Numbered from the stretch's first letter, positions 1 through 64,000 are shown. The stretch: DNA of 64,000 nucleotides from an uncultured Flavobacteriales bacterium (GCA_943788755.1 CALSRM010000003.1:558001-622000); one strand, 5' to 3'. Translations and numbers: made by a program. Notes: generated by a model not told the origin, from the letters alone.

Positions 1-297
1 GTTTTTGCTCACAACCATGCTCCAGGTATGACACTTATAACAAATACTAAAGGAGAACATTACCACAAGCATCCCTATACTAATGACACAGGTGCAAACG
101 TTGGAGATATAGGTTCAGTTGGTTGTTGTGGTTGTGAAGGGATTGGCCCCGAAGGAAGTTTTAATAGAACATCTACAAATGATGGTGAACATGGCCATAG
201 TGTTTATGGTAGTACATCAAACGTCAATTCTGGATCACAAACGGCTATGGACAAAATTCCTCCATATTTCGTAGTGTATTATTTAGTAAAATTATAA
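1..297 (+). CDS. C-terminal part of a secreted tail-collar-like protein (5' end outside window)
   Basis: The reading frame is open from base 1, so only the last 98 residues are present and the first visible Met (base 28) is internal. The fragment is rich in paired histidines (HNH at bases 10-18, HYHKH at 58-72, HGH at 190-198) and ends in PPYFVVYYLVKL. The two complete proteins downstream share the same layout and the same kind of ending. By analogy with them this is the tail-collar-like C-terminal domain of an exported protein; its N-terminus cannot be seen. A gap of 13 bases separates it from the next gene, so the two are probably co-transcribed. A surface-exposed, possibly metal-binding tip is an inference from the HxH motifs. 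Confidence 0.75.
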   Translation, partial: VFAHNHAPGMTLITNTKGEHYHKHPYTNDTGANVGDIGSVGCCGCEGIGPEGSFNRTSTNDGEHGHSVYGSTSNVNSGSQTAMDKIPPYFVVYYLVKL

Positions 298-310
298 AAG
301 CAATATTTAT

Positions 311-1585
311 ATGCAATTGAAGATAATCAAAATCATAGCAATCGTTTTCTTGATAATCATTGGACCCTCCGTTGTTTCTCAAGTTAAAATTGGTGATCCG
401 AATAGTCCAGATGCAAATTCTATATTGGACCTTACCAATAGCAGTAATCTGGGGTTATTATTAAATAACAGGCTCACTTCAGTGGACACCAGTGATATTC
501 AACCTGTGGGAACGCTACAGTTTTATGATGGAGAACTGTATCTTTCTCAAAGCAGTAGTATTGCAAAGTGGAACGTACTTTCTCCATGGCGTTTTAATGG
601 TAGCTATGATTATGGAGTTTGTATTCCTTCTCTTGGAACTTATGGAGTAGGAATTGGAGTCAACACACATGCTGCTAGCTATCAAGACTCTACTTATTTG
701 CATTTGGCACAACCAAATACAAGCAAAAACATTATTGATGCACCTCTATTAATTGGACCTGAAATTGGAACACAAACACCACCACCAACCGATAAATATA
801 TGCTAGTCAATAACAAAGGAATTTTATGTTATGACACTGACATTAGTAATGTTGATACATTGTTTCTGCAACAAATTGAATATGGAAAAGTACAAGTAGG
901 AGAATCATCCTCAAATAATACGGATTTAAATGTATACGGGAAAGTTACTGAAGGAGGAGGAAATATACAACCTAAAAACGCTATTATAATGTGGAATGGA
1001 AACATCACGGGTTCCAATTTTAATAGCGGACTTGGAATAAATGAAATGACAGGTTGGGCTATATGTGATGGTAATAATGGTACACCGGATTTAACGGGTA
1101 GATTTATTGTAGGTTCAGGAGAACGGAATAAATACATTAGAACAGCTTCAGGCTCAATAGATTCATTAAGCGCTAATGAGACTTTTCCGGTACCCGCTCA
1201 AACCAGCATTGGAGGGCAAGATGATTTTTTACAAACGGCATCACAAGTTGGGATTCATTTACATACAAAAGGAACCTTATCAGCTATCAGTCGTGGTGCA
1301 CATGAACATGGAAGCAAAGCATCTAGTGTTTATGGAGGCGGCAGTATTGGAGCCTGTTGGCCAGAGGATGATGGTGTAAACCTCGGACCTCGAGATGTGA
1401 CCACATCAACGCCATACCTTCAAAATGTAGTGGCAAACCTTCTTGATGACACCAACACACCTAATCATTCTCATGATATTACAGGAACCACACTAGCCAA
1501 TGCATCGAGCACTCCAACTGCTCCTCAAGAGGTCATTGTGAATCATCCTTATTATTACGTAGTCATTTATTTAATGAAACTTTGA
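311..1585 (+). CDS. Secreted protein with phage tail-collar-like C-terminal domain and HxH motifs
   Basis: A protein of 424 residues starting with a signal peptide (about residues 1-24, ending VVSQ). The next 60 residues (VKIGDPNSPDANSILDL... GLLLNNR) resemble the head region seen in many exported Bacteroidota tail-fibre-like proteins. The C-terminal half holds the collar-like signature MTGWAICDG ... PDLTGRFIVG (about residues 240-270), then three HxH pairs at H316/H318, H331/H333 and H386/H388, and ends HPYYYVVIYLMKL. In phage T4 tail-fibre tips (gp12, gp37) such pairs bind metal ions along a trimer axis. That the same holds here is inference. No classical T9SS C-terminal domain is visible, so the export route after the Sec step is unknown. 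It is the middle of three tandem paralogues. Confidence 0.8.
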   Translation: MQLKIIKIIAIVFLIIIGPSVVSQVKIGDPNSPDANSILDLTNSSNLGLLLNNRLTSVDTSDIQPVGTLQFYDGELYLSQSSSIAKWNVLSPWRFNGSYDYGVCIPSLGTYGVGIGVNTHAASYQDSTYLHLAQPNTSKNIIDAPLLIGPEIGTQTPPPTDKYMLVNNKGILCYDTDISNVDTLFLQQIEYGKVQVGESSSNNTDLNVYGKVTEGGGNIQPKNAIIMWNGNITGSNFNSGLGINEMTGWAICDGNNGTPDLTGRFIVGSGERNKYIRTASGSIDSLSANETFPVPAQTSIGGQDDFLQTASQVGIHLHTKGTLSAISRGAHEHGSKASSVYGGGSIGACWPEDDGVNLGPRDVTTSTPYLQNVVANLLDDTNTPNHSHDITGTTLANASSTPTAPQEVIVNHPYYYVVIYLMKL

Positions 1586-1596
1586 TACTTGAAATT

Positions 1597-2808
1597 ATGA
1601 ATAAAGTTTTAATCATCATCCTTTTTCAATTTTTCCTGCTTGGATCACCCTTTGCACAAGTTAGTATTGGAAAATCAACCATCACAAATGATAGTTCAGT
1701 ATTGGACCTCTCCAATTTTTTTAACAAAGGTCTTTTACTCAATAATTATGCAGGTGTTTTAGACACAACAATTGCTAAGCCCATAGGAATGCTATATTTT
1801 GACAGCCTTTATTTGTTCATTTCTCAAGACAGCCTTGTGGCAAGATGGAATGCACTTTCCCCATGGATTTTTGATGGAGATACAGATAATGGAATTGAAT
1901 ATGGATCAGTTGGGCGGCTAGGAATAGGAATAGGAATTAATGTCCACGATCCATCCTATGACCCAACACCAGCATCGAGGTATTATTATCCAACTAACTT
2001 GCATATTGGACAGGGAAACAATGAAGTCATTAATGGAAGTTCTACTAGCTCTTCTGTATTAATTGGAAATGAATCAGTTACCCCTAATTATGAGTACCTA
2101 TTAATGGATAATGATGAAATAATGAACAAACAGAATAATGGATCTGCAACTACATTGTATATCCAGGATACAGTTGATGTCTCTGTTCAAATTGGAAGAA
2201 TTCCTTCTGACTCTGCAGTTTTAAATGTCCATGGTAAGGTAAAAGAAAACGGAGGGCACATTCAGCCACAAAATACTATAATTATGTGGACAGGAGATAC
2301 ATTAAATAACTTCACAAATGGACTTGGAACAGGTAGAATGACTGGATGGGCGATTTGCAATGGGAAGACTTATAATTACAATGGTTTAAATATCATTTCC
2401 CCAAACTTGCAAGGCCGATTTATTGTTGGATATGGAACTCGTGGTAGTTACACTTTTATACAAAAAGATTATGAAGGTAATGATGAAATTATGCAAACGC
2501 AAAACCAAGTAGGCAAACATACACATGGAGATGGTAGCTTAATTACTAGCTCTTCGGGTTCGCATACACATGATGTATATAGAAGTGTGGAAACCAATAA
2601 TCATACTAGTAGTAGTTTAGGAGGCGATTTAGGCGATGGTAGTGATGATGGGACAAAACTGGAAGGTTCAATAGCTACAGATTTGGATGGTAATCACTTT
2701 CATCATCTATCAGGCGCTACTGCGAACAATGCTTATGCAGGTGCACAACAAGCAATGCCGAACACTCCTCCCTATTATGTAGTAGTTTATTTACTTAAAC
2801 TTTATTAA
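1597..2808 (+). CDS. Secreted protein with phage tail-collar-like C-terminal domain, paralogue of preceding gene
   Basis: A protein of 403 residues from the ATG at 1597. A TTG at 1582 lies in frame but overlaps the previous stop and would put five extra residues before a normal signal peptide (MNKVLIIILFQFFLLGSPFAQ region). The layout matches the preceding gene: VSIGKSTITNDSSVLDLSN head, the pair MTGWAICNG ... PNLQGRFIVG, three HxH pairs (H308/H310, H323/H325, H367/H369) and the ending PPYYVVVYLLKLY. The first two HxH pairs are 15 residues apart in both proteins, so that spacing is conserved while the sequence between has diverged. It sits 11 bases upstream of a giant adhesin gene, probably in one transcript. 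Confidence 0.8.
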   Translation: MNKVLIIILFQFFLLGSPFAQVSIGKSTITNDSSVLDLSNFFNKGLLLNNYAGVLDTTIAKPIGMLYFDSLYLFISQDSLVARWNALSPWIFDGDTDNGIEYGSVGRLGIGIGINVHDPSYDPTPASRYYYPTNLHIGQGNNEVINGSSTSSSVLIGNESVTPNYEYLLMDNDEIMNKQNNGSATTLYIQDTVDVSVQIGRIPSDSAVLNVHGKVKENGGHIQPQNTIIMWTGDTLNNFTNGLGTGRMTGWAICNGKTYNYNGLNIISPNLQGRFIVGYGTRGSYTFIQKDYEGNDEIMQTQNQVGKHTHGDGSLITSSSGSHTHDVYRSVETNNHTSSSLGGDLGDGSDDGTKLEGSIATDLDGNHFHHLSGATANNAYAGAQQAMPNTPPYYVVVYLLKLY

Positions 2809-2818
2809 TACATCAATT

Positions 2819-5800
2819 ATGTTGAATTCTATCAAAACATATTTATTTCTTCTGTTCTTAAGTCTCATTATTCCCTTTGAGGTTTCCGCTCAAATTAGGA
2901 CTATTCACACTGGTTCATTTTTTACGATTGGGGAGAATGCGAAAATGACAATAATTGGAGACTTAAAAGATAGCTCTCAAACGGCAGACAGAGAGATTAG
3001 CAATTTTGGATCTATTTTCTTGAATGGATCCATTCAAAACTTTGGGGTCAATAACGTTTTTGGGACAGCTATTTATGGCTATTTTCAATTCTTTGGACCA
3101 GCAAGTCAGTCAGTGTCTGGAATATTTCCGACACAATTTTGTAACTTAGAAGTGGATCTTGATGGACAGCTTTTGAATATTAATAAGAAAACAATTGTGA
3201 ATGATTCTTTATTATTGAGGTCTGGCGATATTTTTCTTTTTAGCGACACATTGGTTCTTGCCCAGCTTTCGAATTCTTCTGTAAGTGGTTATCCTTCTGG
3301 AATTATTGGAGAAACCAATGACAAAAGAATATTTGGACCAAGTTTCCCAGTTATGGTGCAAGGAGCAACTTTTAATATGGGTGGGTCTACGGTCAATCCT
3401 TATGAGAAATTGAAAGGAATTGGACTTTCATTCCAAAATGGATATATATCTTCTACCCCAGGTAATATTTACCGCTGGAACATTGGTCAGTCGGCTGGGC
3501 CAACACTTGGTTCAGTTGAACGAACTTATAAATTTGATGATATTGCTAGCCCATCAAGCCCTACTATTACTCAAATTTCAAGCAAGTTTCATGACCCTCT
3601 TGAATTGCCTGGTACAATGGATGGAACGGATATGCATATCTATTATTCGGAAGATGGTACAAATTCCTGGAGAGACATAGAAGGAACTTCAGGAACAGGT
3701 GAAGTTACTAGCCCAACGCATCCAAAAACTTTAAATAATCAATCGGTAATTACTGTTTCAAAAAATGACTGTGATATTTTACCTACTGTGGATATCAAAC
3801 AAGTAATCACTGCAACTAGTGATACTCTTTTATTGGCGGATGGGGCTATAATCAGTAATTGTGATGCAAATGCAGCAGATGTTCGTTTACTTGCCTTTGG
3901 AGATGCTGGAACTTACGAATGGTTTTATGAGAATGAAACTACCTCAGAACAAATAGCTTATTCTTCAAATAGCTTATTTATTCCTACCCATACCACAGGT
4001 AGGTATAAACTATTGTTAACAAATACCAGAGGATGTTCAGACACTGCAATAGTGGTTCTAGAACAAGCTTATTTAGGGAATGCTAATTTTACAGTATCTG
4101 ATGTAAATGCATGTGACCAAGACAATATAACTTTTACACCAGTAGATCCGGATTCTACCACATTGGCCCCTGGTTACTCTTATGAATGGGATTTGGGCGA
4201 GGGTAGCCCTGTATTAAATTATAATGCCAATATTACGTATACCACATATGGATCGTATGAAGTTTCTTTAACGGTTACAACAAACAATGGGTGTGTTTCG
4301 CAAGAATCACAAACAGTGAATGTATTTGCAATACCCACACCGGCTTTTTCAGCAACTTCAGCTTGTCCAGGTGCCGTAGTGCAATTTACTAACGAAACCG
4401 TTTCGGATCCATTGGCGATCCCTGCACAAAACCTTTTTCTTAACTGGAATTTTGGAGATGGAAATTCTGATGTTTCAACAGGATTAAGTAATGGTGCAAA
4501 TGGAGACATTACACATATTTATGCTATGGGAGGGGATACAACGGTTACCCTTACTGCTTCTGATATAAACGGTTGTCAAGGAACAATTACAGGAACGATT
4601 ACTGTTCACCCTTTACCTGAGGTAAATTTTGATTATAACGCTGCATGCGAAGGACAAGTAACACAATTTAATGACAGTTCTGAAATTGAAGGTGGAACCC
4701 CACTAACCTACCATTGGGATTTTACTGGGGTTGGGCCAACTTCTACAGACAAAGACCCAACTTATATTTTTTCCAATAGCACAGGATACTGGACCACATT
4801 GACAGTTACAAGTGTTGAAGGTTGTGTAAATGATACTACAAAACAAGTATTAGTAGATGAAATACCAACCGCTATTATCAGCCCTATACTTAGCGATGTA
4901 TGTGAAAACCAAATTATTGGCCTTTCCGGAGCTGCATCATTGACATCATCCTCATTTATTAATTTTGAATGGGATTTTGACGACGGTTCGGCCACAGTTG
5001 ACACTATAGAATCAGATGTTAACCACAGTTACCCTTCCTTTGGAACATATGACGTGCAGTTGACAGTTACTACACAGCAAAATTGCACTTCAACTACCAA
5101 CTATTTGTTGCTAGTTTATCAAGGCCCAACAGTTGGCTTTACTGCAACAGGTGTAGGCTCAGGAACGAACTGCGAAAAATCTACATTTAACCTTACCAAC
5201 TCAACTACCAATGCGGTAACCTATCAATGGGGTATACCTGGAACTTCTTTTAGTGAAACTACATCTAGTACAAGCACTATTTTTAATACGCCTGGTTATC
5301 ATCAAATTGAATTGACAGCAACCTCAATAAATGGTTGTGAAAGCTATAAGTTGGATTCAGTATATGTTAATCCATTACCACAAGGAAATTTTGGTGATAC
5401 AACAAGAAGCTGTATCACTTCAATTACTTTAGATGCTGATGACTCTGGTCTAAATGCAGGATATCTCTTTTTATGGAACAATGGACTGTCAGGTTATGAC
5501 GAGTCAATAGTAAATGTAAACTCCGGAAATACCATTGGTGATTATACAGTTACCATTACCTCGGATCAAGGTTGCGCAATAACCGATCAGACATATGTTT
5601 TGTTAAACGCTGCTATCGAGCCAGATTTAGGAATCGACGGTGATGTCTGTGACAGCATCTTTTTAGATGCTGGGTATTATGGCACAGGAACAGATTATAA
5701 ATGGACTGACCTAAATACGGGAGACACTCTTTCAGTCACGGATCAGTCTTTTTGGGCTACAACAGATGGATATTATAAAGTCGATATTACCACAAACACC

Positions 5801-7276
5801 AATCTTCCTCAGGCTAGCCAATGTACAGGTGAGGATTCGATAATTGTGATTGTAAATACAGTTACTCCGGTAGAGTTAAATGGTCCATATATAGCATGCG
5901 TGGGAGATGTTGTAACATTGGATGCAGGTAGTAATTGGGAATTTACCACTTGGGACGATGGTTCTACTAATTCCACATTGAATGTAACGGAATCTGGATT
6001 TTACACAGTAACGGCAGATAGTAGTGTCTGTTCGTCGACAGATTTTGTAGAAGTTACTTTCAACCCATCACCCGTATTCTCTCTACCTCAAACATTAACT
6101 TCATGTGAATTTGCTAATCTCGATGTTTTCACTAATAATTGTACTTATGAATGGTACGATGGGACCACCACATCAGCACACCAGACGACACATACGGGAG
6201 TTGACACGCTATGGGTAGAGGTGACGTTAACTACTACTACCTGTGTTTTACGGGATTCAGTGGAGGTTACTATTAATCCAAACCCTACAATAAATTTAGG
6301 TGCAGATACTACTATATGTAGTTATGATACACTTCAATTGGATGCTGGTAATGGCCTTGGGCACTCTTTTTTATGGAACAATAATACTACCAATCAAACT
6401 TTAACTGTTTCCGCTTCTAGTGAATATTCGGTTACGGTTACAAACAACACTACAACATGTTTTAATGATGCTAGTATCATTGTAAATTCACTACCGTTGT
6501 TCAATTTTGACTTAGGTGATGACTTATTGTTTTGTGGAGATTCTACTTCAGAATTGAATGTAGAACCTGGTTTAGGGTTAAATAATGCAACATATAATTG
6601 GTATAATTTGACAGGAGCTCTATCAACTACAGAAGACTATGCCGTAAAAGATACTGGAATGCTTTATTTAGAAGTAACAGATGAATTTGGTTGTATAGCT
6701 TCAGATTCTGTGGACATACTTCCTTCTAATTTGTCGCTAACAGCCGTGTTTCTAGCAATGACTGAAGTCGTGAAAAAAGATACAGTGTATTTTATAAACC
6801 TTTCATACCCTAGGCCATATCAATCATTTTGGGAGATTGAAGATTATGGTTATACTAGTTTAGACTCATCTATTTCTTATGCGTTTCCAGAGGCAGGCTT
6901 CTTTGATGTGAGATTAACTGTGAACAATGGCACCTGTATTTCATCTATCGAAAAAACTATTACTGTTAGAAACACTAAATCAAAAATTGAAAAGCCTGAT
7001 TCGCCACCATCCCTGTATATAAACTTGAAAGAAGTAATGGTTTATCCGAACCCAAACAATGGAAGCTTCAGTCTGCGTGTTGAATTAGGGGAAGAAGCTA
7101 ATGTACAAGTTGCAATTTACAACTTATTAGGTCAACTGATATTGACAGATTCCTTTGATACTAAAAAGACAGATCGTCAATATTCCCTTAACAATATTGA
7201 AAAAGGCATGTATTTAATTAATGTACGTGCAGGAAAAAATCAACAAACTGTAAAATTTATTAAAATAGATAACTGA
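2819..7276 (+). CDS. Giant PKD-repeat surface adhesin with T9SS type A sorting domain
   Basis: A protein of 1485 residues. It has a signal peptide (about 1-25, ending EVSAQ) and an N-terminal beta-rich region with no recognised domain. Then come repeated PKD-like Ig-fold modules recognisable by YEWDLGEGSP, LNWNFGDGNSD, YHWDFTGVGP and FEWDFDDGSA followed by GxYxVxLTV strands, and then further Ig-like repeats with paired cysteines. The last 80 residues (VMVYPNPNNGSF ... VKFIKIDN) are a typical T9SS type A C-terminal domain, so the protein should cross the outer membrane through T9SS and be attached to or released from the surface. PKD arrays of this size usually serve as extended stalks in adhesins. 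The gene overlaps the next one by one base (TGATG), indicating translational coupling. Confidence 0.9.
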   Translation: MLNSIKTYLFLLFLSLIIPFEVSAQIRTIHTGSFFTIGENAKMTIIGDLKDSSQTADREISNFGSIFLNGSIQNFGVNNVFGTAIYGYFQFFGPASQSVSGIFPTQFCNLEVDLDGQLLNINKKTIVNDSLLLRSGDIFLFSDTLVLAQLSNSSVSGYPSGIIGETNDKRIFGPSFPVMVQGATFNMGGSTVNPYEKLKGIGLSFQNGYISSTPGNIYRWNIGQSAGPTLGSVERTYKFDDIASPSSPTITQISSKFHDPLELPGTMDGTDMHIYYSEDGTNSWRDIEGTSGTGEVTSPTHPKTLNNQSVITVSKNDCDILPTVDIKQVITATSDTLLLADGAIISNCDANAADVRLLAFGDAGTYEWFYENETTSEQIAYSSNSLFIPTHTTGRYKLLLTNTRGCSDTAIVVLEQAYLGNANFTVSDVNACDQDNITFTPVDPDSTTLAPGYSYEWDLGEGSPVLNYNANITYTTYGSYEVSLTVTTNNGCVSQESQTVNVFAIPTPAFSATSACPGAVVQFTNETVSDPLAIPAQNLFLNWNFGDGNSDVSTGLSNGANGDITHIYAMGGDTTVTLTASDINGCQGTITGTITVHPLPEVNFDYNAACEGQVTQFNDSSEIEGGTPLTYHWDFTGVGPTSTDKDPTYIFSNSTGYWTTLTVTSVEGCVNDTTKQVLVDEIPTAIISPILSDVCENQIIGLSGAASLTSSSFINFEWDFDDGSATVDTIESDVNHSYPSFGTYDVQLTVTTQQNCTSTTNYLLLVYQGPTVGFTATGVGSGTNCEKSTFNLTNSTTNAVTYQWGIPGTSFSETTSSTSTIFNTPGYHQIELTATSINGCESYKLDSVYVNPLPQGNFGDTTRSCITSITLDADDSGLNAGYLFLWNNGLSGYDESIVNVNSGNTIGDYTVTITSDQGCAITDQTYVLLNAAIEPDLGIDGDVCDSIFLDAGYYGTGTDYKWTDLNTGDTLSVTDQSFWATTDGYYKVDITTNTNLPQASQCTGEDSIIVIVNTVTPVELNGPYIACVGDVVTLDAGSNWEFTTWDDGSTNSTLNVTESGFYTVTADSSVCSSTDFVEVTFNPSPVFSLPQTLTSCEFANLDVFTNNCTYEWYDGTTTSAHQTTHTGVDTLWVEVTLTTTTCVLRDSVEVTINPNPTINLGADTTICSYDTLQLDAGNGLGHSFLWNNNTTNQTLTVSASSEYSVTVTNNTTTCFNDASIIVNSLPLFNFDLGDDLLFCGDSTSELNVEPGLGLNNATYNWYNLTGALSTTEDYAVKDTGMLYLEVTDEFGCIASDSVDILPSNLSLTAVFLAMTEVVKKDTVYFINLSYPRPYQSFWEIEDYGYTSLDSSISYAFPEAGFFDVRLTVNNGTCISSIEKTITVRNTKSKIEKPDSPPSLYINLKEVMVYPNPNNGSFSLRVELGEEANVQVAIYNLLGQLILTDSFDTKKTDRQYSLNNIEKGMYLINVRAGKNQQTVKFIKIDN

Positions 7277-10200
7277 TGATCAAGATGATACGCACAGCCG
7301 CAACCCTTATTCTTGTAATTTGCTATGGTTCAGTAACCCATGGCCAAGCTCCCTGTTTGGATGGCTGGAAATACCGGTTGGAAATAGAGGTTGAAAATTT
7401 AAACGCCTCTCCATTATTGTTACATCAAGTTGAACTACTTTTTGATACTGAGCAGCTTGTTAATGATGGAAAAGCAAGGGTTGATGGTGGTGACTTTAGG
7501 TTTCAAAATGCTAATGGAGACTTATTGAACTATTGGTTTGATCCAACCACTTATAATAACCCTTCGATGTTGACCAGTTTTTGGATAAAAATTGACGCGA
7601 TACCAACCGGAACTTCAAATATATATGTTTATTATGGAAACGCAACATGTTCGGTAGTTTCAAGTGGTGAAGGAACGTTTGAATTCTTTGATTCGTTTGA
7701 TGGAGGAACGATTGCCCCTTCTAAATGGGGAATATGCGGAGATGGAGCAAATGTTCAAGTTGCAGCAAATAGAGATGTTGATTTAACTTATAATGCAACA
7801 GATAATGATACTTATATGATAACTGATGCTGGGTTTAATAATGTACAGGTTGAAATGAAAGTAAATAGCGTCTCATCTGGAGTGGCTTTTATAGGTTTAT
7901 TGGACTCAACTGATGGTCATGGTTTTGCTACCGCTTATGAACACATTGGAGGAGCAGATAAAGCTAAATTGATGTGGTTTGATCCTTTACTTCCGGCTTT
8001 TTGTGATTCATTGAAAGATTTTCCTACGGTATCATCATATAACGTTTCTTCAATAAACGGTATATGGGGGCTAAATTGGCCCGCAGATAATACTCACAAT
8101 ATATTTTACCCCAATGGAACCCAACTTGATATACATACTGATTTAGGGGTTTTTGGAAATAAAAAACGCATTATTTTAGGTGTTACATCAAGTACTACTC
8201 ATGCAACTGGGGCATTAAATTTCGATTGGGTTAGGGCAAGGAAATATGCAGCGTTTCAACCCACATCCAAAATTAGTACAACTGATTTTACAGAATATGA
8301 AGCGCCTCTGAATCCCAATCAAAGCAACACCGGACCATACTGTGAAGGAGACAATATTGAACTAACCTCAGACAATTTTGAAGGTGCCCAATACAACTGG
8401 TTTGACAATAATTCCGTTTTGATAGCGACCACCAATAATTATACTTCAGGAAGCGCTAGCACCCTGCTCAATGCAGGTGTATATACACTTGAAGTAGGTA
8501 TGCCTGGGGATCCAGTTAGCTGTGCTGTTAATTCAATAACTACGGAAGTTTCTATTGCACCAGGAACGTTTACTGGAAGTATTGTTGGACCGGGGACAAA
8601 CATTTGTTCGGGAACCAATAGTGGAACACTGGAGCTGGGTAACTTGGTAAATGACATTGTTGTAGGAGATATTTTACGTTGGGAAATGGCTAACAGTTCA
8701 GTTGGACCATGGGCAACCCTAACAAACACTACGAGATTTTTGGACTATCAAAACGTTGTGGGTACTACTTTTTATCGTGCTGTAGTTAAGAGCGGAGGAT
8801 GTCCAGAAATAATCAGTCAAGAACTTGAATTAGGAGTAGATCAGGCTACTGAAGGTGGCTTTCTGTTGGGTACAGCATCAGTTTGTTCAGGTAACAATAG
8901 TGGTGATTTGAACTTAGTTTACCACAATGGATATATTAATGGCTGGGAATCCTATGATGTGCCTTCAGGTATTTGGCAGCCGTTAAACCCCAACAACGAT
9001 CCATTGTTGTTATATAGTGGCCTGGTTACCACTACCAAATACAGAGCTGAAATACAAAACGGCGTTTGTCCTACGGAATATTCTTCAGAAGTAACCATTA
9101 CGGTGAATGAAAATCCAGTAGCTGGATTTTTCTCTGATACAGTTTGCCAAGGATTTACAACAACTGTAACAGATACGACTAGAATAGCTGCCGGTAGTGG
9201 CACTATTATAAGTTGGGCATGGGATCTTGGTAATGGTAATGGTAGTATTGCTCAGAACCCTCAAACTGTTTTTCCAGCTGCTTTGCCTAGTGTAAATCAA
9301 GTATCTTTAACCGTTGAAACGGATAGAGGTTGCACCCATACAGCATCTCAAAATGTAATTGTTAATGCTCTTCCTATCGTAAATTACACATCTACAGACG
9401 TTTGTTTAGGTGATCTAATGAATTTTACAACTCTTTCTCCAACAGCCGGTCCAAATATTGAGTACGATTGGTTTTTTGTTGGAGATACTACCTGTATTCA
9501 ACGAGACACGAGCATTATTTTTAAAGACCCAGGACCCTATGATGTTACATTGGTTGTTACATCGCCGGAATCTTGTATAGACTCCATGACAAATACCATT
9601 TTAGTAAATACACCAGTAGATGTTGATTTTATTTGTGATAGTGTATGTTTAGGTGAACCGATTAATTTTATCAATACTTCTATCTCTCCTGGATCGACTG
9701 TACAATACACTTGGTTTTTTGGCGATGGCCAAATATCGGCCACTCTTAATCCAGTTCATACCTATGCTGATACTGGAAACGTCGATGTTATCCTGAGAGC
9801 AGATATCGGATCAGGTCCTTCGGCTTGCTCAAGAGAAATAACCAAAACAGTACGAATTTATGAAGTTCCTGAAGCTGTGTTTTCAGTGGCTGATATTTGC
9901 CAAATTGACTCAGCTGAATTTTTAAATTCATCTTCCTATAATAGTGGTAATGGAGCAAATGACCTTACATATGTATGGGATTTTGGAGATGCGTCAAGTA
10001 GCACGCTTAGTGAAGATAAACATAAGTATAGTCTACCCAACAATTACACTGTTGGATTAAGAGCTGCATCACCAGAGGGTTGTGTTCATTCTAGCAGCAG
10101 TATTCTCGTTGTAAACGCTATGCCTGTTTCAGGGTTTTCATATACTGATGTGTGTTTAAACGAGCCTATGATTTTCACATCAACATCTTCTCCAAGTAAC

Positions 10201-11373
10201 TTAACGTATGATTGGAGTCTTGATGATGGCACTTCAAACTTAACCCAAGAAAACCCAAATCACACTTATACCCAGGATGGCAGCTACGATGTTCAGTTAG
10301 TTGTAGAAACGAATGTTGGAAACTGTAGGGATACAACAACAAAAACTGTTTTCGTTTACCCTGTGCCAGAACCAATGTTTACTGTTACTGATACATGTGA
10401 TGGAATTGCTTCTGTTTTTACGGATCAATCTGATATTAACACGCCAGGAAACAATACTAGCTGGGTTTGGGATTTTGGAGACGGATCTAGTTCTTCAAGT
10501 CAAAATCCTTCTCATCTTTTCCTTAATGTGGGAACTTACAATGTTAAATTAACAGTTACATCTGATAATGGGTGTTGGAGAGAAATAATTCTTCCTGCTA
10601 CTCTTGATCCCTTGCCAGTACCTAACTTTACCGTAGAAGATGCTTGTGAGGAAAGTGAAGTCTTGTTTTTTAACACAACACCTCCACTTACAGGAACTAT
10701 TACTTATGATTGGGACTTTAGCGATGGGGATTATTCAACGTTCCCGAACCCGACGCATGAATATGCAGCTCCAGGCTTTTACCAGGTGCAATTAGTTGCC
10801 ATTACGGGAGAAGGTTGTAAAGACTCTATTACTAAATATGCTGAAGTATTTGTAAATCCTGTTGTGGATGCTGGTAATGATACTAGTGTTAGCCAAGGTT
10901 TTGAGGTAGAATTGTCAGCTTTTTACCCAGGAGCCACAGTCTATAACTGGTCTCCTGAAGAAGGGCTTGATAATAACTCTATTTTCAACCCTAATGCGTC
11001 ACCATTAGACACAACGACCTACTCTGTGTCTGTAACAGATTACAACGGTTGTATTGGAGAGGGAGAGGTTACTGTTAATGTAATAATGGATTATAAATTG
11101 TTTATTCACAATGTAATTACCCCTGATGGAAATGGACAGAATGATACATGGAAAATTACCAATATCGAGACTTTTGAGACCGCAGATGTATATGTATATG
11201 ATCGTTGGGGAATGGAGGTTTTAAAAGTTCAAGGTTACCAAAACGAATGGAATGGGATTAAGGGCACGGATCAATTACCGGATGGCACCTATTACTATAT
11301 AATCAAAATAAAGTTTGGCAAAGGTGAAGAAAAAATTTACAAAGGATCCTTAACGGTATTAAGAAATAAATAG
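7276..11373 (+). CDS. Giant DUF2341/PKD adhesin with gliding-associated (type B) C-terminal domain
   Basis: A protein of 1365 residues. A signal peptide (about 1-24) is followed by a DUF2341-type module (WKYRLEIEVEN ... IYVYYGNATC, about 27-118) and a concanavalin-like region (SFDGG... to FDWVRARKY, about 137-325), a pairing typical of surface carbohydrate- or matrix-binding proteins. Ig-like repeats and about seven PKD modules follow (for example WVWDFGDGSSS, YTWFFGDGQIS, YDWDFSDGDYS). The end (VITPDGNGQNDTWKI ... YDRWGMEV ... LPDGTYYYIIKI) is the gliding motility-associated type B sorting domain. Type B cargo such as SprB depends on a SprF/PorP-family partner, and one is encoded four bases downstream. 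That this pair forms a cargo-partner couple is inference from gene order. Confidence 0.9.
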   Translation: MIKMIRTAATLILVICYGSVTHGQAPCLDGWKYRLEIEVENLNASPLLLHQVELLFDTEQLVNDGKARVDGGDFRFQNANGDLLNYWFDPTTYNNPSMLTSFWIKIDAIPTGTSNIYVYYGNATCSVVSSGEGTFEFFDSFDGGTIAPSKWGICGDGANVQVAANRDVDLTYNATDNDTYMITDAGFNNVQVEMKVNSVSSGVAFIGLLDSTDGHGFATAYEHIGGADKAKLMWFDPLLPAFCDSLKDFPTVSSYNVSSINGIWGLNWPADNTHNIFYPNGTQLDIHTDLGVFGNKKRIILGVTSSTTHATGALNFDWVRARKYAAFQPTSKISTTDFTEYEAPLNPNQSNTGPYCEGDNIELTSDNFEGAQYNWFDNNSVLIATTNNYTSGSASTLLNAGVYTLEVGMPGDPVSCAVNSITTEVSIAPGTFTGSIVGPGTNICSGTNSGTLELGNLVNDIVVGDILRWEMANSSVGPWATLTNTTRFLDYQNVVGTTFYRAVVKSGGCPEIISQELELGVDQATEGGFLLGTASVCSGNNSGDLNLVYHNGYINGWESYDVPSGIWQPLNPNNDPLLLYSGLVTTTKYRAEIQNGVCPTEYSSEVTITVNENPVAGFFSDTVCQGFTTTVTDTTRIAAGSGTIISWAWDLGNGNGSIAQNPQTVFPAALPSVNQVSLTVETDRGCTHTASQNVIVNALPIVNYTSTDVCLGDLMNFTTLSPTAGPNIEYDWFFVGDTTCIQRDTSIIFKDPGPYDVTLVVTSPESCIDSMTNTILVNTPVDVDFICDSVCLGEPINFINTSISPGSTVQYTWFFGDGQISATLNPVHTYADTGNVDVILRADIGSGPSACSREITKTVRIYEVPEAVFSVADICQIDSAEFLNSSSYNSGNGANDLTYVWDFGDASSSTLSEDKHKYSLPNNYTVGLRAASPEGCVHSSSSILVVNAMPVSGFSYTDVCLNEPMIFTSTSSPSNLTYDWSLDDGTSNLTQENPNHTYTQDGSYDVQLVVETNVGNCRDTTTKTVFVYPVPEPMFTVTDTCDGIASVFTDQSDINTPGNNTSWVWDFGDGSSSSSQNPSHLFLNVGTYNVKLTVTSDNGCWREIILPATLDPLPVPNFTVEDACEESEVLFFNTTPPLTGTITYDWDFSDGDYSTFPNPTHEYAAPGFYQVQLVAITGEGCKDSITKYAEVFVNPVVDAGNDTSVSQGFEVELSAFYPGATVYNWSPEEGLDNNSIFNPNASPLDTTTYSVSVTDYNGCIGEGEVTVNVIMDYKLFIHNVITPDGNGQNDTWKITNIETFETADVYVYDRWGMEVLKVQGYQNEWNGIKGTDQLPDGTYYYIIKIKFGKGEEKIYKGSLTVLRNK

Positions 11374-11376
11374 ACT

Positions 11377-12882
11377 ATGAAAATTATTCAAATAACTATT
11401 GTGTCAATGTTGCTTAGTAATACAGTTGTTGGTCAACAGACATCTGTAATAGATCATTATTTAGTAAACCCTTACTTTATTAACCCGTCGGCTGCAGGGT
11501 TAAAAGGTAATCAAGCATACTTAGATTATCACAAACAGTGGCAGGGGTTCCAAGGGTCTCCTGAAACACAAATAGTAACTATTGACGGAAACATAAATCG
11601 GCAAAAACATGGTTTAGGTTTGTCAATTATTAATGATCAAACCAACATTCTTGGATCTACGAGTGGGTTTTTGACATATGCTTATAATATTCAGCTTTCG
11701 AAAATACAGTTTCTTCGATTTGGGGCTTCTGTAGGTGCAGTGCAAAATAGAATCATATATAACAATATTATTGCGGAAGACCCAACTGAGTTACAATTGT
11801 TCGAAAATAATCAAAACGCTACTAATTTTGACATCGATGCAGGACTGTATTATCAACTTGAAAAATTTTCGGTTGGTTTTGCGGCAAAACACTTATTAAC
11901 TCCTAGTTTTAGATATGAAAACAACTTTACCGCTAACAACTTAACATTCTCAAGAGTTCCCCACTATATTATTAATGCACAATATGACATTGAAATTAAA
12001 GGAGGCAAATGGGAGTTTCAGCCAAGTGTTTTTATGAAGGGAGTTCAAGGTGTTCCGTTTGTATTTGAAGGTGGGATTACGGGGACTTATAAAAAGATTT
12101 TTTGGTCTACTCTTCGATATAGTCATAACATTGGGTATACTGCTTCTATTGGAGGAGTAATTTCAAAACAATTAGTCTTAGGGTATTCATATAATATGTC
12201 TAGCTCGGAACTTGCAGCGCATAACTCGGGTAGTCATGAAATATTGATTGGATACAGGTTTGGTTCCAATAATGGAGGATCAGGCTCTAATCAAGAGTTT
12301 AAAAAACTGGAAGAGCAAAATATTGAGCTTTTTGAAAATACAGATCAACTTCAGATTGAAAACGAAAAAATCCGCGAAGAATTAGAAGATCAAAGAAAAA
12401 AGTTAAAGGAGGCTATTTATGGACTTGACGAATTAAAAAAGGTGCTTGAAAAAGAAAGAGCTGATAGGGAAAAAATGATTTCGGAGTTTGAATTTAAACC
12501 GAGTAATAACCCTAGTTTGGAAAACGAGGAGCCTAATGAACCAGAAATTATAGAGCCAGAGCAAAGTTATTCTAGCGCAGAAGACCAAAATCCTAAAGAG
12601 CCAGAAGTTAACGAAGACTCTTCGGATAAAATAGTTGAAGGAGACTTATACGTTGTTGTTGGAGCCACAAGGGAAATGAAAGAAGCGCAAAACTTTCAAA
12701 AGATACTAACTAGGGAGTATAAGCTAAAAACAAGAATCGTTCGTAATTCCAGAGCCTCATGGTTTCTGATTTATACGCTTGAAACCAACGACCAAAAAGA
12801 AGCAAACAAAGAGCTGAAAAGAGTTAAGAAAGTCAATACAAAAGACCTTTACTTTGGAAAGCCTTGGATATATTTTGAATAG
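11377..12882 (+). CDS. PorP/SprF-family outer-membrane protein with coiled-coil and SPOR-like extension
   Basis: A protein of 501 residues. After a signal peptide (about 1-19) comes the hallmark PorP/SprF start (DHYLVNPYFINPSAAG ... YHKQWQGFQGSP) and a beta-barrel region to about residue 290. Most family members stop near 300-330 residues. Here a charged coiled coil (about 305-370, LEEQNIELFENTDQL onward) follows, then an acidic Glu/Pro-rich linker (about 375-415) and a C-terminal SPOR-like domain (GDLYVVVGATREMKEAQNF ... PWIYFE, about 420-501). SPOR folds bind peptidoglycan, so the tail may tie the barrel to the cell wall; that is inference. The gene follows the type B adhesin, which is the usual place for a cargo-specific SprF partner. 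No stem-loop is visible before dinB. Confidence 0.9.
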   Translation: MKIIQITIVSMLLSNTVVGQQTSVIDHYLVNPYFINPSAAGLKGNQAYLDYHKQWQGFQGSPETQIVTIDGNINRQKHGLGLSIINDQTNILGSTSGFLTYAYNIQLSKIQFLRFGASVGAVQNRIIYNNIIAEDPTELQLFENNQNATNFDIDAGLYYQLEKFSVGFAAKHLLTPSFRYENNFTANNLTFSRVPHYIINAQYDIEIKGGKWEFQPSVFMKGVQGVPFVFEGGITGTYKKIFWSTLRYSHNIGYTASIGGVISKQLVLGYSYNMSSSELAAHNSGSHEILIGYRFGSNNGGSGSNQEFKKLEEQNIELFENTDQLQIENEKIREELEDQRKKLKEAIYGLDELKKVLEKERADREKMISEFEFKPSNNPSLENEEPNEPEIIEPEQSYSSAEDQNPKEPEVNEDSSDKIVEGDLYVVVGATREMKEAQNFQKILTREYKLKTRIVRNSRASWFLIYTLETNDQKEANKELKRVKKVNTKDLYFGKPWIYFE

Positions 12883-12907
12883 TAGATTTTTTTGGAACAG
12901 TGTTTTG

Positions 12908-12915
12908 TATCTTTA
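12908..12915 (+). promoter_or_regulatory. Possible -7 box for dinB (TATCTTTA)
   Basis: TATCTTTA differs from the Bacteroidota -7 consensus TAnnTTTG at the last base and ends seven bases before the dinB ATG. A TTTG at 12891-12894 is too close to be a good -33 element, so support is weak. Confidence 0.3.
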
Positions 12916-12921
12916 TGGTCC

Positions 12922-14004
12922 ATGGAAGAACTGCCAATCAAAAAAATTATTCACGTAGATATGGATGCGTTTTATGCTTCTGTGGAACAATTGGATAATC
13001 CAGAATTAAAGGGCAAGCCAGTTGCTGTTGGAGGAGGGGGAGATAGAGGTGTTGTAGCCGCAGCTAGTTACGAGGCTAGAAAATTTAAAGTCCGTTCAGC
13101 ATTGTCGAGTAAAGTAGCGAAGTATAGATGCCCCGATTTAATATTTGTAAAGCCCCGATTTGAGCGTTATAAAGAGATTTCCGAGCAGATTAGAGAAGTC
13201 TTTTATAAGTATACTGATTTGGTAGAACCACTCTCTCTAGACGAAGCTTTTTTGGATGTAACAGAAAACAAATTCAATAACCCTTCTGCCTCACTAATAG
13301 CAAAAGAGATTCGTGATAAAATAGAAGAAAGGACTGGATTAAAAGCTTCAGCGGGAATCTCGATAAATAAATTTACCGCCAAAGTAGCGAGTGACATTAA
13401 TAAACCCAACGGACAAAAGACAATACCACCAGAAGAGGTCTTAGGCTTTTTAGAACAGCTCCCAATCGAGAAGTTCTTTGGAGTAGGAAAAGTAACAGCA
13501 CTTAAAATGAATAGGCTAGGAATTTTTAACGGACTTCAATTAAAAGCTTGTTCGGAAGATTATTTAAGTATGAACTTTGGCAAATCAGGCGCCCACTTTT
13601 ACCAAATTGTTAGAGGAATTCAAATCTCTGAAGTGAAGCCAAACAGAAAGCGGAAATCGATAGCTGCCGAGCAAACTTTTGAAACAAACTTAACTTCAGA
13701 GATATTTATGTTAGAACGTTTGGAAAAAATTAGCGAACAATTGCAAGAGCGTTTAGATAAATCTAAGGCAAAAGGAAAAACAGTTACCCTTAAGATAAAA
13801 TTCAGTGATTTTAAGCAACAGACAAGGAGCAAAACAGCAGCTATTTTTATGGATAAACAAGCGCAGTTTTTCCCTATAATAAAAGAGCTGTTATACCAAG
13901 AAGAATTAAAAATGTCTGTTCGCTTATTGGGGATTTCAATTACTAATCTTGAAGACCAACAGGCAACAAAAAGCATTAGCGTACAATTGAAGTTGGATTT
14001 TTAA
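12922..14004 (+). CDS. dinB: DNA polymerase IV (Y-family, translesion)
   Basis: A 360-residue Y-family polymerase, the normal length. Motifs visible are HVDMDAFYASVEQ (first catalytic Asp, about residues 11-23), PLSLDEAFLDVT (second catalytic Asp/Glu, about 100) and GISINKFTAKVASDINKPNG (helix-hairpin region entry). The C-terminus ends QLKLDF, which fits the QLxLxF pattern that binds the beta sliding clamp. It copies past damaged template bases with low fidelity. I chose the ATG at 12922 because the in-frame TTG at 12892 adds ten unconserved residues and overlaps a possible promoter box. It converges with and overlaps by four bases the end of the following minus-strand operon. No recognisable SOS operator was seen. 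Confidence 0.95.
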   Translation: MEELPIKKIIHVDMDAFYASVEQLDNPELKGKPVAVGGGGDRGVVAAASYEARKFKVRSALSSKVAKYRCPDLIFVKPRFERYKEISEQIREVFYKYTDLVEPLSLDEAFLDVTENKFNNPSASLIAKEIRDKIEERTGLKASAGISINKFTAKVASDINKPNGQKTIPPEEVLGFLEQLPIEKFFGVGKVTALKMNRLGIFNGLQLKACSEDYLSMNFGKSGAHFYQIVRGIQISEVKPNRKRKSIAAEQTFETNLTSEIFMLERLEKISEQLQERLDKSKAKGKTVTLKIKFSDFKQQTRSKTAAIFMDKQAQFFPIIKELLYQEELKMSVRLLGISITNLEDQQATKSISVQLKLDF

Positions 14005-14714
14005 TCAAGGGCTTCTGAAGCTGCTTGTTTTTTCTTTCTTTTCCTTCTTTTTTTAAGTGCCGCATTTAAATCGTATGAATACGACAAGGATAATATATGT
14101 CCAGCTTCAGGATTGGCTTCTTGCGTTTCCGATTGATATATATAATTGAGTTCAACTGCATGTTGCTTTTTGATTTGGTAACTAACCCCAAAGTATATTC
14201 GATAGCGATTTATATAATTAGCTTCATTTTTAAAAGCATAATAGCTTTCTGCAGCAGTCTCTAAACTCATTTTTTTTCTTAACGAATATCGAAACCCTAG
14301 TTTTGTTCTAACATAAGAATCAGGTAAATGACCGTTTTTGCTGACAAACCAATCTTTGTATTTTGATTGGTAACGCAACCTAATGAAGGTTAGTATTTTT
14401 TTCTTTTTATACCTCCCAATAATATCTCCGCTAAACCGATTATCAATTCGGTCGGCATCTAAAAACCCCTTTTTTTGTGCATTTCTCCAAGTAAACCCTG
14501 TTCTTAAATATTTATTGATTTTATATTTTACCGAGACATCGGAATAGGTTTGATTGAGATCTGCTTCCGTAAATCGAATCCCTTCCTCTAGTCCAAGAGT
14601 AAAATCTGAAATACGATAAGAAATACTAGTTGAAGCCCATGCGCTTCCTGTTGTAAGCTGAGATATTCCAACAATAGATACGCTTAGAAAAAGAGATAAA
14701 AGAAAACCCTTCAT
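14001..14714 (-). CDS. Predicted beta-barrel-like protein of DUF2490 type
   Basis: A protein of 237 residues. I start it at the ATG at 14714, preceded by an AAGGA-like stretch, rather than at 14744, which would overlap the upstream gene and add ten residues before the signal peptide (MKGFLLSLFLSVSIVGISQ). The rest is alternating aromatic/polar strands (RTGFTWRNAQ, FIRLRYQSKY, RYRIYFGVSYQ, HAVELNYIYQS) ending in LSLSYSYDL and then a very basic tail (KKRRKRKKKQ). The strand pattern resembles the DUF2490 outer-membrane family; the assignment is from pattern memory only. It is the last gene of the minus-strand cargo run, 16 bases after a small lipoprotein gene. Confidence 0.7.
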   Translation of the reverse strand: MKGFLLSLFLSVSIVGISQLTTGSAWASTSISYRISDFTLGLEEGIRFTEADLNQTYSDVSVKYKINKYLRTGFTWRNAQKKGFLDADRIDNRFSGDIIGRYKKKKILTFIRLRYQSKYKDWFVSKNGHLPDSYVRTKLGFRYSLRKKMSLETAAESYYAFKNEANYINRYRIYFGVSYQIKKQHAVELNYIYQSETQEANPEAGHILSLSYSYDLNAALKKRRKRKKKQAASEALD

Positions 14715-14730
14715 TTTGTTATCCTTATGC

Positions 14731-15135
14731 TTAGTTGTCGTCAATTTCGAAATCGTCTAATTCAACGATTGCGTTTTTATTAGAGATAGTGACCTCTTTT
14801 AACACGAGTATTTTCGGGTTATCTGCACCTCCATTCACGTCCTTGGAATAGGTATATACCGTATAATTACCCGGCATTAGATAATCGAACTTATAGCTAC
14901 CATCATAATGAGTAGCTATCTTATCGTCATAGAACGTATTGTTGCCATAAACAATAAAAACATCTTCATCTCGTGCATAATAGCTGTTATCAACACTTGA
15001 CCCAGATTGATTGTAATAATCAACATATACTTTTCCTGTTATTGTTGCTTTCCCTCCTTTTCCCTCTCCTTTTCGACAACTAGTAGCCACAAGAGTCAAG
15101 AGAATAATAATTCCGAAAAATGATTTCATTTTCAT
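14731..15135 (-). CDS. Small lipoprotein with carboxypeptidase-regulatory-like beta domain
   Basis: A protein of 134 residues with a lipoprotein signal (MKMKSFFGIIILLTLVATSC, Cys at 20). The mature part begins with Lys/Gly-rich KGEGKGGKATITGKVYVDYY and continues as one beta-sandwich-like repeat (DGSYKFDYLMPGNYTVYTYS), the pattern of CarboxypepD_reg-like/SdrD B-like modules common in Bacteroidota surface proteins. It has no catalytic motif. It lies 10 bases after another small lipoprotein gene. Its role is unknown; it may be an accessory of the cargo genes encoded upstream in the same run. Confidence 0.7.
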   Translation of the reverse strand: MKMKSFFGIIILLTLVATSCRKGEGKGGKATITGKVYVDYYNQSGSSVDNSYYARDEDVFIVYGNNTFYDDKIATHYDGSYKFDYLMPGNYTVYTYSKDVNGGADNPKILVLKEVTISNKNAIVELDDFEIDDN

Positions 15136-15145
15136 AATATGAGCT

Positions 15146-15514
15146 TTAATATGTGATTTCTAAACTATCTAAATCTTGAACAGAGATACTTGGCGGCATT
15201 ATTCCATTATTGATTTTATAAATCATATAATTGCCAATAACTGAAGCTTGTTCCTTTGTTTTGAATCCTTTTATTCCCTGGATAGCAGGAATATGTGGCT
15301 GAATAATAAGCGGGCTAGTTCCTTGTAAAATTTCAAACCCAAAGCCGGTAGATTGGCTATCTGTAATTTTTAAGGATAAGCCTTCTTTGACTATGTCTTC
15401 TTCTGGCGCTTCTATAGGATCCGAGACTTTCGCAGGAGCCGGAGATTCTTTCCGCGTTTCAGGTTGCTCAATACACGAAGTAAGAGCCAAAAAGGCTAAA
15501 ATCCAGATTCTCAT
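15146..15514 (-). CDS. Small lipoprotein of unknown function
   Basis: A protein of 122 residues. The N-terminus MRIWILAFLALTSC is a short lipoprotein signal with Cys at 14, followed by a Pro/Glu-rich linker. The C-terminal 60 residues (GFEILQGTSPLIIQPHIPAIQG ... TKEQASVIGNYMIYKI) resemble the DUF4907 type of small Bacteroidota lipoproteins; I rate that match as moderate. Its start overlaps the stop of the Kelch gene upstream by four bases, so the two are translationally coupled. It may be a surface or periplasmic companion of the Kelch proteins; this is inference from position only. Confidence 0.7.
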   Translation of the reverse strand: MRIWILAFLALTSCIEQPETRKESPAPAKVSDPIEAPEEDIVKEGLSLKITDSQSTGFGFEILQGTSPLIIQPHIPAIQGIKGFKTKEQASVIGNYMIYKINNGIMPPSISVQDLDSLEITY

Positions 15515-16716
15515 TTGGCGACCATAAATTTTCCTTGTGCGACAATACTTTCTTTTATCTTAACAGAATATAAATACATCCCTGAGGCAAGTGTGGTTAC
15601 ATTGGCACTGATCCTGTTATTTGAACCAGTCTTTGTTTCTTGATAAATCATTTTTCCTGATAACGAATAAAGCGTTACCTCATCTATATCTGTGCTGTTG
15701 TTTAAATGAATGTTTAATTCATTTTTTACTGGATTAGGATAAACTTTAGACTCTGTTTGAAATTGACTTTCGACACTTAAAATAGGTGTGTATTCGTAAA
15801 AATCATCCACTGTTTGTCCGTCATATCCTGTTCCTACAAACCCTCTGTCTCCAATTGCGAATGAAGCAGCATTAGCTCTTGGAGTTCCAATGAAGTCCGC
15901 TACTTGAACCCACGTGTCATTAAAGTAATTATACTCCCAAAAATCATTGGTATAGCTTAAGGTGTTGTCGTATCCTGTTCCTAAATAGGCATTTGGGAAA
16001 ATTCCAAAACCAGTTGCTCCGTATCTAGCTGTTCCAGCAAAGTTTGCTTTTTGATTCCAAGTATCGGTTAAAGGCTCATATTGCCAGAAGTCATTTGTAA
16101 ATGACCCGTCATCTCCTGTACCAACATATCCTTGTCCACCCATCGCAAAGGAAACAGCTTGCTTTCTTGCAGTTCCCCCAAAATCAGAAATTGAAGACCA
16201 GGTATTCAATGTTGGATCATATTTCCAAAAATCTTTTTTTAACGCCCCTGTGGAATCTATTCCAGTACCAACATATCCAAAGTCTGATATTCCAAATGCT
16301 GCAGCTTCTCTTCTAGAGGATCCAGCAAAATCAGCTACTTGCGTCCAAGTGTTGGAAACGCTATTATACTCCCAAAAATCTCTTAAATACGGATTGGCGC
16401 CTTGCCCCGTTCCGATATACGCTTTGTAATTTGCTACGAAAGCTACCGCCGAAGATCTTTCTAGGCCTTGCCCTGTTGAGCCCCCCATAGAGTTCATTTT
16501 TTCCCAATCGTCAAAGTTGGTGTTGTATAAGTACAAACTTCTTTTGTATTCAAATTGATCAAAACCGAGGCCAATGAAACCAAATCCATTCATCGCAAAA
16601 CCCACGCAAGCACTCTTTGGAGGTCCTCCAACACTATCTCTTTGCACCCATGTATTCTGGCCATGTAAACTTACCGCCATTGCACATATTGTTAAACCAG
16701 TAATAAATTGTTTCAT
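15511..16716 (-). CDS. Secreted Kelch-repeat protein with T9SS type A sorting domain (paralogue 4)
   Basis: A protein of 401 residues. A signal peptide (1-19, ending LHGQ) is followed by about six Kelch motifs of about 48 residues, recognisable by repeated GFGYVGTG / DFWEYNP / NTWTQVADF blocks, which should fold as a beta-propeller. The last 77 residues (VYPNPVKNELNI ... GKFMVAK) are a T9SS type A C-terminal domain. It is the most downstream of four adjacent Kelch paralogues and is separated from the next by one base. Kelch propellers mediate protein or glycan binding; no enzyme motif is seen. Its likely position is on the cell surface or outside the cell. Confidence 0.88.
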   Translation of the reverse strand: MKQFITGLTICAMAVSLHGQNTWVQRDSVGGPPKSACVGFAMNGFGFIGLGFDQFEYKRSLYLYNTNFDDWEKMNSMGGSTGQGLERSSAVAFVANYKAYIGTGQGANPYLRDFWEYNSVSNTWTQVADFAGSSRREAAAFGISDFGYVGTGIDSTGALKKDFWKYDPTLNTWSSISDFGGTARKQAVSFAMGGQGYVGTGDDGSFTNDFWQYEPLTDTWNQKANFAGTARYGATGFGIFPNAYLGTGYDNTLSYTNDFWEYNYFNDTWVQVADFIGTPRANAASFAIGDRGFVGTGYDGQTVDDFYEYTPILSVESQFQTESKVYPNPVKNELNIHLNNSTDIDEVTLYSLSGKMIYQETKTGSNNRISANVTTLASGMYLYSVKIKESIVAQGKFMVAK

Positions 16717-16717
16717 T

Positions 16718-17923
16718 TTAACCGCGTATTATTAATTGTTTTGTGAACCGTTCTCCACTTTCATTAATCCCTATTAACTGATAAACACCATTTGAAAAGT
16801 TGGAGACATCTATTGATGTGTTTCCGCCAGGCACGTTAATCGTTTTAACCATCCTTCCTAAATTATCCATAATTGAAAGCACCAAAGCATGTTGAGTTTC
16901 TATCGTTACAAAATCTATGGTTGGATTTGGATACACGTTAAATGTGGTTTCATTACTTTCTTCTACTCCAACAACTAGTGGGGTATATTCATACATGCTT
17001 CTGCGCAATCCAGAGTATCCCTTACCGGTTCCGATGTATCCTCTATCTGCGATAACAAATGATATTGCATTTCTTCTTTCATCTCCAGGAAACTCTTCTC
17101 TAACCACCCAGCTGTCTGAATACGGATTGTATTCCCAAAAGTCATCCAAATAACCACCGTCTCCCCCCATTCCTAAATAACCTCTTTGCCCAATTCCAAA
17201 AGCACTAGCAGCGCTTCTTTCTGCACCGGGAAAGTTGTTTTTTTGTGTCCACACATTTGTGGAGGGGTTAAACTCCCAAAGGTCATTGGTATAGGCATCA
17301 TAATCTGTTCCAAGCCCAACATAAGCTTTTTCATTCACAACAAAACTAACAAGTTGATAACGGTCTCCTCCTTCAAAACTTGCTCTTTGGATCCATTGAT
17401 TTACTGAGGGCTTATATTCCCAAAGGTCGTTAGCGTAGTTTGAAGGACCTATTTTTCCACAACAGACGTATCCTTTAGAGTCAATAGAGAAAGCTGTGGC
17501 GAAATATATGCCGTTACCAAAACCACCCGGATAGTCCGCAATTTGCCCCCAAGCATTAGTGGCAGGATTATACTCCCAAAAGTCATTTAATGTTGAACCC
17601 AATGAAGACTCAGCAGCACTCATTCCGGTTCCAACATACCCTTTATTATTGATTGTAAATGCAACAGCATTCCGCCGCCCAACCGCAGGTAAGTTGGCTT
17701 TTTGCGCCCAAGAGTTTGATGCCGGACTATATTGCCATAAGTCATTTCGGACAATATTTCCAGTATCTTGCCCTGCGCAAATGTACCCGTGGCCTGCTAT
17801 TGAAAAACCAACAGCTCTTTCAACTTTATATCCACTAAAGGAGGCTTTTTTTGTCCAATCATTTTGTCCAAATGAGAAAAATGAAATTAAAACCAGAGTC
17901 TTTATAACGGTTAACCTTATCAC
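16718..17923 (-). CDS. Secreted Kelch-repeat protein with T9SS type A sorting domain (paralogue 3)
   Basis: A protein of 401 residues, the same length as its downstream neighbour. It has a short signal peptide (1-19, ending FSFGQ) and about six Kelch blocks (GHGYICAGQ, GYVGTGMSA, AYVGLGTDY, GYLGMGGDG, GYIGTGKGY, each followed by a DLWEY/DFWEYNP strand). A type A C-terminal domain follows (VYPNPTIDFVTIET ... KQLIIRG). Its start overlaps the stop of paralogue 2 by one base, so translation is coupled. It is probably exported through T9SS. The four Kelch genes differ enough at the protein level to suggest old duplications rather than recent ones. Confidence 0.88.
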   Translation of the reverse strand: MIRLTVIKTLVLISFFSFGQNDWTKKASFSGYKVERAVGFSIAGHGYICAGQDTGNIVRNDLWQYSPASNSWAQKANLPAVGRRNAVAFTINNKGYVGTGMSAAESSLGSTLNDFWEYNPATNAWGQIADYPGGFGNGIYFATAFSIDSKGYVCCGKIGPSNYANDLWEYKPSVNQWIQRASFEGGDRYQLVSFVVNEKAYVGLGTDYDAYTNDLWEFNPSTNVWTQKNNFPGAERSAASAFGIGQRGYLGMGGDGGYLDDFWEYNPYSDSWVVREEFPGDERRNAISFVIADRGYIGTGKGYSGLRRSMYEYTPLVVGVEESNETTFNVYPNPTIDFVTIETQHALVLSIMDNLGRMVKTINVPGGNTSIDVSNFSNGVYQLIGINESGERFTKQLIIRG

Positions 17924-19089
17924 TATATGATTATAATTTTTCCTTGTTTGATGTTTTTTGATTTAGAAGCTATTCGGTAAATATAATTACCCCTTGGAAG
18001 GTCCGCGGCATCAATTACAAAAGTTGACTCCGTTACAGGATTTTGTTTTACAACCCTTCCTAAATTATCATATAATAAAAATACTGCTTTTGCTTGTAAA
18101 GTAAAAGGGCCTTTTATTGAGACAGTAAAAAAATCAGCTGTTGGATTGGGGTAAGTCTTGACTGTTATATCATTTTCTATTTCTTCTTCACTCACTAGCA
18201 TTGGGTCGTATTCCCAAAAATCCTTAAAGTTAGTTCCGTTTGTTCCGGTTCCAAGATATCCCCTGTCTCCAATGCTAAAACCTACAAGAAACCTTCTAGC
18301 TGAACCTAAAAATTCTTCAGCCTCAGTCCATGAGTTGGTGCTAGGGTCAAAAGCCCATGTTTCTCTGTTAACATCAGATAACCAGCCTACTCCATATCCT
18401 GCAACAACATATCCTTTTTCTAATACTGAAAACGCTACCGAACCTCCAGAAGATAACCCGGGGAAAGAAGCACGAGCCAACCATTGATCCGCAGAGGCTT
18501 TATACTCATAAAAAAGGCTTCCACTAATTATATAGCCACTGTTGCCAATAGAAAAAGCAGCACCCCAAATATCAAAGCTTACAGGAGCCGTTGCTTTGGT
18601 ATTCCATTGATCTGTAACCGGATCGTATTCATAAATATTTGAATTTTCAATCAGGTATCCTTTGTCTCCTATGCTAATCGCAGAAAGCTCGGACCCAGAG
18701 GCAGGAGGAGTTGCAATTAAAGACCACTGATTTGTTCCAGGATCGTATTCGCACCAGGAACTTCCTATAAAGACACCAGACCCTACATATCCTTTTGTGC
18801 CGACAGAAAAAGCCGACGTTCCATAATCTTGACCTAAAAGGTAGTCAGCTTTTTGGGTCCAAGAGTTGGTTGCTGGTTCAAATTCCCACCAATCAGAAAA
18901 GGCAAAATTAACGCCAGTTCCGTTTACGTGCCCCAAACCAATATATCCTTTTTGGCCAATAGAAACTCCGGTAGCCCGGTGTCTAGCAACACCCCCTAAA
19001 TTTTCTTTTTTTACCCATTGCCCCGCAAGTAAATCCGAAAAAGGGCTTAAGAATAAAATTAAAATAAGAAGAAGATTCTTCACTTTCAT
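17923..19089 (-). CDS. Secreted Kelch-repeat protein with T9SS type A sorting domain (paralogue 2)
   Basis: A protein of 388 residues: a signal peptide (about 1-23, ending DLLAGQ), Kelch blocks beginning VKKENLGGVARHRATGVSIG, then GYVGSGVF, GYLIENSN, GYIISGSL, GYVVAGYG and GYLGTGTNG, and a type A C-terminal domain (TYPNPTADFFTVSI ... GKIIII). The middle blocks are shorter and more diverged than in the sister genes (SNIYEYDP, SLFYEYKA), so one blade may have been lost or remodelled. The first and last blocks closely match paralogue 1. The gene lies 10 bases after paralogue 1. Confidence 0.88.
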   Translation of the reverse strand: MKVKNLLLILILFLSPFSDLLAGQWVKKENLGGVARHRATGVSIGQKGYIGLGHVNGTGVNFAFSDWWEFEPATNSWTQKADYLLGQDYGTSAFSVGTKGYVGSGVFIGSSWCEYDPGTNQWSLIATPPASGSELSAISIGDKGYLIENSNIYEYDPVTDQWNTKATAPVSFDIWGAAFSIGNSGYIISGSLFYEYKASADQWLARASFPGLSSGGSVAFSVLEKGYVVAGYGVGWLSDVNRETWAFDPSTNSWTEAEEFLGSARRFLVGFSIGDRGYLGTGTNGTNFKDFWEYDPMLVSEEEIENDITVKTYPNPTADFFTVSIKGPFTLQAKAVFLLYDNLGRVVKQNPVTESTFVIDAADLPRGNYIYRIASKSKNIKQGKIIII

Positions 19090-19099
19090 ATTCGCGGAC

Positions 19100-20329
19100 T
19101 TAATTTAAAATTATTTTGCCCACTTTCACGGATGCGCTATTATAAACAAGGTGATAGAAATACACGCCTCTTTCGAAACTCTCTACATTAACTTGAAGAT
19201 TGCTAGAGATAAAGTCAGCGCTTGTTAACAATTGACCTGTTGCGGAAAACAATTGAAATTCACAGCCATTTGATTTCATTTGTTCAGGAATGTTTGAAAA
19301 ATCTACGGTAAAGTAATCTGTTGCTGGATTTGGATAGGTTGTTACTTGAGGTAAGCCATCTTCTAGCTCATTGTCCGAGAGCAAATAATCAAATTCCCAA
19401 AAATCTTTAAAATTTGTCCCGTTTGTCCCTAAACCAACGTATGCACTATTGCCAATTGTAAATGCAACCAAATACCTTCTAGCCATTCCGAAAAAATCCT
19501 GAATTTGAACCCAGGTATTTGTTGTTGGGTCGTATTCCCAAAAGTCGTTATAATTTGTTCCGCTTGATTGGTCATCTCCCGTTCCGATAAACCCTTTTCC
19601 ATAAACAGAAAACCCGGTTGCTTCCATTCTAGGAGTTGTCCCAACATTCGCTTTTTGAATCCATAAGTTGGTTGAGGGTGTGTATTCCCAAAAATCGTTC
19701 AGTGAATTTCCCCAAGTTGAAGATCCTCCAGTTCCAACATACCCCTTATCGTTTAATTCAAAAGCCACAGCAGAAGTTCTAGCAGCACCGGGCAATTGTG
19801 CAACTGTAGACCAACTATCTAGAGCTGGGTCATACTCATAAAAGTCTTTTGAAACCCCAGCCAGAGTTTGCCCTGTTCCAACATAACCCTTTCCGCCTAC
19901 CGCAAATGCAATAGCACCCCTTCTTGCAGGGCCAGGAAAATTTGCAACAGCAGTCCAAGTATTTGTTCCAACGTCATACCTATAAAACTCCGTTGTGTAG
20001 TCTCCACTTAAAATTCTTCCTGTTCCAACATAGGCTATATTATCAACAACAAAACAAGCGGCATGGTAATTTAAACCTCCCCCATAATTTGCTTTTTGTG
20101 TCCATGTGTTTGAGGCAGGATCATATTCCCAAATATCCTCGTATAATATGTTGCTTATTGCGTTAATATGTCCTAGGCCCATATAGCCTTTGTTACCTAT
20201 AGAAAAAGCAGTTGACCGATGCCGAGCATCACCGCCAAAATTTTGTTTTTTTACCCAAGAGTCAGCAAAGACATTTCCGCCAACAAAGAAAAACAAAAGC
20301 GTATATAGAAGAATATGAGCCCTATTCAT
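19100..20329 (-). CDS. Secreted Kelch-repeat protein with T9SS type A sorting domain (paralogue 1)
   Basis: A protein of 409 residues with a signal peptide (about 1-22, ending NVFAD). About six Kelch blocks follow: VKKQNFGGDARHRSTAFSIG, AYVGTGRIL, GYVGTGQTL, GYVGTGGSS, GFIGTGDDQ and AYVGLGTNG, with DFWEYDPTTNTW strands between. The type A C-terminal domain is TYPNPATDYFTVDF ... VGKIILN. Its ATG overlaps the end of the upstream GEVED-domain gene by eight bases. The near-identical opening shared with paralogue 2 suggests these two arose by the most recent duplication in the array. Surface or extracellular binding is the likely role; the ligand is unknown. Confidence 0.88.
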   Translation of the reverse strand: MNRAHILLYTLLFFFVGGNVFADSWVKKQNFGGDARHRSTAFSIGNKGYMGLGHINAISNILYEDIWEYDPASNTWTQKANYGGGLNYHAACFVVDNIAYVGTGRILSGDYTTEFYRYDVGTNTWTAVANFPGPARRGAIAFAVGGKGYVGTGQTLAGVSKDFYEYDPALDSWSTVAQLPGAARTSAVAFELNDKGYVGTGGSSTWGNSLNDFWEYTPSTNLWIQKANVGTTPRMEATGFSVYGKGFIGTGDDQSSGTNYNDFWEYDPTTNTWVQIQDFFGMARRYLVAFTIGNSAYVGLGTNGTNFKDFWEFDYLLSDNELEDGLPQVTTYPNPATDYFTVDFSNIPEQMKSNGCEFQLFSATGQLLTSADFISSNLQVNVESFERGVYFYHLVYNSASVKVGKIILN

Positions 20330-21800
20330 TGTTTACTATGATTAATTGCTTTGTCTGCCACTCAGCATTTCTATCCTGTATCTTAACGAAATATGAACCG
20401 GAATTTATAAAGGAAATATCTAGCGCAGCAATTCCAGCCCTGTTGGATGCACTTAACACTTTTCTGCCTTGAATATCAAAGATGTCTACCTTTGAAATAA
20501 GGCCGCCTGAGAAATTAAGAAGATCTTCTGCTGGGTTGGGATACAGATTAAAAGAGGTCTTTAAATTTTGCCCAATTCCAACATTCAATTCTTCGGTAAT
20601 ATTAATAATATACTCTCCGCTTTCAATGTTCCAACCCTCTACAACAGCATAAAGAGAATCGTAACCTCCTGACGCAAAAGTAACTTCGGATTCCCCAGAA
20701 CTACATGAAATACCGTCGTCATTAAATGCAATTACATTTAAATTGACATCTAGTATAGTTAAGTAAGTGTCAAATGATGAATTGCATAGACTTACTTTTG
20801 TATTAGCAGCTGAAGGATTAACACCAAACTTATAAAAAACATCTGGAGAATTATACACCGCTGACTGGCTAGAGTAGCAAATTACATTGCTATTTGTGTC
20901 AACATAAGGGATAGACTGAACTATTATTGCCTCTGTACTGTTGTCGCCATCAAAGCCCGTACAGTCAATACCTCCAGTAATAAAAATGCTAAATTCTACA
21001 ACAGAACCCCAAGTAAAACTAGCACAAGGGTCCAGTGGAAGAGATCCCTGTTCTTGCTGTGTTACGCGCATAGTGGTCGCGCCTGAAACAGCGATTCCAG
21101 GAACAAAAAAGTTAAAATTAGTTAATGCTGAAGGTGGGGTTCCTTGCCAGGAACCAATTGATTCTGTAGGTTCATAAACACTATTTTGGTTCCAGTCAAC
21201 CCAAGCTTCTCCAGCTCCGCCATAATTACCTCCACAAGTTCCAAACTGAGCAGTTGCTGAGTAATTTCCACCAGCAGATAAATCAGCACCTAAGGTGGTT
21301 TGGTCTTCAACACCAAGAACACCAGGGCAGCCAATGTAGTTAATTTGTGAAGTATTTCCAAGCAAGAAAAAAGACTCTAAATTAGAGTCCGCATTATCAG
21401 ACGGTCCGCCACCACAAGTAGAAACGGAGCAATTGCCAACTCCGGAAAATGCAGAGCCAATTGCGGGATTAGGACCATCGCTATACACCATCCCAGAAGG
21501 AGAAGACAAAGAGTAGGTGATTTCATCGTCATAAGTTCCAGAATTAAAGATAAGCTCGACACTTTGCCCAGCACAAACAACAATGTTTTCTAAAGCGTCA
21601 GGAACGCCATTAGGGACAGAAAATAGACCCTGTGAAGAGCCATTAACGATTACGTTTACCGAAGCTCCATTCCAGCCATCTCCATAACTATCTTGCATGT
21701 CCAATGTGTAATTGCAACATTGAGAATAACCGCTTGAAAACGACATTAAAACAATCCAACAAGCAACTATTTGATGTTTATAAAAAGCACATAAATTCAT
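20322..21800 (-). CDS. Secreted GEVED-domain protein with T9SS type A sorting domain
   Basis: A protein of 492 residues. A signal peptide (about 1-27, ending SGYSQ) is followed by a beta module with the motif DMQDSYGDGWNGASVNV (about 34-50). A GEVED-like domain (GGAGEAWVDWNQNSVYEPTE, about 205-225, through AVSGATTMRVTQQEQ) comes next. Then there is a PPC-like region (YVDTNSNVICYSSQ ... FDTYLTILD) and a type A sorting domain (LYPNPAEDLLNFSGG ... KQLIIVNNE). GEVED modules are common in secreted proteins of marine Bacteroidota, often next to proteases or adhesion modules; no catalytic domain is present here. It is the first gene of the eight-gene minus-strand run down to 14001, so the Kelch genes may depend on its promoter. 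Confidence 0.87.
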   Translation of the reverse strand: MNLCAFYKHQIVACWIVLMSFSSGYSQCCNYTLDMQDSYGDGWNGASVNVIVNGSSQGLFSVPNGVPDALENIVVCAGQSVELIFNSGTYDDEITYSLSSPSGMVYSDGPNPAIGSAFSGVGNCSVSTCGGGPSDNADSNLESFFLLGNTSQINYIGCPGVLGVEDQTTLGADLSAGGNYSATAQFGTCGGNYGGAGEAWVDWNQNSVYEPTESIGSWQGTPPSALTNFNFFVPGIAVSGATTMRVTQQEQGSLPLDPCASFTWGSVVEFSIFITGGIDCTGFDGDNSTEAIIVQSIPYVDTNSNVICYSSQSAVYNSPDVFYKFGVNPSAANTKVSLCNSSFDTYLTILDVNLNVIAFNDDGISCSSGESEVTFASGGYDSLYAVVEGWNIESGEYIINITEELNVGIGQNLKTSFNLYPNPAEDLLNFSGGLISKVDIFDIQGRKVLSASNRAGIAALDISFINSGSYFVKIQDRNAEWQTKQLIIVNNE

Positions 21801-21823
21801 GTAGAATAGAGATTTAGCAGCCC

Positions 21824-21831
21824 TAAAGGTA
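21824..21831 (-). promoter_or_regulatory. Possible -7 box for the GEVED-Kelch operon (TACCTTTA)
   Basis: Read on the minus strand this is TACCTTTA, one base from TAnnTTTG, 23 bases upstream of the ATG at 21800. An A/T-rich run lies directly upstream. It is the only plausible box in the leader and would drive the whole operon. Confidence 0.35.
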
Positions 21832-21991
21832 CAATTTTTTTTTAAAAGTGATTTAGCTTATAGCTATCATTAAGGTAGTAATTTTTTTCATCGTTTTTAA
21901 TTTAATTAAATGTTGAGGGTTTGTCTTTCACTTATATAGACGTACAAAAGTCATAACAAGGGGGGGCTTTTTGAACAGGGGTCCAAAAGCG

Positions 21992-22261
21992 TTATTTTCT
22001 TAAAAGAAACCGCGTTCCTAGTATGATTACAACCATCCCTCCAACACTAAGAATAATTATCCATATCCCACTATTCTCATTATAGAGGCTTTTTTTCTTA
22101 TCAGTGTTGTTTTCTTCATAAACTTGGGTTTCTTCAACTTCTTCAGGAAGTATTGAAAACATTCTTTTTTCCATAGCAATTGTATCAGAGCTCCAGCCAC
22201 AAGGAAACACTAAAAAGAAATTAATCCAAAGAAAAAAAGTAAGCGCAAATCGTTTAAGCAT
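21992..22261 (-). CDS. Small membrane protein of unknown function
   Basis: A protein of 89 residues that I do not recognise. An N-terminal hydrophobic stretch (MLKRFALTFFLWINFFLVF) may be a signal peptide or anchor. A polar acidic middle (LPEEVEETQVYEENNTDKKK) follows, and a second hydrophobic helix (about 66-86, WIIILSVGGMVVIILGTRF) ends in a basic LLRK tail. The topology therefore looks bitopic, with a short periplasmic loop. It stands alone between the GEVED operon and the kinase gene, each with its own signals. Its coding status rests on the plausible two-helix topology and its own promoter-like box. Confidence 0.55.
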   Translation of the reverse strand: MLKRFALTFFLWINFFLVFPCGWSSDTIAMEKRMFSILPEEVEETQVYEENNTDKKKSLYNENSGIWIIILSVGGMVVIILGTRFLLRK

Positions 22262-22275
22262 AGCAGATGTTTTTA

Positions 22276-22283
22276 TAAAGATA
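22276..22283 (-). promoter_or_regulatory. Possible -7 box for the small membrane protein gene (TATCTTTA)
   Basis: On the minus strand TATCTTTA, one mismatch to TAnnTTTG, lies 14 bases upstream of the ATG at 22261. Weak evidence on its own. Confidence 0.3.
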
Positions 22284-22372
22284 AATAAATCAAGTTAATC
22301 TATAAATGCAAGTAGAAGGAACGGAACAGCCAACTCTTACATCTTTAGAAATAACGTGATAAGGTTCAAAAA

Positions 22373-22404
22373 AAAGCCTCTCAAAATTAATCGAGAGGCT
22401 TTTT
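22373..22404 (-). terminator. Intrinsic terminator downstream of the PfkB kinase gene
   Basis: AAAGCCTCTC and GAGAGGCTTT form a 10-bp stem with a 10-base loop. On the minus strand it is followed by a long run of T. It starts about 22 bases after the kinase stop codon. Confidence 0.85.
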
Positions 22405-22426
22405 AAAGATTAGTCTTGAGGTTTAC

Positions 22427-23431
22427 TTATGCCTCAACAAATAGTTCGTTTAATATTTCTTTGGCTTGGCTCGATTCAAGTCTAGGGCCAAACTGAGTTA
22501 CTACTTTAGATGAAGCCATAGAAGCAAGTTTTCCTGCGTCCGCAAAGCTTTTTCCGTTTGTAATTCCATACATAAATGCTCCCGCAAATAAATCTCCCGC
22601 CCCGTTTGTATCAATCGCATCTACTTTATTAGGCTCAATATCAATGAAAGCTTTTCCATCAAAAACGATTGCACCTTTTTCTCCAAGGGTAATTACGAAT
22701 TTCTCAGCAGAACTCTTTAAAGACTCTTGTGCTTCTGATAGATTGTTTTTCCCGGTATACAACATAGCTTCTTCTTCATTGCAGAACAGTAAATCAACCC
22801 CGGCACCAACTAACGATACCATTGGCTCTTTAAAATACTTTACCATAGCTGGATCAGAAAATGTTAATGCAGTTTTAACTCCATTATCTTCTGCTAATTT
22901 CTTTGCATGTTTCATCGCATCCTGACCATTGCCGGAGGTCACTAAATAGCCCTCAATGTATAAGTACTCGGAATCTTTAAGAGCAGCCTCTTTGATTTCA
23001 GATTTGGAATACGACTCAGTTATTCCCAAAAAAGTGTTCATAGTTCTTGAGGCGTCTTCAGTAGTCATTACCAAACACTTTCCCGTAATTCCAGCTGCCA
23101 GAGCTTCCGATTGAAGGTTTGAATCTACCCCATTGGAGTTTAGGTCTTTTTTGTAAAACTGCCCTAATTCATCATTCGCAACTTTACAAGAGTAATAGCT
23201 AGACCCACCAAATTGACTAACCGCAATAATTGAATTTGCTGCAGAGCCTCCGCATTGCATGTTGCTATTATTCATGTTAATAGCATTTGAAATTCTGGTT
23301 TGATTCTCTTCATCAACCAATGTCATTAGTCCTTTTTCAATGCTGTTGTCCTGCAAAAATTTATCATCAACTTCGGTTACTATATCAACCAAAGCATTGC
23401 CTATTCCGTATACATTGTATTTTTTGCTCAT
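22427..23431 (-). CDS. PfkB-family carbohydrate kinase, probably adenosine kinase
   Basis: A 334-residue ribokinase-fold enzyme. The N-terminus (YNVYGIGNALVDIV) fits the family start. A glycine-rich GGSAANSI segment (about 57-64) contacts the sugar, and DTNGAGDLFAGAFMYG (about 280-295) is the second PfkB signature with the catalytic Asp. Bacteroidota homologues with this N-terminus are usually called adenosine kinase (adenosine to AMP), but substrate cannot be read from sequence with certainty. I start at the ATG at 23431. The open frame runs back to 23551, but those 40 residues are unconserved and a perfect -7 box lies inside them. It is monocistronic, with its own terminator. Confidence 0.88.
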   Translation of the reverse strand: MSKKYNVYGIGNALVDIVTEVDDKFLQDNSIEKGLMTLVDEENQTRISNAINMNNSNMQCGGSAANSIIAVSQFGGSSYYSCKVANDELGQFYKKDLNSNGVDSNLQSEALAAGITGKCLVMTTEDASRTMNTFLGITESYSKSEIKEAALKDSEYLYIEGYLVTSGNGQDAMKHAKKLAEDNGVKTALTFSDPAMVKYFKEPMVSLVGAGVDLLFCNEEEAMLYTGKNNLSEAQESLKSSAEKFVITLGEKGAIVFDGKAFIDIEPNKVDAIDTNGAGDLFAGAFMYGITNGKSFADAGKLASMASSKVVTQFGPRLESSQAKEILNELFVEA

Positions 23432-23474
23432 TCCGTAATTAATTTCGTTTTCAATGTTTTTGTGAAGTTTTTTG

Positions 23475-23482
23475 CAAATGTA
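23475..23482 (-). promoter_or_regulatory. -7 promoter box for the PfkB kinase gene (TACATTTG)
   Basis: A perfect TAnnTTTG match on the minus strand, 43 bases upstream of the chosen ATG. It lies within the upstream extension of the open frame and so argues against the longer start. Confidence 0.6.
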
Positions 23483-23582
23483 TTGTATAATAATAAACTT
23501 TCTACTATCATTGCACCCCCAAATTAGGGAAACCAGTATGGCCTTTAGCAAACTTTTTATTTTTGCTAAATAACATAGAAAA

Positions 23583-23656
23583 GCTTCTTTAGCTCAGCTG
23601 GTTAGAGCATCTGACTGTTAATCAGAGGGTCCAAGGTTCGAGTCCTTGAAGAAGCG
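23583..23656 (+). tRNA. tRNA-Asn (anticodon GTT)
   Basis: A complete cloverleaf can be folded. The acceptor stem is GCTTCTT/AAGAAGC and the D-arm contains AGCTCAGCTGGTTAGAGC. The anticodon stem TCTGA/TCAGA has loop CTGTTAA, with GTT as anticodon. The T-arm is CAAGG-TTCGAGT-CCTTG. The discriminator base is G and the CCA end is not encoded. It lies about 340 bases upstream of asnS, which encodes the enzyme that charges it, on the same strand. A terminator follows within eight bases, so read-through into asnS is unlikely to be its main expression route. Confidence 0.97.
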
Positions 23657-23663
23657 CAAAATA

Positions 23664-23692
23664 AAAGCTAACCGAAAGGTTGGCTTTTTTTG
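23664..23692 (+). terminator. Intrinsic terminator of the tRNA-Asn gene
   Basis: AGCTAACC, loop GAAA and GGTTGGCT form an 8-bp stem with one G-T pair and a stable GNRA tetraloop, followed by seven T. It directly follows the tRNA 3' end. Confidence 0.85.
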
Positions 23693-23998
23693 TTTAGAGA
23701 TGTGAAGGACTGGAAGCGTTGTATTGAACTTTTGAAATATTTATCCTGAGCCGAAGGGAGTCCTAGAACCGAACGAAGTGAGTTCATGAGAGGAGCGAAT
23801 AACTTTGAGCGCAAAATAAACCGCAGTAGCAATGATACTTCTGAGGTTTTTTGTTTTCTGAAAGAATTGCGTGATAAGGATTAATTCTATCCCTTTTTTA
23901 GAAGCTTCCCTCCAAATTCAAGATTTAGTTCATTTAAGGGTTATTGTTTTGTTAAAAGTTCGTTTTTTTGTGGTTGAAAACAAATTCAATTAGAAATA
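23693..23998 (+). other. Non-coding stretch between tRNA-Asn and asnS with partial repeat of the tRNA tail
   Basis: I find no gene here. The 13-mer AGCGCAAAATAAA that spans the tRNA 3' end (23653-23665) recurs at 23808-23820. There it is again followed by a hairpin-like AAACCGCAG...CTGAGGTTT and a T run (about 23818-23853). Before it, GAACGAAGTGAGTTC at 23771-23785 holds short inverted arms. This looks like a decayed duplicate of the tRNA tail and terminator or a small palindromic intergenic element. A promoter for asnS should lie in the last 100 bases, but no clean TAnnTTTG box is visible. Confidence 0.45.
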
Positions 23999-25435
23999 AT
24001 GTCTAGAATTAAAGTTAAAGCTGCTTTAGCAAGCAAACTAAGAGAAGAGGTATTAGTAAAGGGATGGGTAAGAGCATTTAGAAGCAATCGATTTATTGCT
24101 TTGAATGATGGTTCGTGTCTATCTAATTTGCAAGTGGTTGTAGATTTCGAAAACTTTGACGAAGCACTATTAAAGAAAGTAACCATTGGAGCAGCAGTTT
24201 CTATTACGGGAAAATTAGTTGAATCTCAAGGGAAGGGACAATCTGTTGAAGTGGAAGCAATACATATAGAAGTTCTTGGAGAAGCAGATCCTGAAGAGGT
24301 TCAAAAAACAATTTTACAGCCTAAAAAGCATAGTTTAGAATTATTAAGAGAACAGGCGCATTTACGTTTTAGAACAAATACGTTTGGAGCTGTTTTTAGA
24401 ATTAGACATGCAATGGCATATGCTATCCACAAGTATTTTAACGACAATGGATTTTTCTATTTACATGCACCAATATTAACAGCTTCAGATGCTGAAGGAG
24501 CGGGTGAAATGTTTAGAGCAACAGTGCTAGACCCGCAAAATCCTCCAACAACTGAAGATGGGAAAGTGGATTTCTCTGAGGACTTTTTTGGAAAAGAAAC
24601 CAACTTAACAGTATCTGGTCAATTAGAAGCAGAGCTGGGCGCTATGGCGCTGGGACAAGTGTATACTTTTGGGCCAACTTTTCGAGCTGAAAATTCAAAT
24701 ACTTCTCGGCATTTAGCTGAATTTTGGATGATAGAGCCTGAAATCGCTTTTGGAGATTTGAATGACGATATGGATTTAAGTGAAGACTTTTTAAAATACC
24801 TGATCCGTTATGCATTGGAAAATTGCAAAGAAGATTTAGAATTTCTTAATGAAAGAGAAAAGAAAGAAGATGCACAAAAACCAACAGCAGAGAGAAACGA
24901 GCTTTCACTAATCGAAAGAATGGAGCTTGTTATCGCCAACGATTTCGAAAGAATTAGTTATACAGAAGCGATTAGAATTTTAGAAAATTCTAAGCCATTC
25001 AAGAAAAAGAAATTTAAATTCCCAGTAAGTTGGGGCGTAGATTTAGCAAGTGAACACGAACGTTTTTTAGTAGAAAAACATTTCAAAAAACCTGTTATTA
25101 TTTTTGATTATCCAAAAGAGATAAAGTCGTTTTATATGCGAAACAATGATGATGGAAAAACTGTTGCAGCCATGGATGTTTTGTTCCCTGGAATTGGAGA
25201 GATAATTGGTGGTTCTCAAAGAGAGGAAAGAATGAGTGAGTTAAAGCAAAAAATGAAAGACTTTAATGTCGAGGAAGAAGGGTTGTGGTGGTACTTAGAC
25301 ACACGAAAATTTGGAACAGCTCCGCATGCTGGTTTTGGACTTGGGTTTGAACGGCTAGTAATGTTTGTCTCAGGAATGACCAATATTAAAGACGTAATTC
25401 CATTCCCAAGAACACCAAAAAATGCAGAATTTTAA
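23999..25435 (+). CDS. asnS: Asparaginyl-tRNA synthetase
   Basis: A class IIb aminoacyl-tRNA synthetase of 478 residues, normal length. The N-terminal OB-fold anticodon-binding domain (about 15-110, [20 protein letters not shown]) precedes the catalytic core. The core has motif 2 [20 protein letters not shown] (about 222-241) and motif 3 [12 protein letters not shown] (about 450-462). The insertion [11 protein letters not shown] is characteristic of AsnS rather than AspS. It charges tRNA-Asn in the cytoplasm. Its presence means Asn-tRNA need not come from amidation of Asp-tRNA. The start is the ATG at 23999; no strong ribosome-binding site is seen, as is usual in this phylum. It is followed after about 230 bases by rpoN. 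Confidence 0.97.
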
Positions 25436-25547
25436 ATCTATACTCTGCTCATTTATTTTAATGCTTTTATCAGCCCAACAATCTCTCGTCCCTGCCATTA
25501 GAGAAACAATAGCCCAAAAGCAAAAATTTCGTTTTAACATGGTTTAG
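25422..25547 (+). CDS. Possible small secreted peptide or gene remnant overlapping the end of asnS
   Basis: An open frame of 41 residues starts at an ATG inside the last codons of asnS, in a different frame. It opens with what looks like a signal peptide ([18 protein letters not shown], then QQSLVP) and ends after a basic stretch ([10 protein letters not shown]). Overlapping start and export-like N-terminus are what a coupled gene would show, but the mature part is only about 22 residues. It may be the stump of a truncated secreted protein gene. The region between it and rpoN holds nothing else I recognise. Low confidence. Confidence 0.3.
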
Positions 25548-25661
25548 TTTTTAATAAATGTAAAAAATAAAACTTATTTAATTCTTTTTGTAGGCTGCAA
25601 ATCAATAATAGCTTACTTTAGATTTCGGTTATGGGGTTACAAATAGAACCCTCCTTTTATT

Positions 25662-27107
25662 ATGGCATTAAAACAATCATTACAACATAAACTATTACAA
25701 AAGCTATCTCCACAGCAAATTCAATTAATGAAGTTGCTGCAAGTTCCTACTGTAGAATTGGAACAAAGGATAAAACAAGAGATTGTGGATAATCCTGCGC
25801 TAGAAGAAGGAGCAGAAGACAAAGAGGAACTGCAAGAAGACGCTGAAGATGATTTTCAAGACGACTTGGATGATTCGAGAGACGACTTTGACATTAACGA
25901 TTATTTGGACGATGAGGTTCCTTCCTATAAAACCTCTGTAAATAACCACAGTGTTGATGATGATGAAAAAGCGATTCCTTTATCAGGAGGAGCCTCATTT
26001 CAGGAATTATTAGAAAGTCAAGTTGGGTTGCGAATAAGAGATGAAAAGCAACTACTAATTGCGCTTCAAATAATTGGAAACTTAGACGAGTCTGGCTATT
26101 TAAGACGGGAGGTAATAAACATCCTTGATGATCTAGCTTTCAGTCAAAACATAATAGCCACAGAAGAAGAAATTGAACAGGTATTACTGATTGTTCAGGG
26201 ACTTGATCCGGCAGGAGTTGGGGGAAGAAATTTGCAAGAGTGCTTGTCTATTCAAATTAAAAGAAAAGACAGAACCGTTGCAACACGAACGGCTGAAGCA
26301 ATACTTGATAATTGCTTTGACGAGTTTACCAAAAAACATTACAAAAAAATCATAAAGAAGCTTGATATTCTTGAAGATGATTTGAAAGAAGCAATTGAAG
26401 AAATTATTCGTTTAAATCCTAAGCCAGGGAATTCCATGAAAGCAACGAGTAAGCTAATGCAGCAAATAATTCCGGATTTTACTATTCGTGAAGACAATGG
26501 TGTATTGGAACTTTCTTTGAATCGAAGAAATGCTCCAGAACTAAAAATAAGCAGGCAATACGCCGACATGTTAAGAGGCTATGCCGAAAGCTCAAAGTCT
26601 AAAAAAGACAAAGAAGCAATCCTTTTTATTCGGCAAAAAATTGATTCAGCAAAATGGTTTATTGATGCAATCAGACAACGTCAACAAACACTATTAATTA
26701 CCATGAACGCTATTATGGAGTACCAAAGAGAGTTTTTTCTTTCGGGCGACGAGAGACACCTTAAGCCAATGATTTTGAAAGATATTGCAGAGGTTGTAAA
26801 AATGGATATTTCAACGATTTCTCGAGTAGCCAACAGTAAACACGTGTTTACACCATACGGAACATATCTACTTAAATATTTCTTTAGCGAATCGCTTTCA
26901 ACCGATAGCGGAGAAGAGGTTTCTACAAGAGAGGTAAAGCGAATTTTGCAAGATGCGATTGAAGTGGAGGATAAGAAGAAGCCGCTTACTGATGAAAAGT
27001 TAGCAACATTATTAAAGGAGAAAAAGTATAATATCGCAAGAAGAACTGTAGCAAAATATAGAGAACAGCTGGACATTCCAGTGGCTCGATTAAGAAAAGA
27101 ACTATAA
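25662..27107 (+). CDS. rpoN: RNA polymerase sigma-54 factor
   Basis: A protein of 481 residues. Region I (1-45, SLQHKLLQKLSPQQIQLMKL) has the usual Gln/Leu-rich pattern that binds activators. An acidic region II (about 50-100) follows. The core-binding domain runs to about 300, and the helix-turn-helix (ISTISRVANSKHVFTPYGTY, about 385-405) precedes the RpoN box (ARRTVAKYREQLDIP, about 455-470), which reads the -24 promoter element. Sigma-54 genes need AAA+ activators, none of which is encoded in this window. It is followed after six bases by a membrane-protein gene and probably forms an operon with it. Confidence 0.96.
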   Translation: MALKQSLQHKLLQKLSPQQIQLMKLLQVPTVELEQRIKQEIVDNPALEEGAEDKEELQEDAEDDFQDDLDDSRDDFDINDYLDDEVPSYKTSVNNHSVDDDEKAIPLSGGASFQELLESQVGLRIRDEKQLLIALQIIGNLDESGYLRREVINILDDLAFSQNIIATEEEIEQVLLIVQGLDPAGVGGRNLQECLSIQIKRKDRTVATRTAEAILDNCFDEFTKKHYKKIIKKLDILEDDLKEAIEEIIRLNPKPGNSMKATSKLMQQIIPDFTIREDNGVLELSLNRRNAPELKISRQYADMLRGYAESSKSKKDKEAILFIRQKIDSAKWFIDAIRQRQQTLLITMNAIMEYQREFFLSGDERHLKPMILKDIAEVVKMDISTISRVANSKHVFTPYGTYLLKYFFSESLSTDSGEEVSTREVKRILQDAIEVEDKKKPLTDEKLATLLKEKKYNIARRTVAKYREQLDIPVARLRKEL

Positions 27108-27113
27108 CCCGTT

Positions 27114-27773
27114 ATGACCATCTTTTCAAAGGTTATTTCGGTTGTTTTCCAACCCCTCTTTCTGCCAATTTATGCTTTCTTATTGTACGTAACAATCGAG
27201 CATCACTCAACAGTTTTGATTAGAAGCGAACAAGCGACTGTTCAATTTAATTATATTTTGTCTATTCAAATTTTATTGGCAGTAATTATTCCAATTGGAA
27301 GCTTGTATGTAATGTACAGGTCGAACATCATTACTTCCATGAGTATTCCCGACAGAAAAGAGCGGATACCGATATTTATTATTACGCTGTTTTATTATTT
27401 ATTAACCTATTACTTCTTGAGAAAAATCCACGTATCTAATCTCGATTTTTTAGGCGCATTTATGTCCTTTTTAACTGGAGTCATAGTCCTTACGGGACTT
27501 AGTTTATTAATTACTTTTTTCTGGAAAATCAGTATTCACGCCATAGGCATTAGCGGGCTTGCAGGCGCTTTTTTAGGGTTTTCTGAATTGCTTTTTCCTA
27601 TTGAAAATGGGGAGGGAATAACGATTATTAACACCCTCCTGCTTTTATTGGTTGGCGTTATTTGCTCTGCAAGACTTTATTTAAAAGCTCATTCATTTCT
27701 ACAAATAATAGCTGGAATTACACTGGGCTTCGGTGTAGAATACTTAATTGTAAGTAAGGGTCTTTGGTTTTAA
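27114..27773 (+). CDS. Multi-pass membrane protein resembling the C-terminal half of PAP2 phosphatases
   Basis: A protein of 219 residues with about six hydrophobic helices. The part WKISIHAIGISGLAGAFLGF (about 139-158) and ICSARLYLKAHSFLQIIAGITLGF (split around residues 182-205) follow the order of PAP2 motifs 2 and 3 (SxHxxG, then SRLxxxxHxxxQxxxG). The usual first motif KxxxxxxRP is replaced by a looser DRKERIP (about 81-87). This is a PAP2-like lipid phosphatase relative, perhaps acting on undecaprenyl-PP, or an inactive relative; enzyme activity is uncertain. It follows rpoN after six bases and its end overlaps the convergent next gene by four bases. Confidence 0.65.
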   Translation: MTIFSKVISVVFQPLFLPIYAFLLYVTIEHHSTVLIRSEQATVQFNYILSIQILLAVIIPIGSLYVMYRSNIITSMSIPDRKERIPIFIITLFYYLLTYYFLRKIHVSNLDFLGAFMSFLTGVIVLTGLSLLITFFWKISIHAIGISGLAGAFLGFSELLFPIENGEGITIINTLLLLLVGVICSARLYLKAHSFLQIIAGITLGFGVEYLIVSKGLWF

Positions 27774-28480
27774 AACCGCATCCAAGAGAAACCGATCGAA
27801 AACGGAATCAACTCAACACCTTTATCGCTTTCGAATATTGGTGTCAACGAATAAAAGGCATTGAAAGCAATGTTATTAAACCCGATTCGAACAGTAGGCC
27901 CATAACGATAAGGGAGCGTGTTTTGAATTCGATACACTTTTACCTTGTTTACATTGTCGCGATACTTGGAGTTGTTTCCCAATAGATATCCTGCCTTAAA
28001 CCCTAAGTATAACTTAAAGTTGAAATCCCTACTTTCTTCCCTGCTACGATTCATAGTACGTAAGCGTAATTCAACGGGAACCTCCACGTATTTAAACGTT
28101 ACTTTGTTTATAGTATATCCGGGAGGTAATGTAATCGGCGTAAGGTTGGTAAAGGTGTTTCCTTCTACATCTACGTCGTATTTCACCGCCCCGTTGCTGT
28201 ATACGTTGTGATAGTCCAACCCAACACCATAAGCCAGCGCCACGTTACTTTTCTCTCCTAACGGCATATCTTTGTACCAGTAAAAACTTCCACCTAAAGA
28301 ATACAGTTTTTGATCAACTCCGGGAGGGGCGTTTAGCCAATTGTTAAAGTTTATATCAACCACAATTCTATCAAACTTTTCTGGGTTATCATCATCGGCT
28401 GTCAGTTTAAAAAACTCAAACAACCCTTGCCCATAAATAGTTGAGCCAAATAATAGAAATATGGTTATCAATTTTTTCAT
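27770..28480 (-). CDS. PorT-like outer-membrane beta-barrel protein
   Basis: A protein of 236 residues with a signal peptide (1-17, ending STIYGQ). The mature part has eight or so amphipathic strands (VVDINFNNWL, YSLGGSFYWYKD, VALAYGVGLDYHNVY, VTFKYVEVPVELRLRT, FKLYLGFKAGYLLGN) and a terminal strand IPFSIGFSWMRF ending in an aromatic residue, as BAM-inserted proteins do. The segment KYVEVPVELR is typical of the outer-membrane beta-barrel family that includes PorT. The T9SS component PorT itself has a similar size and fold, but I cannot separate PorT from other family members by eye. The gene is single and has no obvious operon partner. Confidence 0.75.
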   Translation of the reverse strand: MKKLITIFLLFGSTIYGQGLFEFFKLTADDDNPEKFDRIVVDINFNNWLNAPPGVDQKLYSLGGSFYWYKDMPLGEKSNVALAYGVGLDYHNVYSNGAVKYDVDVEGNTFTNLTPITLPPGYTINKVTFKYVEVPVELRLRTMNRSREESRDFNFKLYLGFKAGYLLGNNSKYRDNVNKVKVYRIQNTLPYRYGPTVRIGFNNIAFNAFYSLTPIFESDKGVELIPFSIGFSWMRF

Positions 28481-28518
28481 TACCGAAGCAAAGGTAAGGT
28501 TAATTAAAATAACCCATA

Positions 28519-29526
28519 TTAATCACTGATTGATTGCTGCCATTTCCATGCGTGAGAAAGTGCTTCTTCCAAAGAGAACTTAGGGATCCAGTTTAGTTCG
28601 CTTACAATTTTGCTGTTGTCTGCAAATACTGAAACGGCGTCGCCCTCTCTTCGCGGGCCAATGGTATATTTAACTTTCATTTTTGTGGCCTTTTCAAAAG
28701 CGCTTACCACTTCTAAAACCGTTGACCCTGTTCCTGTTCCAACATTAAAAACATGCAAGTTACCTGTTTCTTTTTGCAAAAACTTAAATGCTTTTACATG
28801 GGCATTAGCCAAATCAGAAACATGAATATAATCTCTAATACAGGTTCCATCAGAGGTGTTATAGTCACCTCCATTAATGGTTAATTGATCTCTTTTGCCA
28901 GCTGCTGTTTGAGCAACATAAGGGACTAGATTATTTGGAATTCCATTGGGAAGCTCACCAATTAAACCAGACGGATGCGCACCAATGGGGTTAAAGTACC
29001 TTAATAAAACTGTTTTAACACTTTGGTTTACTTTACAGAAATCTTGAATGATTTTTTCACAAACTTGTTTTGTATATCCGTATGGAGATGAGGCCTCTTG
29101 AATTGGGCTTTGCTCAGTTACGGGAATTACTTCGGGATCACCATATACCGTGCATGATGAAGAAAAAACAAAATAGTTAATGTTGTGTTTTGGTACAAGT
29201 TTTAACAAACTAACCAGCGTTCCTATGTTATTCTCATAATACATTACTGGTTTTTCTACAGATTCTCCAACCGCCTTGTATGCAGCAAAATGCACAACTC
29301 CTTCTGGTTTTTCTTTTTCAAAAACATCTTCAAGGTCCTTTAAATTTAGGCAGTCTATATTATAAAAAACAGGAGTATTTCCTGTAATTTTTTTAATCCT
29401 CTCTAAAATAAATGGTTCAGAATTTCTAAAGTCGTCAACAATAATAGGAATATCACCATTGCTAAATAGTTCTACAACAGTATGTGAACCGATAAACCCC
29501 GCGCCTCCTGTAACCAATATCTTCAT
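28519..29526 (-). CDS. galE: UDP-glucose 4-epimerase
   Basis: A protein of 335 residues, an extended SDR enzyme. The NAD-binding motif TGGAGFIGSH is at residues 6-15, the catalytic Ser is in FSSSCTVYG (about 121-129), and the YxxxK pair is in SPYGYTKQVCE (about 147-157). RYFNPIGAHPSG and the C-terminal ENELNW-like segment (SELNWIPKFSLEEAL) complete the family pattern. It interconverts UDP-glucose and UDP-galactose for exopolysaccharide, lipopolysaccharide or galactose use. It is a single gene with a perfect -7 box 17 bases upstream. No sugar gene cluster surrounds it. Confidence 0.95.
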   Translation of the reverse strand: MKILVTGGAGFIGSHTVVELFSNGDIPIIVDDFRNSEPFILERIKKITGNTPVFYNIDCLNLKDLEDVFEKEKPEGVVHFAAYKAVGESVEKPVMYYENNIGTLVSLLKLVPKHNINYFVFSSSCTVYGDPEVIPVTEQSPIQEASSPYGYTKQVCEKIIQDFCKVNQSVKTVLLRYFNPIGAHPSGLIGELPNGIPNNLVPYVAQTAAGKRDQLTINGGDYNTSDGTCIRDYIHVSDLANAHVKAFKFLQKETGNLHVFNVGTGTGSTVLEVVSAFEKATKMKVKYTIGPRREGDAVSVFADNSKIVSELNWIPKFSLEEALSHAWKWQQSISD

Positions 29527-29543
29527 TCTTTCTGTTTGAATTT

Positions 29544-29551
29544 CAAATCTA
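29544..29551 (-). promoter_or_regulatory. -7 promoter box for galE (TAGATTTG)
   Basis: A perfect TAnnTTTG on the minus strand, 17 bases upstream of the galE ATG. Confidence 0.6.
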
Positions 29552-29689
29552 ATTCTTATTTTTCTAATTTCGATTTTCAGACAAAAAATTTTCAGAAAAA
29601 AGACTGGCGGGTTCTTTGAATGATAGGGTTTTGTCAGCCTTTTGAGAATATAAAATAATTAAATCTATATGAAAACAGAAGCATAAGTA

Positions 29690-30157
29690 TTGGCTGAGAT
29701 ACTAGAAAGTACCAGAGATTTCACAAAATGGTATTTGTCGATGTTGAAAGATGTCGATGTATATAAAATATTTGAATTGGAGGGCAAAAAGTTTAATCCT
29801 GTAATTTGGGAAATTGGCCATTTGGCAAATTCTGAAAACTTTCTAGGCACTTATTTGACCGGAGGAAAAGGCTTAAAATTTGATTGGGCCCCACTATTTG
29901 GTATAGGAGTTATACCTCCTTCGAAAGAAAATTATCCAGCTTATAAAGAGATTTGGAGCACATTTAATGAGGTGCATAAAAACACAATGAACCATATTTC
30001 ATCGTTAACAGACGAGCAACTAGCCACTCCTTCTAGGATGGATTTTGCTATGGTTACAGATATTCGAGGCACCATTCAGCATTGCTTACGGCATGAAGGC
30101 ACACATATTGGTCACTTAGGGTGGTTGGCAAACATGCACGCTATAAAGACTGTGTAA
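29690..30157 (+). CDS. DinB/YfiT-superfamily putative metal-dependent protein, start region disrupted
   Basis: A four-helix-bundle DinB-superfamily protein (unrelated to DNA polymerase IV). Conserved histidines lie in VIWEIGHLANSENF (about 35-48) and in HCLRHEGTHIGHLGWL (about 134-149), the usual metal site. These proteins often act as thiol transferases or hydrolases. The frame here opens only at a TTG (29690). Just upstream in the same frame is ATG AAA ACA GAA GCA TAA GTA (29669-29689), so the original start was probably the ATG at 29669, now cut by TAA at codon 6. Translation may restart at the TTG, losing about seven residues. Function may therefore be reduced or intact. Length is normal (155 residues). 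Confidence 0.75.
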   Translation: MAEILESTRDFTKWYLSMLKDVDVYKIFELEGKKFNPVIWEIGHLANSENFLGTYLTGGKGLKFDWAPLFGIGVIPPSKENYPAYKEIWSTFNEVHKNTMNHISSLTDEQLATPSRMDFAMVTDIRGTIQHCLRHEGTHIGHLGWLANMHAIKTV

Positions 30158-30199
30158 TTAGCAAGAAAACCCCATCAAAGAGGGATGTCAAAAGCGGAA

Positions 30200-30718
30200 T
30201 TATTTAGAAACTACACAAGTAATTGTGATAGAAACATTACGGGTTTTTCCAATACCATAATCCGCATGGTCTAAGACAAAATTTCCACGCAAATGCTGTC
30301 TTCCTTTTTCTTCAATTGTAGTAAATAAAATTGCTACATCTTTTGATATTCCATGCATAGATAAAGACCCAATTGCAATGTATTTCTCTCCTTTCTTTTC
30401 AATTTTTGAAGAAACAAACGATATTGTAGCGTACGTTTCTGTTTCAAAAAAGTCCTCGTTTTTCAAATGAGCATCTCTTTTACCATTGGCTGTATTAATG
30501 GTATTTGCATCCATAGTAACATTAAAAGAAGATTTATCTAAGTTTTCTTTATCGAAAATGACATCTCCTTTCATTCCTCCAAGTGTTCCTGTTACTTCGC
30601 TTCCTCTGTTTTCTAGAGAAAAGCTAACAATTGATTCAGAATCGATAATTTTTTGAGCATTTGCTCCGAACCCCATTACTAATGCAATAATTAGGAATAA
30701 ATAGTTGAGTCTTTTCAT
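30200..30718 (-). CDS. YceI-family periplasmic lipid-binding protein
   Basis: A protein of 172 residues starting at the ATG at 30718, which gives a standard signal peptide (MKRLNYLFLIIALVMGFGANA). The frame runs back to 30772, but those 18 residues precede the signal sequence. The mature part follows the YceI lipocalin-like pattern: IVSFSLENRGSEVTGTLGGM, the MDANTINTANGKRDAHLKNE segment (about 69-88), YATISFVSSKIE, and LSMHGISKDVAI (about 118-129). YceI proteins bind polyisoprenoids or amphiphiles in the periplasm. It is monocistronic. To its left in reading sense lies the decayed M42 fragment. Confidence 0.9.
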   Translation of the reverse strand: MKRLNYLFLIIALVMGFGANAQKIIDSESIVSFSLENRGSEVTGTLGGMKGDVIFDKENLDKSSFNVTMDANTINTANGKRDAHLKNEDFFETETYATISFVSSKIEKKGEKYIAIGSLSMHGISKDVAILFTTIEEKGRQHLRGNFVLDHADYGIGKTRNVSITITCVVSK

Positions 30719-30738
30719 AAAAGTTGTTTTAGATTTTA

Positions 30739-30746
30739 TAAAGATA
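30739..30746 (-). promoter_or_regulatory. Possible -7 box for the YceI gene (TATCTTTA)
   Basis: On the minus strand TATCTTTA lies 20 bases upstream of the chosen ATG, one mismatch to TAnnTTTG. Confidence 0.35.
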
Positions 30747-30786
30747 TAACAAAAGGCATACCATAAGACCATTTTATCGTCTTTAA

Positions 30787-31280
30787 ATAACTCAACGCTT
30801 TATGGTCCATGGTAAAGACATGGTGGGTGTTATGGCCTCTAAGCCTATTCATGTGGTGACAGCGTAGGAACGAAATAAAGTTCCTAAGACTGCTCTATTG
30901 ATGTGGGAATGTCAAAGGAGGAGGTGGAAAAGTATGTTTCTGTAGGAGATCTAATAACAAGAGGCCGAAAGCTTATTGAAATGGGCGAATGTGTTAATTG
31001 TAAATCCATAGACAACAGGGCCTCTGCTTTTATCCTAATAGAAATGTTTAGAGAATTAAAAGAGGCTGCATATGATGTTTATGGTGTCTTTACAGTTCAA
31101 GAAGAGGTTGGAATTAGAGGAGGATCGGTTGCTGCTCAGCAAATTCAGCTGGACTTTGGATTTGGATTAGATACAACAATTGCGTTTGATGTGCCCGGTG
31201 CAGTGGCCCACGAAAAAGTTACCGAATTAGGGAAAGGCTCCATTGGGCAGTGTCCTTGAAAATTCTTGATGGTTTGTTTT
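30787..31280 (+). pseudogene. Middle fragment of an M42-family aminopeptidase gene, multiply disrupted
   Basis: Three frames together read as one M42 metallopeptidase. From 30787, TQRFMVHGKDMVGVMASKPIH runs to a TAG stop at 30865-30867 and on through ERNKVPKT. Near 30895 the frame shifts to IDVGMSKEEVEKYVSVGDL, then SIDNRASAF (metal-ligand Asp) and FTVQEEVGIRGG (catalytic and metal Glu), to VTELGKG. Near 31240 it shifts again to AVSLKILDG and ends. The segment matches roughly residues 110-265 of a family of about 355. The N-terminus with the first metal His and the C-terminal third are missing. A gene finder would report 30903-31259 as a 118-residue protein, but it is a remnant. The N-terminal piece of such a gene lies at 61553-61728. 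Confidence 0.88.
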
Positions 31281-31361
31281 GATGCATTGGCGCGTGGCTC
31301 AAATGTAAATAATTGAAAGCAATCCGTCTTAAAAATGCTTCTTTTTTTCTTAAATTGCAGT

Positions 31362-31700
31362 GTGAGAAAAGCTCAAACTATATTGACACTCCTTATTGTG
31401 CTAACTTTTATGGCTTGCCATAAAGACAAAACACTGCCGCCAGGGTCATGCTTTACGACAATAAGCTACACGACGGATATTACACCGATCATTCAAAGCT
31501 CGTGTATACCTTGCCATGACGCATGGATTACGGAATACAGTAATATCGTAGACTACATCAACAATGACTCTTGGCAAAATGCGATTTGGGGGTCTTACAC
31601 AATGCCACAAATGCCTAATAGTTTCGGTATCGATTCTTTAACCTCGGATGAGGTTCAAATAATGAAATGCTGGGTAGAACAGGGTTTTCCAGAAAACTAA
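31362..31700 (+). CDS. Small lipoprotein with a cytochrome c-like haem motif
   Basis: A protein of about 112 residues from the GTG at 31362, which gives a compact lipoprotein signal (MRKAQTILTLLIVLTFMAC). An ATG at 31335 in the same frame adds nine residues (MLLFFLNCS), so the start is uncertain. The mature part has DITPIIQSSCIPCHDAW with CxxCH for covalent haem and a MPQMP segment that could give the axial Met, then DEVQIMKCWVEQGFPEN, the typical ending of small Bacteroidota cytochrome c-like lipoproteins. It probably sits on the periplasmic side of a membrane as an electron carrier. It converges with the next gene, two bases apart. Confidence 0.8.
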   Translation: MRKAQTILTLLIVLTFMACHKDKTLPPGSCFTTISYTTDITPIIQSSCIPCHDAWITEYSNIVDYINNDSWQNAIWGSYTMPQMPNSFGIDSLTSDEVQIMKCWVEQGFPEN

Positions 31701-31702
31701 GG

Positions 31703-32743
31703 CTATTCTATAAACTGGCATGAATAGATCATAGCTTCCATTTCCCTTAAATACTCTCGTTTCGTAAAATGAGGGGCGTAAACATAACCTTCTATAGTAA
31801 CAATCCGATTGTTTGGTTCGTCAAACATACTTATACTTAAGAAGGGACCCCCCATTAGATCTCCTTCAACCCGCCACAAACCTCTCATTTCAAAAACGTA
31901 TAACCCATTTATCATTTTCTGTGAAAACTCAGGCTGCATTCCGAACCTGAGTTCAGTTGCCATATAAGACCCTTCTGTTGGCCCTGGAACAGCGAGCTTA
32001 AAAACAGAATCTCTTTTTGCAATTTGGTAATCAAGTGTGAAGGTACTGTCGTTTACATATGGGTAGGTATAAATAATTATTCCTTGTTGAATTTCATGCT
32101 CATTGTTGTCTGCAAACTTGGTTCTAAAACGCTTTAGCCAAGCAAACCCTTCTTGGTTTTCATCTACAGTCATATCCGGAGGGACAGAAATTGAGAGCTT
32201 TTGAATTTCAGAAAGCTGATTAACAACCTCTGCGCTTCCTTTAAATTCATATTCTCGCATTAGTTTTTTGCGACTGTTTTCATTTAATTCGGCAATAAGT
32301 TCGTCCACTTCAAGAAGAAAAAGAGCTGTTGCACTTTTCTGATTTGAAGCTCTAAACTTATATACTACCTGTCCGATTGACCACATATCTCGGATAGCCT
32401 CTTCTAACCTCGCATTCCTATTATTTACCTGATCTCCAATGTCAAATATCACAATGGTGTGATTCCTTTTTAACTCTTTTGTAAAGCTCTTTCTTGATGA
32501 AATTTCTAGTGAAAATGTTTTTTCGGGCTGAGGAAGCGTTGTGATTTCCTTTTGAAAATGCTCAATAATTACTTTTTCTAGCGGAGTGCCCCAAAACTGT
32601 TTATCCAATATGATGAGTATCTTGCCAGGATCTCCAGTTGCATTTGATTTAAATATGTTTTCATTGTATTCGTCACCACTACAACCAGTAAAAAAGTAAA
32701 CAGGAGATATTAGTAGCAAAAATAGTAAAAGTGTATTTTTCAT
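31703..32743 (-). CDS. DUF4837-family lipoprotein
   Basis: A protein of 346 residues with a lipoprotein signal (MKNTLLLFLLLISPVYFFTG then Cys 21). The mature sequence has the DUF4837 layout: GKILIILDKQFWGTPLEKVI (about 40-59), IVIFDIGDQVNNRN, and the C-terminal half with YTYPYVNDSTFTLDYQIAKRD, PGPTEGSYMATE, ELRGLWR-like EMRGLWRVEGDLMGGPF and TIEGYVYAPHFTKREYLRE. The family is found in Bacteroidota and its function is unknown. Location is the periplasm or inner face of the outer membrane. No operon partner is close: 90 bases separate it from the coiled-coil gene upstream. Confidence 0.85.
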   Translation of the reverse strand: MKNTLLLFLLLISPVYFFTGCSGDEYNENIFKSNATGDPGKILIILDKQFWGTPLEKVIIEHFQKEITTLPQPEKTFSLEISSRKSFTKELKRNHTIVIFDIGDQVNNRNARLEEAIRDMWSIGQVVYKFRASNQKSATALFLLEVDELIAELNENSRKKLMREYEFKGSAEVVNQLSEIQKLSISVPPDMTVDENQEGFAWLKRFRTKFADNNEHEIQQGIIIYTYPYVNDSTFTLDYQIAKRDSVFKLAVPGPTEGSYMATELRFGMQPEFSQKMINGLYVFEMRGLWRVEGDLMGGPFLSISMFDEPNNRIVTIEGYVYAPHFTKREYLREMEAMIYSCQFIE

Positions 32744-32833
32744 GGTGAGATCAATTTTTTAGAAATGCCAAGAAGGACAAGCTCCCGTTTATTGCAGTTA
32801 TTTGAAAATTACTAGTAATTTACAGGAAAAGAC

Positions 32834-33814
32834 CTATTTGAGAGCAAAAGACGTTTTACCAATTTGATGTCCCTCAGCATATATTTCTACAATGTAGGAG
32901 CCAACTTCCAGTTCTGTTTCGAACTCATAGTAGATACACAAATCCATGTTTTTGTTTTGATAGTTTACCTTTCTTTTTACACTAGCAATTCCTTCTCTAC
33001 CTCCATCCATTTCAAAACGAACAACTTCTGAATTTGTCAATTCTGTTCCAGCTGGAGAAATAATGCGCATGTAAATATCCTTGTTTTCTGGTGTGGCGAT
33101 TTTATTTTCTAAAATCGTAAAGCAAGACTTAATCATTGTTGCTCTGGTTGCGCGTGTGGTTTCTATTTGCTTGCCGCTACTTTTTATTCTAATTGCATTT
33201 GCCGTAATGCCCGAAGTTTGCAAAACAGAACCGAGAGCAACCGTTTGATTCAACAAGTCGTTTTTATTCTTAATATTATCCCTATCGGTTTTTATGTCTG
33301 TAATCTGATTGTCCTTGTCTTTAATGGTGTTTTTTAGGCCAGTATTTTCGGTATTTAATGAATCAATTGTATGAATATAACCCTTCATAATTTTACGCAG
33401 CGTCTCCGTTTCTTTCTTTAATTTATAGATTCTTCCCCAATCTTTTTTCTTTTGGTTGTGAAGCGTTTCAACTTCATCCAAAAGCCCTTGAATATGAGCT
33501 TTTTGTTTATTAATACTGTCCAACATTTCATCATTATCGAATGCTAGACTGTCATATTCGTTTAAAATAGCTGTTAAATTATCTTTCAAAGTTTCGTCAT
33601 CCGATTCCTCAATAATGCCCGTTTTTTTAAGAATGTCATTTAGATAATCTTTTTCAGCTTGCAAATTAGAGGCCGATTGGGTGCAAGCAGCATTTTGCTT
33701 TCTTCCATCCCTAATCTCCAGGCCCAACCATCCCCCAACTAAAAGTAATAGCAGAATTATAATTATATATACGGCCCCACCTTTTTTTAACTCTGTTTTT
33801 TCCTTTTTTTCCAT
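32834..33814 (-). CDS. Single-pass membrane protein with long periplasmic coiled coil
   Basis: A protein of 326 residues. A basic cytoplasmic start (MEKKEKTELKKGG) is followed by one membrane helix (about 14-30, VYIIIILLLLLVGGWLG). Then comes a heptad-rich coiled coil of about 150 residues (AEKDYLNDILKK to IKNKNDLLNQTVALG, about 48-195) and a C-terminal beta domain of about 120 residues (SSGKQIETTRATRATMIKSC ... EIYAEGHQIGKTSFALK). The order matches a family common in Bacteroidota whose role is unknown. It could hold a beta-domain sensor or scaffold away from the membrane. Single gene; no enzyme motif. Confidence 0.8.
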   Translation of the reverse strand: MEKKEKTELKKGGAVYIIIILLLLLVGGWLGLEIRDGRKQNAACTQSASNLQAEKDYLNDILKKTGIIEESDDETLKDNLTAILNEYDSLAFDNDEMLDSINKQKAHIQGLLDEVETLHNQKKKDWGRIYKLKKETETLRKIMKGYIHTIDSLNTENTGLKNTIKDKDNQITDIKTDRDNIKNKNDLLNQTVALGSVLQTSGITANAIRIKSSGKQIETTRATRATMIKSCFTILENKIATPENKDIYMRIISPAGTELTNSEVVRFEMDGGREGIASVKRKVNYQNKNMDLCIYYEFETELEVGSYIVEIYAEGHQIGKTSFALK

Positions 33815-33955
33815 TCTATGTTTCTCTTTAATATAACTATAACGGAATATCTTTTCTAAAGTTATCCTATATTATCGTATATCAAAATTAGCACTATATT
33901 GTCTGATCCAACGTGTTAAATTTTTATTCTATTAACATTAACTTGAACAAAAACC

Positions 33956-34633
33956 ATGCTAAGAAGTCTTTTAAATTTGTTGTATCCAAACTTATGTGCG
34001 TCATGTCAGGAGGTTTTATTGAAGAACGAAAATGTGATTTGCTATAACTGCATGGTTGACCTACCTCGATCATTGTATTATCAGGACATTGAAAACCCAA
34101 TAGCCAAACTATTTTGGGGGAAAATAAAATTAGAAATGGCGCTTTCTGCTTTTACTTTTGTTAAAAAGGGCAAGGTTCAGAGATTGATGCATGAATTAAA
34201 GTATAAGGGAAATACAAAGGTTGGAGAACTTTTGGGAATAGAGCTCGGGAAAGAAATTGATAAAGCTGAAATTACGGATAAGCTGGATGTAGTTGTTCCT
34301 GTTCCACTTCATAAAAAGAAATTGAAGCAAAGAGGCTATAACCAAAGTGAATTTATCGCAATTGGAGTTGCAAGAGTGTTAAATTGTGAAATGAATACAA
34401 ACTTATTAAAACGTATGGAGCATTCAGAAAGTCAAACAAAGAAATCAAAATATGAACGCTGGGAAAACGTGGGAGCAGCTTTTACGTTGACTGATTCAAA
34501 TCAATATATAGGCAAACACATTTTGTTGGTTGACGACGTTGTTACAACTGGAGCAACACTTGAGGCGTGCTGTAAAAAACTCGAAGAAATAGAAGGTGTG
34601 AAACTTAGTATTGGCACATTAGCGTCTTCTTAA
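33956..34633 (+). CDS. comF: ComF-family phosphoribosyltransferase-like protein
   Basis: A protein of 225 residues with the standard ComF order. The N-terminal zinc-ribbon-like cysteines are LCASCQEVLLKNENVICYNC (about 12-31), followed by HELKYKGNTKVGELLG (about 80-95). PVPLHKKKLKQRGYNQS comes next (about 118-134), and the PRPP-binding loop HILLVDDVVTTGATLEACC is at about 181-199. ComF proteins are needed for DNA uptake in naturally competent bacteria and may act in recombination of incoming single-stranded DNA. No other competence gene is in the window. Its end overlaps the convergent oxidoreductase gene by four bases. Confidence 0.93.
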   Translation: MLRSLLNLLYPNLCASCQEVLLKNENVICYNCMVDLPRSLYYQDIENPIAKLFWGKIKLEMALSAFTFVKKGKVQRLMHELKYKGNTKVGELLGIELGKEIDKAEITDKLDVVVPVPLHKKKLKQRGYNQSEFIAIGVARVLNCEMNTNLLKRMEHSESQTKKSKYERWENVGAAFTLTDSNQYIGKHILLVDDVVTTGATLEACCKKLEEIEGVKLSIGTLASS

Positions 34634-35694
34634 ACCAGGCACTTGTACAAATGTTTTTTTGAATATCGAGAGACGCTTACTTCACTGTTAAGTTGAGCTC
34701 CTTTTGTAATATATTGAATTAATTCTCTTGCAAAATAGGGTGCCAGCATTACGCCCTTGCTTCCTAAACCATTAAAAATGTGGATGTTGCTGTATCTTGG
34801 ATGGGTTCCTAGAATGGGCCTTCTGTCGTGAGTTGTTGGCCTAACACCTGCCCGATGCTCGATAATTTCAAAATCAAAATCACCAATGGCTTTAAGCTTT
34901 TCTATCAGCTGTTCCTTCCCTAATTGGGTTGTTTCTTGGTTAATGTTATCTCTGTCATATGTAGCGCCTAGAACATAGTTGTCATCACCAATTGGCATCA
35001 CAAAACAGCCTTGACTTAAAATACAATCGGGTAAGTCTTTTGTTTTGATTATTAAAACCTCCCCTTTTGTTGGGCTAAGTGGAATATAATTGAAGTATGG
35101 GTTTTGAGTAATTTTATACCCTTCACAAAAAACAATGTTTTCAGCAACTATCCCTTTGTATTCCACTCCTGTTTCAGAATAGGTAAGCTGGCTATAATCA
35201 AATTGCTCTTCGCTAAAAATATTTTCTTCTATAAAAAATTGATTTGATCGACTTAAATAAAGGGCAACATCTAATCGCCCTGCCATATTCACCTTTCCAC
35301 TTCCTAAAGGAAAGCCCAAACTCAATTCTTCATCACCAATAATCTCTTTCATTGGAGAATCAGCCATTCTTCCTTGCCAATTATTTTGTTCCTCCATAGA
35401 GCTAAAAACTCTAATCATGTCAAGCTCATGAAATACTTTGGTTTTAAACGTGGTTTGGAATGCATTGTAATGAGCTTTAGCTATTGGAATTAGCATGTCT
35501 GCTTTCCAAGATAATATAGCGCGCTTAAAGGACATGGGATGAAGAAGTCCTGCGGCAATATGAGAAGATGAGCTTTGGTATTTATTGTCAATTAAATGAA
35601 CAGACTTTCCGTTTTCATACAACTTATGGGCTAAAGTAGTTCCGGCAATACCCTGTCCTACAATAAGAAAGTTTATTGTTTTTTTACTGGACAT
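34630..35694 (-). CDS. FAD-dependent oxidoreductase (DAO family)
   Basis: A protein of 354 residues. The dinucleotide-binding motif VGQGIAGTTLAHKLYENG is at about 12-29. The middle (SSHIAAGLLHPMSFKR, then PLSPTKGEVLIIKT) and the C-terminal FAD-contact region (RAGVRPTTHDRRPILGTHP ... IFNGLGSKGVMLAPYFA, about 280-330) are typical of DAO/glycine-oxidase-like enzymes such as ThiO or the MnmC oxidase domain. The substrate is probably an amine or amino acid, but cannot be specified. It overlaps the upstream LysE-type exporter gene by 11 bases, so the two are probably co-translated. That pairing might link amino-acid oxidation and export. Confidence 0.85.
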   Translation of the reverse strand: MSSKKTINFLIVGQGIAGTTLAHKLYENGKSVHLIDNKYQSSSSHIAAGLLHPMSFKRAILSWKADMLIPIAKAHYNAFQTTFKTKVFHELDMIRVFSSMEEQNNWQGRMADSPMKEIIGDEELSLGFPLGSGKVNMAGRLDVALYLSRSNQFFIEENIFSEEQFDYSQLTYSETGVEYKGIVAENIVFCEGYKITQNPYFNYIPLSPTKGEVLIIKTKDLPDCILSQGCFVMPIGDDNYVLGATYDRDNINQETTQLGKEQLIEKLKAIGDFDFEIIEHRAGVRPTTHDRRPILGTHPRYSNIHIFNGLGSKGVMLAPYFARELIQYITKGAQLNSEVSVSRYSKKHLYKCLV

Positions 35695-36352
35695 AAACGT
35701 CTTGAAAACAAATTACCAGTCCAAAGAAGATTAAGCAGCAGCCAACAATAACGCTAATCCTATCCAGCGCACGTGGGGTTAGCTTGTTTTTCAATTTGCT
35801 AGCAAAGTGAATTTTAAGTAAGTCCACGCCAAACATGGTTGCAAGAGTTGCTGAAAAATAATATATGAGATTGGAGCCTTCTATATTAAGTTGCTCTGTG
35901 GCGTATGTACTTGCACCAATCCAGTATATCAAGACAGCTGGGTTTATAGCATTTAAGCCAATTCCTTTTCCTATTAAAGCGAAATAAGTTCTCACCCGCA
36001 TAATTGAAACTGGGTTATTCCCCATTTTTTCTAACCCATCAACATCAATCCGTTTCCCTTTTTGTGGGGATTTTTTATTCACGATGGAAACGACTCCCAT
36101 AATAATAAACAAAGCAGCGCCTATGTATTTTATATACGAGACCTCTTTAATACTTTCATTAATTTTTTCGGAAAAAAAGAATGCCGCAATTAAATATAAA
36201 ACATCGCTTAATAAAACCCCAAGATCAATGAAAATAGCGTGACGAGCTCCTTTTTTTATACTTGTTTCTAAAAGAACAAAAAAAACAGGGCCAATTAGAA
36301 TACTCAAAAGCATTCCAAATAATATCCCGTTTAAAATTATTGTAGCAAACAC
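35684..36352 (-). CDS. LysE/RhtB-family amino-acid exporter
   Basis: A protein of 222 residues with six hydrophobic helices. The start GILFGMLLSILIGPVFFVLLE (split around residues 9-29) carries the conserved GPxxxxxxE segment of LysE transporters, followed by KKGARHAIFIDLGVLLSD. The loop before helix 4 (KKSPQKGKRIDVDG) is basic. It should export amino acids or related amines across the inner membrane. The start is a GTG at 36352, eight bases after a perfect TATCTTTG box, so the leader is very short. It is the first gene of a two-gene unit with the DAO oxidoreductase. Confidence 0.88.
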   Translation of the reverse strand: MFATIILNGILFGMLLSILIGPVFFVLLETSIKKGARHAIFIDLGVLLSDVLYLIAAFFFSEKINESIKEVSYIKYIGAALFIIMGVVSIVNKKSPQKGKRIDVDGLEKMGNNPVSIMRVRTYFALIGKGIGLNAINPAVLIYWIGASTYATEQLNIEGSNLIYYFSATLATMFGVDLLKIHFASKLKNKLTPRALDRISVIVGCCLIFFGLVICFQDVYVQ

Positions 36353-36366
36353 AAGCGTAATTTATA

Positions 36367-36374
36367 CAAAGATA
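36367..36374 (-). promoter_or_regulatory. -7 promoter box for the lysE-DAO unit (TATCTTTG)
   Basis: A perfect TAnnTTTG on the minus strand, 14 bases upstream of the GTG start at 36352. Confidence 0.6.
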
Positions 36375-36410
36375 GTAAGTGCACTAAGAATTTCACAGAT
36401 ATATAACAAA

Positions 36411-36446
36411 AAAAGAGGCGCCCTATTGCTAGGAGCCTCTTTTTCC
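36411..36446 (-). terminator. Intrinsic terminator of the 36463-38235 cargo gene
   Basis: AAAAGAGGC and GCCTCTTTT form a 9-bp stem (with a longer imperfect inner stem). On the minus strand it is followed by a T run. It lies 17 bases after the cargo stop codon and separates it from the LysE unit. Confidence 0.85.
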
Positions 36447-36462
36447 ACTTTTGATTCACGTT

Positions 36463-38235
36463 TTATTCAACAATCATTTTTCGAGTAGCGCCTTTTCCAT
36501 TTACCGAAATAGTATAGAAATATGTCCCAGAAGAGAATGAAGAAGTGTTTAAATTTACTGCATGTACTCCTGCATTTTGCGCTCCTTCAATCACGCTTAA
36601 AACTTCTTTTCCCGAGATGTCGGTAATAGAAAAACTAACTACTGCATTTGAATTTAACGAATAATTTATTGTCGTCATATCTTTTGCTGGGTTGGGGATG
36701 TTTTGATTTAATAAAAATTCAGTTTCATGATCAAAAATACTTAAGTCTTGATTCACGTTTAAACGAATCATTGGTGTTCTTGGCTGATTAGACCATGCTC
36801 CACTGGCACCATCATTTGAAAGCGTAGTTCCAGAGAAAGATGAATTAGTTCCATAACCAATAAATACTCTTTCGCTACCGCCATAATGTCTAACAGCACA
36901 AATGTAGTCAGATCCACCAGTAAGCAATTCGTTATTAAACCATGGTAAGGTAACCCAATTATTTAGATCATTTGACGTTACCACATAATCATCCGTTTGA
37001 TTAACCAAATCAAATAATTGGTCCACTGGATCGTAAACATAAAGTGAAACATAAAAAACAGCGCCAATATCAGTGCTATCTCCAACAAAAACTGTTGTAG
37101 TGGTCGTTTTATCGTTATTTACAATCTCAAACAATGAGGCTATTTCATAAGGGTCTGACCCTGTTCCTCCTGAATTTTGATTCCACCATTGGCCCCCGTA
37201 GATTCCATTATCAATTGCATATACGGTATCTGTTACTGCAAAAGAAGCTGTCTTATCGTTGTTTGTTGTATCATCGTCCGTTTCAGTTTGACTTCCACTA
37301 TAAGTGACCGTATAAGTTCCTAATGATGAAGGCGTAAAAGTAATAGAAAGTCCTAAAGAATCTTCCGCGCCAACAGCAAGTGTAGGGATTGTATTAGAAA
37401 TTCCTGTAAAAATACTAGAAGCTCCATCGTTTATATCTACGCTTAATTGCACGTTTGTTTGGTCTGCGTAACCAATGTTTTGAACTCTTGCGTGATACTG
37501 CTGCGTTTGTGTTTGCGACATCGGAATTTGATAATATTCAACGTCAGCATCAAAGGAAGCACGCTTTACAATAATATCATTTGGATCAATTTCTTTGATA
37601 GCAACATCATCAATTTGCCACCCATAATCCCAAGCCCCTTGCCACCAAAATTGTATTTGGACATTTGCAGGGTCTCCCGCAATCGCACTTGTTATGTTAA
37701 TGTTTACATAATCTGGATTATCCGTTCCTGCTTGCGTAATAGCAGTGTTTAAGATAAAGTCTGTCCAATTTGCTCCGCCATCAGTAGTTACTCTAACTGT
37801 AGTCACATCTGCCTGCCATCGTCTAAACATTTGTTGAAATTCTAATTTGACTTGAGCAAACCCACTACAATCAATAATTGGAGTGGTGATTTGTGCATCT
37901 TCTACTCCTCCTCCTGAAAAGTTGTCAGCATCAGAATCTACAATTAACCATCCATTTCCACTTGTTGTTGAAGCAATCGCAGAAGTAGGGTATGCACCAG
38001 AGTGGCCATCCGTTGTGTGCTTCCAATCAACAGGTCCAGAAACGGTCACATTTGTCCATGTTGTAGGGATTCCAGTTGCGAAATCTTCAGAAAAAATGGT
38101 AGCACCTTTTTCAGTAGCAACATTGTTGTGCCAAACAGCAGAGATTCCTTCTCCATATTGTTGAGGCGTTTTTTGTTGTCCAAAAGAAAAGCCACACACT
38201 AGTGCTAGACCAAGCGTAAAACATATATTTTTCAT
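36463..38235 (-). CDS. Secreted multidomain protein with T9SS type A sorting domain (paralogue B)
   Basis: A protein of 590 residues: a signal peptide (1-19, ending FSFGQ), then a jelly-roll, MAM-like or 'choice-of-anchor' domain (about 45-210, SEDFATGIPTTWTNVT ... WQGAWDYGWQIDDVAIKE). A CARDB/Ig-like module (about 225-330, HARVQNIGYADQTNVQLSVD), a further beta region and a type A C-terminal domain (about 510-590, LLNQNIPNPAKDMTTINYSL ... TRKMIVE) follow. The calcium-like Asp clusters suggest metal-stabilised beta folds. The gene upstream is a paralogue with the same domain order. No catalytic motif is visible; a surface-binding or matrix role is likely. It is a single gene with its own promoter box and terminator. 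Confidence 0.87.
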   Translation of the reverse strand: MKNICFTLGLALVCGFSFGQQKTPQQYGEGISAVWHNNVATEKGATIFSEDFATGIPTTWTNVTVSGPVDWKHTTDGHSGAYPTSAIASTTSGNGWLIVDSDADNFSGGGVEDAQITTPIIDCSGFAQVKLEFQQMFRRWQADVTTVRVTTDGGANWTDFILNTAITQAGTDNPDYVNINITSAIAGDPANVQIQFWWQGAWDYGWQIDDVAIKEIDPNDIIVKRASFDADVEYYQIPMSQTQTQQYHARVQNIGYADQTNVQLSVDINDGASSIFTGISNTIPTLAVGAEDSLGLSITFTPSSLGTYTVTYSGSQTETDDDTTNNDKTASFAVTDTVYAIDNGIYGGQWWNQNSGGTGSDPYEIASLFEIVNNDKTTTTTVFVGDSTDIGAVFYVSLYVYDPVDQLFDLVNQTDDYVVTSNDLNNWVTLPWFNNELLTGGSDYICAVRHYGGSERVFIGYGTNSSFSGTTLSNDGASGAWSNQPRTPMIRLNVNQDLSIFDHETEFLLNQNIPNPAKDMTTINYSLNSNAVVSFSITDISGKEVLSVIEGAQNAGVHAVNLNTSSFSSGTYFYTISVNGKGATRKMIVE

Positions 38236-38258
38236 AGTTGATTGTTTATAATGAAATT

Positions 38259-38266
38259 CAAAGATA
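38259..38266 (-). promoter_or_regulatory. -7 promoter box for cargo paralogue B (TATCTTTG)
   Basis: A perfect TAnnTTTG on the minus strand, 23 bases upstream of the ATG at 38235. Confidence 0.6.
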
Positions 38267-38330
38267 GTAAAAAAGTCAACTAAAATAATTCATTTAATTG
38301 TTGTCAATTTATTTTAGGGTGGGGCATATA

Positions 38331-38364
38331 AACAAAAAAGGGCTTCTGAATTCAGAAGCCCTTT
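38331..38364 (-). terminator. Intrinsic terminator of cargo paralogue A (perfect 28-base palindrome)
   Basis: AAAGGGCTTCTGAA followed directly by TTCAGAAGCCCTTT (38337-38364) forms a perfect 14-bp inverted repeat with no spacer, followed on the minus strand by TTTTTTG. It lies 27 bases after the stop of the upstream gene. Confidence 0.88.
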
Positions 38365-38391
38365 AATACAATATTAAAAATAAGTATTCAC

Positions 38392-40185
38392 TTATTTAAC
38401 AACCGACATCGCTTTAGTAATTGAAGTTTCTCCATTTGAAAGCGTGTAGTGATACATTCCTCCAGCTAAAGTAGAAGCGTCTAAAGTAATTTTGTAATCA
38501 CCAGCCGCTCTTCTTCCTTCGTTTAAAGTCATCACAACCTTTCCAGTCATATCAGTTAAAGTTAAATTAACGTTAGCGTTAGATTTAACAGAATAGTTAA
38601 TTGTAGTTGTATTGTTAGCAGGGTTAGGAATGTTTTGTCCTAAAACCATTGAATTAACATCGATTTCATCAACTCCAGATACTGGATCGAAATTCATCCT
38701 TACCATTGGGGTTTGAGTTGTGTAGTACTGAGCTCCTGCCCCATTTAAACCACCATAAAGTATGTAGGTTGTTTGAGCTTCGGAGACACCACTTCTTCCG
38801 TAGTAAAATTCAGAATAACACCCAACCATTGGTAATGCAGTTTGACCGGCAGTTAGTGTAGGAGAGGTGAATAATGGTAACGTAATAGTAACGTTATTAT
38901 CAGCATCAGCTTGAGTAGTTGTGTATTCAGGAGTTTCGTCTAAATAAACATAATCTCCTACATCAGCATCAAACACATATAATTTACCATAAATAATAGT
39001 TCCGGCAGGAGTATTTGTTCCAATAACAACGTCTATTCCGAAAACTTGTTGATCAGCAAAGATGTCAAAAATACTTCCAGCTTCGAATGCAGTAGAAGAA
39101 GCATCAGCTCCATCTGCCCCACCCCCTTGACCTTCGTAAACGCCTCTATCACGTCCATATTGACCAGTAGCAGCAACAACTTCGAAAGCATCAGTTACAA
39201 CATTGTTCGTTGGTGTAGCATCTGCGTTAGTGGCAGCAACAGTCATAGTAGCGGTTTGTGTGCCAACTGCAGCAGGAGTATATTGAGTAGTAGTAAAGAT
39301 ACTATCAGTTCCTCCAACAGGAACTGTAACAGCCGCACTAGTCCCAGTAAAAGTACCACCGTTAATATCAACCGTTAAAACGGTCATATCTTGAGCTTCG
39401 TACCCAACATTTTCTATTTCGGTAGAAAAGTCGATCGGCGCAACTTGTGTAATCGGAATAGAGAAGTAAGGAAGCCCTAAAGATCCCCATTTACTGTTAC
39501 GAATAACAAGGTCATCAGCGTCAGTTTCAGTGATTTTTATATCATCAATAGCCCAATACCATCCCCAAGCTGCTTGGTAATTAAACTCAATTAAAACTTG
39601 AGATTGACCTCCTGCAACCGCAGAAATGTTAATTGAAGTCATCACTGGGTTATCAGAGTTTTGTCCCGATGGTGTGGTTCCATCAGTAATTGTGTAATCT
39701 GTCCAAGTAGCACCATTATCACCACTCACTCTTACAGTACGAGTATCCTGATAAGTTCTGTAAGTGTGCTGAAATTCTAGAGATACCAGAGGATTTGCTG
39801 ATAAATCTACAGCAGTTGCTAAAGTTAAGCTGGCGTTTTGCGTAGCGGCGTTTCCTGAAGAATCAGAATTAATGTACGCAAACCCATTAGCAGCAGTAGC
39901 CATTCCGGCTGGATTTAAAGCAGCAACTGGACCAACTTCTGGATCGTTAGGAAACCAAAATCCTTGAGCTGGAGAACTCGTGTTAGATCTTGTCCAATTT
40001 ACATAAGGGTCTGAGAAATCCCATGAGTGTAAAGTTGCTCCTTTTTCGCTAAGGTTTAACATTGGGGTAGTTTTCGGACCTGTTTGATCTAAATGTTTAA
40101 AAGTAACAGCTTCTTGAATTACAGACTGTCCAATTGACGCTGCACATAACGAAACTGTAACTAAACTTAAGTAAATTTTTTTCAT
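38392..40185 (-). CDS. Secreted multidomain protein with T9SS type A sorting domain (paralogue A)
   Basis: A protein of 597 residues from the ATG at 40185, which opens a normal signal peptide (MKKIYLSLVTVSLCAASIGQ). The frame extends back to 40227, but those 14 residues precede it. A MAM-like domain (about 45-220, LHSWDFSDPYVNWTRSN ... WGWYWAIDDIKITE) is followed by a CARDB-like module (ENVGYEAQDMTVLTVDING), another beta region and a type A C-terminal domain (LGQNIPNPANNTTTINYSV ... TKAMSVVK). It has the same order as paralogue B at 36463, with moderate identity. The codon choice (many GCA, ACA and GTA) and the strong terminator fit a well-expressed secreted protein. Confidence 0.87.
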   Translation of the reverse strand: MKKIYLSLVTVSLCAASIGQSVIQEAVTFKHLDQTGPKTTPMLNLSEKGATLHSWDFSDPYVNWTRSNTSSPAQGFWFPNDPEVGPVAALNPAGMATAANGFAYINSDSSGNAATQNASLTLATAVDLSANPLVSLEFQHTYRTYQDTRTVRVSGDNGATWTDYTITDGTTPSGQNSDNPVMTSINISAVAGGQSQVLIEFNYQAAWGWYWAIDDIKITETDADDLVIRNSKWGSLGLPYFSIPITQVAPIDFSTEIENVGYEAQDMTVLTVDINGGTFTGTSAAVTVPVGGTDSIFTTTQYTPAAVGTQTATMTVAATNADATPTNNVVTDAFEVVAATGQYGRDRGVYEGQGGGADGADASSTAFEAGSIFDIFADQQVFGIDVVIGTNTPAGTIIYGKLYVFDADVGDYVYLDETPEYTTTQADADNNVTITLPLFTSPTLTAGQTALPMVGCYSEFYYGRSGVSEAQTTYILYGGLNGAGAQYYTTQTPMVRMNFDPVSGVDEIDVNSMVLGQNIPNPANNTTTINYSVKSNANVNLTLTDMTGKVVMTLNEGRRAAGDYKITLDASTLAGGMYHYTLSNGETSITKAMSVVK

Positions 40186-40285
40186 AATTATTATTTTAGT
40201 TGATTTATCTATCTTATAACCATACAAAGTTCGGGATTATTATCTTATAATCCAAATTTTCTTCTTCGTAGGCCAAATCTCACTA

Positions 40286-43147
40286 TTAACGAGTAGTTTC
40301 TTCTATGTAATTTTCAATTGGGGCACAACTACAAATTAGGTTTCTATCTCCGTGTGCATCATTTACTCTTCCTACTGTTACCCAGTATTTATTATCAGCT
40401 AGATAGGCGTGTGGATAAGCAGCTAATTCTCTTGAATAAGGCCTGTCCCAATTATCAGAAATCAGCATTTTTGCAGTATGGGGAGCATTAACCAGCACGT
40501 TGTTGTCTTTCGGAAATTTACCCGAAGCTACATCTCTTATTTCTTGTCTTATACTTAACATTGCGTCACAAAAACGATCTAATTCTTCTTTTGATTCACT
40601 TTCGGTTGGCTCAATCATTAAAGTCCCCGCTACAGGAAAACTTACTGTTGGGGCATGAAAATTATAGTCAATTAACCTTTTAGCAATATCACCAACTTCG
40701 ATGTTTGCTTCTTGCTTAAACCCTCTGCAATCTAAAATCATTTCATGCGCAACCGTATTACTCTTTCCAGAATAAAGGATGTCAAAATCTCCCTCCAACC
40801 GCGTTTTAATATAATTTGCATTTAAAATAGCTATTTCAGTAGATTTCTTGAGCCCTTCAGCTCCTAGCATTTTGATATACCCATATGAAATAATATAAAC
40901 AAGTGCGCTACCCCAAGGAGCAGAACTAATAGCTGTAATGGCATTACTTTCAGCACAATCAATTACTGGATTTCCCGGTAAAAATTCAGCTAAATGCTTT
41001 GCCACCCCAATTGGGCCAGCTCCTGGACCACCTCCGCCATGCGGAATAGCAAAAGTTTTATGTAAGTTTAGATGACAAACATCTGCACCAATGTTCCCTG
41101 GGTTTGTTAGCCCAACTTGTGCATTCATATTGGCACCATCCATGTAAACCTGACCTCCGTTATCGTGAATAATAGAAGTCATTTCAATAATTCCCTCTTC
41201 ATATACACCGTGAGTTGAAGGATAAGTTATCATTACACAACTCAGGTTGTCTTTATGCTCTTCTGCTTTTTCTCTTAAATCACTTATGTCAATATTACCT
41301 TGCTCATCACATTTTACGACAACAATGCTCATTCCTGCCATAATGGCACTTGCAGGATTTGTTCCGTGCGCCGAAGAAGGAATAATACAAATATTTCTAT
41401 GGTCATCTCCACGACTCTTGTGGTAAGCACGAATTACCATAAGACCTGCATACTCGCCTTGAGCTCCACTATTTGGCTGAAGAGATACCTTAGCAAATCC
41501 CGTGATTTCGCTTAAGTCTTTATCCAACTCTTCAAATATTTCTTGATACCCTTTTGTCTGGTTCACAGGAGCAAATGGGTGAATATTAGCAAATTCTGGC
41601 CATGTTATGGGAATTAACTCACTGGCAGCATTTAATTTCATTGTACAAGAACCTAGCGGAATCATTCCATGTGTTAATGAAAAATCTTTATTCTCAAGCC
41701 TTTTTAAATAGCGCATCATTTCTGTTTCAGAATGATATCTATTAAAAACCTCATGTGCTAAAATAGCACTTGTTCTATATAAACTTGAGGGAATACTAGC
41801 TTCAGCATCTTGAATAACTCCTTTTTTATTGACAGCTTCGCCAAAAATTGAAATAATTAAATTTAAATCATCCTCAGTTATAGTTTCGTCTACACTTAAC
41901 CTAACAACATCGCTTTCATAGGCAAAGTTGACCTGGTTAGCTTCTGCTATTTTTTTAACAGCACTTGCTTTATCTGTGGCAATAGTAAGCGTGTCAAAAT
42001 AATTGGCATTAATAATATTATACCCTAATTCGCTCAAGGTCTTTGCTAGTCGACTGGTATTGATATGAATAGTATTTGCAATCGCTTTTATACCTTCCGA
42101 GCCATGATAAACGGCATACATTCCTGCCATTACAGCCAACAATGCTTGTGCTGTGCAAATATTTGAAGTTGCCTTTCCTCTTTTAATATGTTGCTCTCTA
42201 GTTTGCAGAGCCATTCGGAGAGCCTGATTACCTTGGCTATCAACAGACACACCTATAATTCTTCCCGGAATCAGCCTTTTGAAGGATTCTTTGCAGGCAA
42301 AAAATGCGGCATGTGGTCCTCCGTACCCCATAGGAACTCCAAATCGCTGTGTAGTCCCAACAACTGCATCTGCCCCCCACTCTCCTGGAGCTTTCAATAA
42401 GGCAAGACTCATTAAATCAGCAACTGCAACAACGTGAGCACCCACCTCATGAGCTCTTTCAGTAAAAGATGTGTAATCTATTATTTCCCCATTACTATCA
42501 GGATATTGAACCATAGCTCCAAAAAAGCTGTCATCAAGAGTAACTTCATCATAATTTCCAAAAATGAGTTCAATATTTAAAGGCTCAGCTCTGGTAATTA
42601 AAATATCTTTTGTTTGAGGGAAAATAGTGTCTGCCACAAAAAACTTTTTCACCCCTGCTTTTTCCTGTGCTCTACTTCTTTTGTGAAAAAACATTATCAT
42701 GGCTTCTGCTGCTGAAGTTCCTTCGTCTAACAGAGAAGCATTAGCCATTTCCATTCCGGTTAAGTCCATAACCATTGTTTGAAAATTCAATAATGCTTCA
42801 AGCCTGCCTTGAGAAATCTCTGCTTGATATGGCGTATATGCTGTGTACCATCCTGGATTTTCAAGAACGTTTCTCAAAATTACAGAAGGCACAAGTGTTC
42901 CATAATACCCCATTCCAATAAAGGATTTGAAAGTATCATTTTTAGCCCCCAATGCTTTTATATGTGTTAGGTATTCTTGTTCAGATAGTGCTTCCGAGAT
43001 AGATAATTCGCTTTGCAGTTTTATGTCCGAAGGTATTGTTTTATCAATAAGTTCATTAATAGATGAGGACTTCACTTCGGACAACATATTATTGATGTCA
43101 CTTTCTCCCGGTCCGATATGTCTTTGAGTAAAATTCGCTGGTTTCAT
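40286..43147 (-). CDS. gcvP: Glycine dehydrogenase (decarboxylating), P-protein
   Basis: A 953-residue single-chain P-protein, with both halves fused as usual in Bacteroidota and E. coli. The N-terminus has RHIGPGESDINNML, then FIGMGYYGTLVPSVILRN (about 79-96) and YTPYQAEISQGRLEALLNFQ. The C-terminal half carries the PLP lysine in DVCHLNLHKTFAIPHGGGGP (about 684-703). It decarboxylates glycine and loads the aminomethyl group on lipoyl-H-protein in the glycine cleavage system; gcvT and gcvH are not in the window. A perfect TATATTTG box lies 24 bases upstream. No glycine riboswitch was recognised in the short leader. Confidence 0.97.
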   Translation of the reverse strand: MKPANFTQRHIGPGESDINNMLSEVKSSSINELIDKTIPSDIKLQSELSISEALSEQEYLTHIKALGAKNDTFKSFIGMGYYGTLVPSVILRNVLENPGWYTAYTPYQAEISQGRLEALLNFQTMVMDLTGMEMANASLLDEGTSAAEAMIMFFHKRSRAQEKAGVKKFFVADTIFPQTKDILITRAEPLNIELIFGNYDEVTLDDSFFGAMVQYPDSNGEIIDYTSFTERAHEVGAHVVAVADLMSLALLKAPGEWGADAVVGTTQRFGVPMGYGGPHAAFFACKESFKRLIPGRIIGVSVDSQGNQALRMALQTREQHIKRGKATSNICTAQALLAVMAGMYAVYHGSEGIKAIANTIHINTSRLAKTLSELGYNIINANYFDTLTIATDKASAVKKIAEANQVNFAYESDVVRLSVDETITEDDLNLIISIFGEAVNKKGVIQDAEASIPSSLYRTSAILAHEVFNRYHSETEMMRYLKRLENKDFSLTHGMIPLGSCTMKLNAASELIPITWPEFANIHPFAPVNQTKGYQEIFEELDKDLSEITGFAKVSLQPNSGAQGEYAGLMVIRAYHKSRGDDHRNICIIPSSAHGTNPASAIMAGMSIVVVKCDEQGNIDISDLREKAEEHKDNLSCVMITYPSTHGVYEEGIIEMTSIIHDNGGQVYMDGANMNAQVGLTNPGNIGADVCHLNLHKTFAIPHGGGGPGAGPIGVAKHLAEFLPGNPVIDCAESNAITAISSAPWGSALVYIISYGYIKMLGAEGLKKSTEIAILNANYIKTRLEGDFDILYSGKSNTVAHEMILDCRGFKQEANIEVGDIAKRLIDYNFHAPTVSFPVAGTLMIEPTESESKEELDRFCDAMLSIRQEIRDVASGKFPKDNNVLVNAPHTAKMLISDNWDRPYSRELAAYPHAYLADNKYWVTVGRVNDAHGDRNLICSCAPIENYIEETTR

Positions 43148-43170
43148 ATGGTTTTAATAATTTAGGACTG

Positions 43171-43178
43171 CAAATATA
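43171..43178 (-). promoter_or_regulatory. -7 promoter box for gcvP (TATATTTG)
   Basis: A perfect TAnnTTTG on the minus strand, 24 bases upstream of the gcvP ATG. Confidence 0.6.
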
Positions 43179-43275
43179 AATATTTACAAGCTTATTAAAT
43201 GCGGCTCCGTGTAATATTGAACGAAAAAAAGATTAAATGTTAGAATCGCATAACGCAACAAGCATATTCTTTAAG

Positions 43276-43283
43276 TATATTTG
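43276..43283 (+). promoter_or_regulatory. -7 promoter box for the frameshifted secreted-protein gene (TATATTTG)
   Basis: A perfect TAnnTTTG 18 bases before the ATG at 43302. The intact promoter supports the N-terminal frame being the real gene start. Confidence 0.5.
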
Positions 43284-43301
43284 AAAAATAATAGCACAAG
43301 A

Positions 43302-43989
43302 ATGAACACAAAAATAGTAATAACTTTTGCTCTGATGATTGCCCTTAACGTAAGCTCACAAGACAAATTATTGCTTTTAAACGGAAGATTTGATAAGGGT
43401 AAAATTATTGCAGAAAATGAATCGAATTTTGACTTTAAAGTCAATAAGAAATAGCGGAAAATCAAAAATAATACCTTACGATAAGTCTCGAATCTTTTCA
43501 ATTATAGATACCAACCGAAAAGAGTCAGTTTTGTACAAAAAAGATTCAAGTATTGGCAATTTCCTATCTGAGAATAGAATGCGCATGTATATTTATGGGC
43601 AAAGAGATGCCCACGAAAACTTTGGTGTTCGCAAACATTTGTTAGGAGGCTTTGTACTTGGTTTAGCTGCAACCACTTTTGATACGTATGAGTTTGGGCC
43701 TAGTAAAATAGAGATTGCCGAGGGCGCAACACCTGTCCCGACCGGTTTTTTTAAAAGAGATCCTTCTATTTTCCCAGTCCTTTTTCCTTTATCTATACCC
43801 CTTGGATCAAGTTTGCTTCCATCAAGAATAAAAAAGAACGATGTTTCATCTGTTGAATATTTAAATAGCGAAGAATATATTGAAGGCTTCGATAAGGTAA
43901 AGAAATTTAAACGAATTAAAAGCTCTTTTCTAGGAAGCCTTGCGGGAGCAGCTTTAGGCTTTATTTGCTATTACGCTTCAAATACTTAA
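43302..43989 (+). pseudogene. Conserved secreted/membrane protein gene broken by a one-base frameshift
   Basis: The ATG at 43302 opens a signal peptide (MNTKIVITFALMIALNVSSQ) and DKLLLLNGRFDKGKI, and runs to NFDFKVNKK then TAG (43452-43454). One base over, the frame continues without break as SGKSKIIPYDKSRIFSI and VLYKKDSSIGNFLSENRMRM, then has two hydrophobic segments (LLGGFVLGLAATTF and LGSLAGAALGFICYY) to 43989. Joined, they give one protein of about 229 residues of a family often seen in Bacteroidota (a Gln-Asp-Lys start, then DSxxGNFL and a C-terminal glycine-rich membrane pair). Removing one A from the AAA at 449-451 restores the frame as VNKNSGK. It may be true decay, a phase-variable A run or a sequencing error. 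The gene lies in front of a UbiA-like gene. Confidence 0.8.
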
Positions 43990-43994
43990 CCAAA

Positions 43995-44825
43995 TTGATT
44001 GCTGTTATTCGAAAAATCGTTGAATTAATTGTTTATGGAAACATTTGGATTTCGTTAGGAGCAGTTGCACTAGCGTTAAATACGTTTCTAGTTATGAATT
44101 GGGTTATTACAGATTGCTTTTTATTACTTGTTTTTTTTGCAACTTCACTTTCGTACTGTTTCCAGAGAGTTGTGCGGCACACAAGCGGCAACGTAATCAA
44201 CTCTGCGAGACATCAGTGGGTTTTTAATCAAAAAAAGTTTTTATACATCCTTATTATACTCTCTTCCTGTATATCTGGATATTTATTTTTTTCACTATTC
44301 TCGTTTCATGAACTTCTTTATTTTTCGCCATTAATTGCAATTGCATTATTCTATGCGGTTAACATCTTTAGTAAATCATTGAGAGACATCCCTTTTATAA
44401 AGATAATCTTAGTCGCGTTTAGTTGGGCGGCAGTAACCGTTTTAATTCCTGCTTACATAAATGAAGGTCTCTATGCTAATGACATTTGGATTTTATTCGC
44501 CCTCAACTTTATTTATATCTTTACCTTAATAATACCCTTTGATATTAGAGATTTGGATTTCGATGAGCCAGAAAAAAAGACAATTCCACAACTAATAGGA
44601 ATCAGGGCGGCAAAACACACTGCGATTACTTTATTAGTTGTTTGTGGACTACTTTCATTGCTTTTGTCAAAGGGCGCCTTGTTTTTGATTCCTGTATATA
44701 TAGTTTCTATAATCGTTCTCTTTCAGGTAAATGAAAGAAAAAAAGAGTTATTTTATGCATTTGGAATAGATGGGTTGATTTTGTTATTTCCATTCTCAAC
44801 TTGGATAGTTAAATCATATATTTAG
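43995..44825 (+). CDS. UbiA-like multi-pass membrane protein
   Basis: About 276 residues with eight or nine hydrophobic helices. The end of the first loop (CFQRVVRHTSGNVINSARHQW, split around residues 56-76) and the second loop (YIFTLIIPFDIRDLDFDEPE KKTIPQLIG) resemble the Asp-rich loops of UbiA prenyltransferases (second motif DxRDxxxD). The first NDxxDxxxD motif is missing, so prenyl-transfer activity is doubtful. No ATG is available near the start. TTG at 43995 fits best because it falls just after the preceding stop; TTG at 43965 would overlap it. It ends nine bases before ansA and is probably co-transcribed with it. Confidence 0.7.
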   Translation: MIAVIRKIVELIVYGNIWISLGAVALALNTFLVMNWVITDCFLLLVFFATSLSYCFQRVVRHTSGNVINSARHQWVFNQKKFLYILIILSSCISGYLFFSLFSFHELLYFSPLIAIALFYAVNIFSKSLRDIPFIKIILVAFSWAAVTVLIPAYINEGLYANDIWILFALNFIYIFTLIIPFDIRDLDFDEPEKKTIPQLIGIRAAKHTAITLLVVCGLLSLLLSKGALFLIPVYIVSIIVLFQVNERKKELFYAFGIDGLILLFPFSTWIVKSYI

Positions 44826-44834
44826 ATTTGCTGA

Positions 44835-45860
44835 ATGATAGGAACAAAAGTTTTATTGATATATACGGGTGGCACAATCGGGATGATTAAAGATTCAGAA
44901 ACTAGAGTCTTGAAACCATTCGATTTTCAACAAATCACCACCGAAGTTCCTGAACTAAATAAGTTTGAATGTGAAATTGACACATTCTTATTTGAGGCCC
45001 CATTAGACTCATCCAACATGAATCCCAACGTGTGGACTAGAATTGCAGAGATAATTGAAGATAAATATGCTGACTACGATGGTTTTGTAATCTTACATGG
45101 GTCAGACACAATGGCTTTTACAGCAAGCGCACTGAGTTTTATGTTACATGGTTTAAATAAACCTGTAATATTAACAGGTTCTCAATTGCCAATAGGAACT
45201 ATACGAACAGATGGAAAAGAGAATTTAATTACAGCGATAGAGATTGCGGCAGCTAAAAAGGCAAACAAGCCTTTAGCTCCTGAAGTGGCTATTTATTTTG
45301 AATACAACCTTTACAGAGGAAATCGTACCACTAAGGTAAATTCAGAAGATTTTGAGGCTTTTAATTCATTTAATTATCCTCTACTTGCAGAGGCTGGGAT
45401 TAAAATTAAATACAACACAAGAAACATTTTAGACGTTGATACAGAAAGTAAATTAAGCGTCTATAAAAAATTTGATAGGAACGTGGCGTCATTGAAGTTA
45501 TTTCCAGGAATAACAAAAGAATTTGTTTCCCATTTTATGAAAACGCCAGGATTAAAAGCGATGGTATTAGAAACATTTGGTTCTGGAAATGCAACGTCAG
45601 AAGATTGGTTTTTAAGCTTGCTGAAAAAAGCAATTGATAAAGGAATTGTAATTGTTAATGTTACTCAGTGCAAAGGAGGAGGAGTAGATCAGTCTAAATA
45701 TGAATCCGGTAATAGCTTAGAAGCAATAGGGGTTATTAGTGGCGGGGATATTACTTTTGAAGCGGCAATAACCAAGCTAATGCTACTTTTAGGTGGTAAA
45801 ACAAGTGCTGAAAAAATAAAAACAAAATTTTTATCTCCTTTTTGCGGAGAGATCTCTTAA
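44835..45860 (+). CDS. ansA: Type I (cytosolic) L-asparaginase
   Basis: A protein of 341 residues. The first catalytic Thr lies in LLIYTGGTIGMIKD (about 6-19) and the second in GFVILHGSDTMAFTASALSF (about 83-102, the HGSDTM box with Thr and Asp). ILTGSQLPIG (about 115-124) and RGNRTTKVN complete the family pattern. It hydrolyses asparagine to aspartate and ammonia in the cytoplasm. Length fits type I enzymes, and no signal peptide is present. It stands at the end of a unit with the UbiA-like protein. Confidence 0.95.
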   Translation: MIGTKVLLIYTGGTIGMIKDSETRVLKPFDFQQITTEVPELNKFECEIDTFLFEAPLDSSNMNPNVWTRIAEIIEDKYADYDGFVILHGSDTMAFTASALSFMLHGLNKPVILTGSQLPIGTIRTDGKENLITAIEIAAAKKANKPLAPEVAIYFEYNLYRGNRTTKVNSEDFEAFNSFNYPLLAEAGIKIKYNTRNILDVDTESKLSVYKKFDRNVASLKLFPGITKEFVSHFMKTPGLKAMVLETFGSGNATSEDWFLSLLKKAIDKGIVIVNVTQCKGGGVDQSKYESGNSLEAIGVISGGDITFEAAITKLMLLLGGKTSAEKIKTKFLSPFCGEIS

Positions 45861-45943
45861 CGAAAAACACGAATTTACCTTGTTTATGGCGCAAAAAATC
45901 AATCCGCTTACCATCAAAATTTAACCTTTGCTAAAAACTAGGA

Positions 45944-45972
45944 TTGTACAATAAGAATTTTTTGTATTTTGG
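45944..45972 (+). promoter_or_regulatory. Possible promoter for the exbB-exbD cluster (TTG, 18 bases, TATTTTGG)
   Basis: TTG at 45944-45946 and TATTTTGG at 45965-45972 have a spacing of 18 bases, close to the Bacteroidota -33/-7 arrangement, though the -7 box is one T short. It would leave a leader of about 90 bases before exbB. Confidence 0.35.
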
Positions 45973-46070
45973 CGCCTTGTAAACAAGAATGAAGTTTATT
46001 TACTTCAGGAACAGTTGGCAATAAAAATAAAATAAAACCATTTTAAACAATAGTAAACTAATAAACCATC

Positions 46071-46952
46071 ATGAAAAAAGTATTCACATTAATAGCTGTT
46101 ACAGGATTGTTGTCATTCGGAACTGTTAACATTGCTCATGCGCAAACTACGGATCCAGAAGTTGTAGCAGTAGATTCAGTAGCAATAGATTCGGTAGCTT
46201 TAGATTCAATTTCAAAAGCAGAATCGGCGGCTTTAGAGGCTAAAGCAAAGGCAGAGGAAGAGGCGGCAATAGCTGAAGAAGAGAATAAGCCTGTTGAACT
46301 GGTTCAAGAAGAGCCGGACATCTCTCAAACAATTAAAAAATACTTTATTGATGGTGGACCAATGTTCATGTCTTTCGTATTAATTGCATTGATTTTAGGT
46401 TTAGCTCTTTGTATTGAGCGTATTATTTACTTAAATCTTGCTACAACAAATACGAAAAAATTATTAGAAGACATTGAGACTGCTCTTGCATCTGGAGGTG
46501 TTGAAGAAGCAAAAGAAATTTGTAGAAATACGAGAGGGCCGGTTGCGAGTATTTTTTATCAAGGTCTAGAAAGAAGTAATGAAGGTGTTGAAATGGTTGA
46601 AAAATCAATTATCGCTTATGGTGGGGTTCAAATGGGGCTTTTAGAAAAAGGACTTTCTTGGATTGGGCTATTTATCGCTTTAGCTCCAATGCTTGGGTTT
46701 ATGGGAACTGTAATTGGTATGATTGACACATTTAACGTTATTGAAACAAAAGGAGAAGCAGAACCAGCAGAGTTAGCAGGGGGGATTAAAGTTGCCTTAT
46801 TGACTACAGTTTCAGGTTTAATTGTTGCGATGATTCTACAAGTTTTTTACAATTATATCGTTTCTAAAATTGATGGGCTGGTTAACCAAATGGAAGATGC
46901 TTCTATATCAATGGTTGACATCTTGTTGAAGCACGACATGAAGAACAAGTAA
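46071..46952 (+). CDS. exbB: MotA/TolQ/ExbB-family proton channel protein
   Basis: A protein of 293 residues. Unlike E. coli ExbB it starts with a signal peptide (MKKVFTLIAVTGLLSFGTVNIAHAQ) and an Ala/Glu-rich stretch (about 30-85, SVALDSISKAESAALEAKAK). Three membrane helices follow, at about 97-118 (MFMSFVLIALILGLALCIER), 198-222 (LFIALAPMLGFMGTVIGMI) and 240-262 (LLTTVSGLIVAMILQVFY). The last two carry the small-residue and Thr pattern lining the ExbB/TolQ proton path. It couples the proton gradient to an outer-membrane process through ExbD and usually TonB. No tonB is visible downstream, so its partner is encoded elsewhere. First gene of four. Confidence 0.9.
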   Translation: MKKVFTLIAVTGLLSFGTVNIAHAQTTDPEVVAVDSVAIDSVALDSISKAESAALEAKAKAEEEAAIAEEENKPVELVQEEPDISQTIKKYFIDGGPMFMSFVLIALILGLALCIERIIYLNLATTNTKKLLEDIETALASGGVEEAKEICRNTRGPVASIFYQGLERSNEGVEMVEKSIIAYGGVQMGLLEKGLSWIGLFIALAPMLGFMGTVIGMIDTFNVIETKGEAEPAELAGGIKVALLTTVSGLIVAMILQVFYNYIVSKIDGLVNQMEDASISMVDILLKHDMKNK

Positions 46953-46983
46953 TTGCGTATTAATTAATTTAATCACTTTGAAT

Positions 46984-47589
46984 ATGGATAATAAAATTCA
47001 AAATATTGTACTCAAAAGCATAATGGGCCTTATTGTTTTTTTGGGAACTCTTTTTACCATCTGGGTAGTTATGAGTGGGGACCCTGGGAACATGAGCGAT
47101 GTTGAGTTAGAGCAATTAGCAATTCAAAAAGCTAAAGCTGAAAACTTACAAAACTCCATGAGTCAAATAGAATTGGATCAATGGCTTAGAGAAACAGCAA
47201 AAGAGATAAAAATCGAAAAAGAAAAAGCTACTTTTTCTGCGGTTTCATTAGTTATTGACTTCACTAAATACATCTTCTATTTCACTATATTGTTAGTTGT
47301 TGCTTCAGTGGGTTATTTGTTCACGGTTGATGCGAAAAAAGCAACAATAAACATGGCTGGAATTGTTGGAGTTGTTGCGTTTATATTGATAATTTACGCT
47401 ACTGCAGGATCAGATGTTCCTCAAGAATACGTTGCAGCCGAAACCTTAAAAGGTGTTGCAGATGAAGATAGGTCTTTCACAGAAGGGAACTGGCAGTTTG
47501 CTAGTGCTGCCCTTACGTCTACGGTCATCTTGGTTGGAATTGCTTTACTTGGTTGGATAGGGGGAACAGTGACGAAGATGTTTAAGTAA
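46984..47589 (+). CDS. Membrane protein of unknown function in the exb cluster
   Basis: A protein of 201 residues from the ATG at 46984; a TTG at 46978 would add two residues. It has four hydrophobic helices at about 11-31 (KSIMGLIVFLGTLFTIWVVM), 88-110 (YIFYFTILLVVASVGYLFTV), 117-140 (NMAGIVGVVAFILIIYATAG) and 172-195 (ALTSTVILVGIALLGWIGG). Between the first two is a soluble segment rich in Ala/Glu/Lys. It is not an ExbD: the Asp-containing N-terminal helix is missing. A gene of this type sits between exbB and the exbD pair in many Bacteroidota, so it is likely a part of the complex. Its role is unknown. Confidence 0.8.
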   Translation: MDNKIQNIVLKSIMGLIVFLGTLFTIWVVMSGDPGNMSDVELEQLAIQKAKAENLQNSMSQIELDQWLRETAKEIKIEKEKATFSAVSLVIDFTKYIFYFTILLVVASVGYLFTVDAKKATINMAGIVGVVAFILIIYATAGSDVPQEYVAAETLKGVADEDRSFTEGNWQFASAALTSTVILVGIALLGWIGGTVTKMFK

Positions 47590-47600
47590 AACTTGAGAAA

Positions 47601-48308
47601 ATGGCAAAAAGAGAACTAGAAGAAATAAATGCGGGTTCGATGGCAGACATTGCGTTTTTGCTATTGATCTTCTTCCTGGTTACAACTACCATGAACTTTC
47701 CTAAAGTTTTGGAAGAGAGGTTACCTCAAAAAATTGATGATGTAATTGACCCCCCGTTAGTTAAGAAAGAAAACGTATTGGAAATCCTTGCAAATAAAAA
47801 TGATCAAATATTAATTGAAGGAAAACGAGGAGAAATAGAAGATATTAAGGATAAGGTTATAGAGTTTTATGTACACGATATTAATTCTACTGTTTGGCCA
47901 AAATTGACACCAATAAATGAGTCAATGGCAAATCAGTACATTGAAAAGTTTAAAGTTTTAAGCGCTCAATATACCGACGACAATAGATATGCAGACACAT
48001 TAAATCGTTGGAAAATCAAGAAAGGTGTTGTAGATGCAATTGGAACATACAATGAAATTAGTGACAAGGCAATGATTACAATTCAATTAGACAATGCAAC
48101 TAGTTTTAAAACTTATGTCTCTGTATTGAATGAAATTATGGCCGGGATCAATGAGCTACGAGCAGAATTATGCTTAGCAAAATTTGGAGTTCCTTATAAT
48201 AAAATAGAGAAAAGTAAGGTGCCAGAGGATCAAGCGAAAGTAAAAATCCTAAGAGCTGTATATCCGAAGCGAATTATGAAAGCAAAATCTAAAAACTCGC
48301 AAGGGTAA
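47601..48308 (+). CDS. exbD: Biopolymer transport protein ExbD/TolR family (first copy)
   Basis: A protein of 235 residues. The N-terminal cytoplasmic segment REELEEINAGS-like (KRELEEINAGSMADIAFLLL) leads into one membrane helix (about 15-35, MADIAFLLLIFFLVTTTMNF) with the Asp that carries protons. The periplasmic part is longer than in E. coli ExbD (about 140 residues), with an insertion (VKVLSAQY-like, about 105-145) not seen in the second copy. It forms a heteromeric motor with ExbB. The start is 11 bases after the preceding gene. Confidence 0.9.
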   Translation: MAKRELEEINAGSMADIAFLLLIFFLVTTTMNFPKVLEERLPQKIDDVIDPPLVKKENVLEILANKNDQILIEGKRGEIEDIKDKVIEFYVHDINSTVWPKLTPINESMANQYIEKFKVLSAQYTDDNRYADTLNRWKIKKGVVDAIGTYNEISDKAMITIQLDNATSFKTYVSVLNEIMAGINELRAELCLAKFGVPYNKIEKSKVPEDQAKVKILRAVYPKRIMKAKSKNSQG

Positions 48309-48322
48309 ATTAATTAGAAATT

Positions 48323-48781
48323 ATGTCAAAGTTTTCAAAAGGAAAAAAGAAATCACAACCAGCAATATCTACGGCATCATTGCCTGATATTGTTTTCATG
48401 TTGCTTTTCTTTTTTATTGTAACCACCATCTTTAAGGAGAAGGACACTAAGGTTGTTGTAAAAGCCCCTCTAGCTACAGAGATCACAAAATTGGATAGAC
48501 GTACAGATCAGGTTTACTATTGGATAGGTAAACCTTCTAATAAAAATTATGGGACTGGATACAGGGTTCAGGTTGATGATGCATTAGCACCAGATATGGG
48601 GGCGATTAGAGCGTATTTAATTGAAAGAAGGGGAGGAGATTTGAGTGAGGTTTGGGATAAAGTAATCAATAACTTTAAAATTGATGAAAAAGTTAATATG
48701 CGTATTGTGAAAAATGTACAAGAAGAATTGAGAAACGAAGATGCATTAAAAGTAGCATATACTTTAAAGGATAAAGAGTAA
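48323..48781 (+). CDS. exbD: Biopolymer transport protein ExbD/TolR family (second copy)
   Basis: A protein of 152 residues. After a Lys-rich start (MSKFSKGKKKSQPAIST) comes the helix SLPDIVFMLLFFFIVTTIF (about 19-37) with the proton-carrying Asp. The periplasmic domain (KEKDTKVVVKAPLATEITKL onward) is short and ends in a small alpha/beta fold (VNMRIVKNVQEELRNEDALK). It differs from the first copy in sequence and length, so the two are probably not interchangeable. It is the last gene of the cluster. No terminator was recognised downstream. Confidence 0.9.
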   Translation: MSKFSKGKKKSQPAISTASLPDIVFMLLFFFIVTTIFKEKDTKVVVKAPLATEITKLDRRTDQVYYWIGKPSNKNYGTGYRVQVDDALAPDMGAIRAYLIERRGGDLSEVWDKVINNFKIDEKVNMRIVKNVQEELRNEDALKVAYTLKDKE

Positions 48782-49063
48782 GCACATTCCTCATAAAGCT
48801 CTCTACTGCACTTTTTGAAAACATTGCTTTTTTTGCTCTTGTTTTTCTAAATCCCAACACAGTTTCAGAGTCAACAACATATACTTCTGCAACAACGCAA
48901 GGCGAAAGGCAACTGTTATTAGCCTAATGGACCGGTATTTCTATTAGGACAAATAAACCAACAGAAATAACTCTCTTGTCTCGCTTAATAGGATGTTCTT
49001 CTAAATAAACCTACCATTGGTCGATTAACTTTCAAAAGAGAATATTTTATGCTTGTATGCCGT
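48782..49063 (+). other. Non-coding stretch between exbD and plsC
   Basis: I see no gene, RNA or repeat here. One open stretch reads like a hydrophobic N-terminus (FENIAFFALVFLNPN, about 48817-48861), but it has no start codon and soon hits a stop, so it is unlikely to be coding. Confidence 0.4.
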
Positions 49064-49071
49064 TACCTTCG
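49064..49071 (+). promoter_or_regulatory. -7 promoter box for plsC (TACCTTCG)
   Basis: TACCTTCG matches TAnnTTTG except for one C, a common variant. It ends 10 bases before the ATG at 49082 and lies after the alternative ATG at 49049, which supports the shorter start. Confidence 0.45.
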
Positions 49072-49081
49072 TAGTGTGAAA

Positions 49082-49810
49082 ATGACCCTATCAGTAATAT
49101 TAACCCCTTTATTTTTTCTCGTATTTGGTTTGATATTAGTTCTTTTTCATCCTATTCAAGTTATTGCTAGAAATGTGTTTGGTCCAAAAGCACACGACAA
49201 AACAGTGTTTGCTCTCAACCTTTGTTTAATGAGAGCTTTACATATTTTAGGAGTTGGTTATTCTTTTCACAACTTCAAAAAACTACCGCAAGATGTTCCG
49301 ATTATTATTATTAGCAACCATCAAAGTATGTGGGATATCCCTACGCTTATCTGGAAATTCAGAGCACAGCGTCCTAAGTTTGTCGCTAAAAAAGAATTAG
49401 CAAAAGGCATTCCCAGTATTTCATATAATTTAAGGCACGGCGGGTCTGTTGCTATAGATAGAAAAAAGCCTAAAGAATCTATTTTAAAAATAAAGTCTTT
49501 TGCAAAATTGGTAAAGGAGAATAGTTTTGCGGTTTGTATTTTCCCTGAAGGAACGCGGAGCAGAGATGGTAAAATAAAACCCTTTAAAGTTGCTGGGGTT
49601 AAAGCCATTTTGGATGAAATTCCAGAAGCACTTGTCTTGCCTGTTGCAATAAAAAACACCGGAATAATTGATAATAACGGTAAGTTCTTAAAGAATGTTG
49701 GCGTTCGCGTTGCATTTACGCAACTGGAACCTCGTAAGCTTAATTTGAGTAACTTAGAGAGCGAATTAATCGCTATAAATGCCGAAATAAAAAGTGTTTT
49801 GGAGGCTTAA
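49082..49810 (+). CDS. plsC: 1-acyl-sn-glycerol-3-phosphate acyltransferase
   Basis: A protein of 242 residues. An N-terminal membrane helix (MTLSVILTPLFFLVFGLILV) is followed by the acyltransferase motif NHQSMWDIP (about 79-87, HxxxxD), the lysine-rich RPKFVAKKELAKG (about 100-112) and FPEGTRSRDGKIKPF (about 156-170), which binds the glycerol phosphate. It adds the second acyl chain to make phosphatidic acid at the inner membrane. I chose 49082 over the ATG at 49049 because the latter lies upstream of a promoter box and adds an unconserved basic stretch. A single gene, 30 bases before the CtlX-like gene, which has its own box. Confidence 0.93.
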   Translation: MTLSVILTPLFFLVFGLILVLFHPIQVIARNVFGPKAHDKTVFALNLCLMRALHILGVGYSFHNFKKLPQDVPIIIISNHQSMWDIPTLIWKFRAQRPKFVAKKELAKGIPSISYNLRHGGSVAIDRKKPKESILKIKSFAKLVKENSFAVCIFPEGTRSRDGKIKPFKVAGVKAILDEIPEALVLPVAIKNTGIIDNNGKFLKNVGVRVAFTQLEPRKLNLSNLESELIAINAEIKSVLEA

Positions 49811-49825
49811 GTATATTTCCTGTCT

Positions 49826-49833
49826 TACATTTG
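49826..49833 (+). promoter_or_regulatory. -7 promoter box for the CtlX-like gene (TACATTTG)
   Basis: A perfect TAnnTTTG ending seven bases before the first ATG (49841) and 16 before a second (49850). Transcription would start almost at the first ATG. Confidence 0.6.
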
Positions 49834-49840
49834 TGAAAAC

Positions 49841-50794
49841 ATGCACAAAATGAAACCAACTGTCTATTCTCCAAATACTGTACTAATGGTCAAGCCTGTA
49901 CAGTTTGGTTTTAACGAAGAGGCTGCTGCTACAAATAAGTTTCAGCAAAAAGTAGATGCTCTCTCGCAGAGTGAAACACAAGAAAAAGCCTTACAAGAGT
50001 TTAATCTTTTTGTAGAAAAATTAAAAGAACTCAAAGTAAATGTTTTGGTCTATAATGATTCCAAAGAAACTTTTACGCCTGATTCCATCTTTCCAAACAA
50101 TTGGATATCGACGCATTCAAATGGAATGATTTTCACTTATCCAATGCTAGTAAAAAACAGACAACTGGAGCGAAGAAAGGATATTGTTCTTGACTTGTTT
50201 AGTCGCTTTGGGTTTTCCTATTTAATTGAACTAGAGGATTATGAAGATGCTAAACCTCCCAAGTATTTAGAGGGAACCGGAAGTATGGTTTTGGATCATC
50301 AAAAAAGAATTATCTATGCTGCAATCTCGCCTCGTACAGATAAAAATGTGCTTGCTGAATTTGCAAAACATTTAAGGTATAAAGTTGTTTCTTTTACGGC
50401 CTATGGAGCAGAAAAAGAAAAGATTTATCACACAAACGTAATGATGTGCGTTGGAGAGAAATACATTATAATAGGAGAAAAAACGATAGCAGAAGAAGAC
50501 AGGGAGCGGATGATGGAAACAGTTCGAAAAGCGAACAAGGCAGTAATTGAACTTACAAATAAACAGGTCTATGAGTATTTTGCCGGAAATATGCTACAGC
50601 TAAGGAATAATGCCGATGAAACTGTTTTGGTAATGTCGGAGGCTGCTTATAATAGTTTAACAAAGGAGCAATTGAAAAAGCTCAATAAACACAATGATCA
50701 TTTACTTGTAGCTGCTATACCTACCATTGAGAAAGCTGGAGGAGGGAGTGTTCGATGTATGTTAGCCGAAGTTTACCAGCCTGAGTTGGACTAG
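49841..50794 (+). CDS. Arginine deiminase-related hydrolase (CtlX-type)
   Basis: A protein of 317 residues from the first ATG, or 314 from the ATG at 49850 (MKPTVYSPNTVLMVKPV). It is a guanidino-group-modifying fold. Asp-Ser-Ile-Phe-Pro-Asn-Asn-Trp (TPDSIFPNNWISTH, about 76-89), the EGTGSMVLDH segment (about 146-155) and HTNVMMCVGEKYIIIGE (about 199-215) are the substrate-binding blocks. GGGSVRCMLAEV near the end carries the catalytic Cys. Such enzymes act on citrulline, arginine or related compounds; CtlX is proposed to hydrolyse citrulline. The exact substrate cannot be fixed. It stands alone and converges with the phosphatase gene 10 bases away. Confidence 0.85.
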   Translation: MHKMKPTVYSPNTVLMVKPVQFGFNEEAAATNKFQQKVDALSQSETQEKALQEFNLFVEKLKELKVNVLVYNDSKETFTPDSIFPNNWISTHSNGMIFTYPMLVKNRQLERRKDIVLDLFSRFGFSYLIELEDYEDAKPPKYLEGTGSMVLDHQKRIIYAAISPRTDKNVLAEFAKHLRYKVVSFTAYGAEKEKIYHTNVMMCVGEKYIIIGEKTIAEEDRERMMETVRKANKAVIELTNKQVYEYFAGNMLQLRNNADETVLVMSEAAYNSLTKEQLKKLNKHNDHLLVAAIPTIEKAGGGSVRCMLAEVYQPELD

Positions 50795-50803
50795 CATTTC
50801 TTT

Positions 50804-52540
50804 TTAAAACTTTATTCCAAAAACACAAACGTCATCAATTTGCTCAAAACCCTCTTTCCATTTTTCAAAGGAAGATGACAATTCTATTTTCTGAATTTCC
50901 ATGGGTTGGTTGTTTAAGGATATAAGTAGGCTAACCAATTGCTTCATTTTAAATTTCTTCCCTCTTTCTCCTCCAAATTGATCAACGTAACCATCAGAAA
51001 ATAAGTACACCGTATCTCCTTTTTTTAGAGTTCCTTCAATATTTGTAAAAGGGGTTTGATTTTCAACAAAACAAATAGACTGTCTATCTCCTTGTATTAT
51101 TTCCATTTTTTGAGCGCCATTTCTCAGAATAAGAAGTGGACGAAGAGCTCCAGCCCATTGAAATTCTTTTGTTTCTTTATTAATCCGTATAAGAGAGATG
51201 TCCATGCCGTCTCTTGTTCCTGTTTTGCCTAATTCACGAATAAATTTTTCCCGAATTTGATCCAACACCTCAGCCGGAGAAAGCTGATCAACCGATGTCA
51301 TTATTTCATTTAGAAAGGACATTCCAAGCATGGTTAAAAAAGCTCCGGGAACACCATGACCCGTGCAATCAGATACCGCCACATAGAGGCAGGTTCCCTT
51401 CTCAAAAACCCAGTAAAAATCACCACTTACGATATCTTTGGGTTTGAATAAAATAAAGTGCTCTGGTGAATCCGCTGAAACTTGCTGTTCAGGTTTTAAG
51501 AGAGCCTGCTGTATTTTTTTTGCATATCTAATACTATCAGTAATATCTCTGTTTTTTTGTGCAATCAGCAAATTACTTTGCTCTACTTTTTGATATGCCT
51601 CTGCTAATTCTACTTTCTTTAGCCGTTCAATTTCGGCTACTTTACTCATTTGGTCAATTTCGTATTGGTAGCCAATATCTTTTATTTTCTGACTATTCTT
51701 TTCGTTAAATATTTCTTCATGTATAATATGAAATTGCTTATGGTATTTTAGTGCGTCTGAGGTATTGTCCAATTTTTCCATTATGGAGGACAAAAGAAAA
51801 AGAGCGGCCTTAATATATTCTTTTGCTCCAATTTCTTTTCCAAGTGATAGTGCTTTATCGCCATAATCTTGAGCTTCGGAAAAGCTTAGATTGGAAATAG
51901 AAAGCTCACATAATTTCAAATATGTTTCACAGGTAAGTACATCATATTTATCAACCTTTGTTAGCTCTAAGGACTTTAAAAAGTACTCTTTTGCCAATTT
52001 CCAGTTAGAATACTCGATTTGAATTTTAGCTAAATTATGGTTTGCCCAAGCCAAGGAGTCAATAGCAGAGTGTTCGTATTCCAAACAATCGATTAGCCAT
52101 TTCTCGGCATTTTTATAATCGCTCATTTCGAAGTAAGTCTCCCCAATGTTATTCATTGAACCCGAAACACCGTTAAAGTCTTTAATTTCTTTTCTTAACG
52201 CTAAGCAATTTAGATTGCACTCCAACCTTTTCTGATTTTCGTTTTGAAACATATAAACAGCTCCTAGGCTATTTAAAGTGTCCGCTTCGCCTTTTTTATC
52301 ATTTAAGTTTTTGTAAATTTCAATAGCAGACAATGAATGACTCAGAGATTTAGAATAATTAGAAAATCGCCAGTAACAATAACCAAGAATTTTTTCACTG
52401 TCAGCAACCCCTTTTTGATAGTTGGCTTTTTTGGATTCTTGAAAAAGGTGAATTGCAGTATTAAATGAAGCTCGAAGGGTGCTTTTTCTATTCGCCCAAG
52501 CTTCGGTTAATTTTTGCTCTATTTCGTCGTTACCTTTCAT
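50804..52540 (-). CDS. TPR-repeat protein with SpoIIE/RsbU-type PP2C phosphatase domain
   Basis: A protein of 578 residues without signal peptide. The first 290 residues are helical TPR repeats (KILGYCYWRFSNYSKSLSHS, GVSGSMNNIGETYFEMSDYK). A coiled-coil linker (about 290-330, VELAEAYQKVEQSNLLIAQK) follows. The C-terminal phosphatase domain (about 340-578) has the metal-site motifs DIVSGDFYWVF, AVSDCTGHGVPGAFLTMLG and LFSDGYVDQFGG. Proteins of this kind in other bacteria dephosphorylate anti-sigma-factor antagonists in partner-switching stress pathways. No kinase or antagonist gene is near. A cytoplasmic sensor role for the TPR half is inference. Confidence 0.9.
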   Translation of the reverse strand: MKGNDEIEQKLTEAWANRKSTLRASFNTAIHLFQESKKANYQKGVADSEKILGYCYWRFSNYSKSLSHSLSAIEIYKNLNDKKGEADTLNSLGAVYMFQNENQKRLECNLNCLALRKEIKDFNGVSGSMNNIGETYFEMSDYKNAEKWLIDCLEYEHSAIDSLAWANHNLAKIQIEYSNWKLAKEYFLKSLELTKVDKYDVLTCETYLKLCELSISNLSFSEAQDYGDKALSLGKEIGAKEYIKAALFLLSSIMEKLDNTSDALKYHKQFHIIHEEIFNEKNSQKIKDIGYQYEIDQMSKVAEIERLKKVELAEAYQKVEQSNLLIAQKNRDITDSIRYAKKIQQALLKPEQQVSADSPEHFILFKPKDIVSGDFYWVFEKGTCLYVAVSDCTGHGVPGAFLTMLGMSFLNEIMTSVDQLSPAEVLDQIREKFIRELGKTGTRDGMDISLIRINKETKEFQWAGALRPLLILRNGAQKMEIIQGDRQSICFVENQTPFTNIEGTLKKGDTVYLFSDGYVDQFGGERGKKFKMKQLVSLLISLNNQPMEIQKIELSSSFEKWKEGFEQIDDVCVFGIKF

Positions 52541-52562
52541 TTATTATAGTCACCTAAAGAAA

Positions 52563-52570
52563 CAAATGTA
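52563..52570 (-). promoter_or_regulatory. -7 promoter box for the TPR-SpoIIE phosphatase gene (TACATTTG)
   Basis: A perfect TAnnTTTG on the minus strand, 22 bases upstream of the ATG at 52540. Confidence 0.6.
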
Positions 52571-52649
52571 CTAATTAATTGAGCTTGAACCCCTTAATAA
52601 CAATGTTTTATATGGTTCCTGCTTATAATAAATGTCAAGAGAAAGAAGC

Positions 52650-53306
52650 TTATTTTTCAACCTCAGCGTCAATAGGGTCTTCTGCAATTAACTGTTGTTT
52701 TCGAAATACGCTAAAGTCTCCTTTACCTTTTCCAAGAAAACGCTTGTTAAAAACAATAATTATTCCAACCCCTAAAGATATAGCAAAATCGGCGATATTA
52801 AACACAGGGGGGAAAATTTCTGACCCCGCCATATCAAATGGCATCCAAGATGGATAATGAAACTTAAAGTGAATCATATCGACAACATGTCCTGTCATAA
52901 AATTAGCATAGCCACCCGCTTCAGGCATGAATTCGGCCATGTAATAAGGGGAGCTTTCAGAAAACATTAAGCCATAAAAAGCACTGTCTAAAATATTTCC
53001 TAAGGCTCCGGCAAAAATTAACCCAACAGAAAACACAAGCCCTTTATGCGCTTTGTTATTAAGAAGGTTTTTGATAATAAACCAAATGACAACTACGGCT
53101 CCAACTCTAAATAAACTCAGCGCAATCTTACCCCAAACTCCTCCGAATTCCATGCCAAATGCCATCCCAGGATTTTCAATAAATTGAAGCTTTATAAATC
53201 CGAGACCTCCGATTTCCTCTCCTAAAAAGAAATTAGCTTTTACCCAAAGTTTTAAAATCTGGTCAATAAAAAGTACAGAAAAAATAGTAATAAGGACTGT
53301 CCTCAT
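52650..53306 (-). CDS. lspA: Lipoprotein signal peptidase II
   Basis: A protein of 218 residues, longer than the usual 160-170 because of a loop between helices 3 and 4 (AFYGLMFSESSPYYMAEFMP, common in Bacteroidota). The start has DQILKLWVKANF. NPGMAFGMEFGG (about 46-57) and the two catalytic aspartates in ALGNILDSAFYG (about 101-112) and PPVFNIADFAISLGV (about 165-180) are present. It cleaves prolipoprotein signals in the inner membrane and is needed for the many lipoproteins seen in this window. It is the third gene of the ileS-dksA-lspA run, 48 bases after the dksA-family gene. Confidence 0.94.
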   Translation of the reverse strand: MRTVLITIFSVLFIDQILKLWVKANFFLGEEIGGLGFIKLQFIENPGMAFGMEFGGVWGKIALSLFRVGAVVVIWFIIKNLLNNKAHKGLVFSVGLIFAGALGNILDSAFYGLMFSESSPYYMAEFMPEAGGYANFMTGHVVDMIHFKFHYPSWMPFDMAGSEIFPPVFNIADFAISLGVGIIIVFNKRFLGKGKGDFSVFRKQQLIAEDPIDAEVEK

Positions 53307-53354
53307 TGAGTTGATTTAAAATTGCAAGATAAAAACGAAAAATGTGATTGATTA

Positions 53355-53729
53355 TTATCCTTGAGCGTTTTTCGCTTCAATACTTAAAGTCGCATGAGGG
53401 ACTAATCGCAGACGTGCTTTTTGAATTAATTTACCTGTTACACGACAAACCCCAAAAGATTTATTCTCAATTCTTCTCAAAGCGTTTTCAAGATTTTTCA
53501 CAAATTTTTCTTGTCGAGCAGATAACTGTGCCATCTCTTCTCTCATTAATGTTTCAGAGCCATCCTCCATCATATTAAATGACCGACTTGTGTCATCTGT
53601 TCCGTGATCTCCTTTATGAGACAATGAATCTTGTAATAGCTTTAAATCTATTTTTGCCTCTGCTAATTTGGCGTCAATTAAAGCTTTAAATTCTGCTAAA
53701 TCTTCGTCTGTATATCTATTTGTTGCCAT
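53355..53729 (-). CDS. DksA/TraR-family transcription factor
   Basis: A protein of 124 residues. A coiled-coil helix pair (about 10-90, YTDEDLAEFKALIDAKLAEA ... EKFVKNLENALRRIE) with the tip segment ends in the zinc-finger region FGVCRVTGKLIQKARLRLVP (about 93-112) and HATLSIEAK. Only the first Cys of the usual CxxC...CxxC set is kept; this reduced finger is the normal form in Bacteroidota rather than decay. The family binds the RNA polymerase secondary channel and acts with ppGpp. It lies 20 bases after ileS and is probably co-transcribed with it and lspA. Confidence 0.88.
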   Translation of the reverse strand: MATNRYTDEDLAEFKALIDAKLAEAKIDLKLLQDSLSHKGDHGTDDTSRSFNMMEDGSETLMREEMAQLSARQEKFVKNLENALRRIENKSFGVCRVTGKLIQKARLRLVPHATLSIEAKNAQG

Positions 53730-53749
53730 AATTTTTTGTTTTAATGGGG

Positions 53750-56700
53750 TTATACTTTACTTAATGTTAATTCCGTTGAAACTCCTTCCTCTACTTCAAA
53801 AACCAACTTTTCTCCTTTCACCTCTTCAACCAAATCTAACGAATTGGCCAATGTTTCCGAACAAATATAATTTAAATTATCATTTATTGCTAGATTTATT
53901 TTATCATCTGATTTAATCTGTAATTCTATGCGGTCTGTTACTTCTAAACCACTCTCTTTACGCAGGTTCTGAATACGGTTTACAAATTCTCTTGCAATTC
54001 CTTCATTTTTTAATGCAGGAGAGATGGTTTCGTCTAAAGCAACAGTATAATTTCCTTCTGTAGCTACAAGCCAGCCAGGAATGTCATCCGTTGATATTTC
54101 GAAATCTTCTGTTTCTAAAGCTATTGAGTCGCCTTCAATTTCCCCTGTCCAACCTTTGTTTTTGTCCACGGCAATAATATTGTCTTGCGACCACTGATTC
54201 GTTATTGCGATTATTGCCTTCATGTGTTTTCCATACTTTTTGCCAATCGTTTTGAAGTTGGGTTTTATTTTTTTGACCAACACACCCGTGGTATCTTCCA
54301 GTAACTCTAGTTCCTTAACATTAACTTCAGATAATATTAAGTCCTTAACAGCTTCTATTCTTCTTGCAAAATTCTGATCTAATACGGGCACCATTATTTT
54401 TTGAAGAGGTTGTCTTACTTTAATGTTTTCTTTCTTACGCAAGCTTAATACCATTGAACATACTTTTTGAGCGATGCTCATACGCTCTTCTAAATCAATA
54501 TCAATTGCATTTTCATCAATAGTAGGAAATGTAGTTAGGTGAACAGATTTTTCAGAATACCTTTTTGAGACCTTGTTTAAATCGTTAAACAGTTGGTCTG
54601 AATAAAACGGTGCAATCGGCGAACTCAAAACAGCAACTGTTTCTAAACACGTATATAATGTTTGGTACGCAGCTATTTTATCTTCAGAATAATCTCCCCT
54701 CCAAAAACGCCTTCTACATAAGCGTACATACCAATTACTCATTTGATCTGTAACAAACCCTTGAATGAGTCTGCCGGCTTTGGTGGGCTCATAGCTTTCG
54801 AAAGCCTCTCCAACATCTTTAATCAACGAATTCAATTTAGAGGTAACCCAGCGATCAATTTCAGGTCTGTTATTTAACGGTATCTCCTCTTCACTATAAC
54901 TAAACTCATCTACATTGGCATACAAAGAAAAGAACCCATAAGTATTGTATAGTGTTCCGAAAAACTTACGCTGTACTTCGGTAATTCCGTCTAAATCAAA
55001 TTTTAAGTTATCCCAAGGCTGTGCATTGGTAATCATATACCAACGTGTTGCATCTGCTCCATAAGTAGATAAGTTTTCAAAGGGTTCAACAGCGTTTCCT
55101 ATTCGTTTAGACATTTTAACACCGTTCTTATCTAAAACTAACCCGTTGGAAATAACATTTTTATAAGCAGTTCTATCAAACACCATGGATGCAATTGCAT
55201 GCAGCGTGTAAAACCAGCCTCTCGTTTGATCAACTCCCTCCGCAATAAAGTCAGCTTGTCCGAATCCTTTTTCGTCAACCAATTCTTTGTTTTCAAAAGG
55301 ATAATGTCTCTGGGCAATTGGCATTGACCCTGAATCAAACCAAACGTCAATAAGATCTGCTTCTCTTGTCATTGGCTTACCACTAGGCGAAACTAATATT
55401 ATAGCATCTACATAGTTTTTATGGAAATCAAAAGTTTCATAATTTGCTTTGTCCATATTGCCAACTTCAAAACCTGCTAATGGATTTTCATCCATTAATC
55501 CAGCGTCAATAGCTTTTTGACATTCATTCTTCAGTTCTTCAGCTGAACCAATACAAATTTGTTCGGTTCTATCTTCAGTTCTCCAAATTGGAATTGGAAT
55601 TCCCCAAAAACGCGATCGCGATAAGTTCCAGTCATTAGCTCCTTCAAGCCAATTACCAAAACGTCCTTCCCCAGTGGATTTAGGTTTCCAGTTGATGGTT
55701 TTATTTAATTCAGCCATACGGCCTTTATTTTCTGTTATCTTTATAAACCAAGAATCTAAGGGATAGTACAAAATAGGTTTATCTGTTCTCCAGCAATGTG
55801 GATAACTGTGCACATATTTTTCAACTTTGAAAGCCTTATTTTCCTCTTTTAATTTTATAGCAATTAGAACATCTACTGATTTATCAGGAGCCTCCCCATC
55901 ATTATAATATTCGTTCTTTACATACAATCCCGCAAACTCATCCATTTCTGGCCTGAATTTACCTTGTAAATTTATAAGTGGAACAGGGTTTTCATTTTCG
56001 TCTAATACTAACATAGGAGGAACTCCGAAGTCCTTAGCTACTTGTGCATCATCTTGTCCAAAAGTTGGCGCAATGTGAACTATCCCAGTGCCATCTTCTG
56101 TAGTGACGAAGTTTCCGGAAATTACTTGAAAAGCCTTTTCTGGATTTTCGTGAGGCAAAGTATAAGGCAACAATTGTTCATAGGTAATTCCTACTAAATC
56201 AGATCCAATAAACTCCTTTTCAAGTGTGTATGGGATTTTCTTGTCTCCCAAAGAAAACCCCTCCATTGTTAATTCTTCATCCGCAACCGCATATTTTCCT
56301 GAAAGTTGTTTCCCTATTAATGGTCTTGCTAAAACAAGGTTTACAGCATCTCCAGTATACTGATTAAATGTTTTTACCAAGACATATTCAATTTTAGGAC
56401 CAACACACAATGCTGTATTTGAAGGCAATGTCCATGGGGTTGTAGTCCACGCTAAAAAGTACGTATTTTCTGGAAGCACATCGTTTTTCTTCGCTTTAAA
56501 TTGTGCAACAACCGTAGTGTCGGTTACATCTTGATAGCATCCAGGCTGATTAATCTCATGGGAGCTAAGGCCTGTTCCTGCTTTTGGAGAATAAGGCTGA
56601 ATTGTATAGCCTTTGTACATTAAGTCTTTGTTATAAATTTCTTTTAATAACCACCAAACAGACTCTATATATTTATTTTCATAAGTAACATATGGGTCGG

Positions 56701-57139
56701 ACATGTCTACCCAATATCCCATTTCTTCGGTAAGCTTATTCCAAACATCGGTATATCTCATTACTGTCTTTTTACAGGCAGCGTTGTATTCTTCGATTGT
56801 AATTTTAGTTCCAATATCTTCTTTAGTAATCCCGAGTTCTTTTTCTACACTCAATTCCACTGGCAAACCATGTGTGTCCCATCCAGCTTTTCTTTCAACT
56901 CTATATCCTTTTAGTGTTTTGTACCGACAAAAGATATCTTTGATGGCGCGACCCATAACGTGGTGAATGCCAGGCATTCCATTTGCAGAGGGAGGTCCTT
57001 CAAAAAACACAAAAGGTTTGTTTTCGTCTCTAGTACTTACACTTTCTTCAAAGGTGTTTTCAAGTTTCCACTTTTCCAACACCTCTTTTGCTACGCTGGG
57101 CAGATTCAGCCCTTTATGTTCTCTGTATTTTACACTCAT
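53750..57139 (-). CDS. ileS: Isoleucyl-tRNA synthetase
   Basis: A class I synthetase of 1129 residues. The HIGH-type motif is PSANGMPGIHHVMGRAIKD (about 49-67) and the KMSKS-type motif is NGVKMSKRIGN (about 690-700). The editing domain (TTPWTLPSNTALCVG) sits between them, and the anticodon-binding helical domain follows. Long C-terminal extensions are usual for this Bacteroidota/eukaryote-like type. I start at the ATG at 57139; a TTG at 57160 would add seven residues and lie next to the promoter box. First gene of an ileS-dksA-lspA operon; it faces dxs divergently across about 250 bases. Confidence 0.97.
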   Translation of the reverse strand: MSVKYREHKGLNLPSVAKEVLEKWKLENTFEESVSTRDENKPFVFFEGPPSANGMPGIHHVMGRAIKDIFCRYKTLKGYRVERKAGWDTHGLPVELSVEKELGITKEDIGTKITIEEYNAACKKTVMRYTDVWNKLTEEMGYWVDMSDPYVTYENKYIESVWWLLKEIYNKDLMYKGYTIQPYSPKAGTGLSSHEINQPGCYQDVTDTTVVAQFKAKKNDVLPENTYFLAWTTTPWTLPSNTALCVGPKIEYVLVKTFNQYTGDAVNLVLARPLIGKQLSGKYAVADEELTMEGFSLGDKKIPYTLEKEFIGSDLVGITYEQLLPYTLPHENPEKAFQVISGNFVTTEDGTGIVHIAPTFGQDDAQVAKDFGVPPMLVLDENENPVPLINLQGKFRPEMDEFAGLYVKNEYYNDGEAPDKSVDVLIAIKLKEENKAFKVEKYVHSYPHCWRTDKPILYYPLDSWFIKITENKGRMAELNKTINWKPKSTGEGRFGNWLEGANDWNLSRSRFWGIPIPIWRTEDRTEQICIGSAEELKNECQKAIDAGLMDENPLAGFEVGNMDKANYETFDFHKNYVDAIILVSPSGKPMTREADLIDVWFDSGSMPIAQRHYPFENKELVDEKGFGQADFIAEGVDQTRGWFYTLHAIASMVFDRTAYKNVISNGLVLDKNGVKMSKRIGNAVEPFENLSTYGADATRWYMITNAQPWDNLKFDLDGITEVQRKFFGTLYNTYGFFSLYANVDEFSYSEEEIPLNNRPEIDRWVTSKLNSLIKDVGEAFESYEPTKAGRLIQGFVTDQMSNWYVRLCRRRFWRGDYSEDKIAAYQTLYTCLETVAVLSSPIAPFYSDQLFNDLNKVSKRYSEKSVHLTTFPTIDENAIDIDLEERMSIAQKVCSMVLSLRKKENIKVRQPLQKIMVPVLDQNFARRIEAVKDLILSEVNVKELELLEDTTGVLVKKIKPNFKTIGKKYGKHMKAIIAITNQWSQDNIIAVDKNKGWTGEIEGDSIALETEDFEISTDDIPGWLVATEGNYTVALDETISPALKNEGIAREFVNRIQNLRKESGLEVTDRIELQIKSDDKINLAINDNLNYICSETLANSLDLVEEVKGEKLVFEVEEGVSTELTLSKV

Positions 57140-57166
57140 CTCTTTGCCTCTAAATTTCAAGGTTCG

Positions 57167-57174
57167 CGAATTTA
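57167..57174 (-). promoter_or_regulatory. -7 promoter box for ileS (TAAATTCG)
   Basis: TAAATTCG on the minus strand, one mismatch to TAnnTTTG, 27 bases upstream of the ileS ATG. Confidence 0.4.
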
Positions 57175-57371
57175 GTGAATTTGCGTGTTATTTGAGAATT
57201 GCTGTGAAACTTTCTTCTTTTTGCTAAAAACCAAAGGATAAGGGCTGTTTGTTTACGGGACAGATCTTCGTATAATGTTTTTGTAGACGTAGAATTGATT
57301 AATAATGTTACTCGCATGTTCTCTTCCCTATTTATTATGGCGTTTTCGATTAAAAATTGAACGGAACAAAC

Positions 57372-57379
57372 TATCTTTG
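57372..57379 (+). promoter_or_regulatory. -7 promoter box for dxs (TATCTTTG)
   Basis: A perfect TAnnTTTG followed by C, six bases before the TTG proposed as dxs start. It lies inside the longer open frame that begins with ATG at 57305 and so argues against that start. Confidence 0.6.
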
Positions 57380-57385
57380 CTGCAG

Positions 57386-59155
57386 TTGAAATTTCTAGAT
57401 CACATACTAGCAGATGTTAATTTTCCGAAAGATTTAAAGCGCCTTTCGGTGGACGAACTACAACTACTTTGTAATGATGTTCGCCAAACAATTATTAAGG
57501 TACTCTCTGCAACCCCAGGTCACTTTAGTTCGAGCTTAGGCACTGTGGAATTAGCTGTTGGAATTCATCACGTATTCAGCACTCCTATGGATAAACTTAT
57601 CTGGGATGTAGGTCATCAAGCATACGCACATAAAATTCTTACTGGCAGACATGCTAAATTTAATTCTATTCGACAAAAAGGAGGGCTCTCTGGTTTCCCA
57701 AAAATGAGTGAAAGTGAGTTTGATTCATTTGGAACAGGCCACTCATCTACTTCATTAAGTGCCATATTAGGGATAGCAACAGCTGCAAAACTAGACAACA
57801 AATTATCTCAACATATTGCCGTAATTGGTGACGGAGCTCTTACCGGAGGAATGGCTTTCGAGGCACTCAATAACGCTGCTTCAAGTGGCGCAAATGTTTT
57901 ATTTATCATTAATGACAACAACATGTCAATCGATGATAATGTAGGTGCTTTACAGGAACATTTAAACGCTATTTCAATCAAAGAAACTACCTTGTTTGAA
58001 AACCTAAATATCCCATATTACGGGGTTATCAATGGAAATAATATCAATGAAGTCGTTATTGCGTTAAAAGAGCAAAAAGAAATTTTTGGCGTTCGTGTTT
58101 TACACTGTAAAACCACCAAAGGTTATGGCTACTTTCCTGCAGAAATTGGCAACGCAACAACATGGCATGCACCAGGTAAATTTGATGTAGAATCTGGAGA
58201 AAGAGAAAGTTCTTCAGATACCTATCCAAAAAAGTATCAGACTATTTTAGGGGAAACCCTAATTGATTTAGCTAAGGAGAACAAAGATATCGTTGCGGTA
58301 ACACCTGCAATGTTAAGTGGATCTTCTTTAAAAGAAATGAAAGCGCTTTACCCAAAAAGAGTTTTTGACGTAGGGATTTCAGAACAGCATGCTGTTACTT
58401 TTTCAGCTGGATTAGCAGCGAACGGAAAAACCCCCTATTGCGTTATCTATTCTTCTTTTCTGCAAAGGGGTTATGACCAGCTTATCCATGATGTTGCCTT
58501 ACAAAACCTGCCCGTAATCTTCTGTATTGATAGAGCGGGACTAGTTGGCTCGGATGGAGCTACGCACCATGGCGCATTCGATATTGCATTTTTAAGGTGT
58601 ATTCCTAACCTAACTTTATTGTCTCCCATCAACGAACAAGAATTGGCAAATATGCTTTACACAGCTCAAAGCTGGAAATCTGGGCCAATTGCTATTCGTT
58701 ATCCTAGAGGAAAAGGGGTAATGCTTAGCGCTATTGAAAAACCATATAAGATAGAAATTGGAAAAGCAAAAGTTTTAAATAAAGGGAAAAACATTGCTGT
58801 ACTTTCTATTGGTGCAATTGGAAACGAGGTAACAAAAGCTTTGAGCATGTTGGCGGAAGAAACCATTCATGTTTCGCATTACGACATGCAGTCTATAAAA
58901 CCATTGGACAAAGAGCTCTTGACAACTGTTTTTAATGAGTACGCAAGTATTATTACAATAGAAGATGGCGTTATTTCTGGAGGGTTTGGCTCTACTATAT
59001 TAGAATTTAGAAATCAAAATGACCTTACTTCATCACTAAAAATATTGGGGTTGCCAGATAGATTTATTGAACATGGTACGCAAAAAGAATTGTATCAAGA
59101 ATTAGGGTTGGATAGCTTAGGTATTTTTCAAACAATCAAAGCCGAGTTAAATTAA
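57386..59155 (+). CDS. dxs: 1-deoxy-D-xylulose-5-phosphate synthase
   Basis: A protein of 589 residues if started at the TTG at 57386 (MKFLDHILADVNFPKDL), which aligns with the usual Dxs start. The ATG at 57305 adds 27 unconserved residues and lies upstream of a promoter box. The thiamine diphosphate motif is GDGALTGGMAFEALNNAAS (about 145-163), the substrate-channel segment is HGAFD-like (GSDGATHHGAFDIAFLR, about 390-406), and RYPRGKG (about 435) is present. It makes DXP from pyruvate and glyceraldehyde 3-phosphate, the first step of the MEP isoprenoid pathway. A little shorter than E. coli Dxs (620), as is usual here. It is monocistronic. Confidence 0.94.
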   Translation: MKFLDHILADVNFPKDLKRLSVDELQLLCNDVRQTIIKVLSATPGHFSSSLGTVELAVGIHHVFSTPMDKLIWDVGHQAYAHKILTGRHAKFNSIRQKGGLSGFPKMSESEFDSFGTGHSSTSLSAILGIATAAKLDNKLSQHIAVIGDGALTGGMAFEALNNAASSGANVLFIINDNNMSIDDNVGALQEHLNAISIKETTLFENLNIPYYGVINGNNINEVVIALKEQKEIFGVRVLHCKTTKGYGYFPAEIGNATTWHAPGKFDVESGERESSSDTYPKKYQTILGETLIDLAKENKDIVAVTPAMLSGSSLKEMKALYPKRVFDVGISEQHAVTFSAGLAANGKTPYCVIYSSFLQRGYDQLIHDVALQNLPVIFCIDRAGLVGSDGATHHGAFDIAFLRCIPNLTLLSPINEQELANMLYTAQSWKSGPIAIRYPRGKGVMLSAIEKPYKIEIGKAKVLNKGKNIAVLSIGAIGNEVTKALSMLAEETIHVSHYDMQSIKPLDKELLTTVFNEYASIITIEDGVISGGFGSTILEFRNQNDLTSSLKILGLPDRFIEHGTQKELYQELGLDSLGIFQTIKAELN

Positions 59156-59207
59156 TAAACGGTGTTTCATTTTTGTTAAAATAAGCTACCGAAGTCTCTG
59201 CAATCAA

Positions 59208-59792
59208 TTACTTCAACTCCCCCATCTTCATTACATACTTCCCAACAATGTCAAACTCCAAATTGACTTTCGTTCCTTCTGTGAATGTATGAAAATTAGT
59301 GTGTTCGTGTGTGTAAGGAATAATCGCAACTGAAAAAGTATTAATTCCCGAATCAACAACTGTGAGGCTTACTCCGTTGATTGTAATTGAGCCTTTTTCA
59401 ACAGTAATGTTGTTTGACCTATTGTACTCAAAATGATACTTCCAGCTCCCTTCTAATTCTTCCACTTTTGTGCAAGTTGCAGTTTGATCTACATGCCCTT
59501 GAACAATGTGCCCGTCCAGTCTGTCTCCTACTTTAGTACACCTTTCAAGGTTTACCTCGTCGTTTACCGCTAGAAAACCAATGTTGGTTCTGTCTAATGT
59601 TTCTGCTATTGCAGTAACGGTGTAATTGTTGTTGTGAATATTAACTACAGTTAAACAAACTCCATTGTGTGCAACACTTTGATCAATTTTCAGTTCTGAC
59701 GTGAAACCACAAGAGAATGTCACATGCAAATTCTCTTGCTCTTTTTTAAGAGCAACCACCTTTCCAATAGATTCAATAATTCCTGTAAACAT
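59208..59792 (-). CDS. ribE: Riboflavin synthase alpha chain
   Basis: A protein of 194 residues made of two lumazine-binding repeats. The first begins MFTGIIESIGKVVAL, with SVAHNGVCLTVVNI (about 39-52). The second has GDRLDGHIVQGHVDQTATC (about 90-108), KGSITINGVSLTVVDS and FDIVGKYVMKM at the end. It converts two molecules of 6,7-dimethyl-8-ribityllumazine to riboflavin plus a pyrimidine. The other riboflavin genes are not in the window, and no FMN riboswitch is seen. It is a single gene following the terminator of the gene upstream. Confidence 0.96.
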   Translation of the reverse strand: MFTGIIESIGKVVALKKEQENLHVTFSCGFTSELKIDQSVAHNGVCLTVVNIHNNNYTVTAIAETLDRTNIGFLAVNDEVNLERCTKVGDRLDGHIVQGHVDQTATCTKVEELEGSWKYHFEYNRSNNITVEKGSITINGVSLTVVDSGINTFSVAIIPYTHEHTNFHTFTEGTKVNLEFDIVGKYVMKMGELK

Positions 59793-59807
59793 ATAGTGAA
59801 AATAAAA

Positions 59808-59846
59808 AAAGCTGTCTTCTTTGTAATAACTCAGAGTGACAGCTTT
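59808..59846 (-). terminator. Intrinsic terminator of the 59870-60238 gene
   Basis: AAAGCTGTC and GACAGCTTT form a 9-bp stem around a 21-base loop, followed on the minus strand by a T run. It lies 23 bases after the stop codon. Confidence 0.75.
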
Positions 59847-59869
59847 CTAATATAAATAAATCAAATCGC

Positions 59870-60238
59870 TTAAAACTCCATTAAAGCGTCTCTGTATTCC
59901 AATAAATCTGTTCTATTAGCAGCCTTCATTGCGTCTTTCATAAGAGATACCAAATAGTTAAGGCTTTCTACTTTTGTTTCTTCCGTTAATTCAATTTTAA
60001 CTAACTCAACACCTTCTTCTATTTCTTCATCTTCCGGAATAGGGATACTGAATCCTTTGTTTTCTTCTATATGCTCGTAAGTCAAGCGAATTACTTTTGT
60101 AAGGCTAGGGTCCTCTTCTTCAATAGCAAATGGACGTAATTTTTGTAAATCTGCAACAATTGTATTCGTTACAATACCATTTCTATCTATATCAGTTAAT
60201 ATCTTATCGATTAATTTTAACCCTTCTTTACTTACCAT
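59870..60238 (-). CDS. Small acidic cytoplasmic protein of unknown function
   Basis: A protein of 122 residues, mostly helical, with no signal peptide or membrane helix. It starts MVSKEGLKLIDKILTDIDRN, has a proline/acid patch IPIPEDEEIEEGVELVKI (about 66-83), and ends with a helix pair (ESLNYLVSLMKDAMKAANRT). I know similar proteins from Bacteroidota, annotated only as hypothetical. Its own -7 box and terminator show it is a separate transcription unit. Function unknown. Confidence 0.8.
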   Translation of the reverse strand: MVSKEGLKLIDKILTDIDRNGIVTNTIVADLQKLRPFAIEEEDPSLTKVIRLTYEHIEENKGFSIPIPEDEEIEEGVELVKIELTEETKVESLNYLVSLMKDAMKAANRTDLLEYRDALMEF

Positions 60239-60274
60239 AATTATAGTGTGTTTGTTTATTTTCTCTTAAAGCAG

Positions 60275-60282
60275 CAAAAATA
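60275..60282 (-). promoter_or_regulatory. -7 promoter box for the 59870-60238 gene (TATTTTTG)
   Basis: A perfect TAnnTTTG on the minus strand, 36 bases upstream of the ATG at 60238. Confidence 0.55.
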
Positions 60283-60373
60283 ATGAAATCTATTCGCTTA
60301 GCATCTATTTCTGCACTCAAATTTTCTTTACCTAAAGAATGTTTACAGTACAATGCTTGTTCCTTTTTGTGTT

Positions 60374-61405
60374 TTACTTTTTGTATTTTAAAGCCTCGGA
60401 CCTTCCTTTTTTAAAGATTCTGTTACTTTCTGTTGCGCCCTTTCGCAGTTCTTTTTGCTCTTCAAAAGAAAGACTGTTGACCTTCTGACAGGCAATCGTG
60501 CAGCAATTATCTAATTTTGCTTTGCAACTCTCACACTGAATAAATAGTAAATGACAAGCCTCATTGGCGCAGTTCTCATGTGTGTCACAGGCCTCTCCGC
60601 ATTGATGACATTTTGAAATTACATCTTCAGAAACGCGCTCGCTTCGCCTGTGATCAAATACGAAGTTTTTTCCTTTAAATTTATTTTCGAGCTTTTCTTC
60701 TTTTGTTTGGCGCACGTATTCAATAATTCCTCCCTCTAATTGATATACATTTTTAAACCCTTTATGTTTAAAATAAGCGCTTGCCTTTTCGCAACGAATA
60801 CCTCCTGTGCAATACATAACAAGGTTTTTCGACTCCTTATGTTCTTTAATATCTTCTTCAATAATAGGTAATGAGTCTCTAAACGTATCTACATCAGGAG
60901 TGATTGCGCCATCAAAATGACCTATTTCACTCTCATAATGATTTCGCATATCAACCAAAATAGTGTCGTCTTGGTCAATTAACGTGTTAAAATCTTTGGC
61001 TTTCAAATGAGTGCCAATATCCGTAACATCAAAAGTGTCGTCATTTAATCCATCTGCAACAATTTTATCTCGCACTTTTATTTTAAGCTTAAGAAATGAC
61101 TTGTTATCTTGCTCTATTGCAATGTTTAACCTTACTCCTGTTAAAAAAGAAATACTATCCAAATGTTCTTTAAAGGCTGTAAATGCTTTTGCAGGAATAG
61201 ACAATTGTGCGTTTATCCCTTCACAAGAAACATAAATTCTACCAAGAACATTTAGTTTCTCCCAGCTGACATATAGGTCATCTCTAAAAACTTGCGGGGA
61301 TTTAATTTGGTAGTACTTATAGAAAGAGATTGTTAGCCTTTTTTCTCCAGCTAAATCAATAATTTCTGCTCTTTCCTTCGCACTTAATTTATTATACAGT
61401 TGCAT
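60374..61405 (-). CDS. trhO: tRNA uridine(34) hydroxylase, rhodanese-type
   Basis: A protein of 343 residues of the TrhO/YceA family. An N-terminal acylphosphatase-like part (LNVLGRIYVSCEGINAQLSI, about 49-68) is followed by the rhodanese domain with the active Cys in NLVMYCTGGIRCEKASAYF (about 193-211). A C-terminal Cys-rich zinc-like region (CHQCGEACDTHENCANEACH, about 263-282) completes the family. It makes 5-hydroxyuridine at the wobble position of several tRNAs. A single gene with a perfect -7 box; its promoter region borders the M42 remnant. Confidence 0.94.
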   Translation of the reverse strand: MQLYNKLSAKERAEIIDLAGEKRLTISFYKYYQIKSPQVFRDDLYVSWEKLNVLGRIYVSCEGINAQLSIPAKAFTAFKEHLDSISFLTGVRLNIAIEQDNKSFLKLKIKVRDKIVADGLNDDTFDVTDIGTHLKAKDFNTLIDQDDTILVDMRNHYESEIGHFDGAITPDVDTFRDSLPIIEEDIKEHKESKNLVMYCTGGIRCEKASAYFKHKGFKNVYQLEGGIIEYVRQTKEEKLENKFKGKNFVFDHRRSERVSEDVISKCHQCGEACDTHENCANEACHLLFIQCESCKAKLDNCCTIACQKVNSLSFEEQKELRKGATESNRIFKKGRSEALKYKK

Positions 61406-61441
61406 GCTACATCAATTTATTAAATGACAATTTTGCGGATT

Positions 61442-61449
61442 CAAATGTA
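61442..61449 (-). promoter_or_regulatory. -7 promoter box for trhO (TACATTTG)
   Basis: A perfect TAnnTTTG on the minus strand, 36 bases upstream of the ATG at 61405. Confidence 0.55.
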
Positions 61450-61552
61450 CAATAATTTTATCGGAGAGGCTTATACATATAACTATAATGGTTTTTATAC
61501 GATTATTCTAAGTATTAGATTATATGTTGGTCTTGTTAATTAAGAGATCCCT

Positions 61553-61728
61553 TACTTTTTTTGAAGAATCCTTTCCTTTTTTAATTGCAGTAACGTTTCC
61601 CATATTGTCAAAGGAAACTTCATCAACCAAAGAGGTACTTCTCTTAAAACGATTTCTCTAACTCTTTGCTCAAACCCAGAAGCCCCAGCAACCTCACAAA
61701 TTCCAGCAAGTAACTTCGTATTTATCAT
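61553..61728 (-). pseudogene. N-terminal remnant of an M42-family aminopeptidase gene
   Basis: Read on the minus strand from the ATG at 61728: MINTKLLAGICEVAGASGFE and QRVREIVLREV is the normal start of Bacteroidota M42 peptidases. One base is missing near 61636, after which the next frame gives TSLVDEVSFDNMGNVTAIKK, then GKDSSKKV. Homology stops at about 61553, right where the family would continue to the first metal ligand (AAHMDE). The piece covers about the first 60 residues of a protein of about 355. It lies between trhO and pyk and is too short and too broken for ordinary gene finding. A middle fragment of the same family is at 30787-31280 on the other strand. Confidence 0.85.
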
Positions 61729-61760
61729 AAAAGGCTATTTATTGTTGTAAATTATTTCAC

Positions 61761-63188
61761 CTACTCAACAACGCTCATTTTCATCATATTCGTTTTACCA
61801 CTTTCTTCAATAGGAATACTTGCAGTGTTTATTATCATATCTCCTTTGGCAACATGCCCCTGTTTTTTTAATAGGTATTTAATGTCCGCAATGGTATGGT
61901 CTGTACTTTCTGTTTTATTGTAAAAGAAAGTTTTAACCCCCCATACCAAACTTAGCTGAGTAAGTAATTTTTTGTTTCCTGAAAACACAAATACAGCAGC
62001 TTTTGGTCGTTGACTAGAAATTTTATAAGCTGTATATCCAGAATGTGTCATTGTGACAATTCCTGCAGCTCCAACTCTAGAAGCTAAACGACAAGAAGTA
62101 AAACAAATAGAATCCGTAATAAAACGCTCTATATCCTTTGCAGGCTCTCTTTCTTTTGAATACATTTCCTCATAATCTGATTCAATCTTTTCAATAATTT
62201 TACACATTGCCTCAACTGTAGTAAATGGGTACTTCCCGACGGAAGTTTCTCCACTTAACATAACAGCATCTGCACCGTCCATAACAGCATTGGCAACATC
62301 GTTTACTTCCGCCCTTGTAGGCGCAGCATTCTCTGTCATGCTTTCCATCATTTGCGTTGCTACAATTACAGGTTTTGCGTAATTCAAACAGGTTGTAATA
62401 ATCTTCTTTTGAATTAACGGAACATCTTGCATAGGAATTTCAACTCCTAAATCACCCCTTGCAACCATTACCGCATCCGATTCTCTTACAATATCTTCAA
62501 GTTCTTTAACCGCTTCCGGTTTTTCAATTTTTGCTACAACTTTTGTTTGTTTGTTGTTTTGAGAAATAAGATGCTTTAATTCAATAATATCTTTTGCTGA
62601 TCTAACAAAAGACAAGCCTATCCAGTCCAGGTTGTACTCTAATATTACTTGTAAATCGTTTCTGTCCTTTTCAGTAAGGCTTGGTTGCGAAATCTTGGTA
62701 TTAGGCAAGTTGACTCCCTTCTTGGAAGATAAGTAACCGCCATGAATTACCTTCAGTTTCACCTCATCTTTTAGGTTTGTTGAAATTACCTCGAACATTA
62801 GCTTTCCATCGTCCAACAATATTCGTTCACCTTTTTTAACGTCCCTTGGCAGTCCTTGATAGGTTATTGAAACTTTATCTGCCGTTCCCATTACGGATTT
62901 CGTTGTAATGATAATTTCCGCGCCTGGGACAAGCTCAATATTATCATCCTTTACGTCCCCTATTCTAATTTTTGGTCCCTGTAAGTCGCCTAAAATTGCC
63001 GTATGCGTTCCTAATTCCTTATCAGCTTCTCTAATGTTTTTTATTACCTCAATGTGCTCTTCATGGGTGCTGTGTGAGAAATTTAATCGGCAAACGTTTG
63101 CACCTGATTTTATTAATTTTACCAGGTTTTCTTTTGCCGAAGTAACCGGTCCAATTGTTGCCACTATTTTGGTCTTTCTTTGGTTCAT
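61761..63188 (-). CDS. pyk: Pyruvate kinase
   Basis: A protein of 475 residues. The N-terminus KTKIVATIGPVTSAKENLVK is typical. LNFSHSTHEEH (about 35-45), the catalytic-lysine region VVAKIEKPEAVKELEDI (about 217-233), VMVARGDLGVEIP (about 239-251) and MDGADAVMLSGETSVGKYP (about 300-318) follow, with the C-terminal regulatory domain to the end. It makes pyruvate and ATP from phosphoenolpyruvate. It starts 12 bases after the IPExxxVDY-family gene and is read from the same promoter; that gene pair is conserved in Bacteroidota. Confidence 0.97.
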   Translation of the reverse strand: MNQRKTKIVATIGPVTSAKENLVKLIKSGANVCRLNFSHSTHEEHIEVIKNIREADKELGTHTAILGDLQGPKIRIGDVKDDNIELVPGAEIIITTKSVMGTADKVSITYQGLPRDVKKGERILLDDGKLMFEVISTNLKDEVKLKVIHGGYLSSKKGVNLPNTKISQPSLTEKDRNDLQVILEYNLDWIGLSFVRSAKDIIELKHLISQNNKQTKVVAKIEKPEAVKELEDIVRESDAVMVARGDLGVEIPMQDVPLIQKKIITTCLNYAKPVIVATQMMESMTENAAPTRAEVNDVANAVMDGADAVMLSGETSVGKYPFTTVEAMCKIIEKIESDYEEMYSKEREPAKDIERFITDSICFTSCRLASRVGAAGIVTMTHSGYTAYKISSQRPKAAVFVFSGNKKLLTQLSLVWGVKTFFYNKTESTDHTIADIKYLLKKQGHVAKGDMIINTASIPIEESGKTNMMKMSVVE

Positions 63189-63200
63189 TGCTGTTCTTTT

Positions 63201-63617
63201 CTAAAAAATTAAATTCTCCTTCGACTTGAGATCTCCAACGTTTACTTCGAAAGCCGTAAGAACAAAAGGAATTGATTTAATATTTGAAATCAATTCCCCC
63301 AGATTTACATCGTAGCTTTCTTTTATCATAAATAAATAATCTGCATGTGCTCGTTCAGGTAGCAAATACCCGGAGTTGCCCCTGTTGTTTAGCAGCGTAA
63401 ATTCGTTTTCAGTATCTTCCTGAAAATATGAATACAATGCATGCTTACTAAACTCGTTTGTTTTTTTAATCAAAACTTCAACCTCTCCCTCCTCTTTAGC
63501 TAGAGATAAACGAAGACGGCTATTTAGTCCCCAGCAAATTCTGTAATCTTTTTCGTGACAGCTGATGCCAATTAGCCTAAAATCGTATTCATATTCTTCT
63601 TCGAGTGTATACTTCAT
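63201..63617 (-). CDS. IPExxxVDY-family protein
   Basis: A protein of 138 residues from the ATG at 63617. The open frame runs back to 63701, but a perfect promoter box lies there. The pattern of the family is present in relaxed form: YEYDFRLIGISCHEKDYRIC at the start, LLPERAHADYLFMIK (about 92-106) in place of IPExxxVDY, and SIPFVLTAFEVNVGDLKSKE then NLIF at the end. The family's function is unknown; its fixed place before pyk suggests a link to central carbon metabolism. The key motif is diverged (Leu-Pro-Glu-Arg-Ala-His-Ala-Asp-Tyr). Confidence 0.85.
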   Translation of the reverse strand: MKYTLEEEYEYDFRLIGISCHEKDYRICWGLNSRLRLSLAKEEGEVEVLIKKTNEFSKHALYSYFQEDTENEFTLLNNRGNSGYLLPERAHADYLFMIKESYDVNLGELISNIKSIPFVLTAFEVNVGDLKSKENLIF

Positions 63618-63624
63618 ACGTAAC

Positions 63625-63632
63625 CAAAGGTA
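63625..63632 (-). promoter_or_regulatory. -7 promoter box for the IPExxxVDY-pyk operon (TACCTTTG)
   Basis: A perfect TAnnTTTG on the minus strand, followed by G, only seven bases before the ATG at 63617, so the transcript would start almost at the start codon. Confidence 0.6.
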
Positions 63633-63716
63633 AGTCAATCTAGCACATAAAACGAAGGTATGTGTTGAGGTATTGTTAACAATCAAATGTTTCAACACCA
63701 TAAATGAAGAATGCTT

Positions 63717-64000
63717 TTACTTCTTTACAATTTTAATTTTAGTTCCTGTTTTTAGGTTATTGGAATTAAGGCTTCTGTTGTGTTGCTTTAAATCATCAAC
63801 GCTAACGCCATTATATTTCTGTGCTATATCCCACAGTGTATCGCCCTTGCGAATTGTGTAATAAATAAACTCTCCTGAAAATGTTTCTTGTTTCAGATCA
63901 GTCTTATTTGCAGATGAAGATGCATTCTGTATAGCATTACCCTCTAAATATATTGAAAGTTTTTTCCCCGATTTCAAATAATTAGAGGACAACAAGTTCC
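63717..64000 (-). CDS. C-terminal part of a LysM-domain protein, probably a lytic transglycosylase (5' end outside window)
   Basis: The frame is open to the window edge, giving 94 visible residues; the TTG at 63995 is not a start. The first part (NYLKSGKKLSIYLEG) looks like the end of one LysM repeat. The last 48 residues (YYTIRKGDTLWDIAQKYNGV ... LKTGTKIKIVKK) are a complete LysM repeat, which binds peptidoglycan. Two or more C-terminal LysM repeats and the Asn-Leu-Leu-Ser-Ser spacing are usual in MltD-type membrane-bound lytic transglycosylases, but the catalytic domain is outside the window, so the enzyme call is inference. Confidence 0.75.
   Translation of the reverse strand, partial: NLLSSNYLKSGKKLSIYLEGNAIQNASSSANKTDLKQETFSGEFIYYTIRKGDTLWDIAQKYNGVSVDDLKQHNRSLNSNNLKTGTKIKIVKK

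Follow-up and report, generated by a model that had tools for sequence, protein, structure and literature searches.

Collar proteins with phage-type HxH tips in a conserved, T9SS-linked, probably TANFOR-type locus of uncultured Flavobacteriales

Introduction

The C-terminal tips of the phage T4 proteins gp12 and gp37 (Pfam Collar PF07484; PDB 1ocy, 1pdi and 2xgf) are among the closest described counterparts of the proteins considered here. Six-histidine sites made of HxH motifs hold iron in gp37 and in pyocin fibres, and zinc in crystals of gp12 (PMC6116203). Tandem triplets of collar genes are also found in Bacteroidota, where short Collar triplets without a signal peptide (e.g. the Mdp-like L104:306-2013) are common in the genomes and form a separate branch. 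At the level of the locus, TANFOR (TIGR02542; Jana et al. 2020, PMC7073777) is the name of a protein class published for Bacteroidota, comprising large surface or toxin proteins; they have been described as polymorphic toxins with an enrichment of Fn3, PKD and T9SS sorting domains among their neighbours. In the sprCDBF operon (PMC9143113, PMC12635249), a type B CTD protein adjoins a PorP/SprF carrier; such a protein and a SprF/PorP-like carrier are the usual cargo/carrier pair (PMC9143113), and the SprF of gliding carries a CxC tail motif that ties it to GldK (PMC12635249). A literature search on collar proteins, either in Bacteroidota or within TANFOR loci, yielded nothing relevant.

Here, we analysed a stretch of 64,000 nucleotides from an uncultured Flavobacteriales bacterium (GCA_943788755.1 CALSRM010000003.1:558001-622000), called the window throughout, at the start of which a sequence-only reading had proposed three tandem, exported tail-collar-like proteins with three HxH-type pairs each.

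Results

The operon occupies the first part of the window, where its features, counted from the first letter, are as follows.

1..297, + strand: collar protein 1, C-terminal 98 codons; PHROG tail protein/tail fibre, E 0.007-0.03 (fragment)
10..18, + strand: HxH pair 1 (HNH) of collar protein 1; aligns with the invariant pair of profile A2
58..72, + strand: HxH pair 2 (HYHKH) of collar protein 1
190..198, + strand: HxH pair 3 (HGH) of collar protein 1
311..1585, + strand: collar protein 2, 424 aa, predicted signal peptide; PHROG tail fibre 5.7e-9, PDB 9qgo 2.3e-5
1052..1114, + strand: collar segment GWAICDG...GRFIVG of protein 2
1256..1264, + strand: HxH pair 1 (HLH) of collar protein 2; column invariant in 24 relatives
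1301..1309, + strand: HxH pair 2 (HEH) of collar protein 2
1466..1474, + strand: HxH pair 3 (HSH) of collar protein 2
1597..2808, + strand: collar protein 3, ~404 aa, predicted signal peptide; PHROG tail protein 4.7e-9, Pfam Collar 13.4 bits (below the 24-bit cut-off)
2344..2430, + strand: collar segment GWAICNG...GRFIVG of protein 3
2518..2526, + strand: HxH pair 1 (HTH) of collar protein 3; invariant column
2563..2571, + strand: HxH pair 2 (HTH) of collar protein 3
2695..2703, + strand: HxH pair 3 (HFH) of collar protein 3
2819..7276, + strand: PKD-repeat protein, 1485 aa, T9SS type A sorting domain; PKD_4 2e-40, Por_Secre_tail 9.7e-14
7276..11373, + strand: PKD-repeat protein, 1365 aa, DUF2341, T9SS type B (CHU_C) domain; PKD_4 3e-78, CHU_C 1e-23
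11377..12882, + strand: PorP/SprF outer-membrane carrier; TIGR03519 225 bits, SPOR E 0.009 (below cut-off)

The first collar gene has its start 894 bases before the window begins (whole gene G000:C3:557107-558297, 396 aa), and the third is counted here from the ATG at 1597, the start in the ORF list being the TTG at 1582. The three proteins are paralogues sharing 37-42% identity. The collar-like segment, GW.(I/L)C(D/N)G...GRFIVG, which the sequence-only reading could see in two of them, is present in the truncated protein 1 as well, its copy lying outside the window, and the three HxH-type pairs proposed for each protein were seen in all three. These pairs are confined to the C-terminal part, the N-terminal part having none. 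What did not stand is the equal 15-residue distance between pairs 1 and 2 as the mark of a ladder: it is found in both complete proteins, but protein 1 has a distance of 16 and relatives have anything from 6 to 21, so this spacing is not a conserved feature, and we dropped it.

Each collar protein begins with a hydrophobic leader that ends before a Gln (at the slash in SIG/QVRIG, VVS/QVKIG and SPFA/QVSIG for proteins 1, 2 and 3), and a signal peptide with Gln at +1 was recognized in 23/23 full-length aligned relatives. Gln at this position follows the Q-rule published for the signal peptidase I substrates of Bacteroidetes (PMC5837995). The collar proteins are thus predicted from the sequence pattern to be Sec-exported, in agreement with the proposal that they are cellular exported proteins; no T9SS sorting domain was found in any of them. 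Their N-terminal ~85 residues form a shared module, which is found again in many further exported proteins of the order whose C-termini differ.

The sequence-only reading had itself named a lack of HxH conservation in homologues as the observation that would speak against it. Among the 24 aligned operon relatives, in which the mean column identity is just 29%, pair 1 is invariant (24/24) and pair 2 is kept in at least 90%; at least three pairs occur in 21 of the 24, and one relative (L062) has a single pair. Shuffling the last 130 residues gave an equal number of pairs with P = 1e-4, 0.0017 and 0.0045 for the three proteins, and conservation of the pairs is the stronger test of the two.

A profile built from the 24 operon-associated collar proteins (A2) and searched against the PDB matched 9qgo (7.1e-24), 9nxk (2e-18) and 6ov6 (5e-16), together with the T4 tips gp12 (1.7e-11) and gp37 (3.5e-6). 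In this comparison, the invariant pair 1 falls on the HKH of the YHKH motif of gp12, which we take to be its zinc-binding residues His445/His447. The PHROG tail collar fibre family was matched by 20/24 operon members and Pfam Collar, at E <=0.01, by 15/24 (30.7 bits for L050). With single sequences the searches were weak: the window's own collar proteins reached 13-15 bits against Pfam Collar or did not match it (cut-off 24), ~5e-9 against the PHROG tail fibre and 2.3e-5 against 9qgo. Phage records searched directly with a window collar protein gave no match, and with a more canonical relative they gave weak matches of ~28-36% identity. AF2 monomer models were poor, with a mean pLDDT of 52.6 for full-length protein 3, a model that was set aside, and 70.7 for the tip alone, as would be expected of an interlaced trimer folded as a monomer. 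Nevertheless, when the tip monomer was submitted to Foldseek, the first six rows were chains of 6ov6, 9nxk, gp37 (2xgf) and gp12, with a TM of ~0.25, and the best VIA-align hit of the tip model was gp12, at a Z of 4.7, which is below any firm level. Profile matches, Foldseek top rows and the HxH alignment together support the homology of the collar/HxH tip to gp12/gp37-type phage tips.

The resemblance extends to the C-terminal placement of the tip and to a C-terminal end of the form PPYY.L.YIMK, in addition to the collar segment and the aligned first HxH. The window proteins differ from gp12 and gp37, however, in being cellular and predicted to be exported by a signal peptide, in having a short N-terminal module where the phage proteins have a virion-attachment shaft, and in occurring more than once, in tandem, within an adhesin operon. 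They share with the Mdp-like triplets the arrangement of three tandem collar genes in Bacteroidota, but the latter encode proteins of 172-195 aa that lack a signal peptide, contain at most one HxH and lie in another neighbourhood.

From the collar genes to the SprF gene, the gaps between the operon genes of the window are at most 13 bases. The assignment of the two PKD proteins as T9SS adhesins, which had been proposed earlier, is upheld by their type A and type B sorting domains (TIGR04183, 54.2 bits with a cut-off of 23, and TIGR04131, 58.6 bits with a cut-off of 35, respectively). The carrier encoded at 11377-12882, which is one of ~20 PorP/SprF matches in the genome, ends in a coiled-coil-like stretch and a SPOR-like domain, as do its relatives, and no CxC motif was found in the SprF tails compared. 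Because this tail replaces the CxC tail of gliding SprF, it suggests that the carrier is a fixed cell-wall anchor and not a moving adhesin.

The operon starts upstream of the window with three further genes on the same strand. They encode a 565-aa protein without a family match, presumed to be an outer-membrane barrel, a giant of 3059 aa (L005:1930-11109 = G000:C3:545930-555109), and a 661-aa Fn3 protein, whose gene ends 7 bases short of the first collar gene. The giant contains pentapeptide-like repeats at residues ~1890-2090, preceded by many short beta-type repeats. When the N-terminal regions of such giants were compared with TANFOR (TIGR02542), 7/12 matched at E <=0.01 (best 6e-10); the L045 giant scored 25.8 bits (cut-off 67), and the giant of the window genome had no direct TANFOR match and is linked to the other giants by 25-60% identity in the alignment. 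The C-terminus of the giants is conserved and non-polymorphic within the clade, and no toxin or immunity family was found in them with Pfam and NCBIfam.

Given the presumed barrel, the TANFOR-like giant and the Fn3 protein, the operon points to a TANFOR-type surface locus; because of the conserved C-terminus and the lack of a detected toxin, we claim nothing beyond that. It shares with published TANFOR loci (PMC7073777) a TANFOR-like giant and the Fn3, PKD and T9SS-substrate neighbours, and differs from them in showing no C-terminal toxin and in including phage-tip genes and a SPOR-tailed SprF, both absent from the list of enriched neighbours in that paper. The suggestion of a new kind of surface appendage is weakened accordingly, the operon pointing to a published class more than to something entirely new.

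The operons of relatives were collected with the Fn3 protein as bait, a scan of genome contigs with the window collar protein having given no match. The nearest relatives are MAGs labelled uncultured Flavobacteriales, and the operon is kept in at least 15 loci. In several families the order is barrel, TANFOR-like giant, Fn3, one to three collar genes, PKD type A, PKD type B and SprF; in family f8 it is barrel, Fn3, collar, PKD type A, SprF, PKD type B and giant. The collar-PKD-SprF order whose search across Bacteroidota had been suggested is therefore conserved in loci from several families. The collar genes occupy a constant slot between the Fn3 and PKD type A genes; in 15 loci, the collar gene, or another fibre gene in its place, follows the Fn3 gene at a distance of -4 to 26 bases.

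Across 199 genomes of the order, collar matches (<=1e-45) were found in 10/13 genomes with the Fn3 gene vs 1/186 without it (Fisher 1.5e-13, a P value that serves only as a guide, given the relatedness of the genomes and a threshold fixed once the list was known). In the single genome with such a collar match and no Fn3 gene (G001), the contig concerned is 6.9 kb long and terminates in the collar gene. As for the Fn3-bearing genomes without a strong collar match, a contig end lies inside a collar-type gene in G020, another fibre fills the slot in G019, and G041 has none. Distant Fn3/giant loci, in records of Cytophagales, Niastella, Hydrotalea and Ignavibacteriales, have no collar gene, which places the tips in a single branch of a more widespread system.

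The other fibre (L042:4527-6437, the same case as L059 and G019) is 636 aa long and combines an N-terminal module of the same kind with a PilV/shufflon-like body (PF04917, 2.1e-10), but has no HxH; its C-terminus resembles an S74 fibre chaperone at 17.1 bits (below the cut-off of 22). Judged by these matches, the slot has seen one exchange of tip type, between collar/HxH and a putative PilV/S74-like fibre. In a further MAG (L060:1744-3927), Fn3 and collar tip are joined in a single 727-aa ORF from which the last Fn3 repeats and the collar N-terminus are missing. This ORF may represent a fusion, a deletion or an assembly artefact and, being found in a single MAG contig with a possible local deletion, is weak evidence for contact between Fn3 and collar.

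Discussion

In the locus described here, an old phage fold appears in a new cellular context: phage-type tips are apparently a regular and exchangeable part of a T9SS/TANFOR-type locus, which would mean that phage tip modules have come to serve the cell in a Sec/T9SS-linked role. To the more specific reading that the three genes encode interchangeable, presumably homotrimeric tips with which a T9SS-dependent surface apparatus of TANFOR type recognizes its targets, we give an even chance. After cleavage by signal peptidase before the Gln, the collar protein would have the shared N-terminal module as its attachment end and the C-terminal collar and HxH part as its tip. Three chains would knit into a trimer, in the periplasm or at the surface, and their invariant HxH motifs would form a six-histidine site with iron or zinc on the axis, while pairs 2 and 3 probably hold further ions. 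Besides the tips, which would have to pass the outer membrane, the assembled apparatus would contain the presumed barrel, the TANFOR-like giant and the Fn3 protein. The T9SS would export both PKD proteins, and the one of type B would be held by its own SprF, a carrier that the SPOR-like tail may tie to peptidoglycan. Targets of the tips would be a cell, a polymer or a host surface, and the presence of one to three diverged copies could widen or vary the range of targets. Against this reading stand the poor monomer models, the sub-threshold Pfam Collar scores of the window's own proteins, the lack of a T9SS sorting domain in the collar proteins, the single HxH pair of L062, and a TANFOR match that is below the curated cut-off for L045 and absent on direct search for the giant of this genome.

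An alternative explanation, possible but on the unlikely side, is that the collar proteins are stand-alone, homotrimeric, metal-pinned surface adhesins for particles or algae that are merely co-transcribed with the PKD adhesins and share no apparatus with them. The adjoining PKD and T9SS adhesins fit this, and so does an N-terminal module common to many exported proteins elsewhere in the genomes; however, full-length relatives are almost restricted to genomes with the Fn3/TANFOR-like genes and their slot is always the same, a different type of tip leaves the slot in place (L059), and one MAG has the tip and the Fn3 protein as a fusion (L060). Recognition tips might also choose a target cell for contact-dependent toxin delivery by a TANFOR polymorphic-toxin machine, in the manner of phage or pyocin fibres, as the TANFOR-like giant and the Fn3, PKD and T9SS sorting-domain neighbours known from published TANFOR loci (PMC7073777) would suggest. 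The conserved, non-polymorphic C-termini of the giants and the absence of detected toxin or immunity domains in the clade make this quite improbable; with no toxin domain in the giant, a weapon role is not supported.

That the genes are prophage or tailocin remnants captured beside an adhesin operon seems very improbable to us, despite the homology of the tips to phage fibres and the existence of a close solved relative, 6ov6 from the flavobacterium Bizionia argentinensis, which we take to belong to a prophage. All full-length members have a signal peptide with Gln at +1, the window protein has no close phage match, and, as the sequence-only reading had stated for this operon, no phage structural gene was found in it, either in this genome or in the relatives, where the gene order is kept over several families. 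A recent insertion is strongly disfavoured by the conserved operon and the signal peptides; an ancient phage origin of the tip domain is likely. Just as improbable is a gliding operon like sprCDBF of Flavobacterium johnsoniae with the collar proteins at the SprC position. The order is similar (small protein, large protein, type B adhesin, SprF), a type B CTD protein adjoins the PorP/SprF carrier in both, and the genome encodes GldJ as well as the T9SS translocon SprA (2515 bits), but the SprF tails lack the twin cysteines by which gliding SprF is tied to GldK and have the coiled-coil and SPOR-like tail in their place.

Returning to interchangeable recognition tips, the fixed slot, the change in copy number and the one exchange of tip type provide a testable hypothesis for target recognition by TANFOR machines. 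A bolder extension, which we put forward tentatively and consider rather unlikely, is a non-contractile, T9SS-assembled Bacteroidota machine with exchangeable, phage-type, metal-threaded tips (collar/HxH or S74/PilV-like) that would choose the cells it touches, the TANFOR-like giant serving as its body or as an effector carrier.

Two of the collected records have features of their own. In L045:1-2921, the f8 operon is followed by a protein with a HELGH zinc-protease-like motif and by another exported protein. L064 (CP034120.1), labelled Glaciecola amylolytica, a gammaproteobacterial name that looks wrong, carries the operon and groups with the order of the window.
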